From: Blastococcus saxobsidens
GTDB taxonomy: Bacteria > Actinomycetota > Actinomycetes > Mycobacteriales > Geodermatophilaceae
Length of the DNA: 64,000 nt
Assembly (NCBI RefSeq): GCF_002938435.1
Contig: NZ_POQT01000018.1
Location: 1 to 64,000, forward strand
Direction: 5' to 3'
Shown one piece after another: positions 1-64,000 of the stretch. How positions within the stretch are numbered: position 1 is the stretch's first letter; every line of letters starts with the position of its first letter. A program made the translations under genes and the position numbers. The notes beneath the pieces are model-generated. The model was not told the DNA's origin, did not search any database, and saw only the letters and a program-made list of their open reading frames with translations.

Positions 1-714
1 GTCGCCGGCGCCGCCCGCCGGCCCCGTCGCCGGGCGGCCTCCGCCCGCCCGGAAGGCCCCGGCACGCGCCCGGGCACGACCGGCCCCCCGGCCGCCCCCC
101 GGCGCAACCGGGTGGCCGTCGTCCTGCTGCCGTTCATGGGGCTGCTGGCCGGCGCCGGCATCACCGCCGCCCTGCTGCAGTCGCTCACCCAGGGGCCGCC
201 GTCGTCCACCGCGGCGGCGGCCGAGCAGCCGGTCAGCGGCAGCTTCGTGCTGTCCGAGGACGACTACCTCGGCCGTCCGGTCGGTGAGGTCACCGACCGG
301 CTCACCACGCTCGGGCTCAACGTCACCGTCCGCGCCGAGGTGCGTGACGACGTCATCCCCGACCGCGTCACCGGGGTCGAGCCGGCGGGGCGGCAGCTCC
401 GGGCCGGCGACCGGGTGGTCGTCCACTACGCGGCCGCTTCCCAGCAGCGCAGTGGCGGTGGGGGGTCGGCCGTGACCGGTGCCGCCGTCGACCCGCAGGT
501 TCCCCGGTCCGCGGAGCCGACCGAGGAGGCGCCGGTGACGGAGCAGGCGCCCGCCCCCACCACCACGCCGCCCGCACCCACCACGACGACGGCCGCGGCA
601 CCGACCACCACCGCCGCAGCGACCACCACCGCGGCACCGACCACCACCGCCGAGCCGACGGGAACGCCGACGGAGACCGCGACCCCGACGTCCACGTCGC
701 CGACGGAGCCGTGA
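1..714 (+). CDS. PASTA-domain Ser/Thr protein kinase, C-terminal part (cut by window start)
   Basis: The frame is open from base 1, so this is the 3' end of a longer gene. It encodes a basic, Pro/Arg-rich juxtamembrane linker, one membrane helix (starting near base 112, VAVVLLPFMGLLAGAGITAA), one extracellular PASTA repeat (about bases 250-430, with YLGRPVGEVTDRL) and a Thr/Pro/Ala-rich wall-spanning tail. That order matches the C-terminal half of PknB-like kinases, whose PASTA part senses muropeptides or lipid II. The kinase domain itself would lie upstream and is not seen. The stop overlaps the start of the next kinase by 4 bp, so the two are probably translationally coupled. A secreted PASTA protein without a kinase domain is the alternative, but the basic linker favours a kinase. 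Confidence 0.7.
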   Translation, partial: VAGAARRPRRRAASARPEGPGTRPGTTGPPAAPRRNRVAVVLLPFMGLLAGAGITAALLQSLTQGPPSSTAAAAEQPVSGSFVLSEDDYLGRPVGEVTDRLTTLGLNVTVRAEVRDDVIPDRVTGVEPAGRQLRAGDRVVVHYAAASQQRSGGGGSAVTGAAVDPQVPRSAEPTEEAPVTEQAPAPTTTPPAPTTTTAAAPTTTAAATTTAAPTTTAEPTGTPTETATPTSTSPTEP

Positions 715-2189
715 TCCGGGGCGCCGGCCCGGCCGGGGCCTCGCTGCTGGGCGGCCGGTACGAGTTGCTCGCGCTGCTGGCGACCGGGGGCATGGGGCAG
801 GTGTGGCGGGCCCGGGACACGCTCCTCCGGCGCCCGGTCGCGTTGAAGGTGCTGCGCAGCGAGTACACCGGCGACGCCACCTTCCTGGCCAGGTTCCGTG
901 CCGAGGCCCAGCACGCCGCGGTGCTGACCGACCGGAACATCGCCGCCCTGTTCGACTACGGCGAGACCCCGGCCGAGGACGGCGAGCACCTCGCCTACCT
1001 GGTGATGGAGCTGGTGGAGGGTGAGTCCCTGGCGCAGCTGCTGGCCCGGGAGGGCCGGCTGGACGTGCGGCGCACGCTGGACGTCCTCGGTCAGACCGCC
1101 GCCGGGCTGGCTGCCGCGCACGCCGCCGGGCTGGTCCACCGGGACGTGAAACCGGGCAACGTGCTGGTCGGCCGGGACGGGGTCGTGAAGATCACCGACT
1201 TCGGCATCGCCTGGTCGGCCGGCAGCGCCCCGCTCACCCAGACCGGGCAGCTCGTCGGGACCGCGCACTACCTCTCGCCGGAGCAGGCGGCCGGGCAGAA
1301 GGCCGGCCCGGCCAGCGACGTCTACGCGCTGGGCATGATCGGCTACGAGTGCCTGGCCGGGCACCGGGCCTTCGACGGCGACAACTCCGTGCAGATCGCG
1401 CTCCGGCACCTGCGCGAGATGCCCGCCCCGCTCCCGGGCGACCTCCCCGAGCCGGTGCGCACGCTGATCGACCGGGCACTGCTCAAGGACCCGGCGGAGC
1501 GCTTCCCGGACGGCGCCGCGTTCCGTGACGCCGTCGTCGACGTGCGCGCCGGCCGCTCGCTGCCGCCGGTGCCGACCGCCGGCGACACCCGCCCCTTCGT
1601 CGCTGCCGGCGAGCGCCCGCGGCCGCTCGCGCGACGCCTGCTGGCGCCGGTGGCCGCCCTCGTGGTCGGCGTCGGCCTCGGGGGCGCCGCGCTGCAGGTC
1701 TGGGGTGACGCGCCGGTGACCCCGGTCGCCCAGGCCGAGGCCGAGAGCCCCGAACCGGTCGTGGTGCGGGCCGAGGACGCCGTGGGCCGCCCGGTGGACG
1801 AGGTGGAGGACGAGCTGACCGGTCGCGGGCTGGGCGTCGCGCGCACGGCGCAGGAGACCGCGGAGGTGCCGGCCGGGCAGGTGGTCGCGGTCAGCCCGGT
1901 GGGCGCGCTGCCGCCGGGCACGGTGGTCACCCTCGCCTACGCCGTGGCGCCGCCGCCGACCACGACGCCGACCACGGCGCCCGCTCCCGAGCCCGTCCCG
2001 GCACCGGTCCCGACGATGGCCGTGTCCCCCGCGGAGGAGGCGGACGACGCCGTTCTCCCCGGGAACGGCAGCGCGAACGGGAACGGCAACGGCAACGGTG
2101 GTCCGCCCGCCGGCAGCGGCGCCGCCAACGGGAACGGCAACGCGGGCAACGGGAACGGCAACGGCCGCGGGGGCGGCGGCCGGGGCTGA
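711..2189 (+). CDS. Transmembrane Ser/Thr protein kinase with one PASTA domain
   Basis: A 492-residue Hanks-type kinase. The Gly-rich loop is at residues 24-29 (ATGGMG), the ATP lysine is K46 (VALK), the catalytic loop is HRDVKPGN with D145, and DFG is at 163-165. A membrane helix (about residues 305-325) leads to one PASTA repeat (about 345-410), a Pro/Thr linker and a low-complexity Asn-Gly tail made of repeated NGNGNG. It should phosphorylate cell-envelope or division proteins at the membrane. It starts with GTG inside the stop of the preceding kinase gene (GTGA). Two adjacent PASTA kinases recall the pknA/pknB region, but no pbpA, rodA or pstP is visible because the window begins here. 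The PASTA on both kinases makes a symbol uncertain. Confidence 0.9.
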   Translation: MIRGAGPAGASLLGGRYELLALLATGGMGQVWRARDTLLRRPVALKVLRSEYTGDATFLARFRAEAQHAAVLTDRNIAALFDYGETPAEDGEHLAYLVMELVEGESLAQLLAREGRLDVRRTLDVLGQTAAGLAAAHAAGLVHRDVKPGNVLVGRDGVVKITDFGIAWSAGSAPLTQTGQLVGTAHYLSPEQAAGQKAGPASDVYALGMIGYECLAGHRAFDGDNSVQIALRHLREMPAPLPGDLPEPVRTLIDRALLKDPAERFPDGAAFRDAVVDVRAGRSLPPVPTAGDTRPFVAAGERPRPLARRLLAPVAALVVGVGLGGAALQVWGDAPVTPVAQAEAESPEPVVVRAEDAVGRPVDEVEDELTGRGLGVARTAQETAEVPAGQVVAVSPVGALPPGTVVTLAYAVAPPPTTTPTTAPAPEPVPAPVPTMAVSPAEEADDAVLPGNGSANGNGNGNGGPPAGSGAANGNGNAGNGNGNGRGGGGRG

Positions 2190-2241
2190 GCTGCGGGGGC
2201 CGAGCCGCAGGGACGGCCCCGCTCCCACCTCGCCGGACGGG

Positions 2242-2925
2242 TCAGGCGCTGCGCCGGCCTGCCCGCAGCCACAGCGCGGCACCGAGGGCGCCGAGCGCGG
2301 CGGTGAGCAGGAAGCCGCGGTCGCTGTCGGCGTCGGGCAGCACGACGAGCACCCAGAAGACGGCCAGGCCGACGAGCCCGGCGGCGGCGACGGCCCAGCC
2401 GGAACCGGCGAGCCGGCGCCCCCCCGGGATCAGCTCCGCGACGGCCGCGAGACCCAGGACGACGCACACGGTGGCGAACGCCGACCACAGCGGGACGGCC
2501 GACCAGAACGACTCGGTGCCGAACTCGAGCGACAGGCCCAGCTGCAGCAGGACCAGGGACACCAGCACCAGGCCACCGGCGGCGAGCGCCGCCCGGTCCC
2601 GGGGGGCGCGCGCGGCCTTGGGGGCATCGTCGTTCTCCAACGACTGCGGCCAGGAGGCGCCCGGTGGCGGGGGCGGCGGGGTGCCGGCCCCGGGCAGCCC
2701 CGGCACGAAACCGACCGGGCCGGTCTCCCTGTACGCCGGGTGCTCGGGCGCCGGCGCGGCCTGCGGCGCGGTCGGCGGCGGAGCCGGCGACGACGGGGGC
2801 GGCAGCTGCTGCACCGAGGTCGCGCCGGCGGGCGCGGCCGGCGTCACCACGGGGATCTCCTGGGTCGACGACGGGGGAGGGCCGGCGGGGGCGTCAGGGA
2901 ACTGCGGGTCGGTCGGCGTGCTCAC
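2242..2925 (-). CDS. Membrane protein with a Pro/Ala-rich N-terminal tail
   Basis: 227 residues. The first ~110 are a disordered Pro/Ala/Gln-rich cytoplasmic tail; the rest holds about four hydrophobic segments (for example VLVSLVLLQLGLSL and WAVAAAGLVGLAVFWVLVVL) and ends in a basic RAGRRSA tail. The GTG start has a good ribosome site, GAGGAGG, five bases upstream. The tail-plus-four-helices form is common among uncharacterised actinobacterial membrane proteins; I do not recognise a function. It is convergent with the kinase gene and divergent from cinA. Confidence 0.6.
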   Translation of the reverse strand: MSTPTDPQFPDAPAGPPPSSTQEIPVVTPAAPAGATSVQQLPPPSSPAPPPTAPQAAPAPEHPAYRETGPVGFVPGLPGAGTPPPPPPGASWPQSLENDDAPKAARAPRDRAALAAGGLVLVSLVLLQLGLSLEFGTESFWSAVPLWSAFATVCVVLGLAAVAELIPGGRRLAGSGWAVAAAGLVGLAVFWVLVVLPDADSDRGFLLTAALGALGAALWLRAGRRSA

Positions 2926-3069
2926 GGTGCCTCCTCGCGGGTCCGGCGGGTCGCCGGTCGGTGCTCTTCGGTCCTGACGCTATCGGCGGCAGCGGGCTCC
3001 GGCACCGGGGCGCCCCGGTCGGGTGACGGGGATTCGGCTCCCGGTCCTGCCGTTCCGGGTCGGCCGACC

Positions 3070-3075
3070 TAGGGT
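3070..3075 (+). promoter_or_regulatory. -10 box TAGGGT of cinA (leaderless)
   Basis: TAGGGT is followed by exactly 6 nt and then the GTG start of cinA, with no Shine-Dalgarno sequence between. The transcript would begin at or next to the start codon. The same arrangement recurs many times in this window. Confidence 0.5.
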
Positions 3076-3081
3076 CGGGCC

Positions 3082-4368
3082 GTGGTCACGCGCGCCGGCA
3101 TCGTCGTCACCGGTACCGAGGTGCTCACCGGGCGGGTACCCGACCGCAACGGCCCCTGGCTGGCCGAGCAGCTGCGCCGCCTGGGTCTGGACGTCGGGCA
3201 CGTCGTGGTGGTGGGGGACCGGCCGGAGGACCTGCGCGCCACCCTCTCCTTCCTGGCCGGGCTCGGCACCGAGCTGCTCATCACCACCGGTGGGCTCGGG
3301 CCCACTGCCGACGACCTGACCGCGCAGGTGGTGGCGGAGTTCCAGGGCCGTCCGTCCGCGGTCGACCCGGCTCTCGAGGGGCGGGTGGCCGCGGTGGTCG
3401 AGCGGCTGATGGCCCGCCGCGGCTGGGTCGCGGACCCGGCGGCGACGGCGGCCGGGGTCCGCAAGCAGGCGACGGTCCCCGCCGGGGCCACGGTGCTGGA
3501 GCCGGTCGGCACCGCGCCCGGCCTCGTCGTCCCGCCGGCCGACGGGCGCGCGGGACCGCCGGTGGTCGTGCTCCCCGGCCCGCCGGGCGAGCTGCGCGGC
3601 ATGTGGCCGGCGGCCGTGGCGGCGCCCGCCGTCGGCGCCGTGCTGGCCGGTGCCGCGGAGCTCCGGCAGGAGACCCTGCGGCTCTGGGGCACCCTGGAGG
3701 CGCAGCTGGCGGCCACCCTGCGGGAGATGGAGGCGGAGCTCGCCGACCTGGAGATCACCACCTGCCTGCGCGAGGGCGAGCTGGAGATCGTCACCCGCTT
3801 CCCCGCGCAGGCGCAGCCGGCCTACGACCGGTTCGCCGGTCTGCTCGGCCGGGAGTACGCCTCGACGGTGTTCTCGACCGGACCCACGCTCGACGAGCTG
3901 GTCGCGGCGGCACTCGCCGAGCGCGGCCTGACCATCGCCACCGGCGAGTCGTGCACCGGTGGGCTGCTGGCCGCCCGCCTCACCGAGCGGCCCGGGTCGT
4001 CCACCTACGTGCTGGGCGGCGTCACCGCGTACGCGAACGGGGCGAAGGAGGAGCTGCTCGGGGTGCCCCGCGCCGTGCTGGCCGAGCACGGCGCCGTGAG
4101 CCCCGAGGTCGCCCGCGCGCTGGCGGACGGGGCCCGCGCCCGGTTCGGCGCGGACCTCGGGGTGGGCATCACCGGCGTCGCCGGGCCGGGTGGCGGCACC
4201 GATGCCAAGCCCGTAGGCACCGTGCACCTGTGCGTGGTGGGCCCCGACGGCGCCGTCGCCGAGCGAGCGCTGGGCCTGCACGGCAGCCGGTCGGCGGTGC
4301 GGGACCGCTCCGTCACGATGGCGCTGCACCTGTTGAGGGAGCTGCTGCTCGGCGGTCCGCCGGCATGA
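3082..4368 (+). CDS. cinA: CinA family protein (competence/damage-inducible; NMN amidohydrolase domain)
   Basis: 428 residues, full length for CinA. The N-terminal MoCF/COG1058 domain (about 1-170) carries TGTEVLTGRVPDRN and TTGGLGPTADD, typical of the ADP-ribose pyrophosphatase-like half. The C-terminal PncC domain (about 275-425) carries ATGESCTGG and GITGVAGPGGG, the nicotinamide-mononucleotide deamidase signature; PncC enzymes convert NMN to nicotinic acid mononucleotide in pyridine nucleotide recycling. The GTG start is set by the -10 box 6 nt upstream. The stop overlaps the ATG of the SRPBCC gene (ATGA), so the two form an operon. In many actinobacteria cinA is near recA/pgsA, but not here. 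Confidence 0.93.
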   Translation: MVTRAGIVVTGTEVLTGRVPDRNGPWLAEQLRRLGLDVGHVVVVGDRPEDLRATLSFLAGLGTELLITTGGLGPTADDLTAQVVAEFQGRPSAVDPALEGRVAAVVERLMARRGWVADPAATAAGVRKQATVPAGATVLEPVGTAPGLVVPPADGRAGPPVVVLPGPPGELRGMWPAAVAAPAVGAVLAGAAELRQETLRLWGTLEAQLAATLREMEAELADLEITTCLREGELEIVTRFPAQAQPAYDRFAGLLGREYASTVFSTGPTLDELVAAALAERGLTIATGESCTGGLLAARLTERPGSSTYVLGGVTAYANGAKEELLGVPRAVLAEHGAVSPEVARALADGARARFGADLGVGITGVAGPGGGTDAKPVGTVHLCVVGPDGAVAERALGLHGSRSAVRDRSVTMALHLLRELLLGGPPA

Positions 4369-4748
4369 CGACGACGACGCTGCACGCTACCGGGCCGCTG
4401 CCCCCGGCTGAGGTCTGGGAGCGGTACCGGCTGCTCGACCGGTGGCCGGACTGGGCGCCGCAGATCACCGGGGTCGACTGCCCGCAGCGCGAGCTCACCG
4501 CCGGTGCCCGTGGCCGGGTCCGCGGCCTGGGCGTCCCGCTGCCGTTCACCATCGAGGCGGTCGACCCGGTTGCCCGCTCGTGGTCGTGGACGGTCGGTGC
4601 CGGCCCGCTCCGGATGCGGCTGCACCACTGGGTCACCGACGGCCCGGACGGCGGCACCACCACCGGCCTGCGGACCACCGGCCCGGTGCCCCTGGTCCTC
4701 GGTTACGCGCCCCTGGCGCAGTGGGCGCTGCACCGGCTCGTCCGCTAG
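4365..4748 (+). CDS. SRPBCC (START/polyketide cyclase-like) family protein
   Basis: 127 residues beginning with ATG inside the cinA stop. The pattern of a leading strand, PPAEVWERYRLLDRWPDWAPQI, then alternating strands and a final helix ending HRLVR, matches small SRPBCC proteins, which form a hydrophobic ligand-binding cavity. No catalytic residues can be named and the ligand is unknown. Translational coupling to cinA suggests co-expression but not a shared reaction. Confidence 0.75.
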   Translation: MTTTTLHATGPLPPAEVWERYRLLDRWPDWAPQITGVDCPQRELTAGARGRVRGLGVPLPFTIEAVDPVARSWSWTVGAGPLRMRLHHWVTDGPDGGTTTGLRTTGPVPLVLGYAPLAQWALHRLVR

Positions 4749-4758
4749 GCCGGCGGCG

Positions 4759-5595
4759 TCACCCGAGCAGCGCCGGCGGGCCGTCGGGCGCGGTGGCCTT
4801 GCTCAACGGCGCCCCGTCCAGACCGGCGTGGATGATCAGCCGCTGCTCGGCGGAGTACTTCGGGTGGCACGTGGTCAGGGTCAGGAAGGCGCCGGTGGCC
4901 GGTCCATCCGCCGGGCCGCCCGGGGTGGGCGACAGGACACTGGTGTCGGTGGGCCGGACGATCCGGCGGCCGGGGATGCCGCTGGGATCGCCGGTGAAGT
5001 CCTGGTCCCCGGGCCCGCCGAGGACGCGGTAGACGAACCACGTGTCGGCGGTGTCCACCACGATCGGGTCGCCGGGGCGCAGCAGGTCCAGGTCGAGGAA
5101 CGGGGAACCCCGCCCGACGCGGTGACCGGCGAGGGCGACGTTGCCCTGCTCACCGGGCATAGCCGTCCCGAGGTAGTGGCCCGGGCCCTGGGCGAGCTGG
5201 ACCTGGGCCGTCCCCTCGACGACGACCCGCGCGTAGTCCGCGCCCAGGCGTGGGATGTGCAGGACGGCGAACGGCTCCCCGACGGCGACGTCGATCGGCG
5301 CGGGTGCGGGCGCCGGGGCGGGGGACCCGTCGGGCGCCGGCGCGACCGGCGCCGTGACCGTGGGGTCGTCGGCCCACCGGTCCTGGATCTGCTCGCTGAG
5401 CCGGTCCTGCTGGCGCGCAGCGAGCAGATCGGTCACCCACAGCTCGTAGCCCACGAACAGCAGCGCGACCAGGCCGATGGTGAGCAGCGTCTGCCCGGTG
5501 CCGCGGAGCAGCGTGCGCCCCACCTCCCGGCGACGCGGCGGCGTCCCGGCGGCCCGGGTCGGTCCCGGCCGGACGTCCTGGTCGAGTGCGCTCAT
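4759..5595 (-). CDS. srtE: Class E sortase
   Basis: 278 residues with one N-terminal membrane anchor (LLTIGLVALLFVGYELWV, about residues 36-53), an Ala/Pro linker and a sortase domain (about 105-270). The catalytic His is in NVALAGHR, the Cys in TLTTCHP and the Arg in EQRLIIHA, so the triad is complete. The TLTTC cysteine motif and the actinobacterial setting fit class E, which joins LAXTG proteins to the peptidoglycan. The gene just upstream on the same strand encodes a protein ending in LAYTG, an evident substrate. A strong hairpin separates the two, so the sortase may have its own promoter. Confidence 0.9.
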   Translation of the reverse strand: MSALDQDVRPGPTRAAGTPPRRREVGRTLLRGTGQTLLTIGLVALLFVGYELWVTDLLAARQQDRLSEQIQDRWADDPTVTAPVAPAPDGSPAPAPAPAPIDVAVGEPFAVLHIPRLGADYARVVVEGTAQVQLAQGPGHYLGTAMPGEQGNVALAGHRVGRGSPFLDLDLLRPGDPIVVDTADTWFVYRVLGGPGDQDFTGDPSGIPGRRIVRPTDTSVLSPTPGGPADGPATGAFLTLTTCHPKYSAEQRLIIHAGLDGAPLSKATAPDGPPALLG

Positions 5596-5630
5596 TCCGC
5601 GGCCTTCGTCTCGTCGTGCCGGATGGTGCC

Positions 5631-5667
5631 GACGCCGCCTGCCGGGGGTTGCCCGGCAGGCGGCGTC
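5631..5667 (-). terminator. Strong hairpin between the LAYTG protein gene and the sortase gene
   Basis: GACGCCGCCTGCCGGG and its exact complement form a 16-bp perfect stem around a 5-nt loop. It lies just past the stop of the LAYTG protein gene and before the sortase start. It lacks a U-run, as is usual in high-GC actinobacteria. It probably ends or attenuates transcription of the abundant surface protein. Confidence 0.75.
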
Positions 5668-5721
5668 GTGGGATGGAGCCCGGCCCGCCGCCCGGGGTGC
5701 ACAGGACGGCGGGCCGGTGGA

Positions 5722-7530
5722 TCAGACCGTCGTGGTGGAGCGACGGCGACCGGCCAGCGTCAGTGCCCCACCCAGACCCAGGGCGAGGAGGCCCAGGGCG
5801 AGCGGAGCGGAGACGTCGGACCCGGTGTAGGCGAGCTGCCCAGCGGGCTGGGACATCGTGTTCTGCTGCACCGGCGCCCGGTAGGCGGCCGGAGCGGCCT
5901 TGACGGCGTGCGCCGGGGCTGCCTTGACGGCGTGCACCGGAGCGGGAGCCGCGTGGTGCACGGGCTGCGCGGCCGGCGGGTTCGCCGGCTGCTGGACGGG
6001 CTGCTGGACGGGCTGCTCGGCAGGCTTGTCAGCCGGCTTCGGGTAGCAGACCCAGCCGTGGCCACCGGCCGAGGCGTTGTTCGAGCAGACCACATCGGCA
6101 CCACCGGCGATCGAGATGATGTTGACGATGTTGGTGATGTGCTGCTCGCAGTCGACGTCGCCCTCCTCGGAGATGCAGGTGAGCGTGTTGTCGTTGCCGA
6201 CGATGACCTCGATGATCGAGTCCCCGCCCCTGACGTCGATGTTCCCGGAGGTGGCGTCGTTGTCGACGTCGTTCCGGGCCCGGCTGTCCTGGTCGGTGTC
6301 GCTGTCCGCGTCGCCGCCGTTGCCCTCGTCGCCGCCGCTGCCGCCCGTGGTGTCGGTGTCGGAGTCGTTGGAGGCGCTGGCGTGGTTGGTGGCGCCGTTG
6401 CCGGCCGAGGCGTTGTTGCTGCCCCAGACCGCGGCGTCACCGGCGTGGGATGCGACGTCGACCTCGTTGGAGATGTCCTGCGAGGCGTCGACGTCGCCCT
6501 CGTCGTCGCTGGTGGCGTAGAGCTCGTTCCCGTTGCCCGCGGCCACGAAGACACCCGAGTCGCCACCGTGGGCGTTGATGTTCCCGGAGGTGGCGTCGTT
6601 GTCGACGTCGTTCCGGGCCCGGCTGTCCTGGTCGGTGTCGCTGTCCGCGTCGCCGCCGTTGCCCTCGTCGCCGCCGCTGCCGCCCGTGGTGTCGGTGTCG
6701 GAGTCGTTGGAGGCGCTGGCCTGGTTGGTGGCGCCGTTGCCGGCCGAGGCGTTGTTGCTGCCCCAGACCGCGGCGTCACCGGCGTGGGATGCGACGTCGA
6801 CCTCGTTGGAGATGTCCTGCGAGGCGTCGACGTCGCCCTCGTCGTCGCTGGTGGCGAAGAGCTCGTTCCCGTCGCCCGCGACCACGAAGACACCCGAGTC
6901 GCCACCGTGGGCGTTGATGTTCCCGGAGGTGGCGTCGTTGTCGACGTCGTTCCGGGCCCGGCTGTCCTGGTCGGTGTCGCTGTCCGCGTCGCCGCCGTTG
7001 CCCTCGTCGCCGCCGCTGCCGCCCGTGGTGTCGGTGTCGGAGTCGTTGGAGGCGCTGGCGTGGTTGGTGGCGCCGTTGCCGGCCGAGGCGTTGTTGCTGC
7101 CGCTGACGTCGGCGTTGCCGCCGTGGGATGCGACGTCGACCTCGTTGGAGACGTTCTGCGAGGCGTCGACGTCGCCCTCGTCGTCGCTCTCGGCGTCGAC
7201 CGTGTTGCCGTTACCGGCGAACACGACGACGTACGAGTGGCCACCCTGGGCGTCGACGTCCCCCGTCGTGGCGGTGTTGTCGACGTCGTTCCGGGCCGTG
7301 CTGTCCTGGGTGGTGTCGCTGGTGGCGTCACCGCCGTTGCCGTCGTCGCCGCCGCTGCCGCCCGTGGTGTCGGTGGAGGAGCTGTTGGAGGCGTCGGCGC
7401 TGGTGCTGGCGTCGTTGCCGGCCGAGGCGTTGTTGGTGCCTTCCTCGGCGCTGGCGACCGCCTGGCCGAGGAAGAGAAGTCCTCCGGCCATTCCTGCAAC
7501 GGCCAGGCCGTTGCGTACGGATCGTCTCAT
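5722..7530 (-). CDS. Repeat-rich secreted surface protein with LAYTG sorting signal
   Basis: 602 residues. A Sec signal peptide (1 to about 28, cleavage near VASA-EE) is followed by about four ~113-residue repeats rich in Asp, Asn, Ser, Ala and Gly (recurring NNASAGN, GGSGGDEGNGGDADSD, GDVDASQDISNEVDVASH). A more hydrophobic last unit contains four cysteines (LTCISEEGDVDCEQ, VVCSNNASAGG, GWVCYPKP). Then come a Pro/Gln/Ala/His linker and the wall-sorting signal LAYTG (566-570), a hydrophobic helix and RRRSTTTV. LAXTG is the class E sortase motif and that sortase is next door. The mature protein would be an acidic, very polar wall-linked polymer; adhesion or a hydration coat is only a guess. 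ATG at 7530 begins a clear signal peptide. Confidence 0.88.
   Translation of the reverse strand: MRRSVRNGLAVAGMAGGLLFLGQAVASAEEGTNNASAGNDASTSADASNSSSTDTTGGSGGDDGNGGDATSDTTQDSTARNDVDNTATTGDVDAQGGHSYVVVFAGNGNTVDAESDDEGDVDASQNVSNEVDVASHGGNADVSGSNNASAGNGATNHASASNDSDTDTTGGSGGDEGNGGDADSDTDQDSRARNDVDNDATSGNINAHGGDSGVFVVAGDGNELFATSDDEGDVDASQDISNEVDVASHAGDAAVWGSNNASAGNGATNQASASNDSDTDTTGGSGGDEGNGGDADSDTDQDSRARNDVDNDATSGNINAHGGDSGVFVAAGNGNELYATSDDEGDVDASQDISNEVDVASHAGDAAVWGSNNASAGNGATNHASASNDSDTDTTGGSGGDEGNGGDADSDTDQDSRARNDVDNDATSGNIDVRGGDSIIEVIVGNDNTLTCISEEGDVDCEQHITNIVNIISIAGGADVVCSNNASAGGHGWVCYPKPADKPAEQPVQQPVQQPANPPAAQPVHHAAPAPVHAVKAAPAHAVKAAPAAYRAPVQQNTMSQPAGQLAYTGSDVSAPLALGLLALGLGGALTLAGRRRSTTTV
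6241..7257 (-). repeat. 339-bp in-frame tandem repeats in the surface protein gene
   Basis: The string GTTCCCGGAGGTGGCGTC recurs at 6241, 6580 and 6919, exactly 339 bp (113 codons) apart. The units at 6580 and 6919 are nearly identical over most of their length, while the outer units diverge. This implies recent duplication or gene conversion and makes the locus prone to copy-number change and assembly error. Confidence 0.9.
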
Positions 7531-7683
7531 GGTGCGTGTCCTTCGTGGGTGTGCGCGCCGCGAACGGGTAGGACAGGGCGCGCGGGTGGATGGATGGGTG
7601 GAACGAGCGGGGCGGCTGCACTTGGTCGGTGATGTGCCCCCCGTGGCACACCTGGGGACAGCGCGGGCCGCGAAGGCGGCGCG

Positions 7684-8838
7684 TCAGTCCGGCCGGGTGG
7701 CGGGGTCGGTCGCCGAGGTGGCGGTCGATCCCGCCACCGGCGCCGTGCGCTCGTTGCTGCTCGGTTCGCTGGAGATGTCCGACACCGCGTGCAGGACGGC
7801 GACCGCCGGGGCCGAGCCGGTGCCCGGGACGCCCGGGGCGGCGGTCTGGCCGCTGCAGGCCGTCAGGCCGCTGAAGGCGGCTGCCGGCGCGGTGTACGGG
7901 GGGAGCGGCGCGGGAGCGCTGAGCGGCGTCTCCGCCGGGCCCGCTGCCGTCGCCGGCTGCACCGCGGCCAGCGACGTGGTGAGCGCCGTCGGGCGGGCGG
8001 CCGGCGCGACGACGGGGCTCTCGGCGCGGTGCACCGTGGTGACCGTCGGCACCGGGCCGCAGTCGGCGGCGGACGGGGTGGGCCCGACCGCTGTGGCCGT
8101 GCCGGCCGGCAGGGACCCGCAGGCGGTGGCCGGCGAGGTGGCGCCGGCATCACAGATGGGGGTCGTCCGTTCCTGACCGGCCGGGGCCCCGCCCGTGGCC
8201 GCGCCGTGCGTCGTCGGCGTGGTCGGCGTGGTCGTCGTGGTCGTCGTGGTGGCGGGGTCGCCGGCCGTGCTGGTCGCCGTGCGCGCCGCCGTGCTGGTCG
8301 TCGTGCTGGTCGTCGTGCCCGCGGTGTCGCCGGTCGTGCCGGTCGCGGTCGTCGTCGTGCTCGTGGCTCTGGGCGGGCCGGCCTCCGTGGAGCTGGTGCT
8401 GCTGTCCGCACCGTCCGTCGAGGCGGTGCCCGTCTCCGGCGAGTCCCCCGACCCCTCCGTGGTGGTCGAGGAGTACGAGCGCGACGTGGTCGACGTCGTC
8501 GACGTGCCGGATCCAGAGGAGGTCGTCGTCGTGGAGGACGACGAGCTCGTGGTCGACGAGGTGGACGACGTGCTGGTAGAGCTGGAGTTGCTGGAGCCGG
8601 AGGTCGTCGTCCCTTCGGAGCCCGTGGCGTTCCCGTCTCCGGAGCCGCTCGCCTCCGCGGACGTGGGGGCGGAGGTCGCCGCCGGGGTCTCCTCGGCGCG
8701 GGCGGCGTCGTCGGTGCCGACGGCGATCCCGGCGTAGACGCCCGCCCCGAGGAAGCAGGTGGCGAGCACGCGCCGGAGCCACGGCCGGCGCGCCGAGAGC
8801 GGCTGTCGGCCACCCTCGAGCGCTGCGGTCCGTGACAT
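7684..8838 (-). CDS. Secreted Ser/Thr/Pro-rich protein of unknown function
   Basis: 384 residues from the ATG at 8838 (GTG at 8913 would add 25 residues). The N-terminus has twin basic residues and a hydrophobic stretch, VLATCFLGAGVYAGIAVG, then DDAARAEE, resembling a signal peptide or anchor. Next come about 150 residues of almost pure Ser/Thr/Gly/Ala and a Pro/Ala/Thr-rich C-terminal half with four or five scattered Cys (ICDAGATSP, TACGS, DCGPVP, TACSG). No sorting signal is present. The Ser/Thr tract looks like a glycosylated, wall-spanning linker. It is upstream of the LAYTG protein on the same strand, so it may belong to the same surface locus. The box TAACGT lies 7 nt before the ATG. 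Confidence 0.6.
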   Translation of the reverse strand: MSRTAALEGGRQPLSARRPWLRRVLATCFLGAGVYAGIAVGTDDAARAEETPAATSAPTSAEASGSGDGNATGSEGTTTSGSSNSSSTSTSSTSSTTSSSSSTTTTSSGSGTSTTSTTSRSYSSTTTEGSGDSPETGTASTDGADSSTSSTEAGPPRATSTTTTATGTTGDTAGTTTSTTTSTAARTATSTAGDPATTTTTTTTPTTPTTHGAATGGAPAGQERTTPICDAGATSPATACGSLPAGTATAVGPTPSAADCGPVPTVTTVHRAESPVVAPAARPTALTTSLAAVQPATAAGPAETPLSAPAPLPPYTAPAAAFSGLTACSGQTAAPGVPGTGSAPAVAVLHAVSDISSEPSSNERTAPVAGSTATSATDPATRPD

Positions 8839-9040
8839 GGCGCGGACGTTATGGACGGGTCCGTCCGCTGACCAGATGGTGCTGTGCCGCCGAATTGGTG
8901 TGCGGCGTGTCACAACTCATTGCGGGACAGGGGGATGGCGGAGAGTGACGGGTTCCGTTACCCACGAGCGCTGCGCACCGGCCGGTCACGGCCCAGCGGC
9001 GCGTGGGCGCCGTCCGCGCCGGGAGCGTGATCCCCCCACG

Positions 9041-9046
9041 TACGGT
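9041..9046 (+). promoter_or_regulatory. -10 box TACGGT of the acyl-CoA dehydrogenase gene (leaderless)
   Basis: TACGGT, 6 nt, then ATG at 9053; no ribosome site intervenes. This box supports the chosen start over the longer open frame, which extends back across the divergent promoter region. Confidence 0.5.
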
Positions 9047-9052
9047 GCGCCC

Positions 9053-10672
9053 ATGCCGGCAACCCACCAGGTCACCAACCAGGTCCCGCCGCTGATCGGG
9101 CACGACCCGATCGGCGGTGACGCCGCACTGGCCGAGGCCTGCATCCGTCACGCCGACGCCGCCACGCTCGGCTCGCTCGGCGAGCTGGGCCGGATCGCCG
9201 GCAGCGAACAGGCCCAGGAGTGGGGCCGGGTGGCCAACGAGAACCCGCCGCGGCTCCGGACCCACGACCGGTACGGCCACCGGATCGACGAGGTGGAGTT
9301 CCACCCGTACTGGCACGAGCTGATGCGCACGGCTGTCGAGAACGGCCTGGCCGGCGCGCCGTGGGTCGACCCCTCCCCCCACGCACACGTGCGGCGGGCG
9401 GTCGGCTACGTCGGGTGGACCCAGGTCGAGATGGGCCACGGCTGCCCGGTGACCATGACCTACGCCGTCGTCCCCGCGCTGCGCCGGACGCCCGAGCTGG
9501 CGGCTCGCTACGAGCCCGGCCTCACCGCGCGGGCGTACGAGTTCGGGCTCGCCGAGCCCACCGGCAAGGTCGGGCTGATCGCCGGCATGGGCATGACCGA
9601 GAAGCAGGGTGGCTCGGACGTGCGGGCCAACACCACCCGCGCCGTCGCCCGTTCCGACGGCAGCTACGCGCTCACCGGGCACAAGTGGTTCACCAGCGCG
9701 CCGATGAGCGATCTGTTCCTGGTGCTCGCCCAGCTGGACGAGGGCGTCTCCTGCTTCGCCGTCCCCCGGGTGCTCCCCGACGGCAGCCGCAACGTGTTCC
9801 ACGTGCAACGTCTGAAGGACAAGCTCGGAGACCGGTCGAACGCCTCGAGCGAGGTGGAGTTCGACGGCACGACCGGCTGGCTGGTCGGCGAGCCCGGCCG
9901 GGGCGTCCCGGCCATCATCGAGATGGTCAACATGACCCGCCTCGACTGCGTGCTCGGCTCGGCGGCCACGGTCCGTGCGGCCCTCACCCAGGCGATCCAC
10001 CACGCCCGGCACCGGTCCGTGTTCGGGGCCCGGTTGGTCGAGCAGCCCCTGATGCAGAACGTCCTGGCCGACCTGGCGGTGGAGAGCGAGGCCGCCACGG
10101 CGCTGGCGATCCGGCTGGCCGCGGCGGTGGACTCCGGCGAGGCGGCGTTCCTGCGGCTGGCCGGCGCCGCGGCGAAGTACTGGGTGTGCAAGCGCTCGCC
10201 GGGCGTCGTCGCCGAGGCCATGGAGGTGCTGGGCGGCAACGGCTACGTCGAGGACTCCGGCCTGCCCCGCCTCTACCGGCAGGCGCCGCTGAACTCGATC
10301 TGGGAAGGCTCGGGCAACGTCATCGCGCTCGACGTGCTGCGGGCCCTGGAGCGCTCGGGGGAGTCCCTGGCCGCCATCACCGCGGAGCTGGAGCTGGCGC
10401 GCGGCGCCGATCGGCGCTTCGACGACGCGGTGAAGCGGCTGGCCGCCGAGCTCGGCGACCGGGAGGGGTTGCCGTTCCGGGCCCGTCGCATCGCCGGTCA
10501 GCTGGCGTTGTGCCTGCAGGGCTCGCTGCTGCTGCGGTACGCCCCGGCGGAGGTCGCCGACGCGTTCTGCGCCTCTCGCCTGGTCGGGGAGGGGGGCACC
10601 GTCCTCGGCACGCTCCCGGCCGGCACGCCGGTGACCGGCATCGTCGGACGGAGTGGCGTCGCGGAGCGCTGA
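9053..10672 (+). CDS. aidB: AidB-type acyl-CoA dehydrogenase family protein
   Basis: 539 residues, matching E. coli AidB (541), longer than ordinary acyl-CoA dehydrogenases. It shows the AidB N-terminal extension (VTNQVPPLIGHDPIGGD), the FAD-binding core with GMGMTEKQGGSDVRANTT and HKWFTSAPMSD, a C-terminal flavin segment VLGGNGYVEDSGLPRLYRQA and the NSIWEGSGNVIALD motif with the conserved Glu. AidB binds DNA and protects against alkylation in E. coli; isovaleryl-CoA dehydrogenase activity is weak. In actinobacteria many such proteins are annotated simply as acyl-CoA dehydrogenases, so a catabolic role is possible. No ada or alkB neighbour is present. Confidence 0.88.
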   Translation: MPATHQVTNQVPPLIGHDPIGGDAALAEACIRHADAATLGSLGELGRIAGSEQAQEWGRVANENPPRLRTHDRYGHRIDEVEFHPYWHELMRTAVENGLAGAPWVDPSPHAHVRRAVGYVGWTQVEMGHGCPVTMTYAVVPALRRTPELAARYEPGLTARAYEFGLAEPTGKVGLIAGMGMTEKQGGSDVRANTTRAVARSDGSYALTGHKWFTSAPMSDLFLVLAQLDEGVSCFAVPRVLPDGSRNVFHVQRLKDKLGDRSNASSEVEFDGTTGWLVGEPGRGVPAIIEMVNMTRLDCVLGSAATVRAALTQAIHHARHRSVFGARLVEQPLMQNVLADLAVESEAATALAIRLAAAVDSGEAAFLRLAGAAAKYWVCKRSPGVVAEAMEVLGGNGYVEDSGLPRLYRQAPLNSIWEGSGNVIALDVLRALERSGESLAAITAELELARGADRRFDDAVKRLAAELGDREGLPFRARRIAGQLALCLQGSLLLRYAPAEVADAFCASRLVGEGGTVLGTLPAGTPVTGIVGRSGVAER

Positions 10673-10789
10673 GGAGTGCTCCGGACCGTTACCCTCGGGA
10701 GCGGTTCGCGGCTGCCCGGTATCTCACCGGAGGGAGCCGGTGCCCGGGTCCGCAGGTGCGGACAGGACGAGTGGACGAGAGCGGGCAGC

Positions 10790-12901
10790 GTGCAACCAGG
10801 TGACGTCCGGCCCCCCGGGAGCCGGCCCGACCCGTTGGGCGGCGTGCCGGACGCGGTCTACCGCCTCGACCCCTCGGGCCGCTTCACCTACCTCAACCCC
10901 GCAGCCGAGCGGCTGCTCGGTCACCGGGCGGCCGAGCTGCTGGGGCGCAACGCCGGGGACGCCTTCCCGGCGCTGCGCGGCTCGCTGGCCGAGGAGCAGT
11001 ACCGCAAGGTGCTGGACGACGGCCGGTCCCGGGAGTTCCAGTTCTTCTACGAGCCGGTGGGTCGCTGGTTCGAGGTCCGGATCTTCCCCGATCCCAGCGG
11101 CGCCGTGGTGCTCTTCCGCGACATCGACCTCCGCCGGCGCAGCGACGAGGAACGGGACGCGCAGGTCCGTCAGCTGACCGCCGTCCTGGAGGCGCTGCCC
11201 TCGCCCACCGTGCTGGTGGGCCGCGACGGGCGGATCCTCTCCACCAACCGGGCGTGGAGCAGCAACGCCGCGGCGCTGCCGGACCAGGTGCTCCCCAGCC
11301 GGCTGGGCGAGGACTACCTGATGGTCATGTCGCGCGGGCTGGATCCGAAGACGCACGCGGAGCTGGTCGCCGGGCTGGAGCCGCTGCTGGCGGGCACGGA
11401 GCCCGGCGGCGACGGCACCTTCCAGTGGGACTACTCCTGCCAGATGCTGGCGGGGCAGGGTTGGTTCCACCTGCACGCCACCCGCGTCGACGCCGCGGGC
11501 CGGGTGGTCATCACCCATCTGGACGTGACCGAGCAGGTGCGGGCCCGGGAGGAGCTGGTCTGGAAGGTCCGGCACGACGACCTCACCGGGCTGCCGAACC
11601 GGGCACGGCTGCTGGAGCTCGCCGGTGAGGCGCTGGCCGTGCCCGGACGCATCGCCGGCGCGCTGCTCATGCTCGACCTGGACGGCTTCAAGACGATCAA
11701 CGACTCCCTCGGCCACCAGATCGGCGACGAGCTGCTGCGGCAGGTCGGCGGACGGCTGTCGCAGGAGATCCGGCCGGGGGACACGGTGGCGCGCCTGGGC
11801 GGCGACCAGTTCGTCGTGCTCGCCCACGGCTGCGACGCCTCGGAGGCGGCGGCGCTGGCCTTCCGGCTGCAGACGGTGTTCGCCCAGCCGTTCTCGGCCG
11901 GCGAGATCTCGGTCCCGCTGAGCGCCAGCATCGGTGTCGCGGTGGCCCGGTCCGACGTCCGCGACGCCCACCACCTCCTCAGCGACGCCGACGCCGCGAT
12001 GTTCGCGGCCAAGAGCTCCGGGCGGGACCGGGTGCACCTGTTCTCCCCGTCGCTGCGGGAGGCCGCCCGCTGGCGGCTGGAGGTGGCGACGAAGCTGCGC
12101 GGGGACGCGATCGACCAGCTGGTGGTGCACTACCAGCCCGTCGTGCGCCTGGACACGGGCCAGATCGAGGGCGTCGAGGCCCTGGTGCGCTGGCAGCACC
12201 CCGAGCGCGGCCTGCTCTCCCCGGACACGTTCCTGTCCGTCGCCGAGGAGACGGGCCAGATCATCCCGATCACCCGGTGGCTGCTGCGCGAGACCACCCG
12301 ACGGGCGGCGGAGTGGGCCGCCGACGGGATGGCGCTGAGGATGTCGGTCAACGTGAGTGCCCGGCACTTCTCCGCCGAGACGCTCGTGCGCGACGTCCGC
12401 GTGGCGCTGCAGCAGTCGGGGCTCCCCGCCGACCAGCTCGTCCTGGAGCTCACCGAGACCAGCGTGGCGGAGGACCCGACGCGGGCGGAGGACCAGCTCG
12501 CGGTGCTGCGCCGCTTCGGCGTCCGCGTCGCGATCGACGACTTCGGCACCGGCTGGTCCTCGCTGGCGCAGCTCTTCTCGCTGCCCATCGGCACCCTCAA
12601 GATCGACCGCTCCCTGATCGCCGCCGCCGAGCGCGTGTCGGTCGGCGACACCGGGGCCGTGCTCGCGGCGATCGTCGGGCTCACCCGGACGCTGGGCATC
12701 CGGTCCGTGGCCGAGGGGATCGAGACCCCCGAGCACCTGCGCCTGGTGCGCGAGGCCGGTTGCGACCTGGCGCAGGGCTGGCTGCTCGGCCACCCGATGC
12801 CGGCCGACCGCCTGCGGGAGTGGGTGCGCGAGGTGCAGCGGCAGGGCGGTGACCTCTGCGCGATGGCCGTCTCCGGTGGCGCCGTCCCCGCGAGCCGGTG
12901 A
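10790..12901 (+). CDS. PAS-PAS-GGDEF-EAL protein (c-di-GMP turnover)
   Basis: 703 residues from GTG at 10790; the frame is open back to GTG at 10676, but the extra residues look non-protein-like and PAS homology starts right after 10790. Order: PAS 1 (about 15-110, DAVYRLDPSGRFTYLNPAAERLLG), PAS 2 (about 125-245), GGDEF (about 255-420, DDLTGLPNRARLL) and EAL (about 440-690). The GGDEF signature reads GGDQF at 337-341, with Gln for the usual Glu, so cyclase activity may be reduced. The EAL half keeps EALVRW (463-465), the Asn in MSVNVSARHF, DDFGTG and VAEGIETP and looks competent. It is cytosolic, as no membrane segment is present. It most likely acts mainly as a phosphodiesterase under PAS control. 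Confidence 0.88.
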   Translation: MQPGDVRPPGSRPDPLGGVPDAVYRLDPSGRFTYLNPAAERLLGHRAAELLGRNAGDAFPALRGSLAEEQYRKVLDDGRSREFQFFYEPVGRWFEVRIFPDPSGAVVLFRDIDLRRRSDEERDAQVRQLTAVLEALPSPTVLVGRDGRILSTNRAWSSNAAALPDQVLPSRLGEDYLMVMSRGLDPKTHAELVAGLEPLLAGTEPGGDGTFQWDYSCQMLAGQGWFHLHATRVDAAGRVVITHLDVTEQVRAREELVWKVRHDDLTGLPNRARLLELAGEALAVPGRIAGALLMLDLDGFKTINDSLGHQIGDELLRQVGGRLSQEIRPGDTVARLGGDQFVVLAHGCDASEAAALAFRLQTVFAQPFSAGEISVPLSASIGVAVARSDVRDAHHLLSDADAAMFAAKSSGRDRVHLFSPSLREAARWRLEVATKLRGDAIDQLVVHYQPVVRLDTGQIEGVEALVRWQHPERGLLSPDTFLSVAEETGQIIPITRWLLRETTRRAAEWAADGMALRMSVNVSARHFSAETLVRDVRVALQQSGLPADQLVLELTETSVAEDPTRAEDQLAVLRRFGVRVAIDDFGTGWSSLAQLFSLPIGTLKIDRSLIAAAERVSVGDTGAVLAAIVGLTRTLGIRSVAEGIETPEHLRLVREAGCDLAQGWLLGHPMPADRLREWVREVQRQGGDLCAMAVSGGAVPASR

Positions 12902-12999
12902 ACGTCCGCCGCCGCGTGCGGCGGGCGACCTCACCCGTCGGCCCGCCGCGACCGGCCGACGCCGCGCCGCCCCTGGACGCGTCCCCGGGCGCCGACGGG

Positions 13000-13005
13000 C
13001 AGACT
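13000..13005 (+). promoter_or_regulatory. -10 box CAGACT of the NYN-domain gene
   Basis: CAGACT is followed by 6 nt and GTG at 13012, the same geometry as other leaderless genes here. It favours 13012 as the start over the GTG at 12898, which overlaps the previous stop. Confidence 0.4.
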
Positions 13006-13011
13006 GGTCCC

Positions 13012-13716
13012 GTGCTGGACACCTCCGAGGCCGTGGCCGACGTCAGTGGTGAGCCGCTGCCCGCGGTCGGCGACGGGCAGTCGCGCCCCTCGCTGGACCT
13101 GCTCATCTGGGACGCCCCGAACATCGACATGACCCTCTCGACGGTCATCGGCGCGCGGCCCACCCCTGCCTCCCGCCCCCGGTTCGACGCGATCGCGGCC
13201 TGGTTCGTCGAGGGGGCCGGTGGGCTTTCCGACGCCCCGGGCGCGCCCGAGGTGGAGGCTTGCGTCTTCGCCAACATCCCGCCGCAGCCGGGTTCGCTGC
13301 AGCGGTGGGTCGAGGCGCTGCGCGGGTTCGGGTTCTCGGTGTTCGCACGACCGAAGACCCAGCCCGACGACGACATCGACCAGGACATGCTCGACCACAT
13401 CGCCGTCCGGGCGCACAGCCACCGGCTGCGGCGCCTGGTGGTCTTCTCCGGCGACGGGCGCAACTTCGCCGAGCCCCTGGAGGACCTGGTCCGCGACGGC
13501 GTGCAGGTCGTCGTCGTGGCCTTCAGCGAGGTCGCCGGCTACGCCATCAGCTCGGACCTGCTCGAGTTCATCGACATCGAGGACGTCCCGGGCGCATTCG
13601 TCGAGCCGCTCGACCGGGTCCGCCTGGATGCGCTGCCCCCGGACGGTGCCTGGCTGCGGCCCACCCGCAGCCTGCGCGAGTTCGTGGCGGCGTTCGCGGC
13701 CCGCCGGGGCGGCTGA
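13012..13716 (+). CDS. NYN (LabA/PIN-like) domain protein
   Basis: 234 residues from GTG 13012; an in-frame GTG at 12898 gives 272 residues with a disordered extension. The domain (about 28-190) has the PIN-fold order with acidic residues in DLLIWDAPNIDMTL, KTQPDDDIDQDMLDHI and VVFSGDGRNFAEPLEDL, which fit the metal-binding cluster of NYN nucleases or LabA-like proteins. The family is linked to RNA processing or regulation in other bacteria; the substrate here is unknown. It follows the GGDEF-EAL gene directly and may be partly co-transcribed, but the -10-like box suggests its own promoter. Confidence 0.8.
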   Translation: MLDTSEAVADVSGEPLPAVGDGQSRPSLDLLIWDAPNIDMTLSTVIGARPTPASRPRFDAIAAWFVEGAGGLSDAPGAPEVEACVFANIPPQPGSLQRWVEALRGFGFSVFARPKTQPDDDIDQDMLDHIAVRAHSHRLRRLVVFSGDGRNFAEPLEDLVRDGVQVVVVAFSEVAGYAISSDLLEFIDIEDVPGAFVEPLDRVRLDALPPDGAWLRPTRSLREFVAAFAARRGG

Positions 13717-13837
13717 CCGCACGGAGGGCCGCTCCGCCCCGGCCGCACGGGTCACCCTCCGCTCACCCGGCCGGGTGGGCCGGCGGGCGGATCCTCAGGA
13801 ATCCCGGGGCGCTGCCGATCAACCACGTGTGCGGTGG

Positions 13838-15115
13838 ATGCTGATCGAACGCCTCGAGGCGGTGCTGCGCCGGGGCGACGTGCTGCCGGCGGCGTCGTCC
13901 CCGGCGTCGGCACCGTCCGGCCGCAGCGAGCGCGGCGCACGGGAGGCCACCCCCTCGGTGTCCGCCCTCGCCGCGACCAACGACGACCTCGCCGCCGAGC
14001 TGGCGGGGACGGGGCGGACCGCGGGGCTGCTGCTGTGCTGGGTGGGCGTGCTGGTGATGCCCGCCTGGACGGCGGTCGACCACCTGTCGGCCCCGGAGCA
14101 CGCGCACGCGCTGCTGGCGGTGCGCCTCCTGGTCGAGGTCCCCATGCTGGTCGCCCTCGTCGCGCTGTGGCGGTGGCCCGTCGGACGGCGGCGGCCGGAG
14201 GGGCTCGCCCTGCTGGTCCTGGCCGTCATCCAGATCGCGATCGCCTGGATGCTCACGGTGGTCCCCGATCGGCAGTACTACCTGCTCGGCTTCACCCTGG
14301 CCATCTACGGCAGCGGCTGCATCATGGTGGCCCGGCCACGCTGGACCGGGGCCACCATCGGCCTGTCGTGGGCCTGCCTGGGCATCTCGGTCCTGCACTG
14401 GGACGACCTCCGGGCCGCCGACCTCGTGGCGGTCACGATGTTCGTCGGCACCGCCTCGGTCATCGCCATGCTGACGCACCTGCGGCGGTACGCCCTCCAC
14501 GTCCGTGAGATCTCCACCCGGGTCCGGCTGGAGCGGGAGCAGCAGCGCACCGGCGTGCTGCTCGCCCAGCTGGACCGGCTCAGCCACGAGGACCCGCTCA
14601 CCGGCCTGGCCAACCGCCGCCGCTGGGACGCCGAGCTGGCGGCGATGTGCACGCAGGCCCGTGCCCGCGGCGGGGCCCTGAGCGTGGTGCTGGTCGACCT
14701 GGACCACTTCAAGGACGTCAACGACCGGCACGGCCACGCGGGCGGCGACGCCGCGCTGCGCGCCGTCGCGGCCCTGCTGTCGGCCCGGGTGCGCGGCGGT
14801 GACCTGGTCGCGCGACTGGGCGGTGACGAGCTCGCCGTCCTCATGCCGGGGGCCGACGCGGCGCGCGCGGCAGAGGTCGCCGAGCAGCTGCGCCGCGCGG
14901 CCCGCACGCTGCAGCCGGACGGCTTCGAGCCGGGGGAGATCAGCCTGTCGCTCGGGGTCTCGGCCGCGAGCGGGGACGACGCCTACCCGCTGGAGCTGAT
15001 GTCCCGCGCCGACGAGCAGCTCTACCGCGCCAAGGAGACCCGCAACGCCGTCGGGGCGGGCCAGCGGCCGGCCACGCCGGCCGCTGCCCGTCCCGTCCCC
15101 CAGCCGGCGGGCTGA
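13838..15115 (+). CDS. Membrane-anchored diguanylate cyclase (GGDEF)
   Basis: 425 residues. After a ~60-residue polar head there are about six membrane helices (about 65-235; e.g. LLVLAVIQIAIAWMLTVV, AIYGSGCIMVA, LVAVTMFVGTASVIAML), then a short coiled linker rich in Arg/Glu/Gln and a GGDEF domain (about 255-415, DPLTGLANRRRWD, VDLDHFKDVND). The signature is GGDEL at 328-332, Leu replacing Phe, with both catalytic acids kept, so cyclase activity is likely. The fixed number of helices and lack of a named sensory domain resemble the MASE-type membrane sensors. ATG at 13838 is chosen; GTG at 13829 is three codons upstream. Confidence 0.88.
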   Translation: MLIERLEAVLRRGDVLPAASSPASAPSGRSERGAREATPSVSALAATNDDLAAELAGTGRTAGLLLCWVGVLVMPAWTAVDHLSAPEHAHALLAVRLLVEVPMLVALVALWRWPVGRRRPEGLALLVLAVIQIAIAWMLTVVPDRQYYLLGFTLAIYGSGCIMVARPRWTGATIGLSWACLGISVLHWDDLRAADLVAVTMFVGTASVIAMLTHLRRYALHVREISTRVRLEREQQRTGVLLAQLDRLSHEDPLTGLANRRRWDAELAAMCTQARARGGALSVVLVDLDHFKDVNDRHGHAGGDAALRAVAALLSARVRGGDLVARLGGDELAVLMPGADAARAAEVAEQLRRAARTLQPDGFEPGEISLSLGVSAASGDDAYPLELMSRADEQLYRAKETRNAVGAGQRPATPAAARPVPQPAG

Positions 15116-15156
15116 GCGCCGGCGACCAGCAACGACCGGCCCCTGCGACCGGCGTG

Positions 15157-15181
15157 CCGCCCCGGCGAGTCGCCGGGGCGG
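15157..15181 (+). terminator. GC hairpin after the GGDEF gene
   Basis: CCGCCCCGGCGA and TCGCCGGGGCGG are perfect complements separated by one base, so the outer 10 bp can form a hairpin with a small loop. It lies 42 bp past the GGDEF stop and before the PilZ promoter region. Confidence 0.6.
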
Positions 15182-15274
15182 GGCGGCGGAGGTGGGCGGG
15201 CGCCGGTTACCGTTCCCCACCGGGCAGGTGCCACGGCGGGAGAGCCGGTGCACGCACCGGATCGGAGAGGACCC

Positions 15275-15913
15275 ATGAGCAGCGTTCCCGGCGTCGACCA
15301 CCCGCCCGAGCAGTCCGAGGTCGACATCCGGCTGACCGGCGTCGACACGTCGGTGACGGCGCGGGTGGAGATCGTCCACGAAGGAGTCATCTCCGTCCGG
15401 CCGTCCACCGGCGAGTACGTCGGCCAGTCGGTGGCGAAGGTCGGTGACCTGGTCGAGGTCTACTGGAAGACGGCCGATGGCCACCGTGCGGTGCCGGCGG
15501 AGGTGACCGACGTCGAGCAGGGCGCGGTGATCCGGTGGCGCCTGACGGCCACCGGCCCGGCCGAGCACCGCCAGCGCCGGGAGGCGGTGCGCGGCCGGCT
15601 GGTCCTCCCCGTGGAGGCGGAGTTCGGGGGCGTGCAGCTCACCGGCGAGACGGCCGATCTCAGCGAGAACGGTGCCCGGGCGCAGTTCGAGGGCTTCGGG
15701 CTGCCACCGGAGCCCGGGACGACCTTCGGGCTGGCGATCGCCTTCGAGGACGCCCCGCTGCGGGCCAGGGGCGAGGTCATCCGCATCCAGATCCGGGGCA
15801 CGCGCTGGTCCATGAGCATCCGGTTCATCCAGATCGAGGAGAAGGACCAGGACCGCATCCGGCGCCGGGTCTTCCAGGCGCTGCGCGAGGAGCGGGCCCG
15901 CCTGGCGGAGTGA
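15275..15913 (+). CDS. PilZ domain c-di-GMP receptor (YcgR-like)
   Basis: 212 residues with ribosome site GGAGAGG before ATG 15275. An N-terminal beta-rich YcgR-like domain (about 15-95) precedes a PilZ domain (about 100-205). The c-di-GMP site is visible as RQRREAVR (the RxxxR box) and DLSENGA (the D/NxSxxG box). PilZ proteins change partner binding when they bind c-di-GMP; in flagellated bacteria YcgR brakes motility. The gene stands 160 bp after a GGDEF cyclase and 2.4 kb after a GGDEF-EAL protein, so it is a likely effector of local c-di-GMP signalling. No motility genes are visible. Confidence 0.88.
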   Translation: MSSVPGVDHPPEQSEVDIRLTGVDTSVTARVEIVHEGVISVRPSTGEYVGQSVAKVGDLVEVYWKTADGHRAVPAEVTDVEQGAVIRWRLTATGPAEHRQRREAVRGRLVLPVEAEFGGVQLTGETADLSENGARAQFEGFGLPPEPGTTFGLAIAFEDAPLRARGEVIRIQIRGTRWSMSIRFIQIEEKDQDRIRRRVFQALREERARLAE

Positions 15914-15950
15914 GCGGGTAGCCAGGGCCCTCGCGGGGCAGTGCAGCAGG

Positions 15951-17654
15951 GTGACCGCACCTCCGCTCGACCTGCCCGAGGCACTCACGGCTCTGCGGGA
16001 CCGGCTGGCCGCCGCCCCCCTGGGGCTCGCCACGCCCGGGCGCGACGCCGCGGTGCGGGCCGCGCGCGGGGTCACCGACCAGATCGACGACTACCTGCTC
16101 CCGCGGCTGCGCGACCTCGGCGCCCCGCTGCTCACCGTCATCGGCGGCTCGACCGGGGCCGGCAAGTCCACGCTCGTCAACAGCCTGGTCGGCTCGTCGG
16201 TGACCACCGCCGGCGTGCTCCGGCCCACGACCCGCGCCCCGGTGCTGGTGTGCTCCCCGGCGGACGCGGCGAGCTTCTCCGGGGACCGCGTGCTGCCCGG
16301 CCTGGCCCGGGTGACCGGGGGCGACGGTGGTCCCGGGACGGTGCGGCTCGTCGTCCGCGACGACGTCCCGCCCGGGGTGGCGCTGCTCGACGCCCCGGAC
16401 GTCGACTCGGTGGTCGAGTCCAACCGCGACCTGGCCGCCCAGCTGCTGGCCGCCGCGGACCTGTGGGTCTTCGTGACGACGGCGGCCCGGTACGCCGACG
16501 CGGTGCCGTGGGACGTGCTGCGGACGGCGCAGGAGCGGGGGACGGCGCTGGCCGTCGTCCTGGACCGGGTGCCACCGGAGGCGGCCGCGGAGATCACCGC
16601 GGACCTCGCGGGGATGCTCGACCGGGCGGGGCTGCCCGGTGCCCGGCTGTTCGTGGTCGAGGAGGGCGGGCTGGTCGACGGCAGGCTCCCGGAGGCGCAG
16701 GTGGCCCCGTTGCGGGCGTGGCTCTACGGCCTGGCCGCCGACCAGGAGGAGCGGGGCGCCGTCGTGCGGCAGACCCTGACAGGTGCCCTCGAGAGCCTCC
16801 AGCAGCGCACCGCCGCACTGGTGGCGGCGGTGGAGGAGCAGGAGGCGGCCGCAGGCGCCCTGCGGTCCGCCGCGGCGGCGTCCTACGACGCCGCCCTCGA
16901 TGGCGTGGACCAGGGCGTGCGGGACGGCAGCCTGCTCCGCGGTGAGGTGCTGGCCCGCTGGCAGGAGTTCGTCGGCACCGGGGAGTGGATGCGGTCCCTC
17001 CAGGACCGGGTGGGCCGGCTGCGCGACCGCGTCACCGCCGCCCTCACCGGGCGGCCGGCGCCGGTCGAGAGCCTGACGGGAGCGCTGGAGAGCAACGTCG
17101 AGGCGCTGTTCCGCGCCGAGGCCGATCGCGCGGCCGAGCGCACGGTGACCGCCTGGCGGGCGCTGGCCGCGGGCCCTCCGCTGATCGCCGGCGCGGACCA
17201 GGAGCTGGCCCGGGTGTCCCCGGACTTCCCCGAGGCGGCCGCGGCCCAGGTGCGCGACTGGCAGGGGACGGTGCTGGACCTGGTCCGCGACCAGGGGGCG
17301 GACAAGCGGTCCCGGGCTCGGCTGCTGTCCTGGGGGATCAACGGTGCCGGCGCCGTGGTGATGATCGCCGTCTTCGCCCAGACCGGGGGTCTGCTCGGCG
17401 GGGAGGTCGCCGTCGCCGGTGGGACCAGCGTGGTGGGCCAGCGCGTGCTGGAGGCGGTCTTCGGCGACGCCGCGGTCCGTGCGCTGGCCGAGCAGGCGCG
17501 CGCGGACCTGCGCGAGCGGGCCGAGGGACTGCTCCGCTACGAGCAGGGCCGCTTCGACGACCTGGTGCTCGACGTCGCCCCGTCCGCCTCGGCGGCCGAC
17601 GAGCTGCGGGCCGCGGTGGCGGGCCTGGCCGAGGCGCGGCGGGCGGCGGCGTGA
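15951..17654 (+). CDS. Dynamin-like GTPase, first of a pair
   Basis: 567 residues. A GTPase domain begins at about residue 60: the P-loop is GGSTGAGKST, switch I includes RPTTRAP, G3 is DAPDVDSV and G4 is degenerate (VVLDRVP). Then comes a long helical stalk (about 260-470) and a hydrophobic segment, GAVVMIAVFAQTGGLLGG (about 465-480), that could insert in the membrane. Bacterial dynamins work as tandem pairs (for example Streptomyces DynA/DynB, which stabilise division rings, and mycobacterial IniA/IniC), and a second GTPase gene follows with a 4-bp overlap. Division-septum or membrane-repair work is inferred from that analogy. Confidence 0.85.
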   Translation: MTAPPLDLPEALTALRDRLAAAPLGLATPGRDAAVRAARGVTDQIDDYLLPRLRDLGAPLLTVIGGSTGAGKSTLVNSLVGSSVTTAGVLRPTTRAPVLVCSPADAASFSGDRVLPGLARVTGGDGGPGTVRLVVRDDVPPGVALLDAPDVDSVVESNRDLAAQLLAAADLWVFVTTAARYADAVPWDVLRTAQERGTALAVVLDRVPPEAAAEITADLAGMLDRAGLPGARLFVVEEGGLVDGRLPEAQVAPLRAWLYGLAADQEERGAVVRQTLTGALESLQQRTAALVAAVEEQEAAAGALRSAAAASYDAALDGVDQGVRDGSLLRGEVLARWQEFVGTGEWMRSLQDRVGRLRDRVTAALTGRPAPVESLTGALESNVEALFRAEADRAAERTVTAWRALAAGPPLIAGADQELARVSPDFPEAAAAQVRDWQGTVLDLVRDQGADKRSRARLLSWGINGAGAVVMIAVFAQTGGLLGGEVAVAGGTSVVGQRVLEAVFGDAAVRALAEQARADLRERAEGLLRYEQGRFDDLVLDVAPSASAADELRAAVAGLAEARRAAA

Positions 17655-19231
17655 GGCGGAAGGCCGATCGTCCCCTGACCGAGCGGCTGGCGTCGCTGCG
17701 CGAGGCGGTCGAGGTCGCCGAGGAGCGGCTGGACGTCCCCGAGGTCGCCGCGGCGCGCTCGGTGCTGGCCAAGGCCGGCGCCCGCGAGGCGCTGGGCGAC
17801 GCCACCGTGGTGGCGCTGGCCGGCGCCACGGGCAGTGGCAAGTCCACCCTGTTCAACGCGCTGTCGGGCAGCGAGGTCAGCACGCCGGGGGTGCGGCGGC
17901 CCACCACCGGCGTCGCGCACGCCACGGTGTGGGGTGCCGGCGAGGACACCGACCGGCTGCTCGACTGGCTGGAGGTCCCCCGGCGGCACCGGCGGGAGCC
18001 GGAGCCGGCCCTGGACGGCCTGGTCCTGCTCGACCTGCCCGACCACGACAGCGTGCGGCTGGAACACCGGCTCGAGGTCGACCGGCTCGTCGGCCTGGTC
18101 GACGTGCTGGTCTGGGTGCTGGACCCGCAGAAGTACGCCGACGCCGCGGTGCACGAGCGCTACCTCGTGCCGCTGGCCGGGCACGCCGGGGTGCTGCTGG
18201 TGGTCCTCAACCAGGTGGACCGGCTGGACGAGCAGTCCGCCCGGGCCTGCCTGGCAGACCTGCGCGGGCTGCTCGACCGGGAGGGCCTGGCCGCCACCCC
18301 GCTGCTGGCCGTGTCCGGCCGCACCGGCGCCGGGCTGGCCGAGCTCCGGGGCGAGCTCGCCCGCCGGGTCACCGCCCGGCGGGCCGCCACCGAACGCCTG
18401 GTCGCCGACGTGCGGGCCAGCGGCACGGCGCTGTCGGCGCACTGCCCGGACGGGCCGGCGGCTGCCGGTCGCCGGCCGGTCGCCGACGAGCTCGTCGACG
18501 CCCTGTCCGGCGCGGCGGGCGTGCCGACGGTGACCGCGGCCGTCGAGCGGTCCACCCGCCGGGAGGGCACCGGGCGCACCGGCTGGCCGCTGCTGCGCTG
18601 GACCCGGAAGCTCCGGGCCGACCCGCTGACCAGGCTGCACCTGGGCGACGAGCGCTCCCGGAGCTCGCTGCCGGTGGCCGGGGTGGTGGAGACCGCGCGG
18701 GTCAGCACCGCCGTGCGGGCGGTGCGCGAGGGCGTCGGGGCGGGCCTGGCCCCGGCGTGGCGGGACGAGCTGCGACGCACGGCCGACATCGCCGAGGAGC
18801 GGCTGGCCGACTCGCTGGACCGCGCCGTGGCCGGCACCGACCTGGGGCCGCAGCGGGTGCCGTTGTGGCAGCGGGCCGCGGGTGGGCTGCAGTGGCTGCT
18901 GCTCGTGGCCGCCCTCATCGGCGTGGTGTGGCTGCTCGGTCTCGTGCTCCTCGGCTTCTTCCAGCTGGACGACGTCCTGCCGCTGCCCCGCGTGGAGGGC
19001 GTCCCGCTGCCCACGCTGCTGGTGGCCGGGGGCCTGCTGGCCGGGCTGCTGCTCGCCCTGGTGTGCCGGCCCCTGGTGGCCATCGGTGCGCGACGGCGCG
19101 CCCGGACGGCCGAGCGGCGGTTGACGGCCGCCGTCCGGGAGGTGGCCGAGGAGGAGCTGCTCGCGCCGATGGCGGAGGTGGAGCGCGACGCCGAGCGCTT
19201 CTGCGCGGCGGTGGCGGCCGCCGCGCGCTGA
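17651..19231 (+). CDS. Dynamin-like GTPase, second of a pair (two membrane helices)
   Basis: 526 residues; GTG lies inside the stop of the first GTPase (GTGA). The GTPase domain is complete: GATGSGKST (P-loop), RRPTTGVAHA (switch I), DLPDHDS (G3) and NQVD (G4). The C-terminal third has two membrane helices (WLLLVAALIGVVWLLGLVLL and LLVAGGLLAGLLLALVC) and a final helical segment with several acidic residues. It should anchor the pair to the cytoplasmic membrane. The intact G4 here and the degenerate one in its partner suggest a catalytic/regulatory split. Confidence 0.87.
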   Translation: MRRKADRPLTERLASLREAVEVAEERLDVPEVAAARSVLAKAGAREALGDATVVALAGATGSGKSTLFNALSGSEVSTPGVRRPTTGVAHATVWGAGEDTDRLLDWLEVPRRHRREPEPALDGLVLLDLPDHDSVRLEHRLEVDRLVGLVDVLVWVLDPQKYADAAVHERYLVPLAGHAGVLLVVLNQVDRLDEQSARACLADLRGLLDREGLAATPLLAVSGRTGAGLAELRGELARRVTARRAATERLVADVRASGTALSAHCPDGPAAAGRRPVADELVDALSGAAGVPTVTAAVERSTRREGTGRTGWPLLRWTRKLRADPLTRLHLGDERSRSSLPVAGVVETARVSTAVRAVREGVGAGLAPAWRDELRRTADIAEERLADSLDRAVAGTDLGPQRVPLWQRAAGGLQWLLLVAALIGVVWLLGLVLLGFFQLDDVLPLPRVEGVPLPTLLVAGGLLAGLLLALVCRPLVAIGARRRARTAERRLTAAVREVAEEELLAPMAEVERDAERFCAAVAAAAR

Positions 19232-19241
19232 GGCGTCGGGG

Positions 19242-19742
19242 CTACAGCCCGGGGGAGCGCTGCTCCGGCAGCCGCTCGCGCAGCGGCTGGGTGGTCTCCC
19301 GGCCCGTCGGCAGCAGCGCCCACACGTGCTTGCGGCCGGGGCGCTTCTCCCAGCCGTAGCCGGTGGACAGCTGGGCGACCAGGTGCAGGCCCATGCCCCC
19401 GAGTGCCGGGTCGCGGTCGACGGCCGGCACCGGAGGGCTGTCCGGCGCCTCGTCGCTGAGGTCGAGCAGCCAGCCGGCCGGGCCGGCGACGACGAGGGCG
19501 CGCACGTCGCCGCCACCGTGCCGCAGCGCGTTCGAGGCCAGCTCCTCGAACACCAGGAGCAGCCCGTCGCGCGCGTCCTCGGTGGAGGCGGCGGAGACCG
19601 ACGGGTGGGCGATGCGCGCGCGGAGGTCCGACCGCACCCGGGAGACCACGTGCATGGCCTCCAGCTGCCAGTGCCAGACGTCACCGGGTACGGAGGGGAC
19701 GGGCGCGCAAGGCCACGCGTCGTGGGCCAGCTCGTCGGCCAT
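19242..19742 (-). CDS. HATPase_c anti-sigma-factor-like ATP-binding protein
   Basis: 166 residues. The GHKL fold is recognised by FEELASNALRHGGG (N box) and DPALGGMGLHLVAQL (G1/G2 box), with no dimerisation or histidine-containing domain. This is the RsbW/SpoIIAB-like form common in actinobacteria, where such kinases bind an alternative sigma factor or phosphorylate an anti-sigma antagonist. ATG 19742 has ribosome site GAGGAAG. It is divergent from a GAF-ANTAR regulator. Its C-terminus, HVWALLPTGRE, closely resembles that of the protein at 26714-27205, so the two look like paralogues. Confidence 0.85.
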   Translation of the reverse strand: MADELAHDAWPCAPVPSVPGDVWHWQLEAMHVVSRVRSDLRARIAHPSVSAASTEDARDGLLLVFEELASNALRHGGGDVRALVVAGPAGWLLDLSDEAPDSPPVPAVDRDPALGGMGLHLVAQLSTGYGWEKRPGRKHVWALLPTGRETTQPLRERLPEQRSPGL

Positions 19743-19891
19743 CGCTTCCTCTCGCGTCTGGTCCTGTCCCTGGCGCGGCCCGAGTGTGTGCAGGGGCAGC
19801 AGGACGGGCCCTCCCCCGTTCCGGCAGGGACCATCCTGACCGATCGGTGCCCGGCGCGCGAAGCCGGGCGAGGGACGGGCGACCGGACGGG

Positions 19892-19897
19892 CACAAT
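19892..19897 (+). promoter_or_regulatory. -10 box CACAAT of the GAF-ANTAR gene (leaderless)
   Basis: CACAAT, 6 nt, then GTG 19904. This box decides the start, since the longer frame upstream runs through the divergent promoter and has no ribosome site. Confidence 0.5.
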
Positions 19898-19903
19898 GGC
19901 CTG

Positions 19904-20596
19904 GTGGACGACGTCTTGCGCCAGCTCAGCCGGGTCGCCTTCGCCGGCCGTGAGCTGTCCGACGTGCTCGGTGACATCACCGGTATCGCGGCCGGCGCCA
20001 TCCCCGGTGCGGAGGCGGTGTCCAGCACGCTGATCCGCGACGACAAGGCCTTCACCGCTGCCTACTCCGGCGAGATGGCCCTGGCCGCCGACGAGCTGCA
20101 GTACGCGCAGGGCCACGGCCCCTGCGTCGACGCCGGCCGCGGCGGGGTGGTGCTGCGCATCGACGACATGCGCACCGAGCAGCGCTGGCCCGACTACGTC
20201 GCCCGGGTGCTACGGGAGACGGACGTCCGCAGCTCGCTGTCGGTGCCGCTGCCCTACCAGGGCTCCTCCATCGGGGCGCTGAACGTCTACTCGACGAAGC
20301 CGACGGCCTTCGCCTCCCCCGAGTCGCTGGCCGCCGGGCTCGAGGTCGCGGAGACGATCGCGGTCGCCGTGGCCAACGCCGACGCGCACGCGCAGCTGGT
20401 CGACCAGGCCCGCAACATGCGCATCGCCATGGAGTCGCGGGCGGTCATCGAGCAGGCCAAGGGGGTCCTCATGGCCCAGCGGCACTGCACCCCCGAGCAG
20501 GCCTTCGAGATCCTGCGGCAGGCCTCGCAGCGCTACAACCGAAAGCTGCGGGAGATCGCCACCGGCATCGTGGAGGGCGTGCAGGAGGGGGCCTGA
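19904..20596 (+). CDS. GAF and ANTAR domain transcription antitermination regulator
   Basis: 230 residues. The GAF domain (about 20-155) includes QGHGPCVDAGRGG and VPLPYQGSSIGALNVYS. The C-terminal ANTAR domain (about 165-225) has the three-helix pattern ALESRAVIEQAKGVLMAQ and AFEILRQASQRYNRKLREIA. ANTAR domains bind paired RNA hairpins and stop terminators from forming; GAF-ANTAR proteins are very common in Geodermatophilaceae and mycobacteria and probably sense small molecules or redox state. The RNA target is not evident here. It reads toward the broken nucleoside hydrolase gene. Confidence 0.9.
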   Translation: MDDVLRQLSRVAFAGRELSDVLGDITGIAAGAIPGAEAVSSTLIRDDKAFTAAYSGEMALAADELQYAQGHGPCVDAGRGGVVLRIDDMRTEQRWPDYVARVLRETDVRSSLSVPLPYQGSSIGALNVYSTKPTAFASPESLAAGLEVAETIAVAVANADAHAQLVDQARNMRIAMESRAVIEQAKGVLMAQRHCTPEQAFEILRQASQRYNRKLREIATGIVEGVQEGA

Positions 20597-20602
20597 CGCA
20601 GG

Positions 20603-21554
20603 TCAGAGGCGGGGGTCCAGCCGGCACAGCCGCTGCACCAGGAACTCCACCGCCGTCTCCGGGTCCACCGTCTCGGCCACCTCCACCGCGGTCGCCGAGG
20701 AGGAGACCGACCGGCGGTCGACCAGCGTCTGCCCCCCGGCCGGCACCCAGCGTGGTGTCGACGACGACGTCGCGGCGCACCGTGCCGAGGGTGCCCGGGA
20801 CGATGGCCTCGGTGAGGGCCAGCGCGTCGTGCACGACGACGCCCGGCGTCCCGTAGACGTCCTTCGCGTGGTCGACGTACTGCTGCAGGATGGCCGCGGC
20901 GGTCCGGCCGACCGGCCCGGCGGCCGCGAAGCGGGCGATGCCCTCCTCGGTGAGCACCGTGGGCAGGGTGACGTCCAGCCCCACCATCACCGTGGGCAGG
21001 TCCGCGCCGAACACCGCCTGCGCGGCCTCCGGGTCGGACCAGATGTTGAACTCGGCCGCGGCCGTCACGTTGCCGCCGCACCCCGCGGAACCGCCCATCA
21101 CCACCAGTCGCCCGATGCGGGCCGCGGCCTCCGGGAAGACGGCCAGCAGCAGCGCGACGTTCGTCAGCGGACCGATGGCCGCCACCGTCACCGGGGTGGG
21201 CGAGGACATCAGCAGCTCGGCCAGCGCGACGACCGCCGGCCGCGGGTCCACGGCGGTCGGTGACGGCGGCAGCTCGACCCCGCCCAGGCCGGCCGCGCCG
21301 TGCACGTGGCCGGCCCGCTCCGGCTGGGGATGGATGAGCGAGGCCCGCGCGCCCACGGCCACCGGCACGTCCGACCGGCCGGCCAGGTGCAGCACCCGCA
21401 GGGCGTTCTCCGTGACCTGCTCGAGCCCCACGTTGCCGTGCACCGTGGTGACCAGCCGCAGGTCCACCTCGGGACTGGCCAGAGCGAGCAGGACGGCGAG
21501 GGCGTCGTCGATGCCGGGGTCGGTGTCGATCACCAGGGGGATGCGCTCGGTCAC
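20603..21554 (-). pseudogene. Inosine-uridine-type nucleoside hydrolase with a frameshift
   Basis: The first ~275 residues are a normal nucleoside hydrolase: the Ca/ribose motif DTDPGIDDALA at the N-terminus, PLTNVALL, MGGSAGCGGN and AEFNIWSDPEAA, then VVVHDALALTEA. Near 20732-20737, a run of six C on the plus strand, the frame changes. In the other frame the expected tail continues as QTLVDRRS to AVEFLVQRLCRLDPRL and stops at 20603. One extra base restores or breaks the whole protein, so this is a recent lesion or a homopolymer sequencing error. Unrepaired, the first frame runs on to 20469 over the ANTAR gene. The GTG start has CAGGAT 6 nt upstream. Confidence 0.85.
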
Positions 21555-21575
21555 CGGCGCATCCTGCCAGCAGGG

Positions 21576-22140
21576 TCAGCGGGCGGAGCCGGCCGTCTCC
21601 GGGGCCGGTGCGTCGACCCGGGACCACCAGGGTGCCCGGGCCAGCAGGTAGAGCAGCACGCCCACCGCCAGCTCGGCGCCGGCCAGCAGCCAGGTGCGGC
21701 CCTCCTGCTGCCAGAGCAGCAGCAGGCAGGAGGCGATCGCCAGCACCGGCAGGACCGCCGGCGCGCGGAAGTGCTCCTGCTCCACCCGGTCGCGGCGCAG
21801 CACCAGCACCAGCACCGCGACGTCGGTGCTGAGGAAGACCAGGAGCAGGACGACGGCGTTGGCGAGGTCGCCCAGGTCGCCGACCAGCGTCAGGCCCATC
21901 GCCACCACGGTGGTGAGCACGGTCGCCACCCAGGGCGTGCGGCGACCGGGCAGCACCCGGCCCCGCAGGCGGGGGAGGAGCCGCTGCTCGGCCATGCCGA
22001 ACACCAGCCGGCTGGCCATGATCATCGTGAGCAGCGCCCCGTTGGCCACCGCGATCAGCGCCACCAGGCTGAACAGCTGGTCGGGGATGCCGACGTCGGC
22101 GGCCTGGACGACGGCCGGCAGCCGCTCCCGACACGCCGGG
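21576..22140 (-). pseudogene. Amino acid/APC-family permease remnant, N-terminal half missing
   Basis: Only the last ~190 residues of an APC permease are present: GIPDQLFSLVALIAVANG, LTMIMASRLVFGMAEQRLLP, then four more helices and an acidic/Pro tail. A full permease has ~12 helices and about 450-500 residues. Homology ends abruptly near 22140, and no frame further upstream supplies helices 1-7. The remaining part lacks the substrate-binding helices 1 and 6, so it is a 5'-deleted remnant. It sits 21 bp upstream of the frameshifted nucleoside hydrolase; the two may once have formed a purine or amino-acid utilisation unit. Confidence 0.75.
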
Positions 22141-22388
22141 CGCACCGGAGGGTCCCGGACATGACCGTCCCTCCCCGCGCGCCTCTCCACGCTCAGGAAC
22201 CGGGTGCTTGTCGACAAGGGCCCGGCGCGGGGAGGGGGTGACCGACCGGTCCGGAGCGGCCCCGCAACGGTTCGGTCACGCGGCTCCGGAGGAGGGTCGG
22301 AGGAACGGCTCCGCGGCTCTGGAGTTCCCTAGTTTTCTCCTTGTCCGCGACACCTTCCCCGGCCGCGGACATGACTTGAGGAGGCGAC

Positions 22389-23504
22389 ATGAGCAGCACC
22401 ACGCGGGCCCCCCGGCCGGCGTCGGCTCACGTCTCCCCCGAGCCCGGCGGCCGCGCCGCGACGAGCACGCTGGCGGGGCTGATCGACGTCCTCGACCGCG
22501 CCGACGGCGTCCGGCCGCGGCAGCGTTCCGCGACGCACCGCACGGCCGGGCGACCCGGCCCGCTGCGCTCGGTGCAGCCGGCGCCGCGGGCCCGGAGCGC
22601 CCGGGTCCCCGCCGTCCCGGTCCCCCGGGTCGTGGTGGTCCCCGACCGCGTGCGCCGGCCCCTGGGCGGCGTCCGCGGCCTCGTCCGCCGGGTCGCGCTG
22701 TGGGGCGCCGGCGAGCAGGGCGAGTACCTGGCGTGGCACCTTCCCGCGCACACCCGTCCGGGCTCCACCCCCGGTGCACCCGCGGCGCCGCCCGGCCGGC
22801 GCCGGGGCGCGCTGCGCGACCTGCACCGCCGTGCCGCCCTGTGGGGCGCCGGCGACCGGGGCGAGTACCTGGCCTGGGGCCCCTCGGCCGCTCGGCCGGT
22901 CCGCCGGGACCTCGACCCGCCCGTGGTGCTGCGCGAGCTGCCCAGCATTCCCACGATCGCGCCCGTGGCGTCTTCCCCCGCCCCGGCGCTCCTTCCCGCG
23001 GAGCCGGCGTCGTCGCCGGGGACGCGGACCGGTACGGCCGCATCTGACGCGACCGCCCGTCCTCCCACCCTCCCGAGTTCCACGGAACCCTCGGCACGGT
23101 CGCAGCCACGCGTCGGCTCGCGTCCACCGCGGGACTGGCCGTCCTCGGGTCGGTACTGGGCGCGGTCCACGCCGCCGTCCCTCCCGGTCCGCTCCTCCGG
23201 TCCGATGACCCGGACCTCCGCGGTGCCCGCACCGCGAGCCCCCCGGGGCTCCGGTGACACCCGGGCGCGGGGCGATCCGCTCCCGGGCACGGCCAGGGGC
23301 TCACCCCCACCCCCGCGAAGACACGGGCCCGCGAACGGTCTCCCCCCGGAACCGTTCTCCGCGCGGGCACCCTCGTCGCACTCCCTCCCGGCGCCGCCAG
23401 CGCCGCCGGGGACGCACTCCGCGCGACCACGGCAGCCGGCCGTGGACGCCGTCTCCCGCACTCCGTCGAGCACGCCGCGACCGGTCGCCCACTTCCCCGG
23501 GTGA
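22389..23504 (+). CDS. Unrecognised Pro/Arg-rich protein with a duplicated WGAGxxGEYLAW motif
   Basis: 371 residues if read to its stop. ATG follows a strong ribosome site (GAGGAGGCGAC), so translation seems real. The N-terminal part has LAGLIDVLDRADG, then two copies of one motif about 45 residues apart: RRVALWGAGEQGEYLAW (about 103-119) and RRAALWGAGDRGEYLAW (about 147-163). After about residue 190 the third-position GC falls and the sequence becomes Pro/Ser/Arg-rich filler, so the true protein may have ended near 22950-23000 before a frameshift. GGAAC at 22302-22306 and GTT at 22324-22326, 17 nt apart, resemble an ECF sigma promoter. I do not recognise the family. Confidence 0.4.
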   Translation: MSSTTRAPRPASAHVSPEPGGRAATSTLAGLIDVLDRADGVRPRQRSATHRTAGRPGPLRSVQPAPRARSARVPAVPVPRVVVVPDRVRRPLGGVRGLVRRVALWGAGEQGEYLAWHLPAHTRPGSTPGAPAAPPGRRRGALRDLHRRAALWGAGDRGEYLAWGPSAARPVRRDLDPPVVLRELPSIPTIAPVASSPAPALLPAEPASSPGTRTGTAASDATARPPTLPSSTEPSARSQPRVGSRPPRDWPSSGRYWARSTPPSLPVRSSGPMTRTSAVPAPRAPRGSGDTRARGDPLPGTARGSPPPPRRHGPANGLPPEPFSARAPSSHSLPAPPAPPGTHSARPRQPAVDAVSRTPSSTPRPVAHFPG

Positions 23505-24155
23505 CCGCGGATCGTCGTCTCGGTCCCGACTCCGTCCCCCCTCCTGGCCGACCCCCGTCGGCCACGCCCAGCCCGCCTCGACGGTGCCCCTCCGCAGTAC
23601 CCGCAGACCTCTCGCTCGTCGTATCCGGCCTCGTCCCCCCGCACGGCTGCCGCACCCCAGGCAGCGCGCGGACCCTCCAGGGAGGCACGGATCGCCGGCG
23701 GCGCGGACTGCCGGCCTTGCGGATCCGTCGCGGTGGACGACAGGTCCTGCCGGTGCCCGGCGGGCGCGAACCTCGCGACCCGGGTCTCTGACCGACAGCG
23801 CCTGGCCGGCGCGAGGTGGACGGCGCGGGCCGACGAGCGACATCCGCCGCTGCCGCTCCGGTCGGCGGGGAGGACGGCGTCGCCGGCTCCCGCGGACCCG
23901 CGCCGGCGGACGGTCCACCGTCCGCCACCGCCGCCGAGCGGCGGGCGCCCGCCGACGACGGCCGGGACCGGCTCCGGTCCCGGCCGGTGGGCGCCCGCCC
24001 CGGCTCCCGGCGCCCCTCGTCGTCCTCGTCCCCTCCCACCCCTCCCCTCCCGGGGCGCGCGCGCTCCGTCGACCGGTGTGAAACGCTCTTCACCGACCGT
24101 GGCCGGACCGAAGCAGCCGTGTCCCACCACCGCGCACCGCTGGGAAGGAACCGTC
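23505..24155 (+). other. 650-bp stretch without a convincing gene
   Basis: Every frame is partly open because of GC content, but none has consistent codon bias, a ribosome site or a recognisable domain. The composition changes around 22950 and returns to normal at the GAF/PAS phosphatase gene. Just before it, in another frame, TRRLASTAGLAVLGSVLGAV (from about 23108) looks like an orphan signal peptide but has no start codon, so decayed genes may lie here. Confidence 0.5.
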
Positions 24156-26699
24156 GTGACCGCCGCCGAGCGCTCCCCGGGGCTGTTCCCCGGGGCCGCG
24201 GACCCGGGTGGCCGAGGGGCCGACCGCACCGAGCAGGTGCGCCGGCTGGTCCCCGAGGCCCTCGGGTCCCGCAACCTGCAGCGGCTCACCGACCTCACCA
24301 CCCGGCTGCTCGACTGCGACATCGCGCAGGTCTCCCTCGTCGGCGAGGTGCAGACGGCGGTGGCCGGCACCGGTCTCCCACCCGGCGGCATCGGCGCCCG
24401 GCTCCCGCTGGCCGACTCCCTGTGCGCCGTCGCCGTGGCCGCCGGCGGTCCGCTCGTGGTGCGCGACGCCGCGCGCGATCCCCGGGTCTCCGAGCGCGCT
24501 CCGGTGCGCTCCGGTGAGATCGGCTCCTACCTCGGCATCCCGCTGGTCACGGGTGAGGGCGAGGCGCTCGGGGCGCTGTGCGTCTACGGGACCGAGGCGC
24601 GCGACTGGACCGAACGCGACATCGCGCTGCTCCGGCAGCTCGCCGACTCCGTGGGCACCGAGCTGCACCTCATGGCGCTCACCGCGGAGTACGAGGCGCA
24701 CCGCCTGCGGTTCGAGCTGGCCATCGACGCGGCCGGCATCGGCAGCTTCGACTGGAACCTGGTCACCGGGCGGCTGCTCTGGGACGACCGGCTGCTCTCC
24801 CTCTTCGGCTACGACCGGGCCGGGTTCGACGAGTCGATCGACGCCTTCGCCGCCCGGGTCCACCCCGACGACCGCGAGCGCACCCTGGAGGCCCTCCAGG
24901 CGGCCATCGACACCGTCGGCTCCTACGACGCGGAGTACCGCGTGGTCCTGCCGTCCGGGGAGACCCGCTGGATCCGGGGCAGCGGCCGCGCGGTGGCCGA
25001 CGACCAGGGGACCGCCGTGCGCCTGCTCGGCGCCGGATACGACACCACGCCGCAGCGGCAGGAGGACGTGCGGATCGCCCGCCTGCTGGAGGCGATGAAG
25101 GCCTCGTTCTTCTCCCTCGACCGGGACTGGCGCTTCACCTACGTCAACGCCGAGGCCGAGCGCGTGCTGGGCGCCCGCCGCGAGGAGCTGCTCGGCGGCG
25201 TCGTCTGGGAGCTCTTCCCGGCTGCCGTGGGCAGCGACTTCGAGCGGCACTACCGGACGGCGGCGGCCACCGGCCGGGAGCAGATGTTCGAGGCCTACTA
25301 CCCGGCGCCGCTGGACGCCTGGTTCGAGGTGCGGGCCTGGCCCACCCCCGACGGCCTCTCCGTCTCCTTCCTCGACGTCACCGAACGGCGGGCGGCGGAG
25401 GACCATGCGCGGCGCAGCGCGGCCCGGCTCGCCCTCGTCGCGCACACCACCACGGCCATGTCCGCCGCGCTCGGCACGCTGGAGGACGAGGAGGCCGCCC
25501 TGCGCCGGGTGGCCGAGCTGCTCGTGCCCGAGCTCGGCGACTGGTCGATCCTCACGCTGGTCGACGAGGACGGCCGGATGCGCGACGTCGCGACCTCGCA
25601 CCGGGACCCGCAGCAGCGCGACCTCGTGGCCCGGTACGCCGCCCTGCGCCTGGCCTCCCTGCAGCCCGGGGCGCCCATCATGCGGGCGCTGGCCTCCGGC
25701 CAGGTCCTCGTCGTCCCCGACGTAGGCGCCGCGGCGGGCTCCACCCTGCCGGCCGGCGAGGTGAGTGACGTCTTCTGGCGCCTGGCGCCGCAGTCGGCGG
25801 TGACCCTGCCGCTGTCCGCTCGGGGCCGGACGCTGGGCGCCGTCAGCATCTACCGGTCCGCCGACCGCCCGGTGCCCGGTGACGAGGACGTCGCGACGGT
25901 CCGGGATGTCGCCGGCCGGATGGCGCTCGCCCTGGACAACGCCCGGCTCTACCGGCAGCAGCGCCGGCTGGCCGAGGGGCTGCAGCGCAGCCTGCTCACC
26001 GCCCCGCCCCAGCCCGACCACAGCGAGATCGTCGTCCGCTACCACCCGGCGATGGCGGTCGCGGAGGTCGGCGGCGACTGGTACGACGCCTGGGTCCAGG
26101 CCTCGGGCGCCACCGTGCTCGTCATCGGCGACGTCGTCGGGCACGACACCGAGGCCGCCGCCGCGATGGGCCAGCTGCGCGGCATGCTGCGCGGGATCGG
26201 CTTCCGGGACGGTCTCGGGCCCGCCACCGTGCTGACCGACCTCGACGGCGCCATGCAGAGCCTCCAGGTCGGCACGCTGGCGACGGCGGCGATCGTGCGC
26301 GTCGAGCAGACCGCCGAGGAGCGGGCCGCCGGGGTGAACCGGCTGCGCTGGTCGAACGCGGGCCATCCGCCGCCGCTGGTCGTGCACCCCGACGGCCGGA
26401 TCGAGGAGCTCGCCGGGCAGCGGGCCGAGCTCATGCTCGGCGTGGACCCGGCGACCCGGCGCACCGAGACCGAGACCACGGTGGCGCGCGGCGCCACCGT
26501 GCTTCTCTACACCGACGGCCTGGTCGAGGGCCGTGACCTCTCCCTCGACGAGGGCACCGCACGCCTCACCGCGGCGCTGGCGGAGCTGGTCGGGCTGCCG
26601 CTGCCGGAGCTGTGCGACGCCCTGCTGCTGCGGTTACGCCCCGAGGGCCTGCAGGACGACGTCGCCATCGTCGCGCTGCGCCTGCACCCGCAGGACTGA
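24156..26699 (+). CDS. GAF-PAS-PAS-GAF-PP2C (SpoIIE/RsbU-type) phosphatase
   Basis: 847 residues; GTG 24156 is placed by ribosome site GGGAAGGA. Domains: GAF 1 (about 25-175; APVRSGEIGSYLGIPLV), PAS with PAC (about 185-310; GSFDWNLVTGRLLWDD), PAS 2 (about 315-430; SFFSLDRDWRFTYVNAEAE), GAF 2 (about 440-605) and a PP2C/SpoIIE domain (about 625-845) with GGDWYDAW, VIGDVVGHD, WSNAGHPPP and LLYTDGLVEGRD. Such enzymes dephosphorylate anti-sigma antagonists and so release a stress sigma factor. The HATPase gene directly downstream, convergent, is a plausible partner. It is cytosolic, with no membrane helices. Confidence 0.92.
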   Translation: MTAAERSPGLFPGAADPGGRGADRTEQVRRLVPEALGSRNLQRLTDLTTRLLDCDIAQVSLVGEVQTAVAGTGLPPGGIGARLPLADSLCAVAVAAGGPLVVRDAARDPRVSERAPVRSGEIGSYLGIPLVTGEGEALGALCVYGTEARDWTERDIALLRQLADSVGTELHLMALTAEYEAHRLRFELAIDAAGIGSFDWNLVTGRLLWDDRLLSLFGYDRAGFDESIDAFAARVHPDDRERTLEALQAAIDTVGSYDAEYRVVLPSGETRWIRGSGRAVADDQGTAVRLLGAGYDTTPQRQEDVRIARLLEAMKASFFSLDRDWRFTYVNAEAERVLGARREELLGGVVWELFPAAVGSDFERHYRTAAATGREQMFEAYYPAPLDAWFEVRAWPTPDGLSVSFLDVTERRAAEDHARRSAARLALVAHTTTAMSAALGTLEDEEAALRRVAELLVPELGDWSILTLVDEDGRMRDVATSHRDPQQRDLVARYAALRLASLQPGAPIMRALASGQVLVVPDVGAAAGSTLPAGEVSDVFWRLAPQSAVTLPLSARGRTLGAVSIYRSADRPVPGDEDVATVRDVAGRMALALDNARLYRQQRRLAEGLQRSLLTAPPQPDHSEIVVRYHPAMAVAEVGGDWYDAWVQASGATVLVIGDVVGHDTEAAAAMGQLRGMLRGIGFRDGLGPATVLTDLDGAMQSLQVGTLATAAIVRVEQTAEERAAGVNRLRWSNAGHPPPLVVHPDGRIEELAGQRAELMLGVDPATRRTETETTVARGATVLLYTDGLVEGRDLSLDEGTARLTAALAELVGLPLPELCDALLLRLRPEGLQDDVAIVALRLHPQD

Positions 26700-26713
26700 G
26701 GCGCGCACGCCGC

Positions 26714-27205
26714 TCAGCGGGGCAGCAGTGCCCAGACGTGCTTGTGCCCGTCCCAGGAGTACCAGCCGTGCTCGTCGGCCAGCTCCGCGATCAGGTAGAG
26801 CCCGAGGCCGCCGAAGCTGGGGTCGCGGCCGACCGCCGGCGTCGGCGGTGTCTGTGCCGCCTGGTCGGAGACCTCGATCAGGTAGGCGGTGGCGGTGCTG
26901 CCGATCGCGGCGCGGACCGCTCCGCCGCCGTGCCGCAGCGCATTGGAGGCCATCTCGTCGAGGGCGAGGACGAGGCGGTCGATGAGGTCGGGCGTCGCCG
27001 ATCCGCGGGCATCCGCGGTCAGCTCGCGGCGCACGTCGGCCCGGACGTCGGGCAGCTCGGCGACGACCGTCAGCTCCCAGGCGAGCAGCGGCTCGACCGG
27101 AGGCGGGTACGCCGACCGCCAGGTGGTCCCGGCCGCCTGCCCTGTCACGCGCGCGTTCTCCTCGGTTCCCCGGCCCGCAGGATCCTGTGCAGGCTGAACA
27201 GTCAC
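26714..27205 (-). CDS. HATPase_c anti-sigma-factor-like ATP-binding protein
   Basis: 163 residues with the GHKL motifs LALDEMASNALRHGGG and DPSFGGLGLYLIAELADEHG and the same C-terminal HKHVWALLPR as the protein at 19242-19742. About 35 N-terminal residues are polar and may not be translated; a later GTG (VTGQAAG) is possible. It is convergent with the PP2C phosphatase gene, 14 bp apart. A phosphatase and a RsbW-like kinase side by side suggest one partner-switching module; no antagonist (STAS protein) or sigma gene is nearby. Confidence 0.82.
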   Translation of the reverse strand: MTVQPAQDPAGRGTEENARVTGQAAGTTWRSAYPPPVEPLLAWELTVVAELPDVRADVRRELTADARGSATPDLIDRLVLALDEMASNALRHGGGAVRAAIGSTATAYLIEVSDQAAQTPPTPAVGRDPSFGGLGLYLIAELADEHGWYSWDGHKHVWALLPR

Positions 27206-27265
27206 GTATGGGTCGCCGGGCGGCTCCCCAAACCTGATGTAGCCCAGATCACTCCGGCCGTCCGA

Positions 27266-31387
<4,122 letters not shown>

Positions 31388-31391
31388 GGTC

Positions 31392-31475
31392 AGCTCCCTA
31401 CGCCGGCATTACCCGGACAGGTTCCAGCGGTCGGCGGCGCAGTCAGCCGCCCTCTCAGCCCGGTCGACCCGAGCT
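31392..31475 (-). promoter_or_regulatory. TPP riboswitch upstream of cytX-thiOSG
   Basis: Read on the minus strand, the conserved blocks are GGGCTGAGAGGG, then GGAACCTGTCCGGGTAATGC and GCGTAGGGAG. P1 is closed by AGCTC and GAGCT. The 3' P1 strand GGGAG also serves as the ribosome site, 7 nt before the cytX ATG, so TPP binding would hide it (translational control). TACAGT (31495-31500) is a fitting -10 box. Confidence 0.95.
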
Positions 31476-31510
31476 CCCGCACACGTGCGTCGGAACTGTA
31501 GCCCCGCCCG

Positions 31511-31516
31511 TACTGT
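31511..31516 (+). promoter_or_regulatory. -10 box TACTGT of the first TenA-family gene (leaderless)
   Basis: TACTGT, 6 nt, GTG 31523. It lies back to back with the -10 box of the divergent riboswitch transcript (31495-31500), so the two promoters overlap. This gene escapes the riboswitch. Confidence 0.5.
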
Positions 31517-31522
31517 CGCGCC

Positions 31523-32131
31523 GTGCCGACGTCCGATCTGCTCCGTGACCACGCTGCGGCCTGGGAACGGGCCACCCGCCATCCCTTCCTGCTCGCCGTC
31601 CGTGACGGCAGCATCCCTCCCGGGGCCTTCGACACCTGGCTCGTGCAGGACGCCCGCTACGTCGGTGACCTGCTGCGGTTCCAGGCCCGCCTGCTGGCCC
31701 GCGCGCCGCGTCCGGCGCAGGCCGTGCTCGCGGCGGGGGCGGTCGCACTCGTGGCGGAGCTGGCCTGGTTCGAGGAGCTCGCCGGGCGCCGCGGTCTCGA
31801 CCTCGACGTCCCCCGCCTCCCGGCCACCGCCGCCTACGCGGGGCTGCTCGACCGCCTGGACGGCGTCGACGTCCCCGCGGCCCTGACCGCCCTCTGGGCG
31901 ATCGAGCGCGTCTACCTGGACGCCTGGAGCGCGGCGGCTCCCGGCGCGCCGGAGTACGCCGGGTACGTGGCGCACTGGACCACGCCGGAGTTCGCCGGCT
32001 ACGTCGACGGGCTGGCGGCCGCGGCCGACGCCCTCGGCGGCCGGCACGACGACGTGGTGCTCGAGGTGCTCGACGCCGAGGTCGCGTTCTGGGACATGGC
32101 GATGGGCGACGGGTCCCGGGGCGCCGCATGA
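31523..32131 (+). CDS. TenA-family protein (cysteine-less type)
   Basis: 202 residues, all-helical haem-oxygenase-like fold: [39 protein letters not shown] and a final [13 protein letters not shown]. The active-site cysteine of thiaminase II is absent; the equivalent stretch reads [17 protein letters not shown]. TenA proteins without that Cys (TenA_E-like) occur in thiamine salvage, where some hydrolyse formylaminopyrimidine breakdown products. It overlaps the next TenA gene by 4 bp. It probably cooperates with its Cys-containing neighbour. Confidence 0.82.
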
Positions 32132-32769
32132 GCCTGGCCCGCCGCCTCTGGGCGGACTCCACCGACCTCGCCGGGGCCACGCTGGCCCACCCGTTCGTGC
32201 GGGGGCTGGCCGACGGGTCGCTGCCGCGGGAGCGCTTCGCCGGCTACGTGGCCCAGGACGCCTTCTTCCTGCAGGCGTTCGCCCGCGGGTACGCGATGGC
32301 CGTCGTCCGCAGCCCCGACCGGGCCGGCCTGGAGGCGTTCGCCGACCTGCTGGCCGGGGTCCGCGAGGAGCTGCGGCTGCACGACGGGTACGCCGCGCGG
32401 GAGGACATCGCCCTGACCGGCGTCGAGCCGATGCCGGCGACCTCGGCCTACACCGACTTCCTGCTGGCCACCGCCGCCACCGGCGGCCTGGGGGAGACCT
32501 GCGCGGCGATGACGCCGTGCATGCGGCTCTACGCCTTCCTCGGGCAGTCGCTGGCCGGTGGGTCCGCGGCGGCCTCCGACGGGCCCTTCGCCGAGTGGGT
32601 CACCACCTACGCCGATCCCGGCTTCGAGCAGCTGGCGGCGACGCTGGAGGAGCTGCTGGACCGGTACGCGGCCGACACCCCCGCCGTCGCTGCGGCCTAC
32701 CGGCGGGCGATGGAGCTGGAGCTGGGCTTCTTCGAATCGGCGTGGTCCGGAGGGGAACGGCGCGGCTGA
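32128..32769 (+). CDS. tenA: TenA-family aminopyrimidine aminohydrolase (thiaminase II)
   Basis: 213 residues. The fold is marked by [33 protein letters not shown] and [11 protein letters not shown]; the catalytic Cys is present in [14 protein letters not shown]. The enzyme cleaves 5-aminomethyl-HMP, a thiamine degradation product, to HMP, which ThiD then phosphorylates. ATG overlaps the stop of the preceding TenA gene. The stop lies only 9 bp before the -10 box of the thiM riboswitch transcript. Confidence 0.88.
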
Positions 32770-32777
32770 GCGCTTGC

Positions 32778-32783
32778 TACCTT
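32778..32783 (+). promoter_or_regulatory. -10 box TACCTT for the thiM-thiE-thiD transcript
   Basis: TACCTT lies 7 nt before the riboswitch P1 (32791) and just after the tenA stop, placing transcription start at the first bases of the aptamer. Confidence 0.45.
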
Positions 32784-32790
32784 CGGCCTC

Positions 32791-32865
32791 GACACGGGGT
32801 GCCCGCGCACCGGGCTGAGATGACACCCGTCGAACCTGCCCAGGTCATGCTGGCGAAGGGATGTC
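32791..32865 (+). promoter_or_regulatory. TPP riboswitch upstream of thiM
   Basis: Aptamer blocks: GGGGTGC, CGGGCTGAGATGACACCCG, CGAACCTG and CAGGTCATGCTGGCGAAGGG. P1 pairs GACA with TGTC. The ribosome site GAAGGGA (32855-32861) lies in the conserved 3' junction strand, 6 nt before the thiM GTG, so ligand binding should block translation. It is the second aptamer in 1.5 kb. Confidence 0.95.
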
Positions 32866-32867
32866 AC

Positions 32868-33665
32868 GTGGACGTCGACGCGCTCGCGGCCGCTCGCGCG
32901 GCGCTCCGCACGAGCAGCCCGCTCGTGCACTGCCTGACCAACACGGTGGTGCAGACGCTCACCGCCAACGTGCTGCTCGCCGTGGGCGCCGCGCCGGCGA
33001 TGGTCGAGGCGCCCGAGGAGGCCGGCGACTTCGCCGCGATCGCCTCGGCGCTGCTGGTGAACGTCGGCACGGTGCACGGGCGCTCCGCCGAGGCCATGCG
33101 CGTCGCCGTCCGCTCCGCCGCGGCGGCCAAGACACCGTGGGTGCTCGACCCGGTGGCCGTGGGCGGCCTGCGGTTCCGCACCGACCTGGCGGTCGACCTG
33201 GCGGGCGGTGGGCCGGCCGTGGTGCGAGGCAACGCCTCGGAGGTCATGGCCCTGGCCGGCGCCGGTGCGGGCGGGCGCGGGGTGGACTCCACTGCGACCG
33301 CGGACGATGCGCTGGACGCCGCCGCCGCACTGGCCGCGCGCACCGGCGGGGTCGTCGCGGTCAGCGGCCCGGTCGACGTCGTCACCGACGGCTCGCGGGT
33401 CGTGCGGGTCGGTGGCGGGCACCCGCTGCTGACCCGGACGACGGGGGCCGGCTGCGCGCTGGGCGCGCTCACCGCGGCGTACGTCGCCGTGGCCGGGGAC
33501 CGCCTGACCGGTGCGGTGGCGGCGCACGCGCACGTGGCGCTGGCCGCCGAGGCCGCCGCCGCGGTGTGCTCGGGACCGGGCACCTTCGCGGCGGCCTGGG
33601 TGGACGCGCTCGACGCGGTGACCGCCGACGACCTGCTGCGCGCCGACCTCCGGGACGAGTCGTGA
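32868..33665 (+). CDS. thiM: Hydroxyethylthiazole kinase
   Basis: 265 residues, ribokinase-like. Seen: [24 protein letters not shown], a ThiM hallmark, [36 protein letters not shown] and the anion hole/catalytic loop [16 protein letters not shown]. It phosphorylates the thiazole moiety salvaged from outside or from thiamine breakdown. The GTG start is set by the riboswitch-embedded ribosome site. It is first gene of thiM-thiE-thiD, each joined by 4-bp overlaps. Confidence 0.95.
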
Positions 33666-34318
33666 GGCCGGGCCTCGACCCGACCCTCTACCTGGTCACC
33701 GACACCGCACTCTCCCGTCCGCGCACCGTCGCCGACGTCGTGCGGGCCGCGGTCGCCGGGGGCGTGACGACGGTGCAGGTGCGCGACAAGGACGCCTCGC
33801 GGCGCGAGCTCTACGAGCTCACCCTCGCCGTCCGCGACGCGTTGGCCGGCGCTCCCGGCGTCGCGCTGTTCGTCAACGACGCGGTGGACGTCGCCCTGCT
33901 GGCCGGTGCCGACGGCGTGCACATCGGCCAGGACGACCTGCCGCCGGCCGAGGTCCGTGCGCTGCTGGGCCCGGACCGGCTGCTGGGGCTGTCCGCGGGC
34001 ACGACGGCGGAGATGGCGGCCACGCTGGCGCTGCCACCGGGCACGGTCGACGTCGTCGGCATCGGTCCGGTCTGGGCCACGCCCACCAAGCCGGACGCCG
34101 GCACCGGCCTGGGCCCCGGGGGCGTCGCGGCGCTGGCGGCGAGGGCCCGCGCCGCGGGGCTGCGGACGGTGGCGATCGGCGGCATCGACGCCGCGCGGGC
34201 GACCTCGGTGACCGGCGTGGACGGCGTCTGCGTGGTCTCGGCGATCTGCGCGGCGCCCGATCCGGAGGCCGCGGCGCGTGCGCTGCGGTCGGCGGTCGGG
34301 ACGGCGGTGGCGCGATGA
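33662..34318 (+). CDS. thiE: Thiamine phosphate synthase
   Basis: 218 residues. The complete ThiE signature is present: [63 protein letters not shown] and [10 protein letters not shown]. It joins HMP-PP and thiazole phosphate to thiamine phosphate. This is the genuine ThiE of the window, in contrast with the degenerate paralogue at 27266. GTG is inside the thiM stop. Confidence 0.95.
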
Positions 34319-35139
34319 CCGGGGCGACGCCGACCGCCGTCGCGCTGACCGTCGCCGGCAGCGACCCCAGCGGTGGCGCCGGTATCCAGGCCGACCTGAA
34401 GACCTTCAGCGCTCTCGGCGTCTACGGCACCGCGGTGCTCACCGCGCTGACCGCGCAGAACACCCGCGGCGTCACCGGGGTGCACGCCGTTCCCGCGGCC
34501 TTCGTCGGCGACCAGCTGCGCACGCTGCTCGACGACGTGCCCGTGGGAGCCACCAAGCTCGGCATGCTGGGCACGGCCGACGTCGTCCGGGAGGTGGCGG
34601 CGGTGCTCGCCGAGCGCCGCCCCGGCCCGGTGGTCTGCGACCCGGTGATGGTGGCTACCAGCGGCGACCGGCTGGTCGGGCAGGACGCCGTGGACGCCAT
34701 CCGCACCGACCTGCTGCCGCTGGCCGCGCTGGTCACGCCCAACGTGCCGGAGGCGGCGGCGCTGCTCGACGGGCCGCCGGCGGGGACGGTGGACGCGATG
34801 GTCGAGCAGGCCCGGGCGCTGCTGGGCCTCGGCCCGGACGCGGTCCTGCTCAAGGGCGGGCACCTGGACGGGGAGGAGAGCGTCGACGTCCTGGTCGACG
34901 CCGGCGGGGTCCTGGTGACCCGGCGTCCGCGGGTGGCGACGTCGGCCACGCACGGCACCGGCTGCACCCTCTCCTCGGCGATCGCCGCCCTGGTCGCGCG
35001 CGGGGTGGGCGGGCCCGGTGCGTGGGAGTCGGTGGTCGAGCAGGCCCGCGACTACCTGCACGCGGCGCTCGGGGCGGGGGAGTCCCTCGGCATCGGGTCC
35101 GGCCACGGCCCGGTGCACCACTTCGTCCACCGGTGGTGA
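34315..35139 (+). CDS. thiD: HMP/HMP-phosphate kinase
   Basis: 274 residues, ribokinase family: [67 protein letters not shown] and the catalytic [14 protein letters not shown]. It makes HMP-PP, the ThiE substrate, from HMP (including HMP released by TenA). ATG overlaps the thiE stop, ending the three-gene operon. thiC is not in the window, so de novo pyrimidine synthesis must be encoded elsewhere or HMP is salvaged. Confidence 0.95.
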
Positions 35140-35176
35140 GAGGAACCGCTGCCCTTCACCACCGCCCCACCCCGCT

Positions 35177-35217
35177 TTTCCGCGGAAACCCACCCCTGCG
35201 TTTCCGCGGAGACGCAG
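35177..35217. terminator. Palindromic terminator region between thiD and mntH
   Basis: Two palindromes lie between convergent genes: TTTCCGCGGAAA (35177-35188, perfect) and CTGCGTTTCCGCGGAGACGC with its last two bases AG (35196-35217, 20 of 22 positions symmetric). They share the core TTTCCGCGGA. The position between two stops suggests bidirectional termination. Confidence 0.6.
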
Positions 35218-35219
35218 CG

Positions 35220-36515
35220 TCAGCCGAGCACGAGGCCCAGGAGCAGGTGGGCGTTGAGCCCGATGATCAGCGCCGCGACCACGCAGCCGGCGAGCGTGGT
35301 GACCCGCCGGTTCACCCAGCCGCCCATCAGGTCCCGGCGGCTGGTCAGCCACAGCAGCGGCACCAGCGCGAACGGGATGCCGAAGCTCAGCACCACCTGC
35401 GACCACACCAGCGCGGTCGTCGGGTCGCCGCCGAGCACCAGCACGGCCAGCGCCGGCGCGAGGGTGATCAGCCGGCGGGTGAGCACCGGGATGTGCCGGC
35501 GCAGGAACCCGGCCATGACCACCTGCCCGGCATGCGTGCCCACCGACGACGACGCGAAGCCGGAGGCCAGCAGCGCAACGGCGAAGGCCAGCGCCGCACC
35601 GGTGCCCAGCTGGTCGCCGAGCCCGGCGTGCACGCCCTCGAGGGTGTCGGCGCCGCTGCCGCTGGTGAACAGTTGGGCGGCGATGATCAGCATCGCCGCG
35701 TTCACCAGGCCGGCCAGCCCCATGGCCAGCAGCACGTCGAGGCGCTGGGCGCGCAGCAGCCGCCGTCGCCCCTGGTGGGTGCGCCCGGCGGTGACGGCGT
35801 CGCCGTAGCGGCCGGGGGTGAGCGCGGAGTGCACGTAGATGACGTGCGGCATGACGGTGGCGCCGAGGATGCCGGTGGCCAGCACGATGCTGTCCGCGCC
35901 GTCGAACGACGGCACCATCCCGTTCGCCACGCCGCCGACGTCCACCCCGGCGCCGACGAGCGTGTAGCCGAAGCCGAGGCCCACCACGAGCAGCAGCCCG
36001 GTGATCACCCGCTCGAACGGCCGGTGCCCCCGGGACTGCGCGGCCAGCAGGACGAACGCGACGACCGCGGTGATCAGCCCGCCGATCGGCAGCGGCACCC
36101 CGAACAGCAGGTTGAGCGCCACCGCGCCGCCGACGATCTCGGCGAGGTCGGTGGCGATGGCGACCGCCTCGGCCTGCAGCCACAGCCCCCAGGTGACCGG
36201 CCGGGGAAAGCGCTCGCGGCACAGCGTGGCCAGGTCGCGACCGGTGGCCAGCCCGAGCTTGGCCGTGAGCGACTGGATCAGCATCGCCATGAGGTTCGCC
36301 GCGACGATGACCCACAGCAGGGTGTAGCCGAAGGCGGCGCCGCCGGAGAAGTTCGTCGCGAAGTTGCCGGGGTCGACGTAGGCGACGGCGGCCACGAACG
36401 CCGGGCCGAGCATCGACCACAGGCGCCGGCGGCCGGGTGCGGGCGCGTTCGCGGGCGTCCGGGCGGCCCCCAACGTGGTCGGCAGGACGGCTGCCTCGGT
36501 CTTGGACAGGTACAC
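35220..36515 (-). CDS. mntH: NRAMP-family divalent metal (Mn/Fe) transporter
   Basis: 431 residues, 11 or so helices. The metal-binding motifs are AAVAYVDPGNFATN in helix 1 and ATVMPHVIYVHS in helix 6; MQ/ETDLAEI-like IATDLAEIVGG and SGFASSSVGTHAGQVVMAGF are also typical. NRAMP proteins import Mn(II) or Fe(II) by proton symport. No MntR/DtxR gene or obvious operator is nearby. It is convergent with thiD and divergent from the broken SDR gene, with one copy of the long palindrome between them. Confidence 0.93.
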   Translation of the reverse strand: MYLSKTEAAVLPTTLGAARTPANAPAPGRRRLWSMLGPAFVAAVAYVDPGNFATNFSGGAAFGYTLLWVIVAANLMAMLIQSLTAKLGLATGRDLATLCRERFPRPVTWGLWLQAEAVAIATDLAEIVGGAVALNLLFGVPLPIGGLITAVVAFVLLAAQSRGHRPFERVITGLLLVVGLGFGYTLVGAGVDVGGVANGMVPSFDGADSIVLATGILGATVMPHVIYVHSALTPGRYGDAVTAGRTHQGRRRLLRAQRLDVLLAMGLAGLVNAAMLIIAAQLFTSGSGADTLEGVHAGLGDQLGTGAALAFAVALLASGFASSSVGTHAGQVVMAGFLRRHIPVLTRRLITLAPALAVLVLGGDPTTALVWSQVVLSFGIPFALVPLLWLTSRRDLMGGWVNRRVTTLAGCVVAALIIGLNAHLLLGLVLG

Positions 36516-36634
36516 GGCGGCCTCGCAGGGCGGTTCAGGACTGGGTGGTCGCTCCTGTCCTGCCCTCCGGGGGTGTCACGCGGGGGCCGACCCGTGGCCC
36601 CGGCGGGCCAAGGTCAGCCTCGCCTTCCCCCCTG

Positions 36635-36693
36635 GGCATGGGAAGCGATACATGCGTTCTGACCGCGGAAACGGGTGTATCGCTTCCCATGCC
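36635..36693. repeat. Long intergenic palindrome, copy A
   Basis: GGCATGGGAAGCGATACA at the left and its exact complement at the right (18-bp stem), with a 23-bp middle. It sits between divergent mntH and the SDR gene, so it cannot be a terminator for either. Copies B and C are at 40888 and 56061. Confidence 0.88.
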
Positions 36694-36815
36694 TGGCAGT
36701 CGCTCGGGGGAACGGCTACCGCGCGACCTCGACGGCAGACGTGCGACCGGGCACGCGTGGCCGGCCGCGAGCGTGGGCAGGAGGGTCTGTCCCGCCGTCC
36801 CCAGCTGGAGGTCCC

Positions 36816-37618
36816 GTGTCCGACGCAGCAGTCCGCCCCCTCGCCCTCGTCACCGGTGCCTCCAGCGGCATCGGGCTCGAGCTGGCCAAGCAGTTCGCCG
36901 AGCACGGCTTCGACCTGATCGTGGTCGCGGAGGACGACGAGCTGGACGCGGCGAAGCTCCAGCTCCAGCAGCGGGGGGCCGCCGTCTCCGACATCCGGGC
37001 CGACCTCACGCGGCGGGCGGAGGTGGAGAAGGTGGTCGCCGCCGTCCGCGGGGCCGGCCGGCCGCTGGACGCCGCCGCGCTCAACGCCGGCGTGGGCGTC
37101 GCGGCCGGTTCGCCGAGACCGACCTCGACGCCGAGATCGGCATGGTGGAGCTGAACTGCGTGTCCACGCTGCACCTGGCCAAGCGGGTCGTGCAGGACAT
37201 GGTGGCGCGGAACGAGGGGCGGATCCTGTTCACCTCCTCGGTCGCCTCCCAGGCCCCCGAGCCGTTCCAGTCGGTCTACTCCGCGACCAAGGCCTTCGTG
37301 CAGTTCCTCGCGCTGGGCATCCGCGAGGAGCTCACCAACACCGGCGTCACCGTCACCGCGCTGCTGCCGGGGCCCACCGAGACGGAATTCTTCGACCGGG
37401 CCGAGGCGACCGACACCAAGCTCGGTGCCAGCGACAGCAAGGACGATCCCGCCCAGGTGGCCCGGCAGGGGTTCGAGGGCCTGATGAAGGGGGAGGCATC
37501 GGTGTTCGCCGGGTCGGGGTCCAGCAAGCTCATGGGCAAGCTGTCGGCCGTGCTCCCCGACGCGATCGCCGGCAAGAGCCACAAGCCGATGCTCCGGCCG
37601 GGGTCCGCGCAGGGCTGA
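36816..37618 (+). pseudogene. SDR-family oxidoreductase with a single-base frameshift
   Basis: The gene starts at GTG 36816 (ribosome site GGAGG) with PLALVTGASSGIGLELAKQF, the Rossmann motif, and AALNAGVGV. Near 37104-37109 the frame shifts by one lost base, and the other frame carries on with FAETDLDAEIGMVELN, ILFTSSVASQ (catalytic Ser) and YSATKAFVQFL (catalytic Tyr and Lys) to 37618. Together they make a normal ~267-residue classical SDR. As written, the first frame ends at 37154 and would lack the active site. It is a recent mutation or a sequencing error in GC-rich DNA. Confidence 0.88.
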
Positions 37619-37629
37619 GCCCGCTGCGG

Positions 37630-37635
37630 CACGAT
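37630..37635 (+). promoter_or_regulatory. -10 box CACGAT of the GNAT gene (leaderless)
   Basis: CACGAT, 6 nt, GTG 37642; located 12 bp after the SDR stop. Confidence 0.45.
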
Positions 37636-37641
37636 GGCGGG

Positions 37642-38190
37642 GTGGAGCCGCCCGAGCTGACCCCTGGCCCGCTGGGGATGCGGCCGTGGCGGGACGACGA
37701 CGTCGACGCCCTGTTCGCCGCCCAGCAGGACCCGGTCGCGCGGCTGTGGTCGGGCACCGGGGGTGTCTCCTCGCGGGCGGACGCCGTCGCGCTGCTCGCC
37801 ACGCTGCGCACGGACGCCGACCGCGCGTCGTGGGCGGTCGTGGACGGCGCCACGGGGGAGCTGCTCGGCTCGGTGTCGGTTCACTCGATCGACCCGCGCC
37901 AGGGCGACGCACAGATCGGCTACTGGACCGCGCCGCCCGCCCGTGGCCGCGGAGTGGCACCGACCGCCGTGGACGCCGCCTGCCGCTGGGCCTTCGACGC
38001 GCTGCCGGTCGAGCGCATCGAGCTGTGCCACGCCGTGGAGAACGCCGCGTCGGCGCGGGTCGCGGAGAAGGCCGGCTTCACCTACGAGGGGCGGCTGCGC
38101 CGGTCCTTCCGGTACGGCGACGGCGTGAAGCACGACGAGCTGCTGTGGGCCCGGCTGGACGACGACCCGGCGCCGTCCCTGCCGGGCTGA
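37642..38190 (+). CDS. GNAT N-acetyltransferase (RimJ/RimL type)
   Basis: 182 residues. The pattern [50 protein letters not shown] (the acetyl-CoA loop, R-G-R-G-V-A) and [19 protein letters not shown] is the RimJ/RimL/SpeG-like GNAT fold, which acetylates protein N-termini, polyamines or small amines. The acceptor is not predictable. It has its own leaderless promoter and is convergent with a hydrolase gene. Confidence 0.9.
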
Positions 38191-38194
38191 GCGG

Positions 38195-38881
38195 TCACAG
38201 CGCGACGGTCAGGCCCTCGGGTGCCGGGCGGTCCAGCGCCTCGGCGACGTCGCGGCGCATCGGCGCGAGCCCGGCGCCGGCCAGGACGACGTCCCGCACG
38301 AACCCGTGCCACCGGTGGGCGCCGCGCAGCATGCTGTGCCCGCCGGCGACGGTGAACCGGGCCACCCGGGCCCCGGCCTGCTGCGCCCGGACGGCGAACT
38401 CCTCCGACAGGCCCGCCGGCACCCAGCGGTCGCCCCGACCGTGCAGGATCACCACGCTGCGCCCCCGCAGGTGCTCCACCGGCTCGCCGGGGGGCGTCCA
38501 GGGCGCCAGCGCGCAGACCGCGGCCACGCCGTCGTGACCGCCGGCGCGGAGGACGGCCCGCCCGCCCATCGAGTGGCCGACCAGCACGACCGGCAGGTCG
38601 CCGTGCTCGTCGCGGATCCGGTCCAGTGCCCAGCGCACGTCGGCGTAGGCGTCGGCGGCCACCCCGTTCCAGCCGGCCAGGCGGTACCGCAGCAGGCAGG
38701 TGGTGAGCCCCTGAGCCCCGCCCGCGGCGGACACGAACTGCTCGATCGCGCGCATCCGGACCAGCGACAGCGCCCGCTCCTTAGGCGGCTCCACGCTGGC
38801 CACCGTGCCGCCGTGGCAGAACAGCGCGACCGCGCGCGGGCGCCCGGTCGCCGGGTGGGTCTCCAGGACCGGCGCGGTCAC
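38195..38881 (-). CDS. Alpha/beta hydrolase
   Basis: 228 residues. The nucleophile elbow is GHSMGG (about residues 99-104), an oxyanion-side strand is [10 protein letters not shown], the acid lies in HGRGDRWVP and the His in VAGGHSML. All triad members are present. It resembles serine hydrolases/dienelactone-hydrolase relatives; the substrate is unknown. ATG overlaps the stop of the small membrane protein gene upstream, so the two form a unit. Confidence 0.85.
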
Positions 38882-39090
38882 CGGCGCCGGCCTCCGCGCC
38901 CGCCACCGCGCAGCGTCGCCCGGGCGCGGTCACCGAGCTCCCCGGCCTTGAGCAGGGCGCCGCTGATCCGCGAGGGACCCCCGCGCCGCTCCAGGGCCCG
39001 GCCGATCCTGCGCAGCAGGCCGGTGGCCAGCGGGACGACGACGGTGAGGAGCAGCCAGGTGCGCAGCCGGGCGGTGAGGAAGAGCCACAT
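38878..39090 (-). CDS. Small membrane protein, unknown
   Basis: 70 residues: one membrane helix ([14 protein letters not shown], about residues 13-26) followed by a strongly basic, Gly/Arg-rich tail ending GGGRGGRRR. Ribosome site GGAG precedes ATG 39090. It overlaps the alpha/beta hydrolase start by 4 bp. No family recognised. Confidence 0.6.
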
Positions 39091-39130
39091 GGTCTCCAGC
39101 CTTCCCCGCCGGACCGTGCCGGAACCCCGG

Positions 39131-40153
39131 TCAGCCGTCCTCGGCCGCGAGCCGGACGATCATCTTGCCGGTGTTGCCGCCGCGCAGGAGGTCGAGGAAG
39201 GTGTCCACCGCGTTCTCCAGCCCCTCCCGCACGGTCTCCCGGACCACCAGGTCACCGGCGCGCAGCCACTCCGGCACCTGGGCGGCGAACGCCGGCTGCA
39301 GGTCGGTGTGGTCGCCGACGATGAACCCGCGCAGGCTCAGCTTCTTGCTGACCATCTGAAACATGTTCCGCGGCCCGGGCGGCGGCTCGACGGCGTTGTA
39401 GGCGGAGATCGCGCCGCACAGCGCGGCCCGGCCGTGCTCGTTGAACGCGCCGATCGCTGCTTCCAGGTGCTCGCCCCCGACGTTGTCGAAGTAGACGTCG
39501 ATGCCGTCCGGGGCCGCGGCCGCGAGCAGGTCGGCGACGCGCCCGTCGTGGTAGTCGAAGGCCGTGGTGAAGCCGAGCTCCTCGGTCAGCCAGCGCACCT
39601 TGTCCGGTGTCCCGGCGCTGCCGATCACCGCCGACGCCCCGCTCAGCCGGGCGAACTGGCCCACGAGACTGCCGACGGCGCCGGCCGCGCCCGACACGAA
39701 GACGGTGTCGCCCGCCCGGAACTCCGCGAGCCGGAACAGCCCGGCCCAGGCGGTCAGCCCCGGCATTCCCAGGACGCCGAGGTGGTAGCTGGGCGGGATG
39801 CCGGGCAGCTCGGGCAGCACGCGCACGTGCGCGGCGTCGAGGACGGCGACGTCGCGCCATGCGGCGTCGGCGAGGACCAGGGAACCCTCGGGGACGTCGG
39901 CGGACCGCGAGGCGACGACCCGGCCGACGGCGCCGCCGCGCATGGTCTCGCCGATCTCCCACCGGGCGGCGTAGGACTTCCCGGCGTTCATCCGGCCGCG
40001 CATGTACGGGTCGACCGACATCACGAGCATCCGGATGACGACCTGGCCCTCGGCGGGGTCGGGCCGGTCGAGCTCGACCAGCCGGAAGTCGTCGGGGGTG
40101 GGCTCGCCGTGCGGCCGGGCCGCCAGCTGCCATTCACGGGTGCGCACGGTCAC
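39131..40153 (-). CDS. NADP-dependent oxidoreductase (medium-chain reductase, CurA-like)
   Basis: 340 residues. The N-terminal GroES-like domain has [18 protein letters not shown] and [10 protein letters not shown]; the nucleotide domain has [20 protein letters not shown] and [15 protein letters not shown]. There are no zinc-binding cysteines. This is the prostaglandin/curcumin/double-bond reductase branch (CurA, leukotriene B4 dehydrogenase-like), which reduces alpha,beta-unsaturated ketones with NADPH. The GTG start has CATGAT 6 nt upstream, in a promoter region shared with divergent msrA. Confidence 0.9.
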
Positions 40154-40210
40154 CCGTCGATCATGCGCCCGACCAGGTGCATCGCGTGCCACCGGGTTGC
40201 GACGCCGTCC

Positions 40211-40216
40211 TACGCT
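40211..40216 (+). promoter_or_regulatory. -10 box TACGCT of msrA (leaderless)
   Basis: TACGCT, 6 nt, ATG 40223, with no ribosome site. The divergent oxidoreductase gene has the same arrangement on the other strand. Confidence 0.5.
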
Positions 40217-40222
40217 CGGGAC

Positions 40223-40876
40223 ATGTTGTTCTCCCGTGCCAAGACCGAACTGGTCGCGCCCGAGGGCGCCCTGCCGGGTCGTCCCGACCCGCTGCCGCAC
40301 GTGCCCGAGGTGCACGCGGTCAACGGCAACCGCATCCAGCCGCCGTTCCCCGACGGCATGCAGACCGCCGTCTTCGGTGCCGGGTGCTTCTGGGGCGTGG
40401 AGAAGGTCTTCTGGGAGACCCCGGGCATCTACTCGACCGCCGCGGGCTACGCGGGCGGGTACACCCGGAACCCGACCTACGACGAGGTCTGCTCGGCGCG
40501 CACCGGGCACACCGAGGTGGTTCTCGTCGTGTTCGACCCCGCGGTGATCTCCTACGAGCGGCTGCTCAAGGTCTTCTGGGAGGACCACGACCCGACGCAG
40601 GGCATGCGGCAGGGCAACGACATCGGCACCCAGTACCGCTCGGCGATCTACTACGCGTCGCCCGAGCAGGAGCAGGCCGCACGGGCCACCCGGGACGCCT
40701 ACCAGGAGCGGCTGCAGGCGGCCGGCTACGGCGAGATCACCACCGAGATCGCGCCGCTGGGCCAGTTCTTCTACGCCGAGGACTACCACCAGCAGTACCT
40801 CTACAAGGTGCCGAACGGCTACTGCCCCGTGCACTCGACCGGCGTCTCCTGCCCGGTCGGCCTGCCCGGCGTCTGA
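40223..40876 (+). CDS. msrA: Peptide methionine-S-sulfoxide reductase A
   Basis: 217 residues. The catalytic site GAGCFWGVE has the nucleophilic C55; [24 protein letters not shown] and [10 protein letters not shown] line the substrate pocket; resolving cysteines sit in [16 protein letters not shown]. The ~40-residue N-terminal extension is usual for actinobacterial MsrA. It repairs methionine S-sulfoxide in oxidised proteins. A palindromic repeat lies just past the stop. Confidence 0.96.
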
Positions 40877-40887
40877 CGCGCCCCACG

Positions 40888-40953
40888 CCAGGCATGGGAA
40901 GCGATACCTGCGTCTTCCGCGCCGCTGACGCAGGTGATGCTTCCCATGCCTGG
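40888..40953. repeat. Long intergenic palindrome, copy B
   Basis: Arms of 27 bp (40888-40914 and 40927-40953) match at 24 positions around a short middle. The left arm begins CCAGGCATGGGAAGCGATAC; the right arm differs at three adjacent bases. It follows msrA and ends 5 bp before the -10 box of the dehalogenase gene. Confidence 0.88.
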
Positions 40954-40958
40954 CCTGG

Positions 40959-40964
40959 CAGGGT
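40959..40964 (+). promoter_or_regulatory. -10 box CAGGGT of the dehalogenase gene (leaderless)
   Basis: CAGGGT, 6 nt, ATG 40971; it directly follows the right arm of palindrome copy B, so the hairpin occupies the -35 region. Confidence 0.4.
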
Positions 40965-40970
40965 GGCGGC

Positions 40971-41885
40971 ATGGAGATCCTCCGGACGCCGGACGAGCGG
41001 TTCGCCGACCTGCCCGACTTCCCGTACCAGGCCCGCTACGTGGCGGTCGACAGCGGCGACGGCGGGCGGCTGCGGGTCGCCCACCTCGACGAGGGACCGG
41101 CCGACGGCGAGACGGTCCTGCTGCTGCACGGCGAACCGTCGTGGTCCTTCCTCTACCGGCGGATGATCCCGGTGCTGGTGGACGCCGGGCTGCGCGTCGT
41201 CGCGCCGGACCTGGTCGGTTTCGGCCGCTCGGACAAGCCGGCCGCCCGGGACGACTACAGCTACGCCCGGCACGTCGGGTGGATGCGCCAGGCGCTGCTC
41301 GACGAGCTCGACCTGCGCGACGTCACCGTCGTCGGGCAGGACTGGGGCGGGCTGATCGGGCTGCGCCTGGTCGCGGAGAACCCCGACCGGTTCGCCCGGG
41401 TCGTCGTCGCCAACACCGGCCTGCCCACCGGTGACCAGCCGATGAGCGAGGCGTTCCTGGCGTGGCAGCGGTTCTCCCAGGAGAGCCCGGACTTCCAGGT
41501 CGGCCGGATCGTCGGCAACGGCACGGTCGCCGGCCTGTCCCCGGAGGTCGTCGCCGCCTACGACGCGCCCTTCCCCGACGACTCGTACAAGGCCGGCGCG
41601 CGGATGTTCCCCGCGCTGGTGCCCACGGCACCCGATGACCCTGCGGCGGCGGCCAACCGGGCGGCCTGGCAGGTGCTCACCCGGTGGGAGAAGCCCTTCC
41701 TCACCGCGTTCTCCGACTCCGACCCGATCACCGGCGGAGGCGAGCGGGCCTTCCAGAAGCTGGTGCCCGGGGCGCAGGGGATGGCGCACACCACTCTGCC
41801 CGGCGGCGGGCACTTCCTGCAGGAGGACGTCGGCCCCGAGCTGGCCCGCGTCGTCGTGGAGCTGATCGCCGCGACCCCGCGGTGA
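40971..41885 (+). CDS. dhmA: Haloalkane dehalogenase (HLD-I, DhlA/DhmA-like)
   Basis: 304 residues, close to DhlA (310). The nucleophile D124 and halide-binding W125 are in VVGQDWGG; LLHGEPSWSFLYRRMIP supplies the oxyanion strand with the HGEP motif; the catalytic His is in LPGGGHFLQED. The cap region and length fit subfamily I. The enzyme hydrolyses carbon-halogen bonds to alcohols, but natural substrates of such homologues are mostly unknown. Its stop overlaps the GTG of the methyltransferase gene. Confidence 0.9.
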   Translation: MEILRTPDERFADLPDFPYQARYVAVDSGDGGRLRVAHLDEGPADGETVLLLHGEPSWSFLYRRMIPVLVDAGLRVVAPDLVGFGRSDKPAARDDYSYARHVGWMRQALLDELDLRDVTVVGQDWGGLIGLRLVAENPDRFARVVVANTGLPTGDQPMSEAFLAWQRFSQESPDFQVGRIVGNGTVAGLSPEVVAAYDAPFPDDSYKAGARMFPALVPTAPDDPAAAANRAAWQVLTRWEKPFLTAFSDSDPITGGGERAFQKLVPGAQGMAHTTLPGGGHFLQEDVGPELARVVVELIAATPR

Positions 41886-43006
41886 GCTCCCCCGAGGAGT
41901 TCTTCGCCCGGTTGGGTCGCGCCCCGGACGTCGAGGCCCCCGATCTGGTGGCCGTCGACGCCACCGACCGGCTGCTGCTGGACGAGGCCGCTGCCACCCT
42001 CGCCCTCTGCGGGCCCGGCGAGGTGGCCGTCGTCGACGACGGGTACGGCGCCCTCACCCTGGGCGCGGTGGCGCTGCACGGCGCGAGCGACGTGCGGGTG
42101 AGCCAGGACCTGCTGGTCGGGGAGCTCGCCCTGGCCCGCAACGCCGAGCAGCTGGGCCTTCCCGGCTCCTACCGGTCGCTGCCGCTGGACGCCGGGCTCG
42201 CCGCCGGTGCCCGGCTGGTGCTGGTGCAGGCGCCCAAGGGCCTGGAGGCGCTGCGGGAGATCGCGGAGGTGGTGGCCTCGTCGGCCGCGCCGGACGTGAC
42301 GGTGCTGGTCGGCGGCCGGGTCAAGCACATGACGCACGCGATGAACGACGTCCTGCGGGAGTCCTTCACCGACGTCTCGGCAACCCTCGCGCGGCAGAAG
42401 TCGCGCGTGCTGGTGGCCCGCGGTCCCCGCCCGCACGGCTCGTCCTTCCCGCGCCGCCAGGTGCACACCGACCCGCCGATGACCGTCTGCGCGCACGGCG
42501 CCGCGTTCGCCGGCACGAGGATCGACATCGGCACCCGCGTGCTGCTCGGCTCGCTCGACCGCATGGCCGCGGCCGGCACCGCGCTCGACCTGGGTTGCGG
42601 CACCGGTGTGCTGGCGGTCGCGCTGGCGCAGGCCCGGCCGGACCTGCGGGTGGTCGCGGCCGACCAGTCCGCCGCCGCGGTCGCCTCCGCCCGGGCCACG
42701 GCCGACGCCAACGGGGTGGGGGAGCGGGTCGAGGTCGTGCGCGACGCCGCCGCCGCCTCGCTGCCCGACGCGAGCGTGGACCTGGTCGTCTGCAACCCGC
42801 CGTTCCACGTCGGCGCCGCCGTGGTCACCACCGCAGCCGACCGGCTCTTCGTGGCGGCCGCGCGGGTGCTGCGGCCCGGTGGCGAGCTCTGGACCGTCTA
42901 CAACAGCACCCTCAGGTACAAGCCGGTGCTGGGGCGGACGGTCGGCCCGACGTCGCTGGTGGCGCGGACGCCCAAGTTCACGGTCACCGTCTCCCACCGC
43001 CGCTGA
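41882..43006 (+). CDS. rRNA (guanine-N2)-methyltransferase-like protein (RsmC/RlmG family)
   Basis: 374 residues with the tandem arrangement of RsmC/RlmG: a degenerate N-terminal MTase-like domain (about 1-185; VAVVDDGYGALTLGA) and an active C-terminal domain (about 190-374). SAM binding shows as ALDLGCGTGVLAVALA; the target-base motif NPPFH is at 305-309. Such enzymes make m2G in 16S or 23S rRNA; which guanine cannot be told. The GTG start overlaps the dehalogenase stop. A GNRA-loop hairpin terminator follows 200 bp downstream. Confidence 0.88.
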   Translation: MSSPEEFFARLGRAPDVEAPDLVAVDATDRLLLDEAAATLALCGPGEVAVVDDGYGALTLGAVALHGASDVRVSQDLLVGELALARNAEQLGLPGSYRSLPLDAGLAAGARLVLVQAPKGLEALREIAEVVASSAAPDVTVLVGGRVKHMTHAMNDVLRESFTDVSATLARQKSRVLVARGPRPHGSSFPRRQVHTDPPMTVCAHGAAFAGTRIDIGTRVLLGSLDRMAAAGTALDLGCGTGVLAVALAQARPDLRVVAADQSAAAVASARATADANGVGERVEVVRDAAAASLPDASVDLVVCNPPFHVGAAVVTTAADRLFVAAARVLRPGGELWTVYNSTLRYKPVLGRTVGPTSLVARTPKFTVTVSHRR

Positions 43007-43205
43007 CCGTCCGCACTTCCGGAAGAAATAGGTTCCGACCCATCTCGGGCGGGTTTACGGAACGAGGAAGGTTCATCGATCGGGTGATTCCGCTGTAGTA
43101 GTTCCAGCGAGCCGCCGATGAAGGGGGCATGGCGCCGATCCGGCGCAGCAGAGACTTGGTCGCGGGGCCCGGCGCAAGACGCGGCGACGGGGCGACCTGG
43201 GGGGA

Positions 43206-43237
43206 CGGCGGCGGTGGGAGCGATCCCACCGCCGCCG
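43206..43237. terminator. 14-bp GC hairpin with GCGA tetraloop
   Basis: CGGCGGCGGTGGGA and its exact complement enclose GCGA, a GNRA tetraloop. It lies between the convergent methyltransferase and phosphoribosyltransferase genes and probably terminates both. The 200 bp before it (43007-43205) are less GC-rich and hold no gene I can support. Confidence 0.8.
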
Positions 43238-43258
43238 ATCTGCGTCCCGGCCGGGTGG

Positions 43259-43753
43259 TCAGTGCCCGGAGGAGCCCGCCCGCCGCCGCACCGGCGGCTC
43301 GGCCGACCAGGGGAAGTCGATCCAGCGGTCGGTCCGGCGCCAGACGTAGTCGCAGCGCACCAGCGAGCCGGGCTTCTCGTAGATGACCGCGGTGCGGACG
43401 TCGGCGACGTAGCCGGCGCAGAACGACCGGACCAGCTCGAGGGTCTTGCCGGTGTCCGCCACGTCGTCGGCCACGAGCACGTTGGCCCCGGTCAGGTCGA
43501 CCACGTCGAGGGTCGGTGGGAGCACCACCGGCAGGTCCAGCCGCTCGTCCACCCCCGTGTAGAACTCCACGTTCATCACGAAGAGGTTCTTGACGTCCAG
43601 CGCGTAGCCCAGGGCCCCGCCGAGGAAGAGCCCGCCACGGGCGATGGACAGCACCAGGTCCGGTTCGAAGCCGTCGGCGGCGACCTGCCGGGCCAGCTCA
43701 CGGCTGGCCGTGCCGAACGCCTCGTAGGTCAGGACTTCACGGTCGTCGCTCAC
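43259..43753 (-). CDS. Phosphoribosyltransferase (type I)
   Basis: 164 residues. The PRPP-binding motif is VLVADDVADTGKTLEL; an upstream loop is LVLSIARGGLFLGGALGYAL, and FVMNVEFYTG resembles the purine-salvage/xanthine-type members. Type I PRTases attach phosphoribose to a base. The base is not certain; the C-terminal YVWRRTDRWIDFPWS resembles hypoxanthine/guanine-type enzymes. The GTG start (43753) has CACCAT 7 nt upstream. Confidence 0.85.
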   Translation of the reverse strand: MSDDREVLTYEAFGTASRELARQVAADGFEPDLVLSIARGGLFLGGALGYALDVKNLFVMNVEFYTGVDERLDLPVVLPPTLDVVDLTGANVLVADDVADTGKTLELVRSFCAGYVADVRTAVIYEKPGSLVRCDYVWRRTDRWIDFPWSAEPPVRRRAGSSGH

Positions 43754-43855
43754 GGCGTCGATGGTGCACGTGAAACATCGTCGCCGGGGGCGGGAGGCCG
43801 CTCGTGCCACCGGTACCGGCCCGGTGGCGACGTCGTCACGGACATGCCCCACACT

Positions 43856-43885
43856 GTTCAACCATCCGGCGTTCAACCATCCGGC
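43856..43885 (+). repeat. Tandem 15-bp duplication
   Basis: GTTCAACCATCCGGC occurs twice without a gap, 32 bp before the start of the MEDS-HATPase gene. It could be a duplicated regulator site or a replication slip. Confidence 0.7.
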
Positions 43886-43916
43886 CGAGGCGCGGCCGCG
43901 GACCACTGAGGACTGC

Positions 43917-44912
43917 ATGAGCGAGGCGGTGGACGCAGGCACGACCCGTGCCGCTGTGCCGGCACTCGACGGCGCCCAGCCGCACGCGCACGTGGGGCTG
44001 CTGTTCGGTTCCGACGCAGAGATGCTGGCCGGTGTCGTGCCCTTCGTCGAGGCGGGCCTCCTGGCCGGGGACCTGATCCTGGTCTCCTGCCCGCCGGCCA
44101 CCGTCGCGCTGATCACCGGAGCACTGGGCGACCGTGCGGCCGAGGTCGCCGTCGACGAGCGGATCTGCCTGATCGGTACCCGGGTCGCCGATGCGACGGG
44201 TGTGACCGCCGAGTGGGTGCAGCGGGCGCGGGCCGCCCGGTCCGGACGGTTGCGGCTCGTCACGCAGGTGCGGTTCGGGACCGCACCGCGGAGCCGGCGC
44301 GAGGGGCTCCGGTACGAGGCCGCGGTGAACCCGGGCCTGGCGGGGCAGCCGGTGTCGGTGCTGTGCCTGTTCGACCGCCGGGAGCTCCCCGCGGACGTGC
44401 TGGGCGGGGTCGCGCGGACGCACCCCCTGCTGATCTCCGGCGGCGCCGTGCGGCCGAGCGGCGAGTTCGGCGATCAGCGGGACTACGTCCGGCGGCTGCC
44501 GGTGCCCCGCGAGTCGTTCGAGGACGCCGGCCCGGTGTTCGGCGTGACCGACGCAGAGTCGCTGGCCGCCCTGCGGGCCGCTCTCCGCGCGGTGATGTCG
44601 GAGCGGGTGAGCGACCCGGACCTGGCCGAGGACCTGCACTTCGCGGCCAGCGAGATCGCCTCGAACGCGTTCCGGCACGGCGCCCGGCCGGTCTCGGCGA
44701 AGGTGTGGGTGTCCGACGACCGGCTGGTCTGCGCCATCAGCGACAGCGGGCCCGGGTTCGACGACCCGTTCACGGGTTTCCGTCCCGCGCACGGGGACGA
44801 CCTCGCGCTGGGCGGCATGGGGCTGTGGCTGGCGCGGAAGCTGTGGGACCACGTGGACGTCCTGCCCCGGCCCGGGGGTGTCACCGTCCGGCTCAGCACC
44901 CGCCTGAGCTGA
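43917..44912 (+). CDS. MEDS-HATPase sensor / anti-sigma-like regulatory kinase
   Basis: 331 residues. The N-terminal MEDS (DcmR-like) sensory domain (about 20-180; HAHVGLLFGSDAEMLAGVVPF) is common ahead of GHKL kinases in actinobacteria. The C-terminal HATPase_c domain (about 205-328) has HFAASEIASNAFRHGARP (N box), ISDSGPGFDDPF and LGGMGLWLARKLWDHV. There is no phospho-acceptor His domain, so it is more likely a RsbW-like switch kinase than a two-component histidine kinase. ATG 43917 follows GAGG at a fair distance. It is convergent with the PAS-GGDEF gene. Confidence 0.87.
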   Translation: MSEAVDAGTTRAAVPALDGAQPHAHVGLLFGSDAEMLAGVVPFVEAGLLAGDLILVSCPPATVALITGALGDRAAEVAVDERICLIGTRVADATGVTAEWVQRARAARSGRLRLVTQVRFGTAPRSRREGLRYEAAVNPGLAGQPVSVLCLFDRRELPADVLGGVARTHPLLISGGAVRPSGEFGDQRDYVRRLPVPRESFEDAGPVFGVTDAESLAALRAALRAVMSERVSDPDLAEDLHFAASEIASNAFRHGARPVSAKVWVSDDRLVCAISDSGPGFDDPFTGFRPAHGDDLALGGMGLWLARKLWDHVDVLPRPGGVTVRLSTRLS

Positions 44913-44924
44913 CCCCGGGGCCGG

Positions 44925-46778
44925 TCAGGTCCTGGCGTCGCTCCCCGGCACGGGGGCCGGCGTGGTGCCGGAGAGGGCCCGGGAGTCCTTGCCGCCGCGC
45001 TTGGCGCTGTACATGGCGGTGTCGGCCCGGTGCAGGAGCTCCTCGGCGGTGCAGCCGGGACCGGCCAGGGCGCCGCCGACGCTGGCCGTCACCGTCACGG
45101 GCCGGCCGGCGAGCTGCACCGGGAGGCGGACGGCGGCCAGCAGCCGGTCGGCGACGTCGCGGAGCCGGTCGGCGTCGGCGTCCATGAGCAGGAGGGCGAA
45201 CTCGTCCCCGCCCAGCCGGGCGACGACGTCGTCGCCGCGGACGTCCGCGGAGAGCCGGCCGGCGACGGCGAGCAGCAGCTCGTCGCCGGCCGCATGCCCC
45301 AGCGTGTCGTTGATGCTCTTGAAGTCGTCGACGTCGACGAAGAGGACCGCCGGCGGGGCCGCCGGGTCGGCGTCCGCGGTCGCGGCCACCAGCCGGTCGT
45401 TGAATGCCGTGCGGTTGAGCAGACCGGTCAGCGGATCGGTGGTCGCCTGGCGGCGCAGCTCGTCCTCGAAGAGCTTGCGGTCGGTGATCTCCCGGATGTT
45501 GACCACCCAGCCCTCGATGCCGGCGGCGTCGACCCGGCCGCTGATCCGCATCTCGACCCAGCGTGCGTTGCCGGAGCTGTGCTGGACCCGGATGTCGGTG
45601 TCGGTGAAGCCGCCGGTGGCCGGGCCGGCGGACGCTACGACGGCGCGCAGCCGCGCCTGGTCCCGCGGATCGGCGAGGGTGATCGCCTCGCGGCCGACGT
45701 AGTAGGAGGCGGGCCGGCCGAGCAGCGACTCCACGGCGGGGCTCATGTAGGAAATCGTGCCGTCGGAGGCGATGATCGAGATGACGTCGGCGGAGTTGGC
45801 CAGCAGGAGCTCCAGCCGTGTCTGGCTGGCGTCCAGGGCGACGCGGATCCGCTCGCGTTCCCGGTCCAGCGCCATGAGGCGCCACAGGGCGAGGCCGGTG
45901 AGCGTCGCGCTGCCGATGCCGAGCACGTAGCCGATCCCGCCGCGGCCGAGGGTCCAGAGGATCAGCAGGGCCGGGCTGACCAGGAGCGCAGCGCCCAGAC
46001 CGAGGACCCGGCTGCCGGTGTCCTCGTGCACGGACGAGGGCGGCTCGCCCATCGTCGCGACGGCGGGGTGCCGTCCGGCGAGGCAGAGCGCCGCCACGGC
46101 CAGCAGCGGCAGGGGGTCCAGGAGGGGTGCGTCGCGCAGGGCCGTGTCACCCAGGATGCGGCCGCCGTACCCGATGACGGTGAACACGCCGGCGACCAGG
46201 AAGGCCATGGTGGTGACCGACCGGCCGCCCCGCGACATGGCGAGCGGTACGCAGACGAAGAGCAGCACGACGGTGACGAGCGGCGTGCCGATGTCGACCT
46301 CGACCAGGTCGACCGACATCGAGCGCCGGTCCCCGCCGACAGCCAGGATGGCCAGGCCGGCGGCCAGCAGCAGCGTGGCGGTGTCGATCCAGCTGCTCCA
46401 GTCCCGGCGACGCCGGCCGCTCCGGATCACTCCGAGGGCGCCGACCACGAGGGCCGCGTAGGCGGCGACGTCCAGCAACGACTCCACGGCCGACGACGGT
46501 CCGGGTGCGATCCCGCTGAGCGCGACGACCTCCGCGACGCAGCTCGCGGCGAAGAAGCCGAGGCCGGCACCGATGGCGCGCCAGGCGACGACGAGCCGGG
46601 TGCGGTGCCGACGAAGCGCGCACAGGACGGCGGAGGTGCCGAGTCCGAACAGGACGACCTCGGCGGCGGGCCGCCACGGCCCGGCAGGGACCACGGTCAC
46701 GATGACGGCGACGACCAGCACGGCGAGCGCCGTGTGCAGCCAGGCAGCACGGGCGATCGGAGGGGTGTGGCCGGTCAC
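44925..46778 (-). CDS. Membrane-bound PAS-GGDEF diguanylate cyclase
   Basis: 617 residues. About eight to ten membrane helices fill the first ~305 residues (e.g. ALAVLVVAVIVTVVPAG, LLDVAAYAALVVGALGVI, LLVSPALLILWTLG), as in MASE/7TM-type sensor modules. A PAS with PAC follows (about 320-440; SADVISIIASDGTISYMSPAVESLLG), then GGDEF (about 445-605) with DPLTGLLNRTAF, FVDVDDFKSIND and an intact GGDEF at 523-527. It should make c-di-GMP in response to a membrane or cytosolic cue. No EAL domain. Confidence 0.9.
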   Translation of the reverse strand: MTGHTPPIARAAWLHTALAVLVVAVIVTVVPAGPWRPAAEVVLFGLGTSAVLCALRRHRTRLVVAWRAIGAGLGFFAASCVAEVVALSGIAPGPSSAVESLLDVAAYAALVVGALGVIRSGRRRRDWSSWIDTATLLLAAGLAILAVGGDRRSMSVDLVEVDIGTPLVTVVLLFVCVPLAMSRGGRSVTTMAFLVAGVFTVIGYGGRILGDTALRDAPLLDPLPLLAVAALCLAGRHPAVATMGEPPSSVHEDTGSRVLGLGAALLVSPALLILWTLGRGGIGYVLGIGSATLTGLALWRLMALDRERERIRVALDASQTRLELLLANSADVISIIASDGTISYMSPAVESLLGRPASYYVGREAITLADPRDQARLRAVVASAGPATGGFTDTDIRVQHSSGNARWVEMRISGRVDAAGIEGWVVNIREITDRKLFEDELRRQATTDPLTGLLNRTAFNDRLVAATADADPAAPPAVLFVDVDDFKSINDTLGHAAGDELLLAVAGRLSADVRGDDVVARLGGDEFALLLMDADADRLRDVADRLLAAVRLPVQLAGRPVTVTASVGGALAGPGCTAEELLHRADTAMYSAKRGGKDSRALSGTTPAPVPGSDART

Positions 46779-46843
46779 GAACCCCCATCGACCTGCAGGG
46801 ATGCAAACTTGACCGGTTCATCCCCCCGAGGGGTGCGCCCCGC

Positions 46844-47914
46844 TCAGGGCAGGACGGGCAGGTCGTCGGCGTGCAGGTCCGGGCGGACGCGGACGAAGCG
46901 CAACGGGTGCCGGAACACCCCGGCCTGGAGCGCGGCATCGGCACTGACCTCGACCACGGCGGTCGGCTCGACGCGGGTGAGCGGCACCGACAGCCGGCCG
47001 CCGCCGAAGCGGCCCGTCCCGATGCGCTCGGGCCAGGGGTGGTCGTCCGCCGCGGGGCGCAGCACACCGGCCAGCTCCGCGGACTGCTCCGGTGTCAGCG
47101 GGCTGGTGCGGCCGACCACCACGAGCTCGCCGCCCCGGTACTGCCCGGCCACCAGCTGGCCGGGGCGTCCGATCGGGCCGATGACGCCCCCGGCGAGCAC
47201 CTCGGTGGTCTCCCAGCTCTTCACCTTCAGCCAGTCGCGGCGACCCGGTGCGTAGCGGGTGGCGGCGCCCTTGACCACCAGCCCCTCGACCCCCGCGGGA
47301 CGGAAGTCGTCGAACCACCGCCGGGCCTCGACCGGATCGGCGGTCACCGGCGAGAGCTGCATCGGCGGCGCCCAGCGGGCGGCCAGGCCCTCCAGGCCCG
47401 CGCGGCGCCGGGCGAAGGTGCTCCGGCGGAGGTCCTCACCACCGGTGGCCAGCAGGTCGAAGGCGACGTAGGACGCCGGCGCGGCGGCCACCTGGGCGGC
47501 GATGCGACCGGCGGCGGTCACCATGCGGCGCTGCAGCAGCCCGAAGTCCAGCCGGTCGTCGTGCCAGATGACGACCTCGCCGTCGACGACGGAGCCGGGG
47601 GGCAGCTGGGCGACCGCGGCGGCGGCGAGGTCGGGGAACCGGTCGGTGAGGTCACGCCCCTGCTTGGACCACAGCCGGGTGGAGCTGCGGTCGCGCACGA
47701 TGACGAGCCGGTAGCCGTCCCACTTGGGTTCGTACCGGCAGCCACCGGACAGCGCCGTGGGCTGCGGGATCTCCCGCACCGGCTTGGCCAGCTGCACCGC
47801 GACCGGGCCGGCCAGCTCCGGTGGCAGCGCGGGCAGACCCGGGACGGACAGAGGCACCCGCCCAGCCTGCTCGGTCCCGCCCGGAGTCGCAGCACAGGGC
47901 GCCGCGGCAGTCAC
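46844..47914 (-). CDS. ligC: ATP-dependent DNA ligase (LigC-type)
   Basis: 356 residues: nucleotidyltransferase domain (about 40-230) with adenylation lysine K64 in EPKWDGYR, motif III SYVAFDLLA, motif IV VEGLVVKG and motif V DWLKVKSW, then an OB-fold domain (about 240-350). There is no Ku, polymerase or nuclease domain. In actinobacteria LigC is an accessory ligase that works in base excision repair or end joining. No ku gene is nearby. Motif I with Trp-Asp-Gly-Tyr-Arg is standard. Confidence 0.92.
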   Translation of the reverse strand: MTAAAPCAATPGGTEQAGRVPLSVPGLPALPPELAGPVAVQLAKPVREIPQPTALSGGCRYEPKWDGYRLVIVRDRSSTRLWSKQGRDLTDRFPDLAAAAVAQLPPGSVVDGEVVIWHDDRLDFGLLQRRMVTAAGRIAAQVAAAPASYVAFDLLATGGEDLRRSTFARRRAGLEGLAARWAPPMQLSPVTADPVEARRWFDDFRPAGVEGLVVKGAATRYAPGRRDWLKVKSWETTEVLAGGVIGPIGRPGQLVAGQYRGGELVVVGRTSPLTPEQSAELAGVLRPAADDHPWPERIGTGRFGGGRLSVPLTRVEPTAVVEVSADAALQAGVFRHPLRFVRVRPDLHADDLPVLP

Positions 47915-47950
47915 CCGTTCGCGCTCCGTGACACGCGGAGGGAGAGGTGA

Positions 47951-48331
47951 TCAGCCCAGTCGGCCGGCCAGGTCCGCGGCGAACCCCTCCGCGATCGACA
48001 GCTGCTCGCGCAGGGCGTGCACCCGGGCGGTGGCCGCCTCGTGGAACATCCGCAGCCGGTCGGCCAGCGCGGCGTCGCCGGGGCGTTCGGCCAGCTCGGC
48101 GAGAAGTCCGAGCAGCTCCTCCATCTCCTCCAGCGAGAAGCCGAGCGGCTTCATCCGCTTGATGACCTCGAGCCGGGCGACGTCGTCGTCGCTGTAGAGC
48201 CGGAAGCCGCCGTCGCTGCGGGTGGTGGGCCGGACCAGCCCGTTCTCCTCGTAGAACCGGATGGTCCGCAGGCTCAGGCCGGTGCGCTCGGCGACCTGGC
48301 CGATCTGCAGCAGGCCGGTGCGGGCGGCCAT
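47951..48331 (-). CDS. MerR-family transcriptional regulator
   Basis: 126 residues. The winged HTH has QIGQVAERTGLSLRTIRFYEENGLV and GGFRLYSDDDVARLEVI, followed by a dimerising coiled coil. There is no metal-binding cysteine cluster, so metals are unlikely ligands. ATG overlaps the SulP stop (ATGA), so the regulator is the second gene of the sulP operon. A MerR-type inverted repeat precedes sulP (49894-49914), pointing to autoregulation of the pair. Confidence 0.9.
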   Translation of the reverse strand: MAARTGLLQIGQVAERTGLSLRTIRFYEENGLVRPTTRSDGGFRLYSDDDVARLEVIKRMKPLGFSLEEMEELLGLLAELAERPGDAALADRLRMFHEAATARVHALREQLSIAEGFAADLAGRLG

Positions 48332-49806
48332 CAGTGGCCCGCCCCGAGCTGCCCGGAGTGCCGCTCGAACCGGCTGAGCGAGTGCTCGTCGAGGCCGACG
48401 ATCTCCACGGACTTCCCGCGGGTGGCGTACTTGTGCGTGATGGCGTCCAGCACCGCGACCGTCGAGGCGTCCCACACCTGGGCGCCGGAGAGGTCGATGA
48501 CCACGTGCTCCGGGTCGTCGGCGTACTCGAACTGGGTGTACAGGTCGTTGCTCGAGGCGAAGAAGAGCGCGCCGTCCACGGTGTAGCGCGCGGTGCCGCC
48601 CTCGACCACCCGGTCCACGTCGACCAGGTGCGCGATCCGCTGGGCGAAGAGGACGCAGGCCACCAGCACGCCCACGCCCACACCGATCGCCAGGTTGTGG
48701 GTGATCAGCGTGACCGCGACCGTCGAGAGCATCACGGTGGTCTCGCTCTTCGGCATCCGGTGGATGGTCCGCAGGCTGTGCCAGTCGAAGGTCGCGATGG
48801 ACACGAAGACCATGACGGCGACGAGGGCGGCCATCGGGATGATGCTCACGATGTCGCCGAGGGCCACGACGAGGACCAGCAGGAAGACGCCGGCCAGGAA
48901 GGTCGACAGCCGGGTCCGGGCGCCGGACGCCTTCACGTTGATCATCGTCTGGCCGATCATGGCGCAGCCGCCCATGCCGCCGAAGAAGCCCGAGGCCATG
49001 TTCGCCACACCCTGCCCCCAGGACTCGCGGGTCTTGTCCGAGTGCGTGTCGGTGATGTCGTCGACGAGCTTGGCCGTCATCAGCGACTCCATGAGCCCGA
49101 CGAAGGCGACGCCGAGGGCGTAGGGGGCGATGACGCCCAGCGTCTCGGCGGTGAAGGGCACGTCGGGCAGCAGGAAGAACGGCAGGCTGTCGGGCAGCTC
49201 GCCCTCGCCGCCGACGTCGGGCAGCTCCCAGCCGCCCGTCACGGTGAGCGCGGTCAGCACGATGATCGCTACCAGGGGTGCGGGGACGGCGCTGGTCAGC
49301 CGGGGGAGCAGGAAGATGATGGCCAGCCCGGCGGCGACCATCGGGTAGACCAGCCACGGCACGCCGATCAGCTGCGGGAACTGCGCGCTGAAGATCAGGA
49401 TCGCCAGCGCGTTGACGAACCCCACCATGACGCTGCGCGGGATGAACCGCATGAGCCGGGCGACGCCGGCGGCGGCCAGCAGGATCTGGAAGATCCCACC
49501 CAGGATGACCGCGGCGAACAGGTACTGGACGCCGTACTCCAGCGCGAGCGGGGCGACGACCAGGGCGATCGCACCCGTCGCCGCGGTGATCATCGCCGGT
49601 CGGCCGCCGGTGAAGGCGATGACCACCGCCATGACGAAGGAGGAGAACAGGCCCACCCGCGGGTCGACCCCGGCGAGGATCGAGAAGCTGATGGCCTCGG
49701 GGATGAGCGCCAGGGCGACCACGAGGCCGGCCAGCACCTCGGTGCGGGCGACCCCCGGGTTCAGCCAGGACGGGCGGGCAGGGCGGAGCGCAGGCAGGAC
49801 GGACAT
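48331..49806 (-). CDS. SulP-family anion transporter with STAS domain
   Basis: 491 residues from ATG 49806 (the frame extends to 49878 with a non-hydrophobic basic stretch). The SulP core shows VVALALIPEAISFSILAGVDP, FTGGRPAMITAATGA, GGMGGCAMIGQTMINVKASG and 10-14 helices; a C-terminal STAS domain (about 395-485) has DLSGAQVWDASTVAVLDAI. SulP proteins carry sulfate or bicarbonate; the GGMGG...GQT.IN signature is seen in bacterial bicarbonate (BicA-like) and sulfate members alike, so the anion is open. It is co-regulated with a MerR gene. Confidence 0.9.
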   Translation of the reverse strand: MSVLPALRPARPSWLNPGVARTEVLAGLVVALALIPEAISFSILAGVDPRVGLFSSFVMAVVIAFTGGRPAMITAATGAIALVVAPLALEYGVQYLFAAVILGGIFQILLAAAGVARLMRFIPRSVMVGFVNALAILIFSAQFPQLIGVPWLVYPMVAAGLAIIFLLPRLTSAVPAPLVAIIVLTALTVTGGWELPDVGGEGELPDSLPFFLLPDVPFTAETLGVIAPYALGVAFVGLMESLMTAKLVDDITDTHSDKTRESWGQGVANMASGFFGGMGGCAMIGQTMINVKASGARTRLSTFLAGVFLLVLVVALGDIVSIIPMAALVAVMVFVSIATFDWHSLRTIHRMPKSETTVMLSTVAVTLITHNLAIGVGVGVLVACVLFAQRIAHLVDVDRVVEGGTARYTVDGALFFASSNDLYTQFEYADDPEHVVIDLSGAQVWDASTVAVLDAITHKYATRGKSVEIVGLDEHSLSRFERHSGQLGAGH

Positions 49807-49893
49807 GCTCCCGTTTCGGGTGGAGGGCTGGTGGCGACTCCCCGTGCGTCGGGCGCGGGGGCGCGGATCACGGTCCATGCTGCCGCAGACCCG

Positions 49894-49914
49894 ACTCTCA
49901 CGTAAGAGGAGAGT
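49894..49914. promoter_or_regulatory. MerR-type inverted repeat upstream of sulP-merR
   Basis: ACTCTC and GAGAGT flank a 9-bp spacer holding CGTAAGAG, a dyad shaped like MerR operators. It lies 88 bp upstream of the sulP ATG and 35 bp upstream of the divergent DUF1992 gene. The linked MerR regulator is the obvious candidate to bind it. Confidence 0.55.
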
Positions 49915-49948
49915 GCAGAGTTCCCGGTCACTCGTACCGTGGAGGGCG

Positions 49949-50455
49949 ATGACCGAGCGGAAGCCGCCGGGAGTCTCGTACGAGACCTGGGTGGAGCACC
50001 AGATCGCCCGCGGGCAGGCCCGCGGCGACTTCGAGAACCTGTCCGGGGCCGGCCGGCCGCTGCCCCGCGAGGCGCTGTCGGAGAACGCCTACGACTGGGC
50101 CGTCGCCAAGGCGCGGCGCGAGGGCGTCGAGACCGCGGCCATGCTGCCTCCGGGCCTCGCGCTGCGCCGTGAGCGCGACGAGCTGCCCGGGCGCGCCGCC
50201 CGGCTCACCTCCGAGGCCGAGGTCCGGGGGCTGGCCGAGGACTACAACGCGCGGGTGGAGGCCTTGTGGCGCCGTCCCGCGGAGAGCCGGTGGGCCCCGG
50301 TGCCCGGCCTGGCCGACGTCGACGCGCTGCTGGACGGCTGGCGACGGGACCGTCCACCGGCGCCACCGGCGATCGCGCCGCAGGTGGAGGTGGTCCCGCC
50401 GGCGGGTCGCCTCTCCCGCCTGGCGGCGCGGCTGCGCCGCCGTCGTCCGGCCTGA
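49949..50455 (+). CDS. DUF1992 (DnaJ-homologue subfamily C28-like) protein
   Basis: 168 residues. YETWVEHQIARGQARGDFENLSGAGRPLP is split here as YETWVEHQIARGQARG and DFENLSGAGRPLP; these plus DYNARVEALWRR are the DUF1992 signature. The domain occurs alone in bacteria and in DNAJC28 in animals; its role is unknown. TACCGT lies 8 nt before the ATG, which follows GGAGGG. The C-terminal ~40 residues are Pro/Arg-rich. Confidence 0.85.
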   Translation: MTERKPPGVSYETWVEHQIARGQARGDFENLSGAGRPLPREALSENAYDWAVAKARREGVETAAMLPPGLALRRERDELPGRAARLTSEAEVRGLAEDYNARVEALWRRPAESRWAPVPGLADVDALLDGWRRDRPPAPPAIAPQVEVVPPAGRLSRLAARLRRRRPA

Positions 50456-50463
50456 CCGGCGGG

Positions 50464-50592
50464 TCAGTCCTCCGCGTCCTCCTGCTCGTGCGCGGCGAGC
50501 TCGCGGGTGGCCATGCCGCCGGAGCCACCCTCGTCGTGCTGGCCCGGGTGGAGGTTGATGGGCTGGTCGTCGTCCTCGCGTGGCTCGGTCAC
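50464..50592 (-). CDS. Small acidic protein (42 residues), unknown
   Basis: Starts at GTG 50592 (VTEPREDDDQPINLHPGQHD) and ends EEQED-like (HEQEDAED). CACGCT lies 6 nt upstream of the GTG, the same leaderless geometry as confirmed genes, which is the main reason to call it. Hydrophilic, no Cys, no membrane segment. It is too short to classify. Confidence 0.45.
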   Translation of the reverse strand: MTEPREDDDQPINLHPGQHDEGGSGGMATRELAAHEQEDAED

Positions 50593-50729
50593 GGCCCGAG
50601 CGTGCCTCTGTGCCGGGTGCCGCGCAGGTCGGGAGGTCCCTGGTCGCCCCGTGCCGTCCGCCCGGAGCGAACGAGGGCCTGCCTGCCGATCGGCGGGGTA
50701 GGGGAGCGGTCCGCCACGAAGGAGGCACC

Positions 50730-50906
50730 ATGACCGAGACACCGGGCACCGACCGCGACGAGGCCAGGGAGAACGTCCGCGACGAGACCCCGCTGGTCCC
50801 CGAGGACGTCGAGGGGGCCGGCGACGACGTCCGGCCACAGGGGGACGAGGGCGTGACGGGCGACGACGCCAAGCCCTCGGCGGGCGACACCGAGCTCGGC
50901 ACCTGA
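50730..50906 (+). CDS. Small acidic hydrophilic protein (58 residues), unknown
   Basis: ATG 50730 follows a near-perfect ribosome site, AAGGAGG with 5-nt spacing. The protein (MTETPGTDRDEARENVRDE to GDTELGT) is rich in Asp, Glu and Gly, without Cys or Trp, and should be disordered. Such proteins are often stress-induced in actinobacteria, but nothing in the sequence proves it. Confidence 0.65.
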   Translation: MTETPGTDRDEARENVRDETPLVPEDVEGAGDDVRPQGDEGVTGDDAKPSAGDTELGT

Positions 50907-50966
50907 CCCGCCGGCGGTCGGTTCCGCCGCCCCGGGGGGTGACCTCCGGGGCGGCGGCGGAGCCGG

Positions 50967-51482
50967 TCAGGCGCGGGGCGCCCGGCCCGCCTGCTGCATG
51001 CGCCACCCGTAGCGGGTCAGCCCTCGCGGCTTGTGGACCGACAGCACGACGGCGCCCAGCAGCACCACCAGCGCTCCCAGGCTGTGGACGAGCGGTGAGC
51101 TGCTGAGCGGTACCGCCGACCCGTCGGCGATCCGGGCCGTGGCGGCGAGCCGGCCCAGCGTTCCCGTGTAGAGCAGCAGCACCCCGGTGGCGAGGACCGT
51201 CAGGACCAGCTTGACCACGACCCACCAGTGGCGGACCAGGCCCCACGGGGTGAGCAGTGACTGGAGGACGCCGCTGACCAGCGAGGCGACCGCGAGCGGG
51301 ACGAGCACCCACCAGCCGATCCGGTCGAGGACGAGGTAGCCGGCTCGGACCAGCTGGGCGTCGGACGAACCGGCGACCACGGCGCTCAGGGCGACCGCGA
51401 CCACCACGGCGCCCAGCCAGCCGACCGACGAGGTGACGTGGAGCGTCAGGGTGGCCTTGCGCACGACGGGGGGCGCGGTCAC
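50967..51482 (-). CDS. Four-helix membrane protein (DUF2269-like)
   Basis: 171 residues with four helices: LHVTSSVGWLGAVVVAVALS, DRIGWWVLVPLAVASLVSGVL, WWVVVKLVLTVLATGVLLLY and SLGALVVLLGAVVLSV. The His/Trp arrangement (LHVTSSVGWLG and LVRHWWVVVK) resembles small cytochrome b-like or copper-resistance D-like membrane proteins. GTG 51482 overlaps the stop of the small upstream gene. The two lie divergent to a TetR gene, so TetR probably controls them. Confidence 0.7.
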   Translation of the reverse strand: MTAPPVVRKATLTLHVTSSVGWLGAVVVAVALSAVVAGSSDAQLVRAGYLVLDRIGWWVLVPLAVASLVSGVLQSLLTPWGLVRHWWVVVKLVLTVLATGVLLLYTGTLGRLAATARIADGSAVPLSSSPLVHSLGALVVLLGAVVLSVHKPRGLTRYGWRMQQAGRAPRA

Positions 51483-51628
51483 GAATGGAGACCGGGACCG
51501 TGGTCCACGCCGAGGAGTGCTCCGGCGAGCAGGAGCAGCAGCAGGAGCCCGGCCACCACGGCCAGCGCCACCACCCACCGGGGCGTGCGCGGTGGGCCCC
51601 CGTGCTGCGGAGCGTTCCGGATGACCAT
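51479..51628 (-). CDS. Short single-helix membrane peptide (49 residues)
   Basis: MVIRNAPQHGGPPRTPRW is followed by one membrane helix (VVALAVVAGLLLLLLLAGALL) and a His-containing tail, DHGPGLHS. It overlaps the next gene by 4 bp (GTGA), so it is translated ahead of the four-helix protein. A palindromic operator lies 9 bp upstream of its ATG. Confidence 0.6.
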   Translation of the reverse strand: MVIRNAPQHGGPPRTPRWVVALAVVAGLLLLLLLAGALLGVDHGPGLHS

Positions 51629-51636
51629 GACGGGAA

Positions 51637-51653
51637 CGATACAACGTGTCTCG
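51637..51653. promoter_or_regulatory. Putative TetR operator
   Basis: CGATACAACGTGTCTCG is an imperfect palindrome (CGA-ACA-NNN-TGT-TCG pattern, 13 of 17 positions symmetric). It lies between the divergent tetR and small membrane peptide genes, 6 bp from the tetR -10 box, an ideal place for autorepression. Confidence 0.6.
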
Positions 51654-51658
51654 ATGAA

Positions 51659-51664
51659 TAGGAT
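51659..51664 (+). promoter_or_regulatory. -10 box TAGGAT of the tetR gene (leaderless)
   Basis: TAGGAT, 6 nt, ATG 51671. An in-frame GTG at 51665 is excluded by this geometry. Confidence 0.5.
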
Positions 51665-51670
51665 GTGCCC

Positions 51671-52240
51671 ATGCCGCGACTCCGGGAGGGCACGCTCGCC
51701 GCGCACCGGTCCGTGGTGCAGGCCGCGATCCTGGACGCGACCGGGGCCCTGGTGGCCCGCGGCGGGCTGCGTGCGGTCACGATGTCGCAGGTGGCCGCGG
51801 ACGCGGGCATCGGCCGGGCGACGCTGTACCGGTACTTCCCGGACGTCGACGCGCTGCTGCACGCCTGGCACGAACGGCGGCTCGGGCAGCACCTGCACGA
51901 ACTGGCCGGACTGCGGCGCGCCGGCGGGCCGGCGCTGGACCGGCTGGCCGCGGTCCTGCAGGCCTTCGGCTCCATCCGGCACCGGCACCCGGGCGTCGGC
52001 GACGCGGCTCCCCTGCACGGCGGTGCGGCCGTGACGCGGGCGCACGGGCACGTGCGCGAGATGGTCCACGGGCTCGTCTCCGCGGCGGCCGCCGACGGCG
52101 CCGTCCGGACGGACGTGCCTCCGGCGGAGCTCGCGGCCTACTGCCTCGCGTCGCTGGACGCGGCAGCGGAGCTGGGCTCGGGAGAGGCGGTCGAGCGCCT
52201 GGTCGCGGTGACGCTCGACGGGCTCCGGCCGCGGGGGTGA
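51671..52240 (+). CDS. TetR-family transcriptional regulator
   Basis: 189 residues. The N-terminal HTH is VVQAAILDATGALVARGG, VTMSQVAADAGIGRATLYRYF and PDVDALLHAW; the C-terminal ligand domain is Ala/Leu-rich with LAAYCLASLDAAAELG. It is divergent from the 49- and 171-residue membrane protein genes, with a palindrome between them. A local repressor of that pair is the natural reading; the ligand is unknown. Confidence 0.9.
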   Translation: MPRLREGTLAAHRSVVQAAILDATGALVARGGLRAVTMSQVAADAGIGRATLYRYFPDVDALLHAWHERRLGQHLHELAGLRRAGGPALDRLAAVLQAFGSIRHRHPGVGDAAPLHGGAAVTRAHGHVREMVHGLVSAAAADGAVRTDVPPAELAAYCLASLDAAAELGSGEAVERLVAVTLDGLRPRG

Positions 52241-52396
52241 CCGGCGCCGCGGTCAGGAGCTGCGGACGGCGAAGTGGTGAGGGCGAACAGGGCGATGCTC
52301 ACCCGGGCGAGCGCCGGCGGCATGGGTGCGACGGTAGCGACGCCGGGCTGCCGGGCGAGCCATCCGCCCGCCCGCGCGCTTCGGTGCCGACCTCCC

Positions 52397-52402
52397 TACG
52401 GT
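52397..52402 (+). promoter_or_regulatory. -10 box TACGGT of the selenoprotein gene
   Basis: TACGGT ends 7 nt before ATG 52410; the intervening GGAGGTC also resembles a ribosome site but is only 2 nt from the ATG. It sets the start 26 codons ahead of the TAG, showing that the region before the TAG is meant to be translated. Confidence 0.5.
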
Positions 52403-52409
52403 GGAGGTC

Positions 52410-53069
52410 ATGGACAGCTCCGACCTGCTCGCGCTGCGGACCGACGACCGCGCGGCCCTGCTCCTCGTCGGCCTGCGGGGCGACTGGTAGCCCTACTGCT
52501 GCGCCCAGGCGGTCCGTCTGGCCCAGTCGTCGTCCCGGCTCGCTGCTGCGGGTACCGAGGTCGTGCTCGCCTCGGTCGATCCACCGGAGGTGCAGCTGGC
52601 CTTCGACCACACCTGGCGCGTCCCCTACCGCTGGGTGAGCGATCCCGACGGGTCCCGGCTGGCCCGTCCGCTGGACGCCTGGGACCAGGACGCCTCGATC
52701 TTCCGGCCGGTGGTCGTGGCGGTGGGGCCGGACGGCGGCGAGGTGTTCCGCGAGCGCTCCCGCGACTTCACCGACCGCCCCGACGACGAGCCGATCCTGA
52801 CCGCCGTCGAGCGGCTCGGCCTCCCGGCGCTGCCCGAGCCGGGACCGTGGACCCTGGACGGCGTCGACCCGCGGCCGTCCGAACGCGCGTTCACGCCGGC
52901 CTCGTTCATCCCCTACTTCCGCGCGATCAAGTTCAACACCCTCGCGCTGAGCGAGCGGATGGTCGACGAGCGGGACCGGGACGAGGTGCTGACCGAGAAC
53001 ACCATGGCAATCTCCTTCCTCGACGCGTTCGACGCCTGGCGCGCCGAGCACCCACCGCGCGGGCAGTGA
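52410..53069 (+). CDS. Candidate selenoprotein: redoxin-like protein with UAG-encoded selenocysteine
   Basis: 219 residues if TAG at 52488-52490 is read through. The frame is open on both sides, 26 codons before and 192 after, with uniform high-GC codon use. The start of the fold, ALLLVGLRGDW, a strand then the active-site helix, is followed by TAG-P-Y-C-C and AQAVRLAQSSSRLAAAG, as in AhpC/TSA-type redoxins where the motif is W-C-P-Y-C. So TAG replaces the redox Cys (U27, with C30 and C31 as partners, a UxxC motif). Later parts include DPPEVQLAFDHT, RVPYRWVSDPDG and a C-terminal IPYFRAIKFNTLALSERM. Without readthrough only a 26-residue peptide would form. A nonsense pseudogene is possible but explains neither the exact position nor the hairpin that follows. 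The stop abuts the convergent DUF421 stop. Confidence 0.85.
52505..52521 (+). promoter_or_regulatory. SECIS-like hairpin downstream of the in-frame UAG
   Basis: CCAGGC pairs with GUCUGG (six pairs, one G-U) around the loop GGUCC. It begins 14 nt after the TAG, inside the coding frame. E. coli fdhF SECIS also has a short upper stem about 11 or more nt past the UGA with a GGUC apical loop that SelB binds. No bulged U was located with confidence. Confidence 0.6.
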
Positions 53070-53639
53070 TCAGGACGGCGGGCGGCGGGGGCCGGGCTCG
53101 TCCCGCTCGGCTCCGAGCAGGCGCTCCGCGCCCGGGACGTCGGAGAAGAGCCACGGGTCCAGCGGCTCGGACCGCCGGATCACGCTGACCGCCCCGGTGC
53201 GCTCCAGGACCACGCAGCGCACCTCGGCGAGGTCCCGGATGCCGGCCAGGCGGAGCTTCTGCCGCAACTCGTCCTCGGCGACGTGGGCGGCGCGCAGGTT
53301 GTCCGTCAGCGGGGTGGGGCCGGCCATGAGGAGGACGGGCGGACGGTTCATCAGCCGGTCCACCCACCGGCTCTGCCGCAGCCGGGCCAGCGTGGTCTGC
53401 GTCGCGAACAACGTGACCATCGCGACGACGCCGGTGGCCAGGGTGGGATCGAGCAGCAGCACGGTCCGCCCCACCACCGCGCCGAGCGCGATCGCGCACC
53501 CCAGGTCGAAGCTGGACATGGTCGCGAGGCTGCGCTGGCCCACCAGGCGGACGCAGAGGACCAGGGTCAGGTACATCGCCACCGTGGTGAGCACGACCAG
53601 CGCGGCAGTTCCCGCGTCGATCCCGAGCTGCTCCCGCAT
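53070..53639 (-). CDS. DUF421/YetF-family membrane protein
   Basis: 189 residues. Three N-terminal helices (TAALVVLTTVAMYLTLVLCV, DLGCAIALGAVVGRTVLL, LATGVVAMVTLFATQTTL) precede a DUF421 domain with RPPVLLMAGPTPLTDNLR and ELRQKLRLAGIRDLAEVRC, the usual YetF pattern. M at 53639 is chosen (ribosome site GAGGGG); an upstream M at 53675 adds a basic stretch. Function unknown in the family. It converges on the selenoprotein gene with no gap. Confidence 0.87.
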   Translation of the reverse strand: MREQLGIDAGTAALVVLTTVAMYLTLVLCVRLVGQRSLATMSSFDLGCAIALGAVVGRTVLLLDPTLATGVVAMVTLFATQTTLARLRQSRWVDRLMNRPPVLLMAGPTPLTDNLRAAHVAEDELRQKLRLAGIRDLAEVRCVVLERTGAVSVIRRSEPLDPWLFSDVPGAERLLGAERDEPGPRRPPS

Positions 53640-53707
53640 CGGATCCCCTCGGCGTCGACGGTCGGACCGGCCCATTGTCGCCGGTCCGCGTCGTCGGCGG
53701 CCGGGCC

Positions 53708-54124
53708 TCAGCCGGCGAGCGTCCGGAGGATGCGGGCCAGCGTCGTGCGGTCCTCCTCCCCCAGGCGGGCGAACAGCTCCGCGGAGTCGGCCGCCCGGGC
53801 CCGCCCGACCTCGCCCCGGATGCGCCGGCCCTCCTCGGTGGGTCGCAGCAGCACCGCCCTCCGGTCACCCGGATCGGGCGTGCGCTCGACCAGGCCGCGT
53901 TCCTGCAGCCCGTCGGCCACCTCGGTCGCCGAGCGCGGGGCGATGTGCAGGGAGTCGGCGAGGTCGGACAGGCGCACCCCGTCGCGCTCGCAGACCACCC
54001 GCAGCGCCCGGGCCTGGTGCGGGGAGAGGTCCCAGGGGGCGAGGGCGTCGCGCCATCGGCGCCGCTGGGTGCGGGCCGCGCGCATGAGGAGGTCGCCCAG
54101 CTCGCCGCTCCCGTCGTCCGCCAC
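53708..54124 (-). CDS. MarR-family transcriptional regulator
   Basis: 138 residues from GTG 54124; ATG at 54163 gives 151. The winged HTH is LSPHQARALRVVCERDGVRLSDLADSLH (split as LSPHQARALRVV and VRLSDLADSLHIAPRSATE) plus LVERTPDPGDRRAVLLRPTEEG in the wing. TACCAT lies 6 nt before GTG 54124, favouring the shorter start and leaving the palindromes at 54155-54175 as an operator. The regulator is divergent from an ABC exporter, the usual MarR/exporter pair. Confidence 0.9.
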   Translation of the reverse strand: MADDGSGELGDLLMRAARTQRRRWRDALAPWDLSPHQARALRVVCERDGVRLSDLADSLHIAPRSATEVADGLQERGLVERTPDPGDRRAVLLRPTEEGRRIRGEVGRARAADSAELFARLGEEDRTTLARILRTLAG

Positions 54125-54130
54125 GGGGGA

Positions 54131-54136
54131 ATGGTA
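54131..54136 (-). promoter_or_regulatory. -10 box TACCAT of the marR gene (leaderless)
   Basis: On the minus strand, TACCAT, 6 nt, then GTG 54124. With this box the MarR operator falls over the -35 region. Confidence 0.45.
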
Positions 54137-54154
54137 GCGACGACCCCGCGTGTT

Positions 54155-54175
54155 CCTCATCATGAGGTAACCTCA
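54155..54175. promoter_or_regulatory. MarR operator: two overlapping palindromes
   Basis: CCTCATCATGAGG (54155-54167) and TGAGGTAACCTCA (54163-54175) overlap in the marR/ABC divergent region, each symmetric except for the centre base. Paired half-sites in this place fit a MarR dimer site that would silence both genes. Confidence 0.65.
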
Positions 54176-54210
54176 GCAATCGTGGAAGGGGAGGTGGTGG
54201 CATCACCGAG

Positions 54211-56052
54211 ATGACGACGGGCGGCCGGGGCGGTGGTCCCGGTGGTGGTGGCATCGGTCGCCGGCCCGACCCCGCCGACCGGGCCCAGCTCGAGCGCTCC
54301 CCCGTCCGCTGGAGCCGCGTCGCCGCGCTGTTCCGCCCCTACCGCTGGCAGCTCGCCGTCGTCGTGGCCCTGATCGTCGCCTCCTCCGTCGTCGCCCTGG
54401 CCACCCCGTTCCTGATCCGCCTGGTGATCGACGAGGCCATCCCCGAGCAGGACGTGCCGCTGCTGCTGTGGGCGGTCGGCGGCATGCTGGCGGTCACCGT
54501 GGTCACGGCGATCTTCGGCGTCGTCCAGACCTGGCTGTCCACCACCGTCGGGCAGCGCGTCATGCACGGCCTGCGGACGGCGGTCTTCGCGCACCTGCAG
54601 CGCCAGTCGCTCGGCTTCTTCACCCGCACCAGGGGTGGGGAGGTGCAGTCGCGGCTGATGAACGACGTCGGCAGCATGCAGTCGGTCGTCACCTCTACCG
54701 CGACGTCGTTCGCCTCCAGCGCCACGACGGTCATCGGCACCGTCGTCGCCATGGCGGTGCTGAGCTGGCGGCTGTCCCTGCTGTCGCTCGTCGTGCTGCC
54801 GCCGGCGGTGTGGCTGACCCGCCGGGTGGCCCGCATGCGCCGGGCGATCACCGCGCAGCGCCAGCGGCACCTGGCCGACCTGCACTCCCAGGTGGAGGAG
54901 GGGCTCTCGGTCAGCGGGGTGCTCCTGGGCAAGACCCTGGGCGCGGGGCCCGCGCAGTCCCGGCGCTTCGCCGGCACGTCGGAGTTCCTCGTCGACCTCG
55001 AGGTGCGCTCGCAGCTCGCCGGCCGCTGGCGCATGGCCACCATGAGCATCGTCTTCGCCGGCATCCCGGCGCTGATCTACCTGGCCGCGGGGCTGCCCGC
55101 GACGTCGGGCGGCATGACCATCGGCACCCTGGTCGCCTTCACCACGCTGCAGGGCGCGCTCTTCCGGCCGCTCATGCAGCTGCTGGACATCGGCGTCTCG
55201 CTCACCGCCTCCATGGCCCTGTTCAGCAGGGTGTTCGAGTACCTGGACCTGCCCGTCGACATCGACGACCCTGCCGACCCGGTCCGCGTGGACCCCGCCG
55301 GCGCCCGCGGCGAGGTCCGGTTCGAGCACGTGGGCTTCCGCTACCCCGACGGCGTCCGCCCCGCGCTGACCGGCATCGACGTCGTGGTGCCGGCCGGGAC
55401 GACGCTGGCGCTGGTCGGCGAGACCGGATCGGGCAAGAGCACGCTGGCCTCGCTGGTGGCCCGGCTCAACGACCCCACGACCGGGCGCGTGCTGGTCGAC
55501 GGCGTGGACGTGCGGGACATGCGGCTGGCCGACCTCGCGCAGGTCGTCGGCGTCGTCAGCCAGGAGACCTACCTGCTGCACGGGACGGTCCGGGAGAACC
55601 TGCTGCACGCCCGTCCCGACGCCACCGACGAGGAGGTCGTCGACGCCGCCCGCCGGGCCCAGGTGCACGACGTCGTCACCGCGCTGCCCGACGGCTACGA
55701 GACCGTGGTGGGTGCCCGCGGGCACCGGTTCTCCGGCGGGGAGAAGCAGCGGCTGGCCATCGCCCGCACGCTGCTGCGCGATCCGCGGGTGCTGGTGCTC
55801 GACGAGGCGACGAGCGCGCTGGACAACGAGACCGAGCGGGCGGTGCAGGCGGCGCTCGACGAGGCGAGCCGCGGCCGCACGACGATCACCATCGCTCACC
55901 GGCTGTCCACGGTGCGGCACGCCGACTGCATCGCCGTCCTGGACGCGGGTCGGATCGTCGAGCAGGGGACGCACGAGGAGCTCATGGCGCGGGGCGGCCG
56001 CTACGCCCGGCTGGCCGGCATGGCCCAGCGGGACGCAGTGCTCAGCTCCTGA
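54211..56052 (+). CDS. ABC exporter, fused membrane and ATPase domains (multidrug type)
   Basis: 613 residues. Six helices in an ABC_membrane domain (about 55-340; LAVVVALIVASSVVALATPF), then an ATPase domain (about 370-600): Walker A LVGETGSGKSTLAS, Q-loop VVSQETYLLHGT, signature RFSGGEKQR, Walker B VLVLDEATSALDNE and switch His TIAHRLST. It acts as a dimer, exporting drugs or lipids, MsbA/LmrA-like. The Gly-rich head (about 1-25) is not conserved in the family. The divergent MarR gene and operator point to drug-induced expression. Palindrome copy C follows the stop. Confidence 0.92.
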   Translation: MTTGGRGGGPGGGGIGRRPDPADRAQLERSPVRWSRVAALFRPYRWQLAVVVALIVASSVVALATPFLIRLVIDEAIPEQDVPLLLWAVGGMLAVTVVTAIFGVVQTWLSTTVGQRVMHGLRTAVFAHLQRQSLGFFTRTRGGEVQSRLMNDVGSMQSVVTSTATSFASSATTVIGTVVAMAVLSWRLSLLSLVVLPPAVWLTRRVARMRRAITAQRQRHLADLHSQVEEGLSVSGVLLGKTLGAGPAQSRRFAGTSEFLVDLEVRSQLAGRWRMATMSIVFAGIPALIYLAAGLPATSGGMTIGTLVAFTTLQGALFRPLMQLLDIGVSLTASMALFSRVFEYLDLPVDIDDPADPVRVDPAGARGEVRFEHVGFRYPDGVRPALTGIDVVVPAGTTLALVGETGSGKSTLASLVARLNDPTTGRVLVDGVDVRDMRLADLAQVVGVVSQETYLLHGTVRENLLHARPDATDEEVVDAARRAQVHDVVTALPDGYETVVGARGHRFSGGEKQRLAIARTLLRDPRVLVLDEATSALDNETERAVQAALDEASRGRTTITIAHRLSTVRHADCIAVLDAGRIVEQGTHEELMARGGRYARLAGMAQRDAVLSS

Positions 56053-56060
56053 CGCACCGG

Positions 56061-56119
56061 GGCATGGGAAGCGATACATGCGTCCGGGAGCCCTGGACGC
56101 ATGTATCGCTTCCCATGCC
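56061..56119. repeat. Long intergenic palindrome, copy C (perfect)
   Basis: A perfect 25-bp arm (56061-56085, starting GGCATGGGAAGCGATACATG) and its complement (56095-56119) enclose a 9-bp loop. It lies between the ABC exporter stop and the flavin oxidoreductase start (56159). It could act as a terminator here. Confidence 0.92.
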
Positions 56120-56158
56120 TCGGGAATCGGAGGCGGGGCGGATCCGGTTGCGCGCGAC

Positions 56159-57238
56159 ATGGACCTGTTCTCCCCCGTGCGGCTCGGCGACCTCGAGCTC
56201 GCCAACCGCGTCGTCATGGCCCCGCTCACCCGGATGCGCTCCGGTCGCGCCGGCGTTCCCCGCGACATCGTCGTCGAGCACTACGAGCAACGGGCCGGCG
56301 TCGGCCTGATCATCACCGAGGGCACGTTTCCCAACGACGAGTCGCGCGCCTTCGCCGGCCAGCCGGGCATCGTCACCGAGGAGCAGGCGGAGGGGTGGCG
56401 CAGGGTCGCCGACGCGGTGCACGCCCGTGGCGGCCGGGTGGTCATGCAGGTCATGCACGGCGGGCGGGTCTCGCACCCCGAGCTCACCGGCACGCGGGTC
56501 GTCGCGCCGAGCGCGATCCCGATCCGCGGCGAAGTGCACGTCGGCGGCGGCGTGAAGCAGCCGTTCCCGGTGCCGCACGCCCTCACCACCGAGGAGGCGC
56601 GCGCGACGATCGCCGACTTCGTCGCGGCCTCGGAGCGCGCGGTCGAGGCCGGGCTGGACGGTGTCGAGCTGCACGCGGCCAACGGCTACCTGCTGCACGA
56701 GTTCCTGTCGCCGGCGTCCAACCAGCGCGAGGACGTCTACGGCGGCAGCCCCGAGAACCGCGCCCGCTTCGTGATCGAGGTGGCCACCGCCGTGGCCGAG
56801 GCCGTCGGTGCCGGCCGGGTCGGCATCCGGATCTCGCCCGAGCACAACATCCAGGACGCCCTGGAGACCGACCGCGAGGACGTCCTGGCCACCTACGGTG
56901 CGCTGGTGGACGGGCTCCGGCCGCTGGGCCTGGCCTACCTCAGCGTGTTGCACGTGGAACCAGGCGGCGAGCTGGTGCAGGAGCTGCGCACCCGCTTCGG
57001 CGGACCGCTGGTGGCCAACAGCGGCTTCGGCCGGATCACCACCCGCGAGGAGGCCGTACGGCTGATCGAGGACGCGCACGCCGAGGCCGTCGCCGTCGGG
57101 CGTCCGGTCCTCGCCAACCCCGACCTGGTCGAGCGCTGGCGCGGGGAGCACCCGGAGAACGAGCCGGACACGCGCACCTTCTACGCGTCCGGGCCCGAGG
57201 GCTACATCGACTACCCGACCCTTCCCGCGGCCTCCTGA
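56159..57238 (+). CDS. NADH:flavin oxidoreductase (old yellow enzyme family, alkene reductase)
   Basis: 359 residues, a TIM barrel with FMN. LFSPVRLGDLELANRVVMAPLTRMR is the N-terminal OYE motif (seen as LFSPVRLGDLELANRVV and MAPLTRMR); HGGRVSHPE, DGVELHAANGYLLHEFLSP and NQREDVYGGSPENR are the active-site and FMN segments. The family reduces activated C=C bonds or nitro groups with NAD(P)H and includes xenobiotic reductases and morphinone reductase. Together with the CurA-like reductase at 39131 the region carries two ene-reductases. ATG 56159; no strong ribosome site. Confidence 0.92.
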   Translation: MDLFSPVRLGDLELANRVVMAPLTRMRSGRAGVPRDIVVEHYEQRAGVGLIITEGTFPNDESRAFAGQPGIVTEEQAEGWRRVADAVHARGGRVVMQVMHGGRVSHPELTGTRVVAPSAIPIRGEVHVGGGVKQPFPVPHALTTEEARATIADFVAASERAVEAGLDGVELHAANGYLLHEFLSPASNQREDVYGGSPENRARFVIEVATAVAEAVGAGRVGIRISPEHNIQDALETDREDVLATYGALVDGLRPLGLAYLSVLHVEPGGELVQELRTRFGGPLVANSGFGRITTREEAVRLIEDAHAEAVAVGRPVLANPDLVERWRGEHPENEPDTRTFYASGPEGYIDYPTLPAAS

Positions 57239-57444
57239 CCCGAGGGGGCCGGCCGGGCTCGCGCCCGGCCGGCCCCGCCCCGCAGGCCCACCCGAGGTCC
57301 GGGACCTCCTGACCGGACCCGCGTCAGGAGAACCCGGGTGGCTGGGCAGCTCACGAAGCGACCCGCAGCGTGCCCGAGCCACGTACCTTCGCGCCTCCCG
57401 GGTTCGGAACACATCCGTCCGCCGATCGCGAGGAGCGTCATCAG

Positions 57445-58347
57445 GTGACTGCGAGGGAAGGTCAGGTGTCGAGTGCCGGCCCCACCCCGGCGCAGCTGGC
57501 CCAGGACCTCGTGGACGCCGTGGAGGCGCTGGTCTGCGTCGTCGACGGCGAGGGCCGGATCATGCTCACCAACCCCGCGCTGCAGCGGTTCACCGGGCAG
57601 GACGCCGAGACGCTCCGGGGCAAGCGGTTCGTGGAGGTGTGGGTGGCGCCCGAGGACGTGGCGCTGGCCGAGCAGGCCGTGCAGCTGGCGATCGAGAGCG
57701 GCCGGGCCTACCCCCAGGAGGGGGACTGGCTCACCATGGGCGGCGAGCGGCGCCGGGTGACGATGCGCAACACCGTGCTGCACGACGCCGACGGGGTGCC
57801 GTACGCGATCGCCTGCGTGGGCCTGGACGTGACCGACGACCGCGCGCGGGAGGCGCGGCTGCGCCACCAGACGCGGACCGACGTGCTCACCGGCCTGGCG
57901 AACCGGGGCGCGTTGTTCGACGCGCTGCGCACGAAGCTCGACGCCGAGGACGGCACGGGATGCGGGCTGCTGTTCTGCGACCTGGACCAGTTCAAGGCGG
58001 TGAACGACGAGTACGGGCACGCGACCGGTGACCGGCTGCTTGCCGAGGCGGCCGCGCGGCTGGCCGAGGCAGCCGGACCGGAGCACCTGGTGGCGCGCTT
58101 CGGGGGTGACGAGTTCGTGATCCTGTGCCCCTGCGGCGAGGAGACCCAGCTGCGGCAGTTGGCCGAGCGGGTCACCGCGCAGGTGGGCCGGCCGTTCCCG
58201 GGCCCCGAGGGTCCGCTGCTCATCGGGGTGAGCGTGGGGATCGCCTCCGGACGGCCGGGGGAGCCGGTCGACGCGGTGATCGCGCGGGCCGACCAGTCGA
58301 TGTACGGGGCCAAGAGCAGCCTGCGCCGTCGCAACCCGCGTGCCTGA
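57445..58347 (+). CDS. PAS-GGDEF diguanylate cyclase (soluble)
   Basis: 300 residues from GTG 57445 (GGAG about 9 nt upstream); the frame is open to 57370. PAS with PAC (about 20-140; VCVVDGEGRIMLTNPALQRFTG) then GGDEF (about 145-295; DVLTGLANRGALFD, FCDLDQFKAVNDEYG) with an intact GGDEF at 220-224. No membrane helix. It should make c-di-GMP on a cytosolic cue. It is convergent with the GAF-EAL gene, 12 bp apart, so synthesis and breakdown enzymes sit back to back. Confidence 0.9.
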   Translation: MTAREGQVSSAGPTPAQLAQDLVDAVEALVCVVDGEGRIMLTNPALQRFTGQDAETLRGKRFVEVWVAPEDVALAEQAVQLAIESGRAYPQEGDWLTMGGERRRVTMRNTVLHDADGVPYAIACVGLDVTDDRAREARLRHQTRTDVLTGLANRGALFDALRTKLDAEDGTGCGLLFCDLDQFKAVNDEYGHATGDRLLAEAAARLAEAAGPEHLVARFGGDEFVILCPCGEETQLRQLAERVTAQVGRPFPGPEGPLLIGVSVGIASGRPGEPVDAVIARADQSMYGAKSSLRRRNPRA

Positions 58348-58359
58348 GCGGACCGGCGG

Positions 58360-59586
58360 TCAGACCTCGACGGCCGAGCGCACCGCACGGCGCGGAGAGG
58401 GGACGCGGACCGCGGCCACGGCGTCGAGCGCCTCGGGCGGGCCGGGGCGGCCGAAGTGCCAACCCTGGCCGTGGTCGACGCCCAGTTCGCGCAGCCTGGT
58501 GTGCTCCGCGGCGGTCTCGACGCCCTCGGCCACCACCTGGACGCCGCAGCCGTGCGCGAACTCGGCCAGCGACCCGACCAGCTTGGCGAGCACCGGATCG
58601 GTGTCCAGACCGGTGACGATGCTGCGGTCGATCTTGATCACGTCGGGGGCGGTGACGACGATGTGCCGCAGAGAGGAGAAGCCGGCGCCGACGTCGTCGA
58701 TGGCCAGCCGGAGGCCGGCGGCGCGCAGCGGCGCCAGCGCGGCGGTCAGGGCGGCGTAGTCCTCGACCTGGTCGTGCTCGGTGAGCTCCAGCAGGATCCG
58801 CTCGAGCGGCAACCGGGCGAGCAGCGCCGCGCACTCGTCGGTGAGCAGCGTGCCCGGGGAGACGTTCATGGCCACGTAGCCCTCGACCCGGTCGAGCAGG
58901 GCGGCCGCGCGCTCGAGGGCGAGCAGCTCCAGCCGGTGGCCCGCACCGACGCTGTGCGCCTCGGCGAAGCAGACGTCGGGCGTCATGCCCCAGTCGCCGG
59001 GGAAGCGGCTGAGCGCCTCGGCCCCCACGCGGCGACCGGTGGCCAGCGCGACGATCGGCTGCAGGACGACGGTGGGCCCGCCGGCGGCGATGAGCGGGTC
59101 CAGGCGGGCGGTGATCTCCTCGCGCCGCTCCTGGGACCGCACCGCCGGCTCGATGATCACGGCGGCCGCGGAGGCGAGGACGTCCATCAGCGCCTTGTCG
59201 CGCGTGGTGAGGTCCTTGTCGGTGGTGAGCCCGGCGGCGCAGAAGGTGCCGTAGAGGGTCCCGTCGCTGAGGATCACCGGCACGGAGACGTAGCTGCGCA
59301 GCCGTGGCATGCGGGCGGCGGGCAGCTTCATCGCCTCGGGGAAGTCCTTCAGGTTGGGGATGACCTGCGGGATCTTCTTGTCCAGGACCGCCTGGCAGAG
59401 GGTCACCTCCTGGCGCTGCTGGTAGCCCTCCTGGAAGAGGAACGGCACCGAGGTGTCCACGACCTCCAGGTGCTGGGTCGTGCCGTCGAGCCGGCTCAGG
59501 AACGCCACGCTCAGCCGCAGCGACTTGCGGGCCGTGTGCAGCAGATCGGCGATCTGCTGCTCGGCTGCCGAGCGTCCTGTGCCCAC
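58360..59586 (-). CDS. GAF-EAL c-di-GMP phosphodiesterase
   Basis: 408 residues. GAF (about 15-150; SLRLSVAFLSRLDG, RSYVSVPVILSDGTLYGTFC) then EAL (about 165-395). The EAL domain keeps VVLQPIV, GAEALSRF, the Asn of VAMNVSPG, LELTEHDQVEDY, AIDDVGAGFSS, IKIDRSIV and VVAEGVETAAEH, so the catalytic set looks complete (E-A-L, D-D, K). It degrades c-di-GMP to pGpG. GTG 59586 is preceded by GGAGGGA. Function with the adjacent GGDEF gene is an inference from position. Confidence 0.9.
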   Translation of the reverse strand: MGTGRSAAEQQIADLLHTARKSLRLSVAFLSRLDGTTQHLEVVDTSVPFLFQEGYQQRQEVTLCQAVLDKKIPQVIPNLKDFPEAMKLPAARMPRLRSYVSVPVILSDGTLYGTFCAAGLTTDKDLTTRDKALMDVLASAAAVIIEPAVRSQERREEITARLDPLIAAGGPTVVLQPIVALATGRRVGAEALSRFPGDWGMTPDVCFAEAHSVGAGHRLELLALERAAALLDRVEGYVAMNVSPGTLLTDECAALLARLPLERILLELTEHDQVEDYAALTAALAPLRAAGLRLAIDDVGAGFSSLRHIVVTAPDVIKIDRSIVTGLDTDPVLAKLVGSLAEFAHGCGVQVVAEGVETAAEHTRLRELGVDHGQGWHFGRPGPPEALDAVAAVRVPSPRRAVRSAVEV

Positions 59587-59689
59587 GTCCGTCCCTCCGC
59601 CGTGCCGTTTCCTCCTCGATCGGCTCGGGTGGCCGGCTCCTGGAGCGTGTTCACCCGCCGGGATGGGGCGGCTCCGCGCCGTGCGGGGT

Positions 59690-60340
59690 TCAGCCGGGGA
59701 CGACGACCCCGTCGTGCAGGCGGACCACCCGGTCGGCCGAGGCGATCACCACCGGGTCGTGGCTGGCCAGCAGCACGCCGCAGCCGGTGTGCGCGCAGTG
59801 CTCGCGCAGCGTGCCCAGCACGTGGGCGGTGAGGTCCTCGTCCAGCCGGCCGGTGGGCTCGTCGGCCACCAGGAAGGCCGGCGCCACGACGAGCGCGCGG
59901 GCCAGTGCGGTGCGCTGCTGCTCGCCGAGGGAGACCTCGTCGGGCATGCGGGCGGCCAGATGACCCAGCCGGAGCGTCTCCAGGGCGCCGAGGGCGGCGG
60001 CGTGCGGATCGGGCAGGCCGGCCAGCCGCGCGGGCATCGCCACGTTGTCGGCCAGCGTCAACTCGTCGAGCAGGCCGAACCGTTGCGGGACGACGGCGAC
60101 CGTCGTCCACGCGGCGCTCCCCGGGGTCGCCGCGCCGGGGACCGACACCTCGCCGGTGTCCGGCACCTCCCAGCCGAGCAGGCAGTTGAGCAGCGTCGTC
60201 TTCCCCGACCCGGACCGGCCCAGCAGCGCCACCATCTCGCCGGGCTGCACGCCGATGCTGACCCCGCGGAGGGCGTGCACCTCCTCGCTGCCCCGCCGGT
60301 AGCTCTTGTGCAGGCCGGTGCCCCGCAGCGCGGTGCTCAC
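59690..60340 (-). CDS. ABC transporter ATP-binding protein (LolD/MacB-like), 1
   Basis: 216 residues: Walker A LLGRSGSGKTTLLN, Q-loop VPQRFGLLDELT, signature VSLGEQQR, Walker B FLVADEPTGRLDED and switch SHDPVV. The signature is VSLGE rather than LSGGE, a variant seen in this family. It overlaps the second ATPase gene by 4 bp. The three genes (permease, ATPase, ATPase) share one transcript from a promoter near 63873. Confidence 0.9.
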   Translation of the reverse strand: MSTALRGTGLHKSYRRGSEEVHALRGVSIGVQPGEMVALLGRSGSGKTTLLNCLLGWEVPDTGEVSVPGAATPGSAAWTTVAVVPQRFGLLDELTLADNVAMPARLAGLPDPHAAALGALETLRLGHLAARMPDEVSLGEQQRTALARALVVAPAFLVADEPTGRLDEDLTAHVLGTLREHCAHTGCGVLLASHDPVVIASADRVVRLHDGVVVPG

Positions 60341-61167
60341 GAGGGCTCCCGCAGGACGACGCCGTCGCCGGTGACGTCGATGAGCACGCGGCGGGCGGGA
60401 AACCGGGCCAGCGCCTCCTCGGGCAGCTGCACCCGGCCGTCGCCGTCGATGACCGCCAGCCGGCGGCCGGCCACCTCCTCGTGGGAGACGGCACCGGAGC
60501 GCAGGTGGATGACCTGGTCGGCGGCGCTCGCGGCCAGCGGGTCGTGGGTGGCCATGACGACGGTGGTGCCGGTGCGGGTGAGCTCGGAGACGGCGGTGAG
60601 GAGGTCGGCGGTCGTGGCGCTGTCCAGCTCGCTGGTGGGCTCGTCGGCCATGACGAGCGCCGGCCGGCCGATCACCGCCTGTGCGAACGCGAGCCGCTGC
60701 TGCTCCCCGCCGGAGAGCTGCCCCGGCAGGTGCTCGGCCCTGTGGGCGATGCCGAGCAGGTCGAGCAGCTCGGCCCCCTCACGCCGCGCCTCGGCACGGC
60801 CGACGCCGCGATAGCGGGCGGCCATCGCCAGGTGCTCGTGCCCGGTGAGGTGCGGCAGCAGGTTCTGCGGCGGGCGGGCGAAGACGTAGCCGATGTGCCG
60901 GCGGCGCAGCGCCCGCAGCCGCCGGGCCGACAGGCCGGTGAGGGGGTGCCCGGCGACCTCCGCCCGCCCGGCGGTGGGCCGGTCCTGCGCGGCGAGGATC
61001 CTCAGCAGCGAGCTCTTGCCCGAGCCCGACGGGCCGGTGATGGCGGTCAGGCGCCCGGCGGGGACGACGGCGTCCACGCCTTTGAGCGCGTGCACCTCGC
61101 CACTGGGCGACCAGTAGATGCGGACCAGTCCCTCACAGGTGGCCGCAGGGGTGCCGTCATGTCGCAT
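60337..61167 (-). CDS. ABC transporter ATP-binding protein (LolD/MacB-like), 2
   Basis: 276 residues: Walker A ITGPSGSGKSSLLR, signature LSGGEQQR, Walker B LVMADEPTSELDSA and switch ATHDPLA. After the ATPase core there is an extra ~60-residue C-terminal piece (RLAVIDGDGRVQLPEEALARF) that looks like a small regulatory or SpoVT-like beta segment. It overlaps the end of the permease gene by 11 bp. Two different ATPases may form a heterodimer on the single long permease. Confidence 0.9.
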   Translation of the reverse strand: MRHDGTPAATCEGLVRIYWSPSGEVHALKGVDAVVPAGRLTAITGPSGSGKSSLLRILAAQDRPTAGRAEVAGHPLTGLSARRLRALRRRHIGYVFARPPQNLLPHLTGHEHLAMAARYRGVGRAEARREGAELLDLLGIAHRAEHLPGQLSGGEQQRLAFAQAVIGRPALVMADEPTSELDSATTADLLTAVSELTRTGTTVVMATHDPLAASAADQVIHLRSGAVSHEEVAGRRLAVIDGDGRVQLPEEALARFPARRVLIDVTGDGVVLREPS

Positions 61168-63865
61168 CGCGCATCACCTGCCCTCCGGTCGCCCGGCGGG
61201 CGGTCCGGCCGACCAGCCACGAGCCGATGACGGTGACCAGCACGACGCCGGCACCGACCGCCGCGATGCTGCCCCACGGAACGGCGAACACGGCCTCCGG
61301 TTCGAGCGAGGGCACCGGGTCCAGCACCCGCAGCACCAGGGCCGAGGCGGGCAGCGCGACGACGACCGCGACCAGCGCGGAGAGACCGGCGAGCAGGCCG
61401 ATCTCCAGGCCGGCGGAGACGTCGGCCGCCCGGTCGGTCATGCCCATGCGGCGCAGCAGCAGCCCGGCCACCGTGCGCCGCCGCTGCTGGGCGACGGCGT
61501 GCATCGTGACGCCGACCAGCCCCAGCACCCCGGCCGCCAGGGCGACCGCGCGCAGGTAGTCCAGCGACCAGGTCTGCGCGGTCAGCTCGGGACGGGCGGT
61601 GAACGCGTCGGCCGTCGTCGGCTGGTCCTGGGCCGACGGCACGTATCCCGTCGCGGCGAGGGAGTCGAGGACTCCGACGAGCTCCCCGCGGGACCAGACC
61701 TCGCGGGCCAGCACGAGCGCTGGGTCGCGCCCGGCCTCCTCGACGGCGGCCAGGTAGGCGTCCCACTCGGCCACGACCAGGGGCTCGCTCGAGCTCTGCC
61801 CGGGAAAGGCCTCCGCGCGGCCGACCACCTGCACGGGCATCGAGTAGTAGCCGAAGTCGAGCGTGAGCTCGCCGTCGGTCCCGTCGACGACGCCGTCGGC
61901 CACGTCTCCGGCGACCAGCACCGGGACCCGCTGACCGCCGTCGCCGGCCAGCGCCGTCATGAGCTCGTCCAGCGGGCGGTCGGCGAGGCCCTCGTCCCAG
62001 CGGACGACGCCGGCCACTGCGTCCGGCCGGACGACCAGCACGTTCACCCGGGCGGCGCCGGGCAGCAGCGTCGCCTCCCGCTCCACGCCCACGACCATGG
62101 CACCGGGAGGAAGCTCCCGGCCGGTGGTGTCCGCGCCGATGGGGACGACGACGTCGCTGCCGGTCGCCACCGCCGCCTTGGTCGCGATCGTGCGGTCGGT
62201 GGACGAGCCCAGCGCCCCGGCGTAGACGACCAGGCCCAGCGAGAGCGCCGTCGTCACCACCACGAGGCGGGCGGCACCCTGCCCGGCCAGCACCCGCCGG
62301 GCGGCGAGGAACGGGCCCACGGGCAGCCGGCGCAGCCTGCCCCCCGGACCGGTGGCCAGCCGCGGCAGCGCCGCGGTCAGCGCCCCGGCGACGACCACCG
62401 TGATCAGCAGCGGCACGACCAGGGTCAGGACGTCGATGCCGCCGCCCTCGGCCGCCGGCTCCGCGGTGAACAGCGGCACGGTCGCGACCACGGCGAGCAC
62501 GGCGGTGATCGCCAGCCACGGCACCCGGGCGAGCACGTGGGCGGCCTGCCCGCTGCCGATGGAGTCCAGCCGGGTGACCAGGACGGCGGTGACGACGGCG
62601 ACGACGGCCACCGCGGCGATCCCGCCTCCCGCGAGGACGGCGAGCGACCGGCCGAGGACGCCGGGCGGGATCGTGTCGGCGGGGCCGAGCCGCTGCACCA
62701 GCAGCCAGCCGATCGCCCCACCGGCGGCCAGCCCGAGGAGCACGGGCAGCACCGCCTCCCGGGCGGCCTGGCCGGCGCCGCGGGCGGGGGAGAGGCCGCG
62801 GGCGACCAGCGAGCGCTGCTCGTCCTCGCGACGGCGCATGCGCTGCGCGGCCCAGGCGCCCACCAGCACGAGGGCGGCCACGCCCCCGCCGATGCCGACG
62901 GCGCGGACCGGCGGCTCGAGCAGCGTTCCGGTGGTGTCGACGGTCTCCAGCGCGGTGGGGAGGGCGGTCCGGCCCACCGGCGTCTGGTAGCCCTCCTCGT
63001 CCACGAGGCGGGAGACCGCCGACTCGGGCGAGGCGATCGCCGCCTGCATGCGCTGGGTGGCGCCCACGGCGTCGCGGGCGACGGCGACCGGCAGGCCCGG
63101 ATCCAGCGGGAGGAACCACTCCAGGAAGAGGTGCTCCTCGAGCGCGGCGGCGGTCGCCACGGCGGTGTCCCGCGGGGCGAGCACCGCCGGTGGGGGGTGG
63201 ACGAGGTTGCCGCTGCGCTCGTCGAGCCGGGGCAGGAAGAGGAAGCTGTGCGGCTGCCAGGTCTCCGGCAGGGGGGTGGTGAGGTCGGCGTAGACCCCGC
63301 CGACCACCAGCTCCGCCCCGCCGGGCCGCATCGAAGGGGTGACCGGCAGGCGGTCGCCCGGACCGAGGCCGGATCGTTCCGCCATGCGCTGCGGGATGAG
63401 GACGCCGGTGTCGGTCGCCTGTCCGGCCACTATCTCCAGGCCCTCGAACGAGCCGGTGCGGAACACCAGCTGCGCGTAGCCGCCCCCCTCGGGACCGGTG
63501 AACAGAATCGGGTCCATCAGGAAGCCGATCGTCTCCGGCAGCCCGAGGCCGTCCTGGTCGACGCGGGCCCGGCGGGCCGCCTCGGTGACCGCCTCGTCGA
63601 GCTCGGTGGCCCGGGAGATGCGGGTGTCGGAGGTGCGCTGCCGGCGGGCCTGGGTGGTGGTGCCCAGCGTCGCACCGAGCACCGTCTCGCTCAGCCGGTC
63701 GCGCTCCTGCTCCCAGGCGCCCTGCTCGGCGCTGGCGACCATGAGCGGCGCGGACACCAGCGCGGCGGCGAGGACGGCGACCAGCACGACCAGGCCCAGC
63801 GCCTGCCCCGGCACCGGCAGCAGCCGGAGGCGGAGGTGGCGCAGCGCCGCCCGGATCGTGATCAT
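61157..63865 (-). CDS. FtsX/MacB-type ABC transporter permease (902 residues)
   Basis: A large two-FtsX-block permease: helix 1 (ALGLVVLVAVLAAALVSAPL), a long extracytoplasmic domain (about 45-310), three helices (LVLVGAWAAQRM, VLPVLLGLAAGGAIGWLLV, LAVLAGGGIAAVAVVAVVTAVL), a middle block, then a second FtsX set near the C-terminus (AVALAAGVLGLVGVTMHAVAQ, LLAGLSALVAVVVALPASALV, VGAGVVLVTVIGSWLVG). It resembles lipoprotein/peptide-export or envelope-stress permeases of actinobacteria. The substrate is unknown. ATG 63865 is chosen as TAGGTT lies 7 nt upstream. Confidence 0.88.
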   Translation of the reverse strand: MITIRAALRHLRLRLLPVPGQALGLVVLVAVLAAALVSAPLMVASAEQGAWEQERDRLSETVLGATLGTTTQARRQRTSDTRISRATELDEAVTEAARRARVDQDGLGLPETIGFLMDPILFTGPEGGGYAQLVFRTGSFEGLEIVAGQATDTGVLIPQRMAERSGLGPGDRLPVTPSMRPGGAELVVGGVYADLTTPLPETWQPHSFLFLPRLDERSGNLVHPPPAVLAPRDTAVATAAALEEHLFLEWFLPLDPGLPVAVARDAVGATQRMQAAIASPESAVSRLVDEEGYQTPVGRTALPTALETVDTTGTLLEPPVRAVGIGGGVAALVLVGAWAAQRMRRREDEQRSLVARGLSPARGAGQAAREAVLPVLLGLAAGGAIGWLLVQRLGPADTIPPGVLGRSLAVLAGGGIAAVAVVAVVTAVLVTRLDSIGSGQAAHVLARVPWLAITAVLAVVATVPLFTAEPAAEGGGIDVLTLVVPLLITVVVAGALTAALPRLATGPGGRLRRLPVGPFLAARRVLAGQGAARLVVVTTALSLGLVVYAGALGSSTDRTIATKAAVATGSDVVVPIGADTTGRELPPGAMVVGVEREATLLPGAARVNVLVVRPDAVAGVVRWDEGLADRPLDELMTALAGDGGQRVPVLVAGDVADGVVDGTDGELTLDFGYYSMPVQVVGRAEAFPGQSSSEPLVVAEWDAYLAAVEEAGRDPALVLAREVWSRGELVGVLDSLAATGYVPSAQDQPTTADAFTARPELTAQTWSLDYLRAVALAAGVLGLVGVTMHAVAQQRRRTVAGLLLRRMGMTDRAADVSAGLEIGLLAGLSALVAVVVALPASALVLRVLDPVPSLEPEAVFAVPWGSIAAVGAGVVLVTVIGSWLVGRTARRATGGQVMRDAT

Positions 63866-63872
63866 CGCCGGG

Positions 63873-63878
63873 AACCTA
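63873..63878 (-). promoter_or_regulatory. -10 box TAGGTT of the ABC operon
   Basis: On the minus strand, TAGGTT, 7 nt, then ATG 63865. The remaining 120 bp to the window end hold no gene I can support. Confidence 0.4.
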
Positions 63879-64000
63879 TCCGGGGCCCCGGACGGTTCCG
63901 ATACCTGCGCCGGACTCGTTGCAGAGTCGTTGCTGCCGCTCAGGGCCCGAGGGTGCCGGACGGTGCTGCGACGACCGGTCCACCGTGATGTGATCACCGG

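Follow-up and report, generated by a model that had tools for sequence, protein, structure and literature searches.

Background

Mukai and colleagues are said to have reported in 2016 that UAG encodes selenocysteine (Sec) in Geodermatophilus and Blastococcus, with a tRNA-Sec that has a CUA anticodon, UAG codons in formate dehydrogenase (FDH) and 75Se labelling. PMC5330540, citing its reference 56, describes three Geodermatophilaceae genomes that have tRNA-Sec(CUA) and use UAG in FDH and UGSC proteins; it also gives an AhpC of Blastococcus saxobsidens DD2 that has a Sec-TAG and a bSECIS. By this account, the precedent that the sequence-only reading of the present DNA had named for the two genera is real. 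That UAG and further codons serve for Sec in nature is restated in PMC10778597 and PMC8124441. The main text of a 2026 review (PMC13188914) mentions neither Blastococcus nor names in Geodermatophil-.

Genome G008 of the survey is very probably that of B. saxobsidens DD2. It has one match to the protein described here, 85% identical and with one TAG, and the DD2 UAG-Sec AhpC is very probably the orthologue of this gene.

The reading frame and its in-frame TAG

The window, which is the whole 64,000 nt stretch of DNA analysed, has on its forward strand a frame of 220 codons (positions 52410–53069) with exactly one internal stop. The following features are found in it:

52410..53069, + strand: predicted selenoprotein gene, peroxiredoxin-like; reading through codon 27 gives 219 residues; terminated by TGA
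52455..52736, + strand: AhpC/TSA domain, residues 16–109 (PF00578, 43.1 bits, cut-off 26)
52488..52490, + strand: TAG at codon 27, a predicted Sec codon that opens the U-x-x-C motif; TAG in 30/30 distinct family sequences
52497..52502, + strand: codons of Cys30 and Cys31, invariant in 18/18 aligned sequences
52563..53069, + strand: shortened 168 aa frame from a GTG, expected from standard annotation (P0002 and similar database entries)

The TAG is in the context GLRGDW-U-PYCCAQAV. For Sec27 the likely partner is Cys30, on the evidence of that invariance and of profile alignments. Both the domain match and the fold place the protein among AhpC/TSA (peroxiredoxin-like) proteins; the comparison with known folds took in residues 1–139, and two C-terminal helices lie beyond. 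Against the SelL-related redox protein model NF040769 the score is 20.4 bits, below the curated cut-off of 120.

The sequence is conserved on both sides of the TAG. Values of dN/dS against the window gene are 0.15–0.34 in 10/10 pairs for codons 28–91. For the 26 codons before the TAG they are 0.03–0.51 in 8/10 pairs and above 1 in the other two, in a segment where changes are few. The sequence-only reading had proposed a single in-frame TAG at codon 27 (52488–52490), placed at the redox position of W-U-P-Y-C-C and flanked by coding sequence. The frame confirms the first point; the second agrees with the homologues described below, which have UAG, UGA or Cys in that column; and the third is borne out by the dN/dS values together with the unbroken matches of 28/30 orthologues.

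A TetR regulator gene is upstream of the frame, and YetF-like, MarR and ABC transporter genes are downstream. Among 12 named loci, with flanks reaching 3 kb at most, the YetF-MarR-ABC run recurs in 4, thus no fixed partner gene was found. A search of plasmid records gave no relatives of the protein.

Orthologues and the codon at the Sec site

The protein is matched in 41 of 112 Geodermatophilaceae genomes, with 30 orthologues and 11 weak, distant matches. In 28 of the orthologues the match is continuous and contains a single TAG; in the other two (G104 and G028) a frameshift after the TAG splits it. The codon at the Sec site is TAG in all 30 distinct family sequences, and also in named Blastococcus and Geodermatophilus records. 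Since 30 family orthologues are known and every distinct sequence has the codon at this site, the TAG of the window is not a chance occurrence.

The two split orthologues, L203/L048 in G104 (contig C79) and L204/L049 in G028 (contig C14), are from different genera, and both have one C less in the same CCC run. The missing C is at nt 17–19 after the Sec codon; its loss breaks the frame, the stem of the hairpin and its GGUC loop (see below) are unaffected, and the genes are otherwise intact. The frameshift, which counts against the proposed decoding of the TAG, may represent an assembly error, a recurrent loss or a case of frameshifting.

Outside the family the column has a different codon. A survey of 397 genomes of the order gave 27 matches, 26 from the family plus G133, which has TGA. 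In the phylum survey (396 genomes), 38 genomes besides that of the window have a relative; 29 of these loci were read and have TGA (25) or TGC (4) and no TAG. With G133 included, the Sec-site column outside the family is TGA in 26 and TGC (Cys) in 4 of the 30 sequences read.

These comparisons bear on whether the UAG is simply a true stop, in which case the gene would be a pseudogene or would start at the internal GTG at 52563. The database entries are in fact shortened frames: among 120 listed of 138 database relatives, full-length entries are absent and query coverage is at most 84%, because the annotated frames are cut short, as is the frame that starts at GTG 52563. The complete protein is thereby lost from annotation. 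UAG also terminates some genes of the window, where 42 frames passing a codon-bias filter end in TGA (40), TAG (2) or TAA (0). However, a protein started at GTG 52563 would be without the redox motif, all 30 distinct sequences retain the 26 N-terminal codons together with the TAG and the codons of the active site, and relatives have TGA or Cys in the column. Termination at codon 27 is thus very improbable.

Among these 42 filtered frames UAG is used less often than UGA, the only other stop. When the window was scanned by codon bias for further frames with one TAG, a single candidate (8735, + strand) came up; the TAG already known at 52488 was missed, and the scan therefore has little power.

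Selenocysteine machinery of the genome

Genome G000, to which the window belongs, is 4.52 Mb in 86 contigs. Two Rfam tRNA-Sec matches are above the cut-off; one of them is a tRNA-Ser, and the other is a real tRNA-Sec:

G000:C15:13444-13535: tRNA-Sec with anticodon CUA, full-length, long variable arm, 65.8 bits

The CUA copy is single, and the Rfam search shows no UCA copy in G000. Genes selA and selB follow the tRNA gene, and selD is just upstream on the opposite strand. NCBIfam scores are 415.1 for selA (cut-off 267.9), 386.8 for selD (cut-off 125) and 285.2 for selB (cut-off 242.25), the selB match spanning positions 2–338 of the 581 in the model. Both FDH genes of G000 have TAG at the Sec site, in the context ENQARI-U-HS. 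All the genes that the sequence-only reading proposed to look for (selA, selB, selD and a long-arm tRNA-Sec with CUA) are therefore present, and the single tRNA-Sec does not have the UCA anticodon that, as the only form, it had named as evidence to the contrary. Its assignment of the gene to a UAG-Sec system is supported by this set together with the TAG codons in FDH and in 30/30 orthologues.

A CUA anticodon could in principle belong to a tRNA that inserts a different amino acid, either pyrrolysine or that of a suppressor tRNA, and ARAGORN does call this gene tRNA-Pyl. The variable arm of tRNA-Pyl consists of three nucleotides according to PMC7609411. The CUA tRNA does not have that form; it aligns from end to end with the Rfam tRNA-Sec model, its variable arm is long, and it adjoins selA and selB. 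The UGA-Sec or Cys seen in the column in relatives also speaks against a different amino acid, and such decoding is highly unlikely. A sequencing or assembly error at 52488 has a negligible probability, as the identical TAG is found in 29 other family sequences and in the named Blastococcus and Geodermatophilus records.

Hairpin downstream of the TAG

Two features follow from the sequence around and after the codon:

52488..52530, + strand: likely SECIS, made up of the Sec codon and the stem-loop after it; frozen synonymous sites; fold of -15 kcal/mol
52505..52521, + strand: core hairpin CCAGGCG-GUC-CGUCUGG; GGUC at 52511–52514; the same 17 bases follow the TGA in G133

Codon usage in 28 orthologues shows a single codon at each of codons 29–35, 37 and 38, and two at codons 28 and 36. 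Synonymous entropy averages 0.16 bit over 11 codons of the 28–39 stretch, compared with 0.71 bit over 45 other codons of 2–90. This frozen stretch is a hairpin of 7 bp, CCAGGCG-GUC-CGYCUGG, and the sole change, C to U opposite a G, still pairs. Because the pairs are nearly invariant in the family, covariation says little. The single-sequence fold of the region is not significant (z of -0.72, with 47/200 shuffles equally good), so that the case consists of the frozen synonymous sites and a hairpin that survives the change of codon.

In E. coli, SelB binds GU in the loop of fdhF, at positions 23–24. The GGUC of the window gene is at nt 24–27 from the Sec codon and is in the same place in 19/26 TGA relatives and 1/4 Cys relatives; its absence at nt 24 from the other 7 TGA relatives counts against the proposed decoding. 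In FDH genes the GGUC is at nt 22–25. As judged by eye, both sides of the FDH stem change among family members, e.g., GUGCCC-GGUCU-GGGUGC compared with GUCCCC-GGUCU-GGGGAC. The downstream stem-loop is likely a SECIS, with predicted binding of SelB.

Anticodon and codon across the family and beyond

tRNA-Sec is found in 108/112 family genomes; the four without it are 72–82% complete. The 110 genes comprise 102 with CUA and 8 with UCA. Seven genomes (G066, G068, G069, G070, G072, G073 and G074) have UCA alone. Genera g5, g6 and g7 together have nine genomes, these seven plus G067 and G071, which are without a tRNA-Sec match. The remaining UCA gene is an additional copy in G058. With seven UCA genomes in three genera, the UGA/UAG boundary is inside the Geodermatophilaceae.

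All 30 carriers of the peroxiredoxin-like gene have tRNA-Sec(CUA) and no UCA copy. Family FDH loci have TAG at the Sec site in 29/30 cases, and the remaining locus ends before the site. An FDH row of G079 listed with TGA begins beyond the Sec site and so says nothing on that site. A search for FDH in the nine genomes of g5–g7 gave no match.

The search for tRNA-Sec outside the family took in 37 of 39 genomes (the 38 from the phylum and G133), with G548 and G732 left out. It was found in 32 of the 37, and all 30 loci read have UCA. Five genomes have none. The relatives in two of these (G612 and G570) are without an in-frame stop; G776, G792 and G705, which are 77–88% complete, have a TGA relative and no tRNA-Sec found, a point against the proposed decoding. 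A second tRNA-Sec match in G605 is a tRNA-Ser. TAG thus occurs with CUA in the family and TGA with UCA outside it: the Sec-site codon goes with whichever anticodon the tRNA-Sec of the genome has.

The actinobacterium G458 has two tRNA-Sec genes about 9 kb apart (C96:70099-70187 and 79295-79385), both UCA.

A SelA tree was made from loci that also contain selA; 64 loci were tried and gave 27 hits, of which two duplicates were removed. One branch (100/100) separates the 3 UCA rows from the 22 CUA rows of the 25. No selA came from the 30 loci outside the family, and with just three UCA rows and no outgroup the tree shows the UCA/CUA branch and not the direction of change.

A genome with two tRNA-Secs

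G058 has one SelA and a resident tRNA-Sec(CUA) near it (G058:C11:15836-15927). A second tRNA-Sec, with UCA, is on contig C17 (locus L202:1169-2157). An AhpD-like frame lies about 310 nt from it; this has an internal TGA in the context RCFY-U-MESH (C-x-x-U), and after the TGA comes a stem-loop whose loop is GUU. AhpD-like relatives in 67 other family genomes have no in-frame stop. The G+C content in the first 18 kb of C17 is 0.61–0.73 per 2 kb, compared with 0.76 in the next 40 kb, and IS-type transposases are close by. Plasmid records matching the UCA piece number 54, none over more than 80% of the query, and the 10 matches listed are all within the IS portion, beyond about 6.9 kb. Plasmid relatives of the AhpD-like protein are found in 327 records, all less than 60% identical.

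Tentatively, the selenoprotein genes of the family may have shifted from UGA to UAG with one anticodon change, the SECIS hairpins staying; G058 could later have gained a mobile tRNA-Sec(UCA) with an adjoining UGA selenoprotein gene, a single SelA serving both tRNA-Secs and both UAG and UGA being read as Sec. This history is possible rather than probable. The UCA locus may also represent an assembly join or a silent relic. If it is real and active, a G058 cell would have two Sec codons.

Proposed decoding and function

On sequence grounds, UAG codon 27 of the peroxiredoxin-like gene is predicted with very high confidence to be read as Sec by tRNA-Sec(CUA), which SelB would deliver at the likely SECIS hairpin. 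SelA would make Sec-tRNA-Sec(CUA), and SelB, bound to the hairpin loop, would outcompete release factor 1 at the codon. Sec27 would replace the first Cys of a thioredoxin-type CxxC, and Sec27-x-x-Cys30 would form a redox centre that reduces a peroxide or a disulphide. Why UAG was taken is a question this case raises; it ends just two of the filtered frames in the window.

Comparison with known systems

The UAG-Sec system is already published and the orthologue of the window gene very probably is too; the gene therefore adds another example of a rare, known code variation. A literature search that had subscription papers largely outside its scope gave, in the texts available, no recognised report of a genome with both CUA and UCA tRNA-Secs or of the position of the switch in the family. 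New here are the family-wide count, the UCA/CUA boundary inside the family and the presence of both tRNA-Secs in G058.

The DD2 AhpC and the window gene have in common the bacterial family, the UAG Sec codon, tRNA-Sec(CUA), an AhpC-like protein and a predicted bSECIS; they come from different species. The system attributed to Mukai and colleagues resembles the window genome in its tRNA-Sec(CUA) and UAG codons in FDH; 75Se labelling is reported for theirs, whereas the window gene is known from its sequence. The redoxins of other actinobacteria, e.g., G133 of the same order, are from the same protein family and have the U-P-[YF]-C motif. They use UGA with tRNA-Sec(UCA), in contrast to UAG with CUA in the window genome, yet the 17-base hairpin of the G133 redoxin is identical to that of the window. 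This is a natural case of recoding in which the amino acid is kept, the codon goes from UGA to UAG and the anticodon of the tRNA shifts in step. Genomes with UAG/CUA and with UGA/UCA, together with the hairpin shared with G133, provide material on how a codon reassignment spreads across a set of genes.
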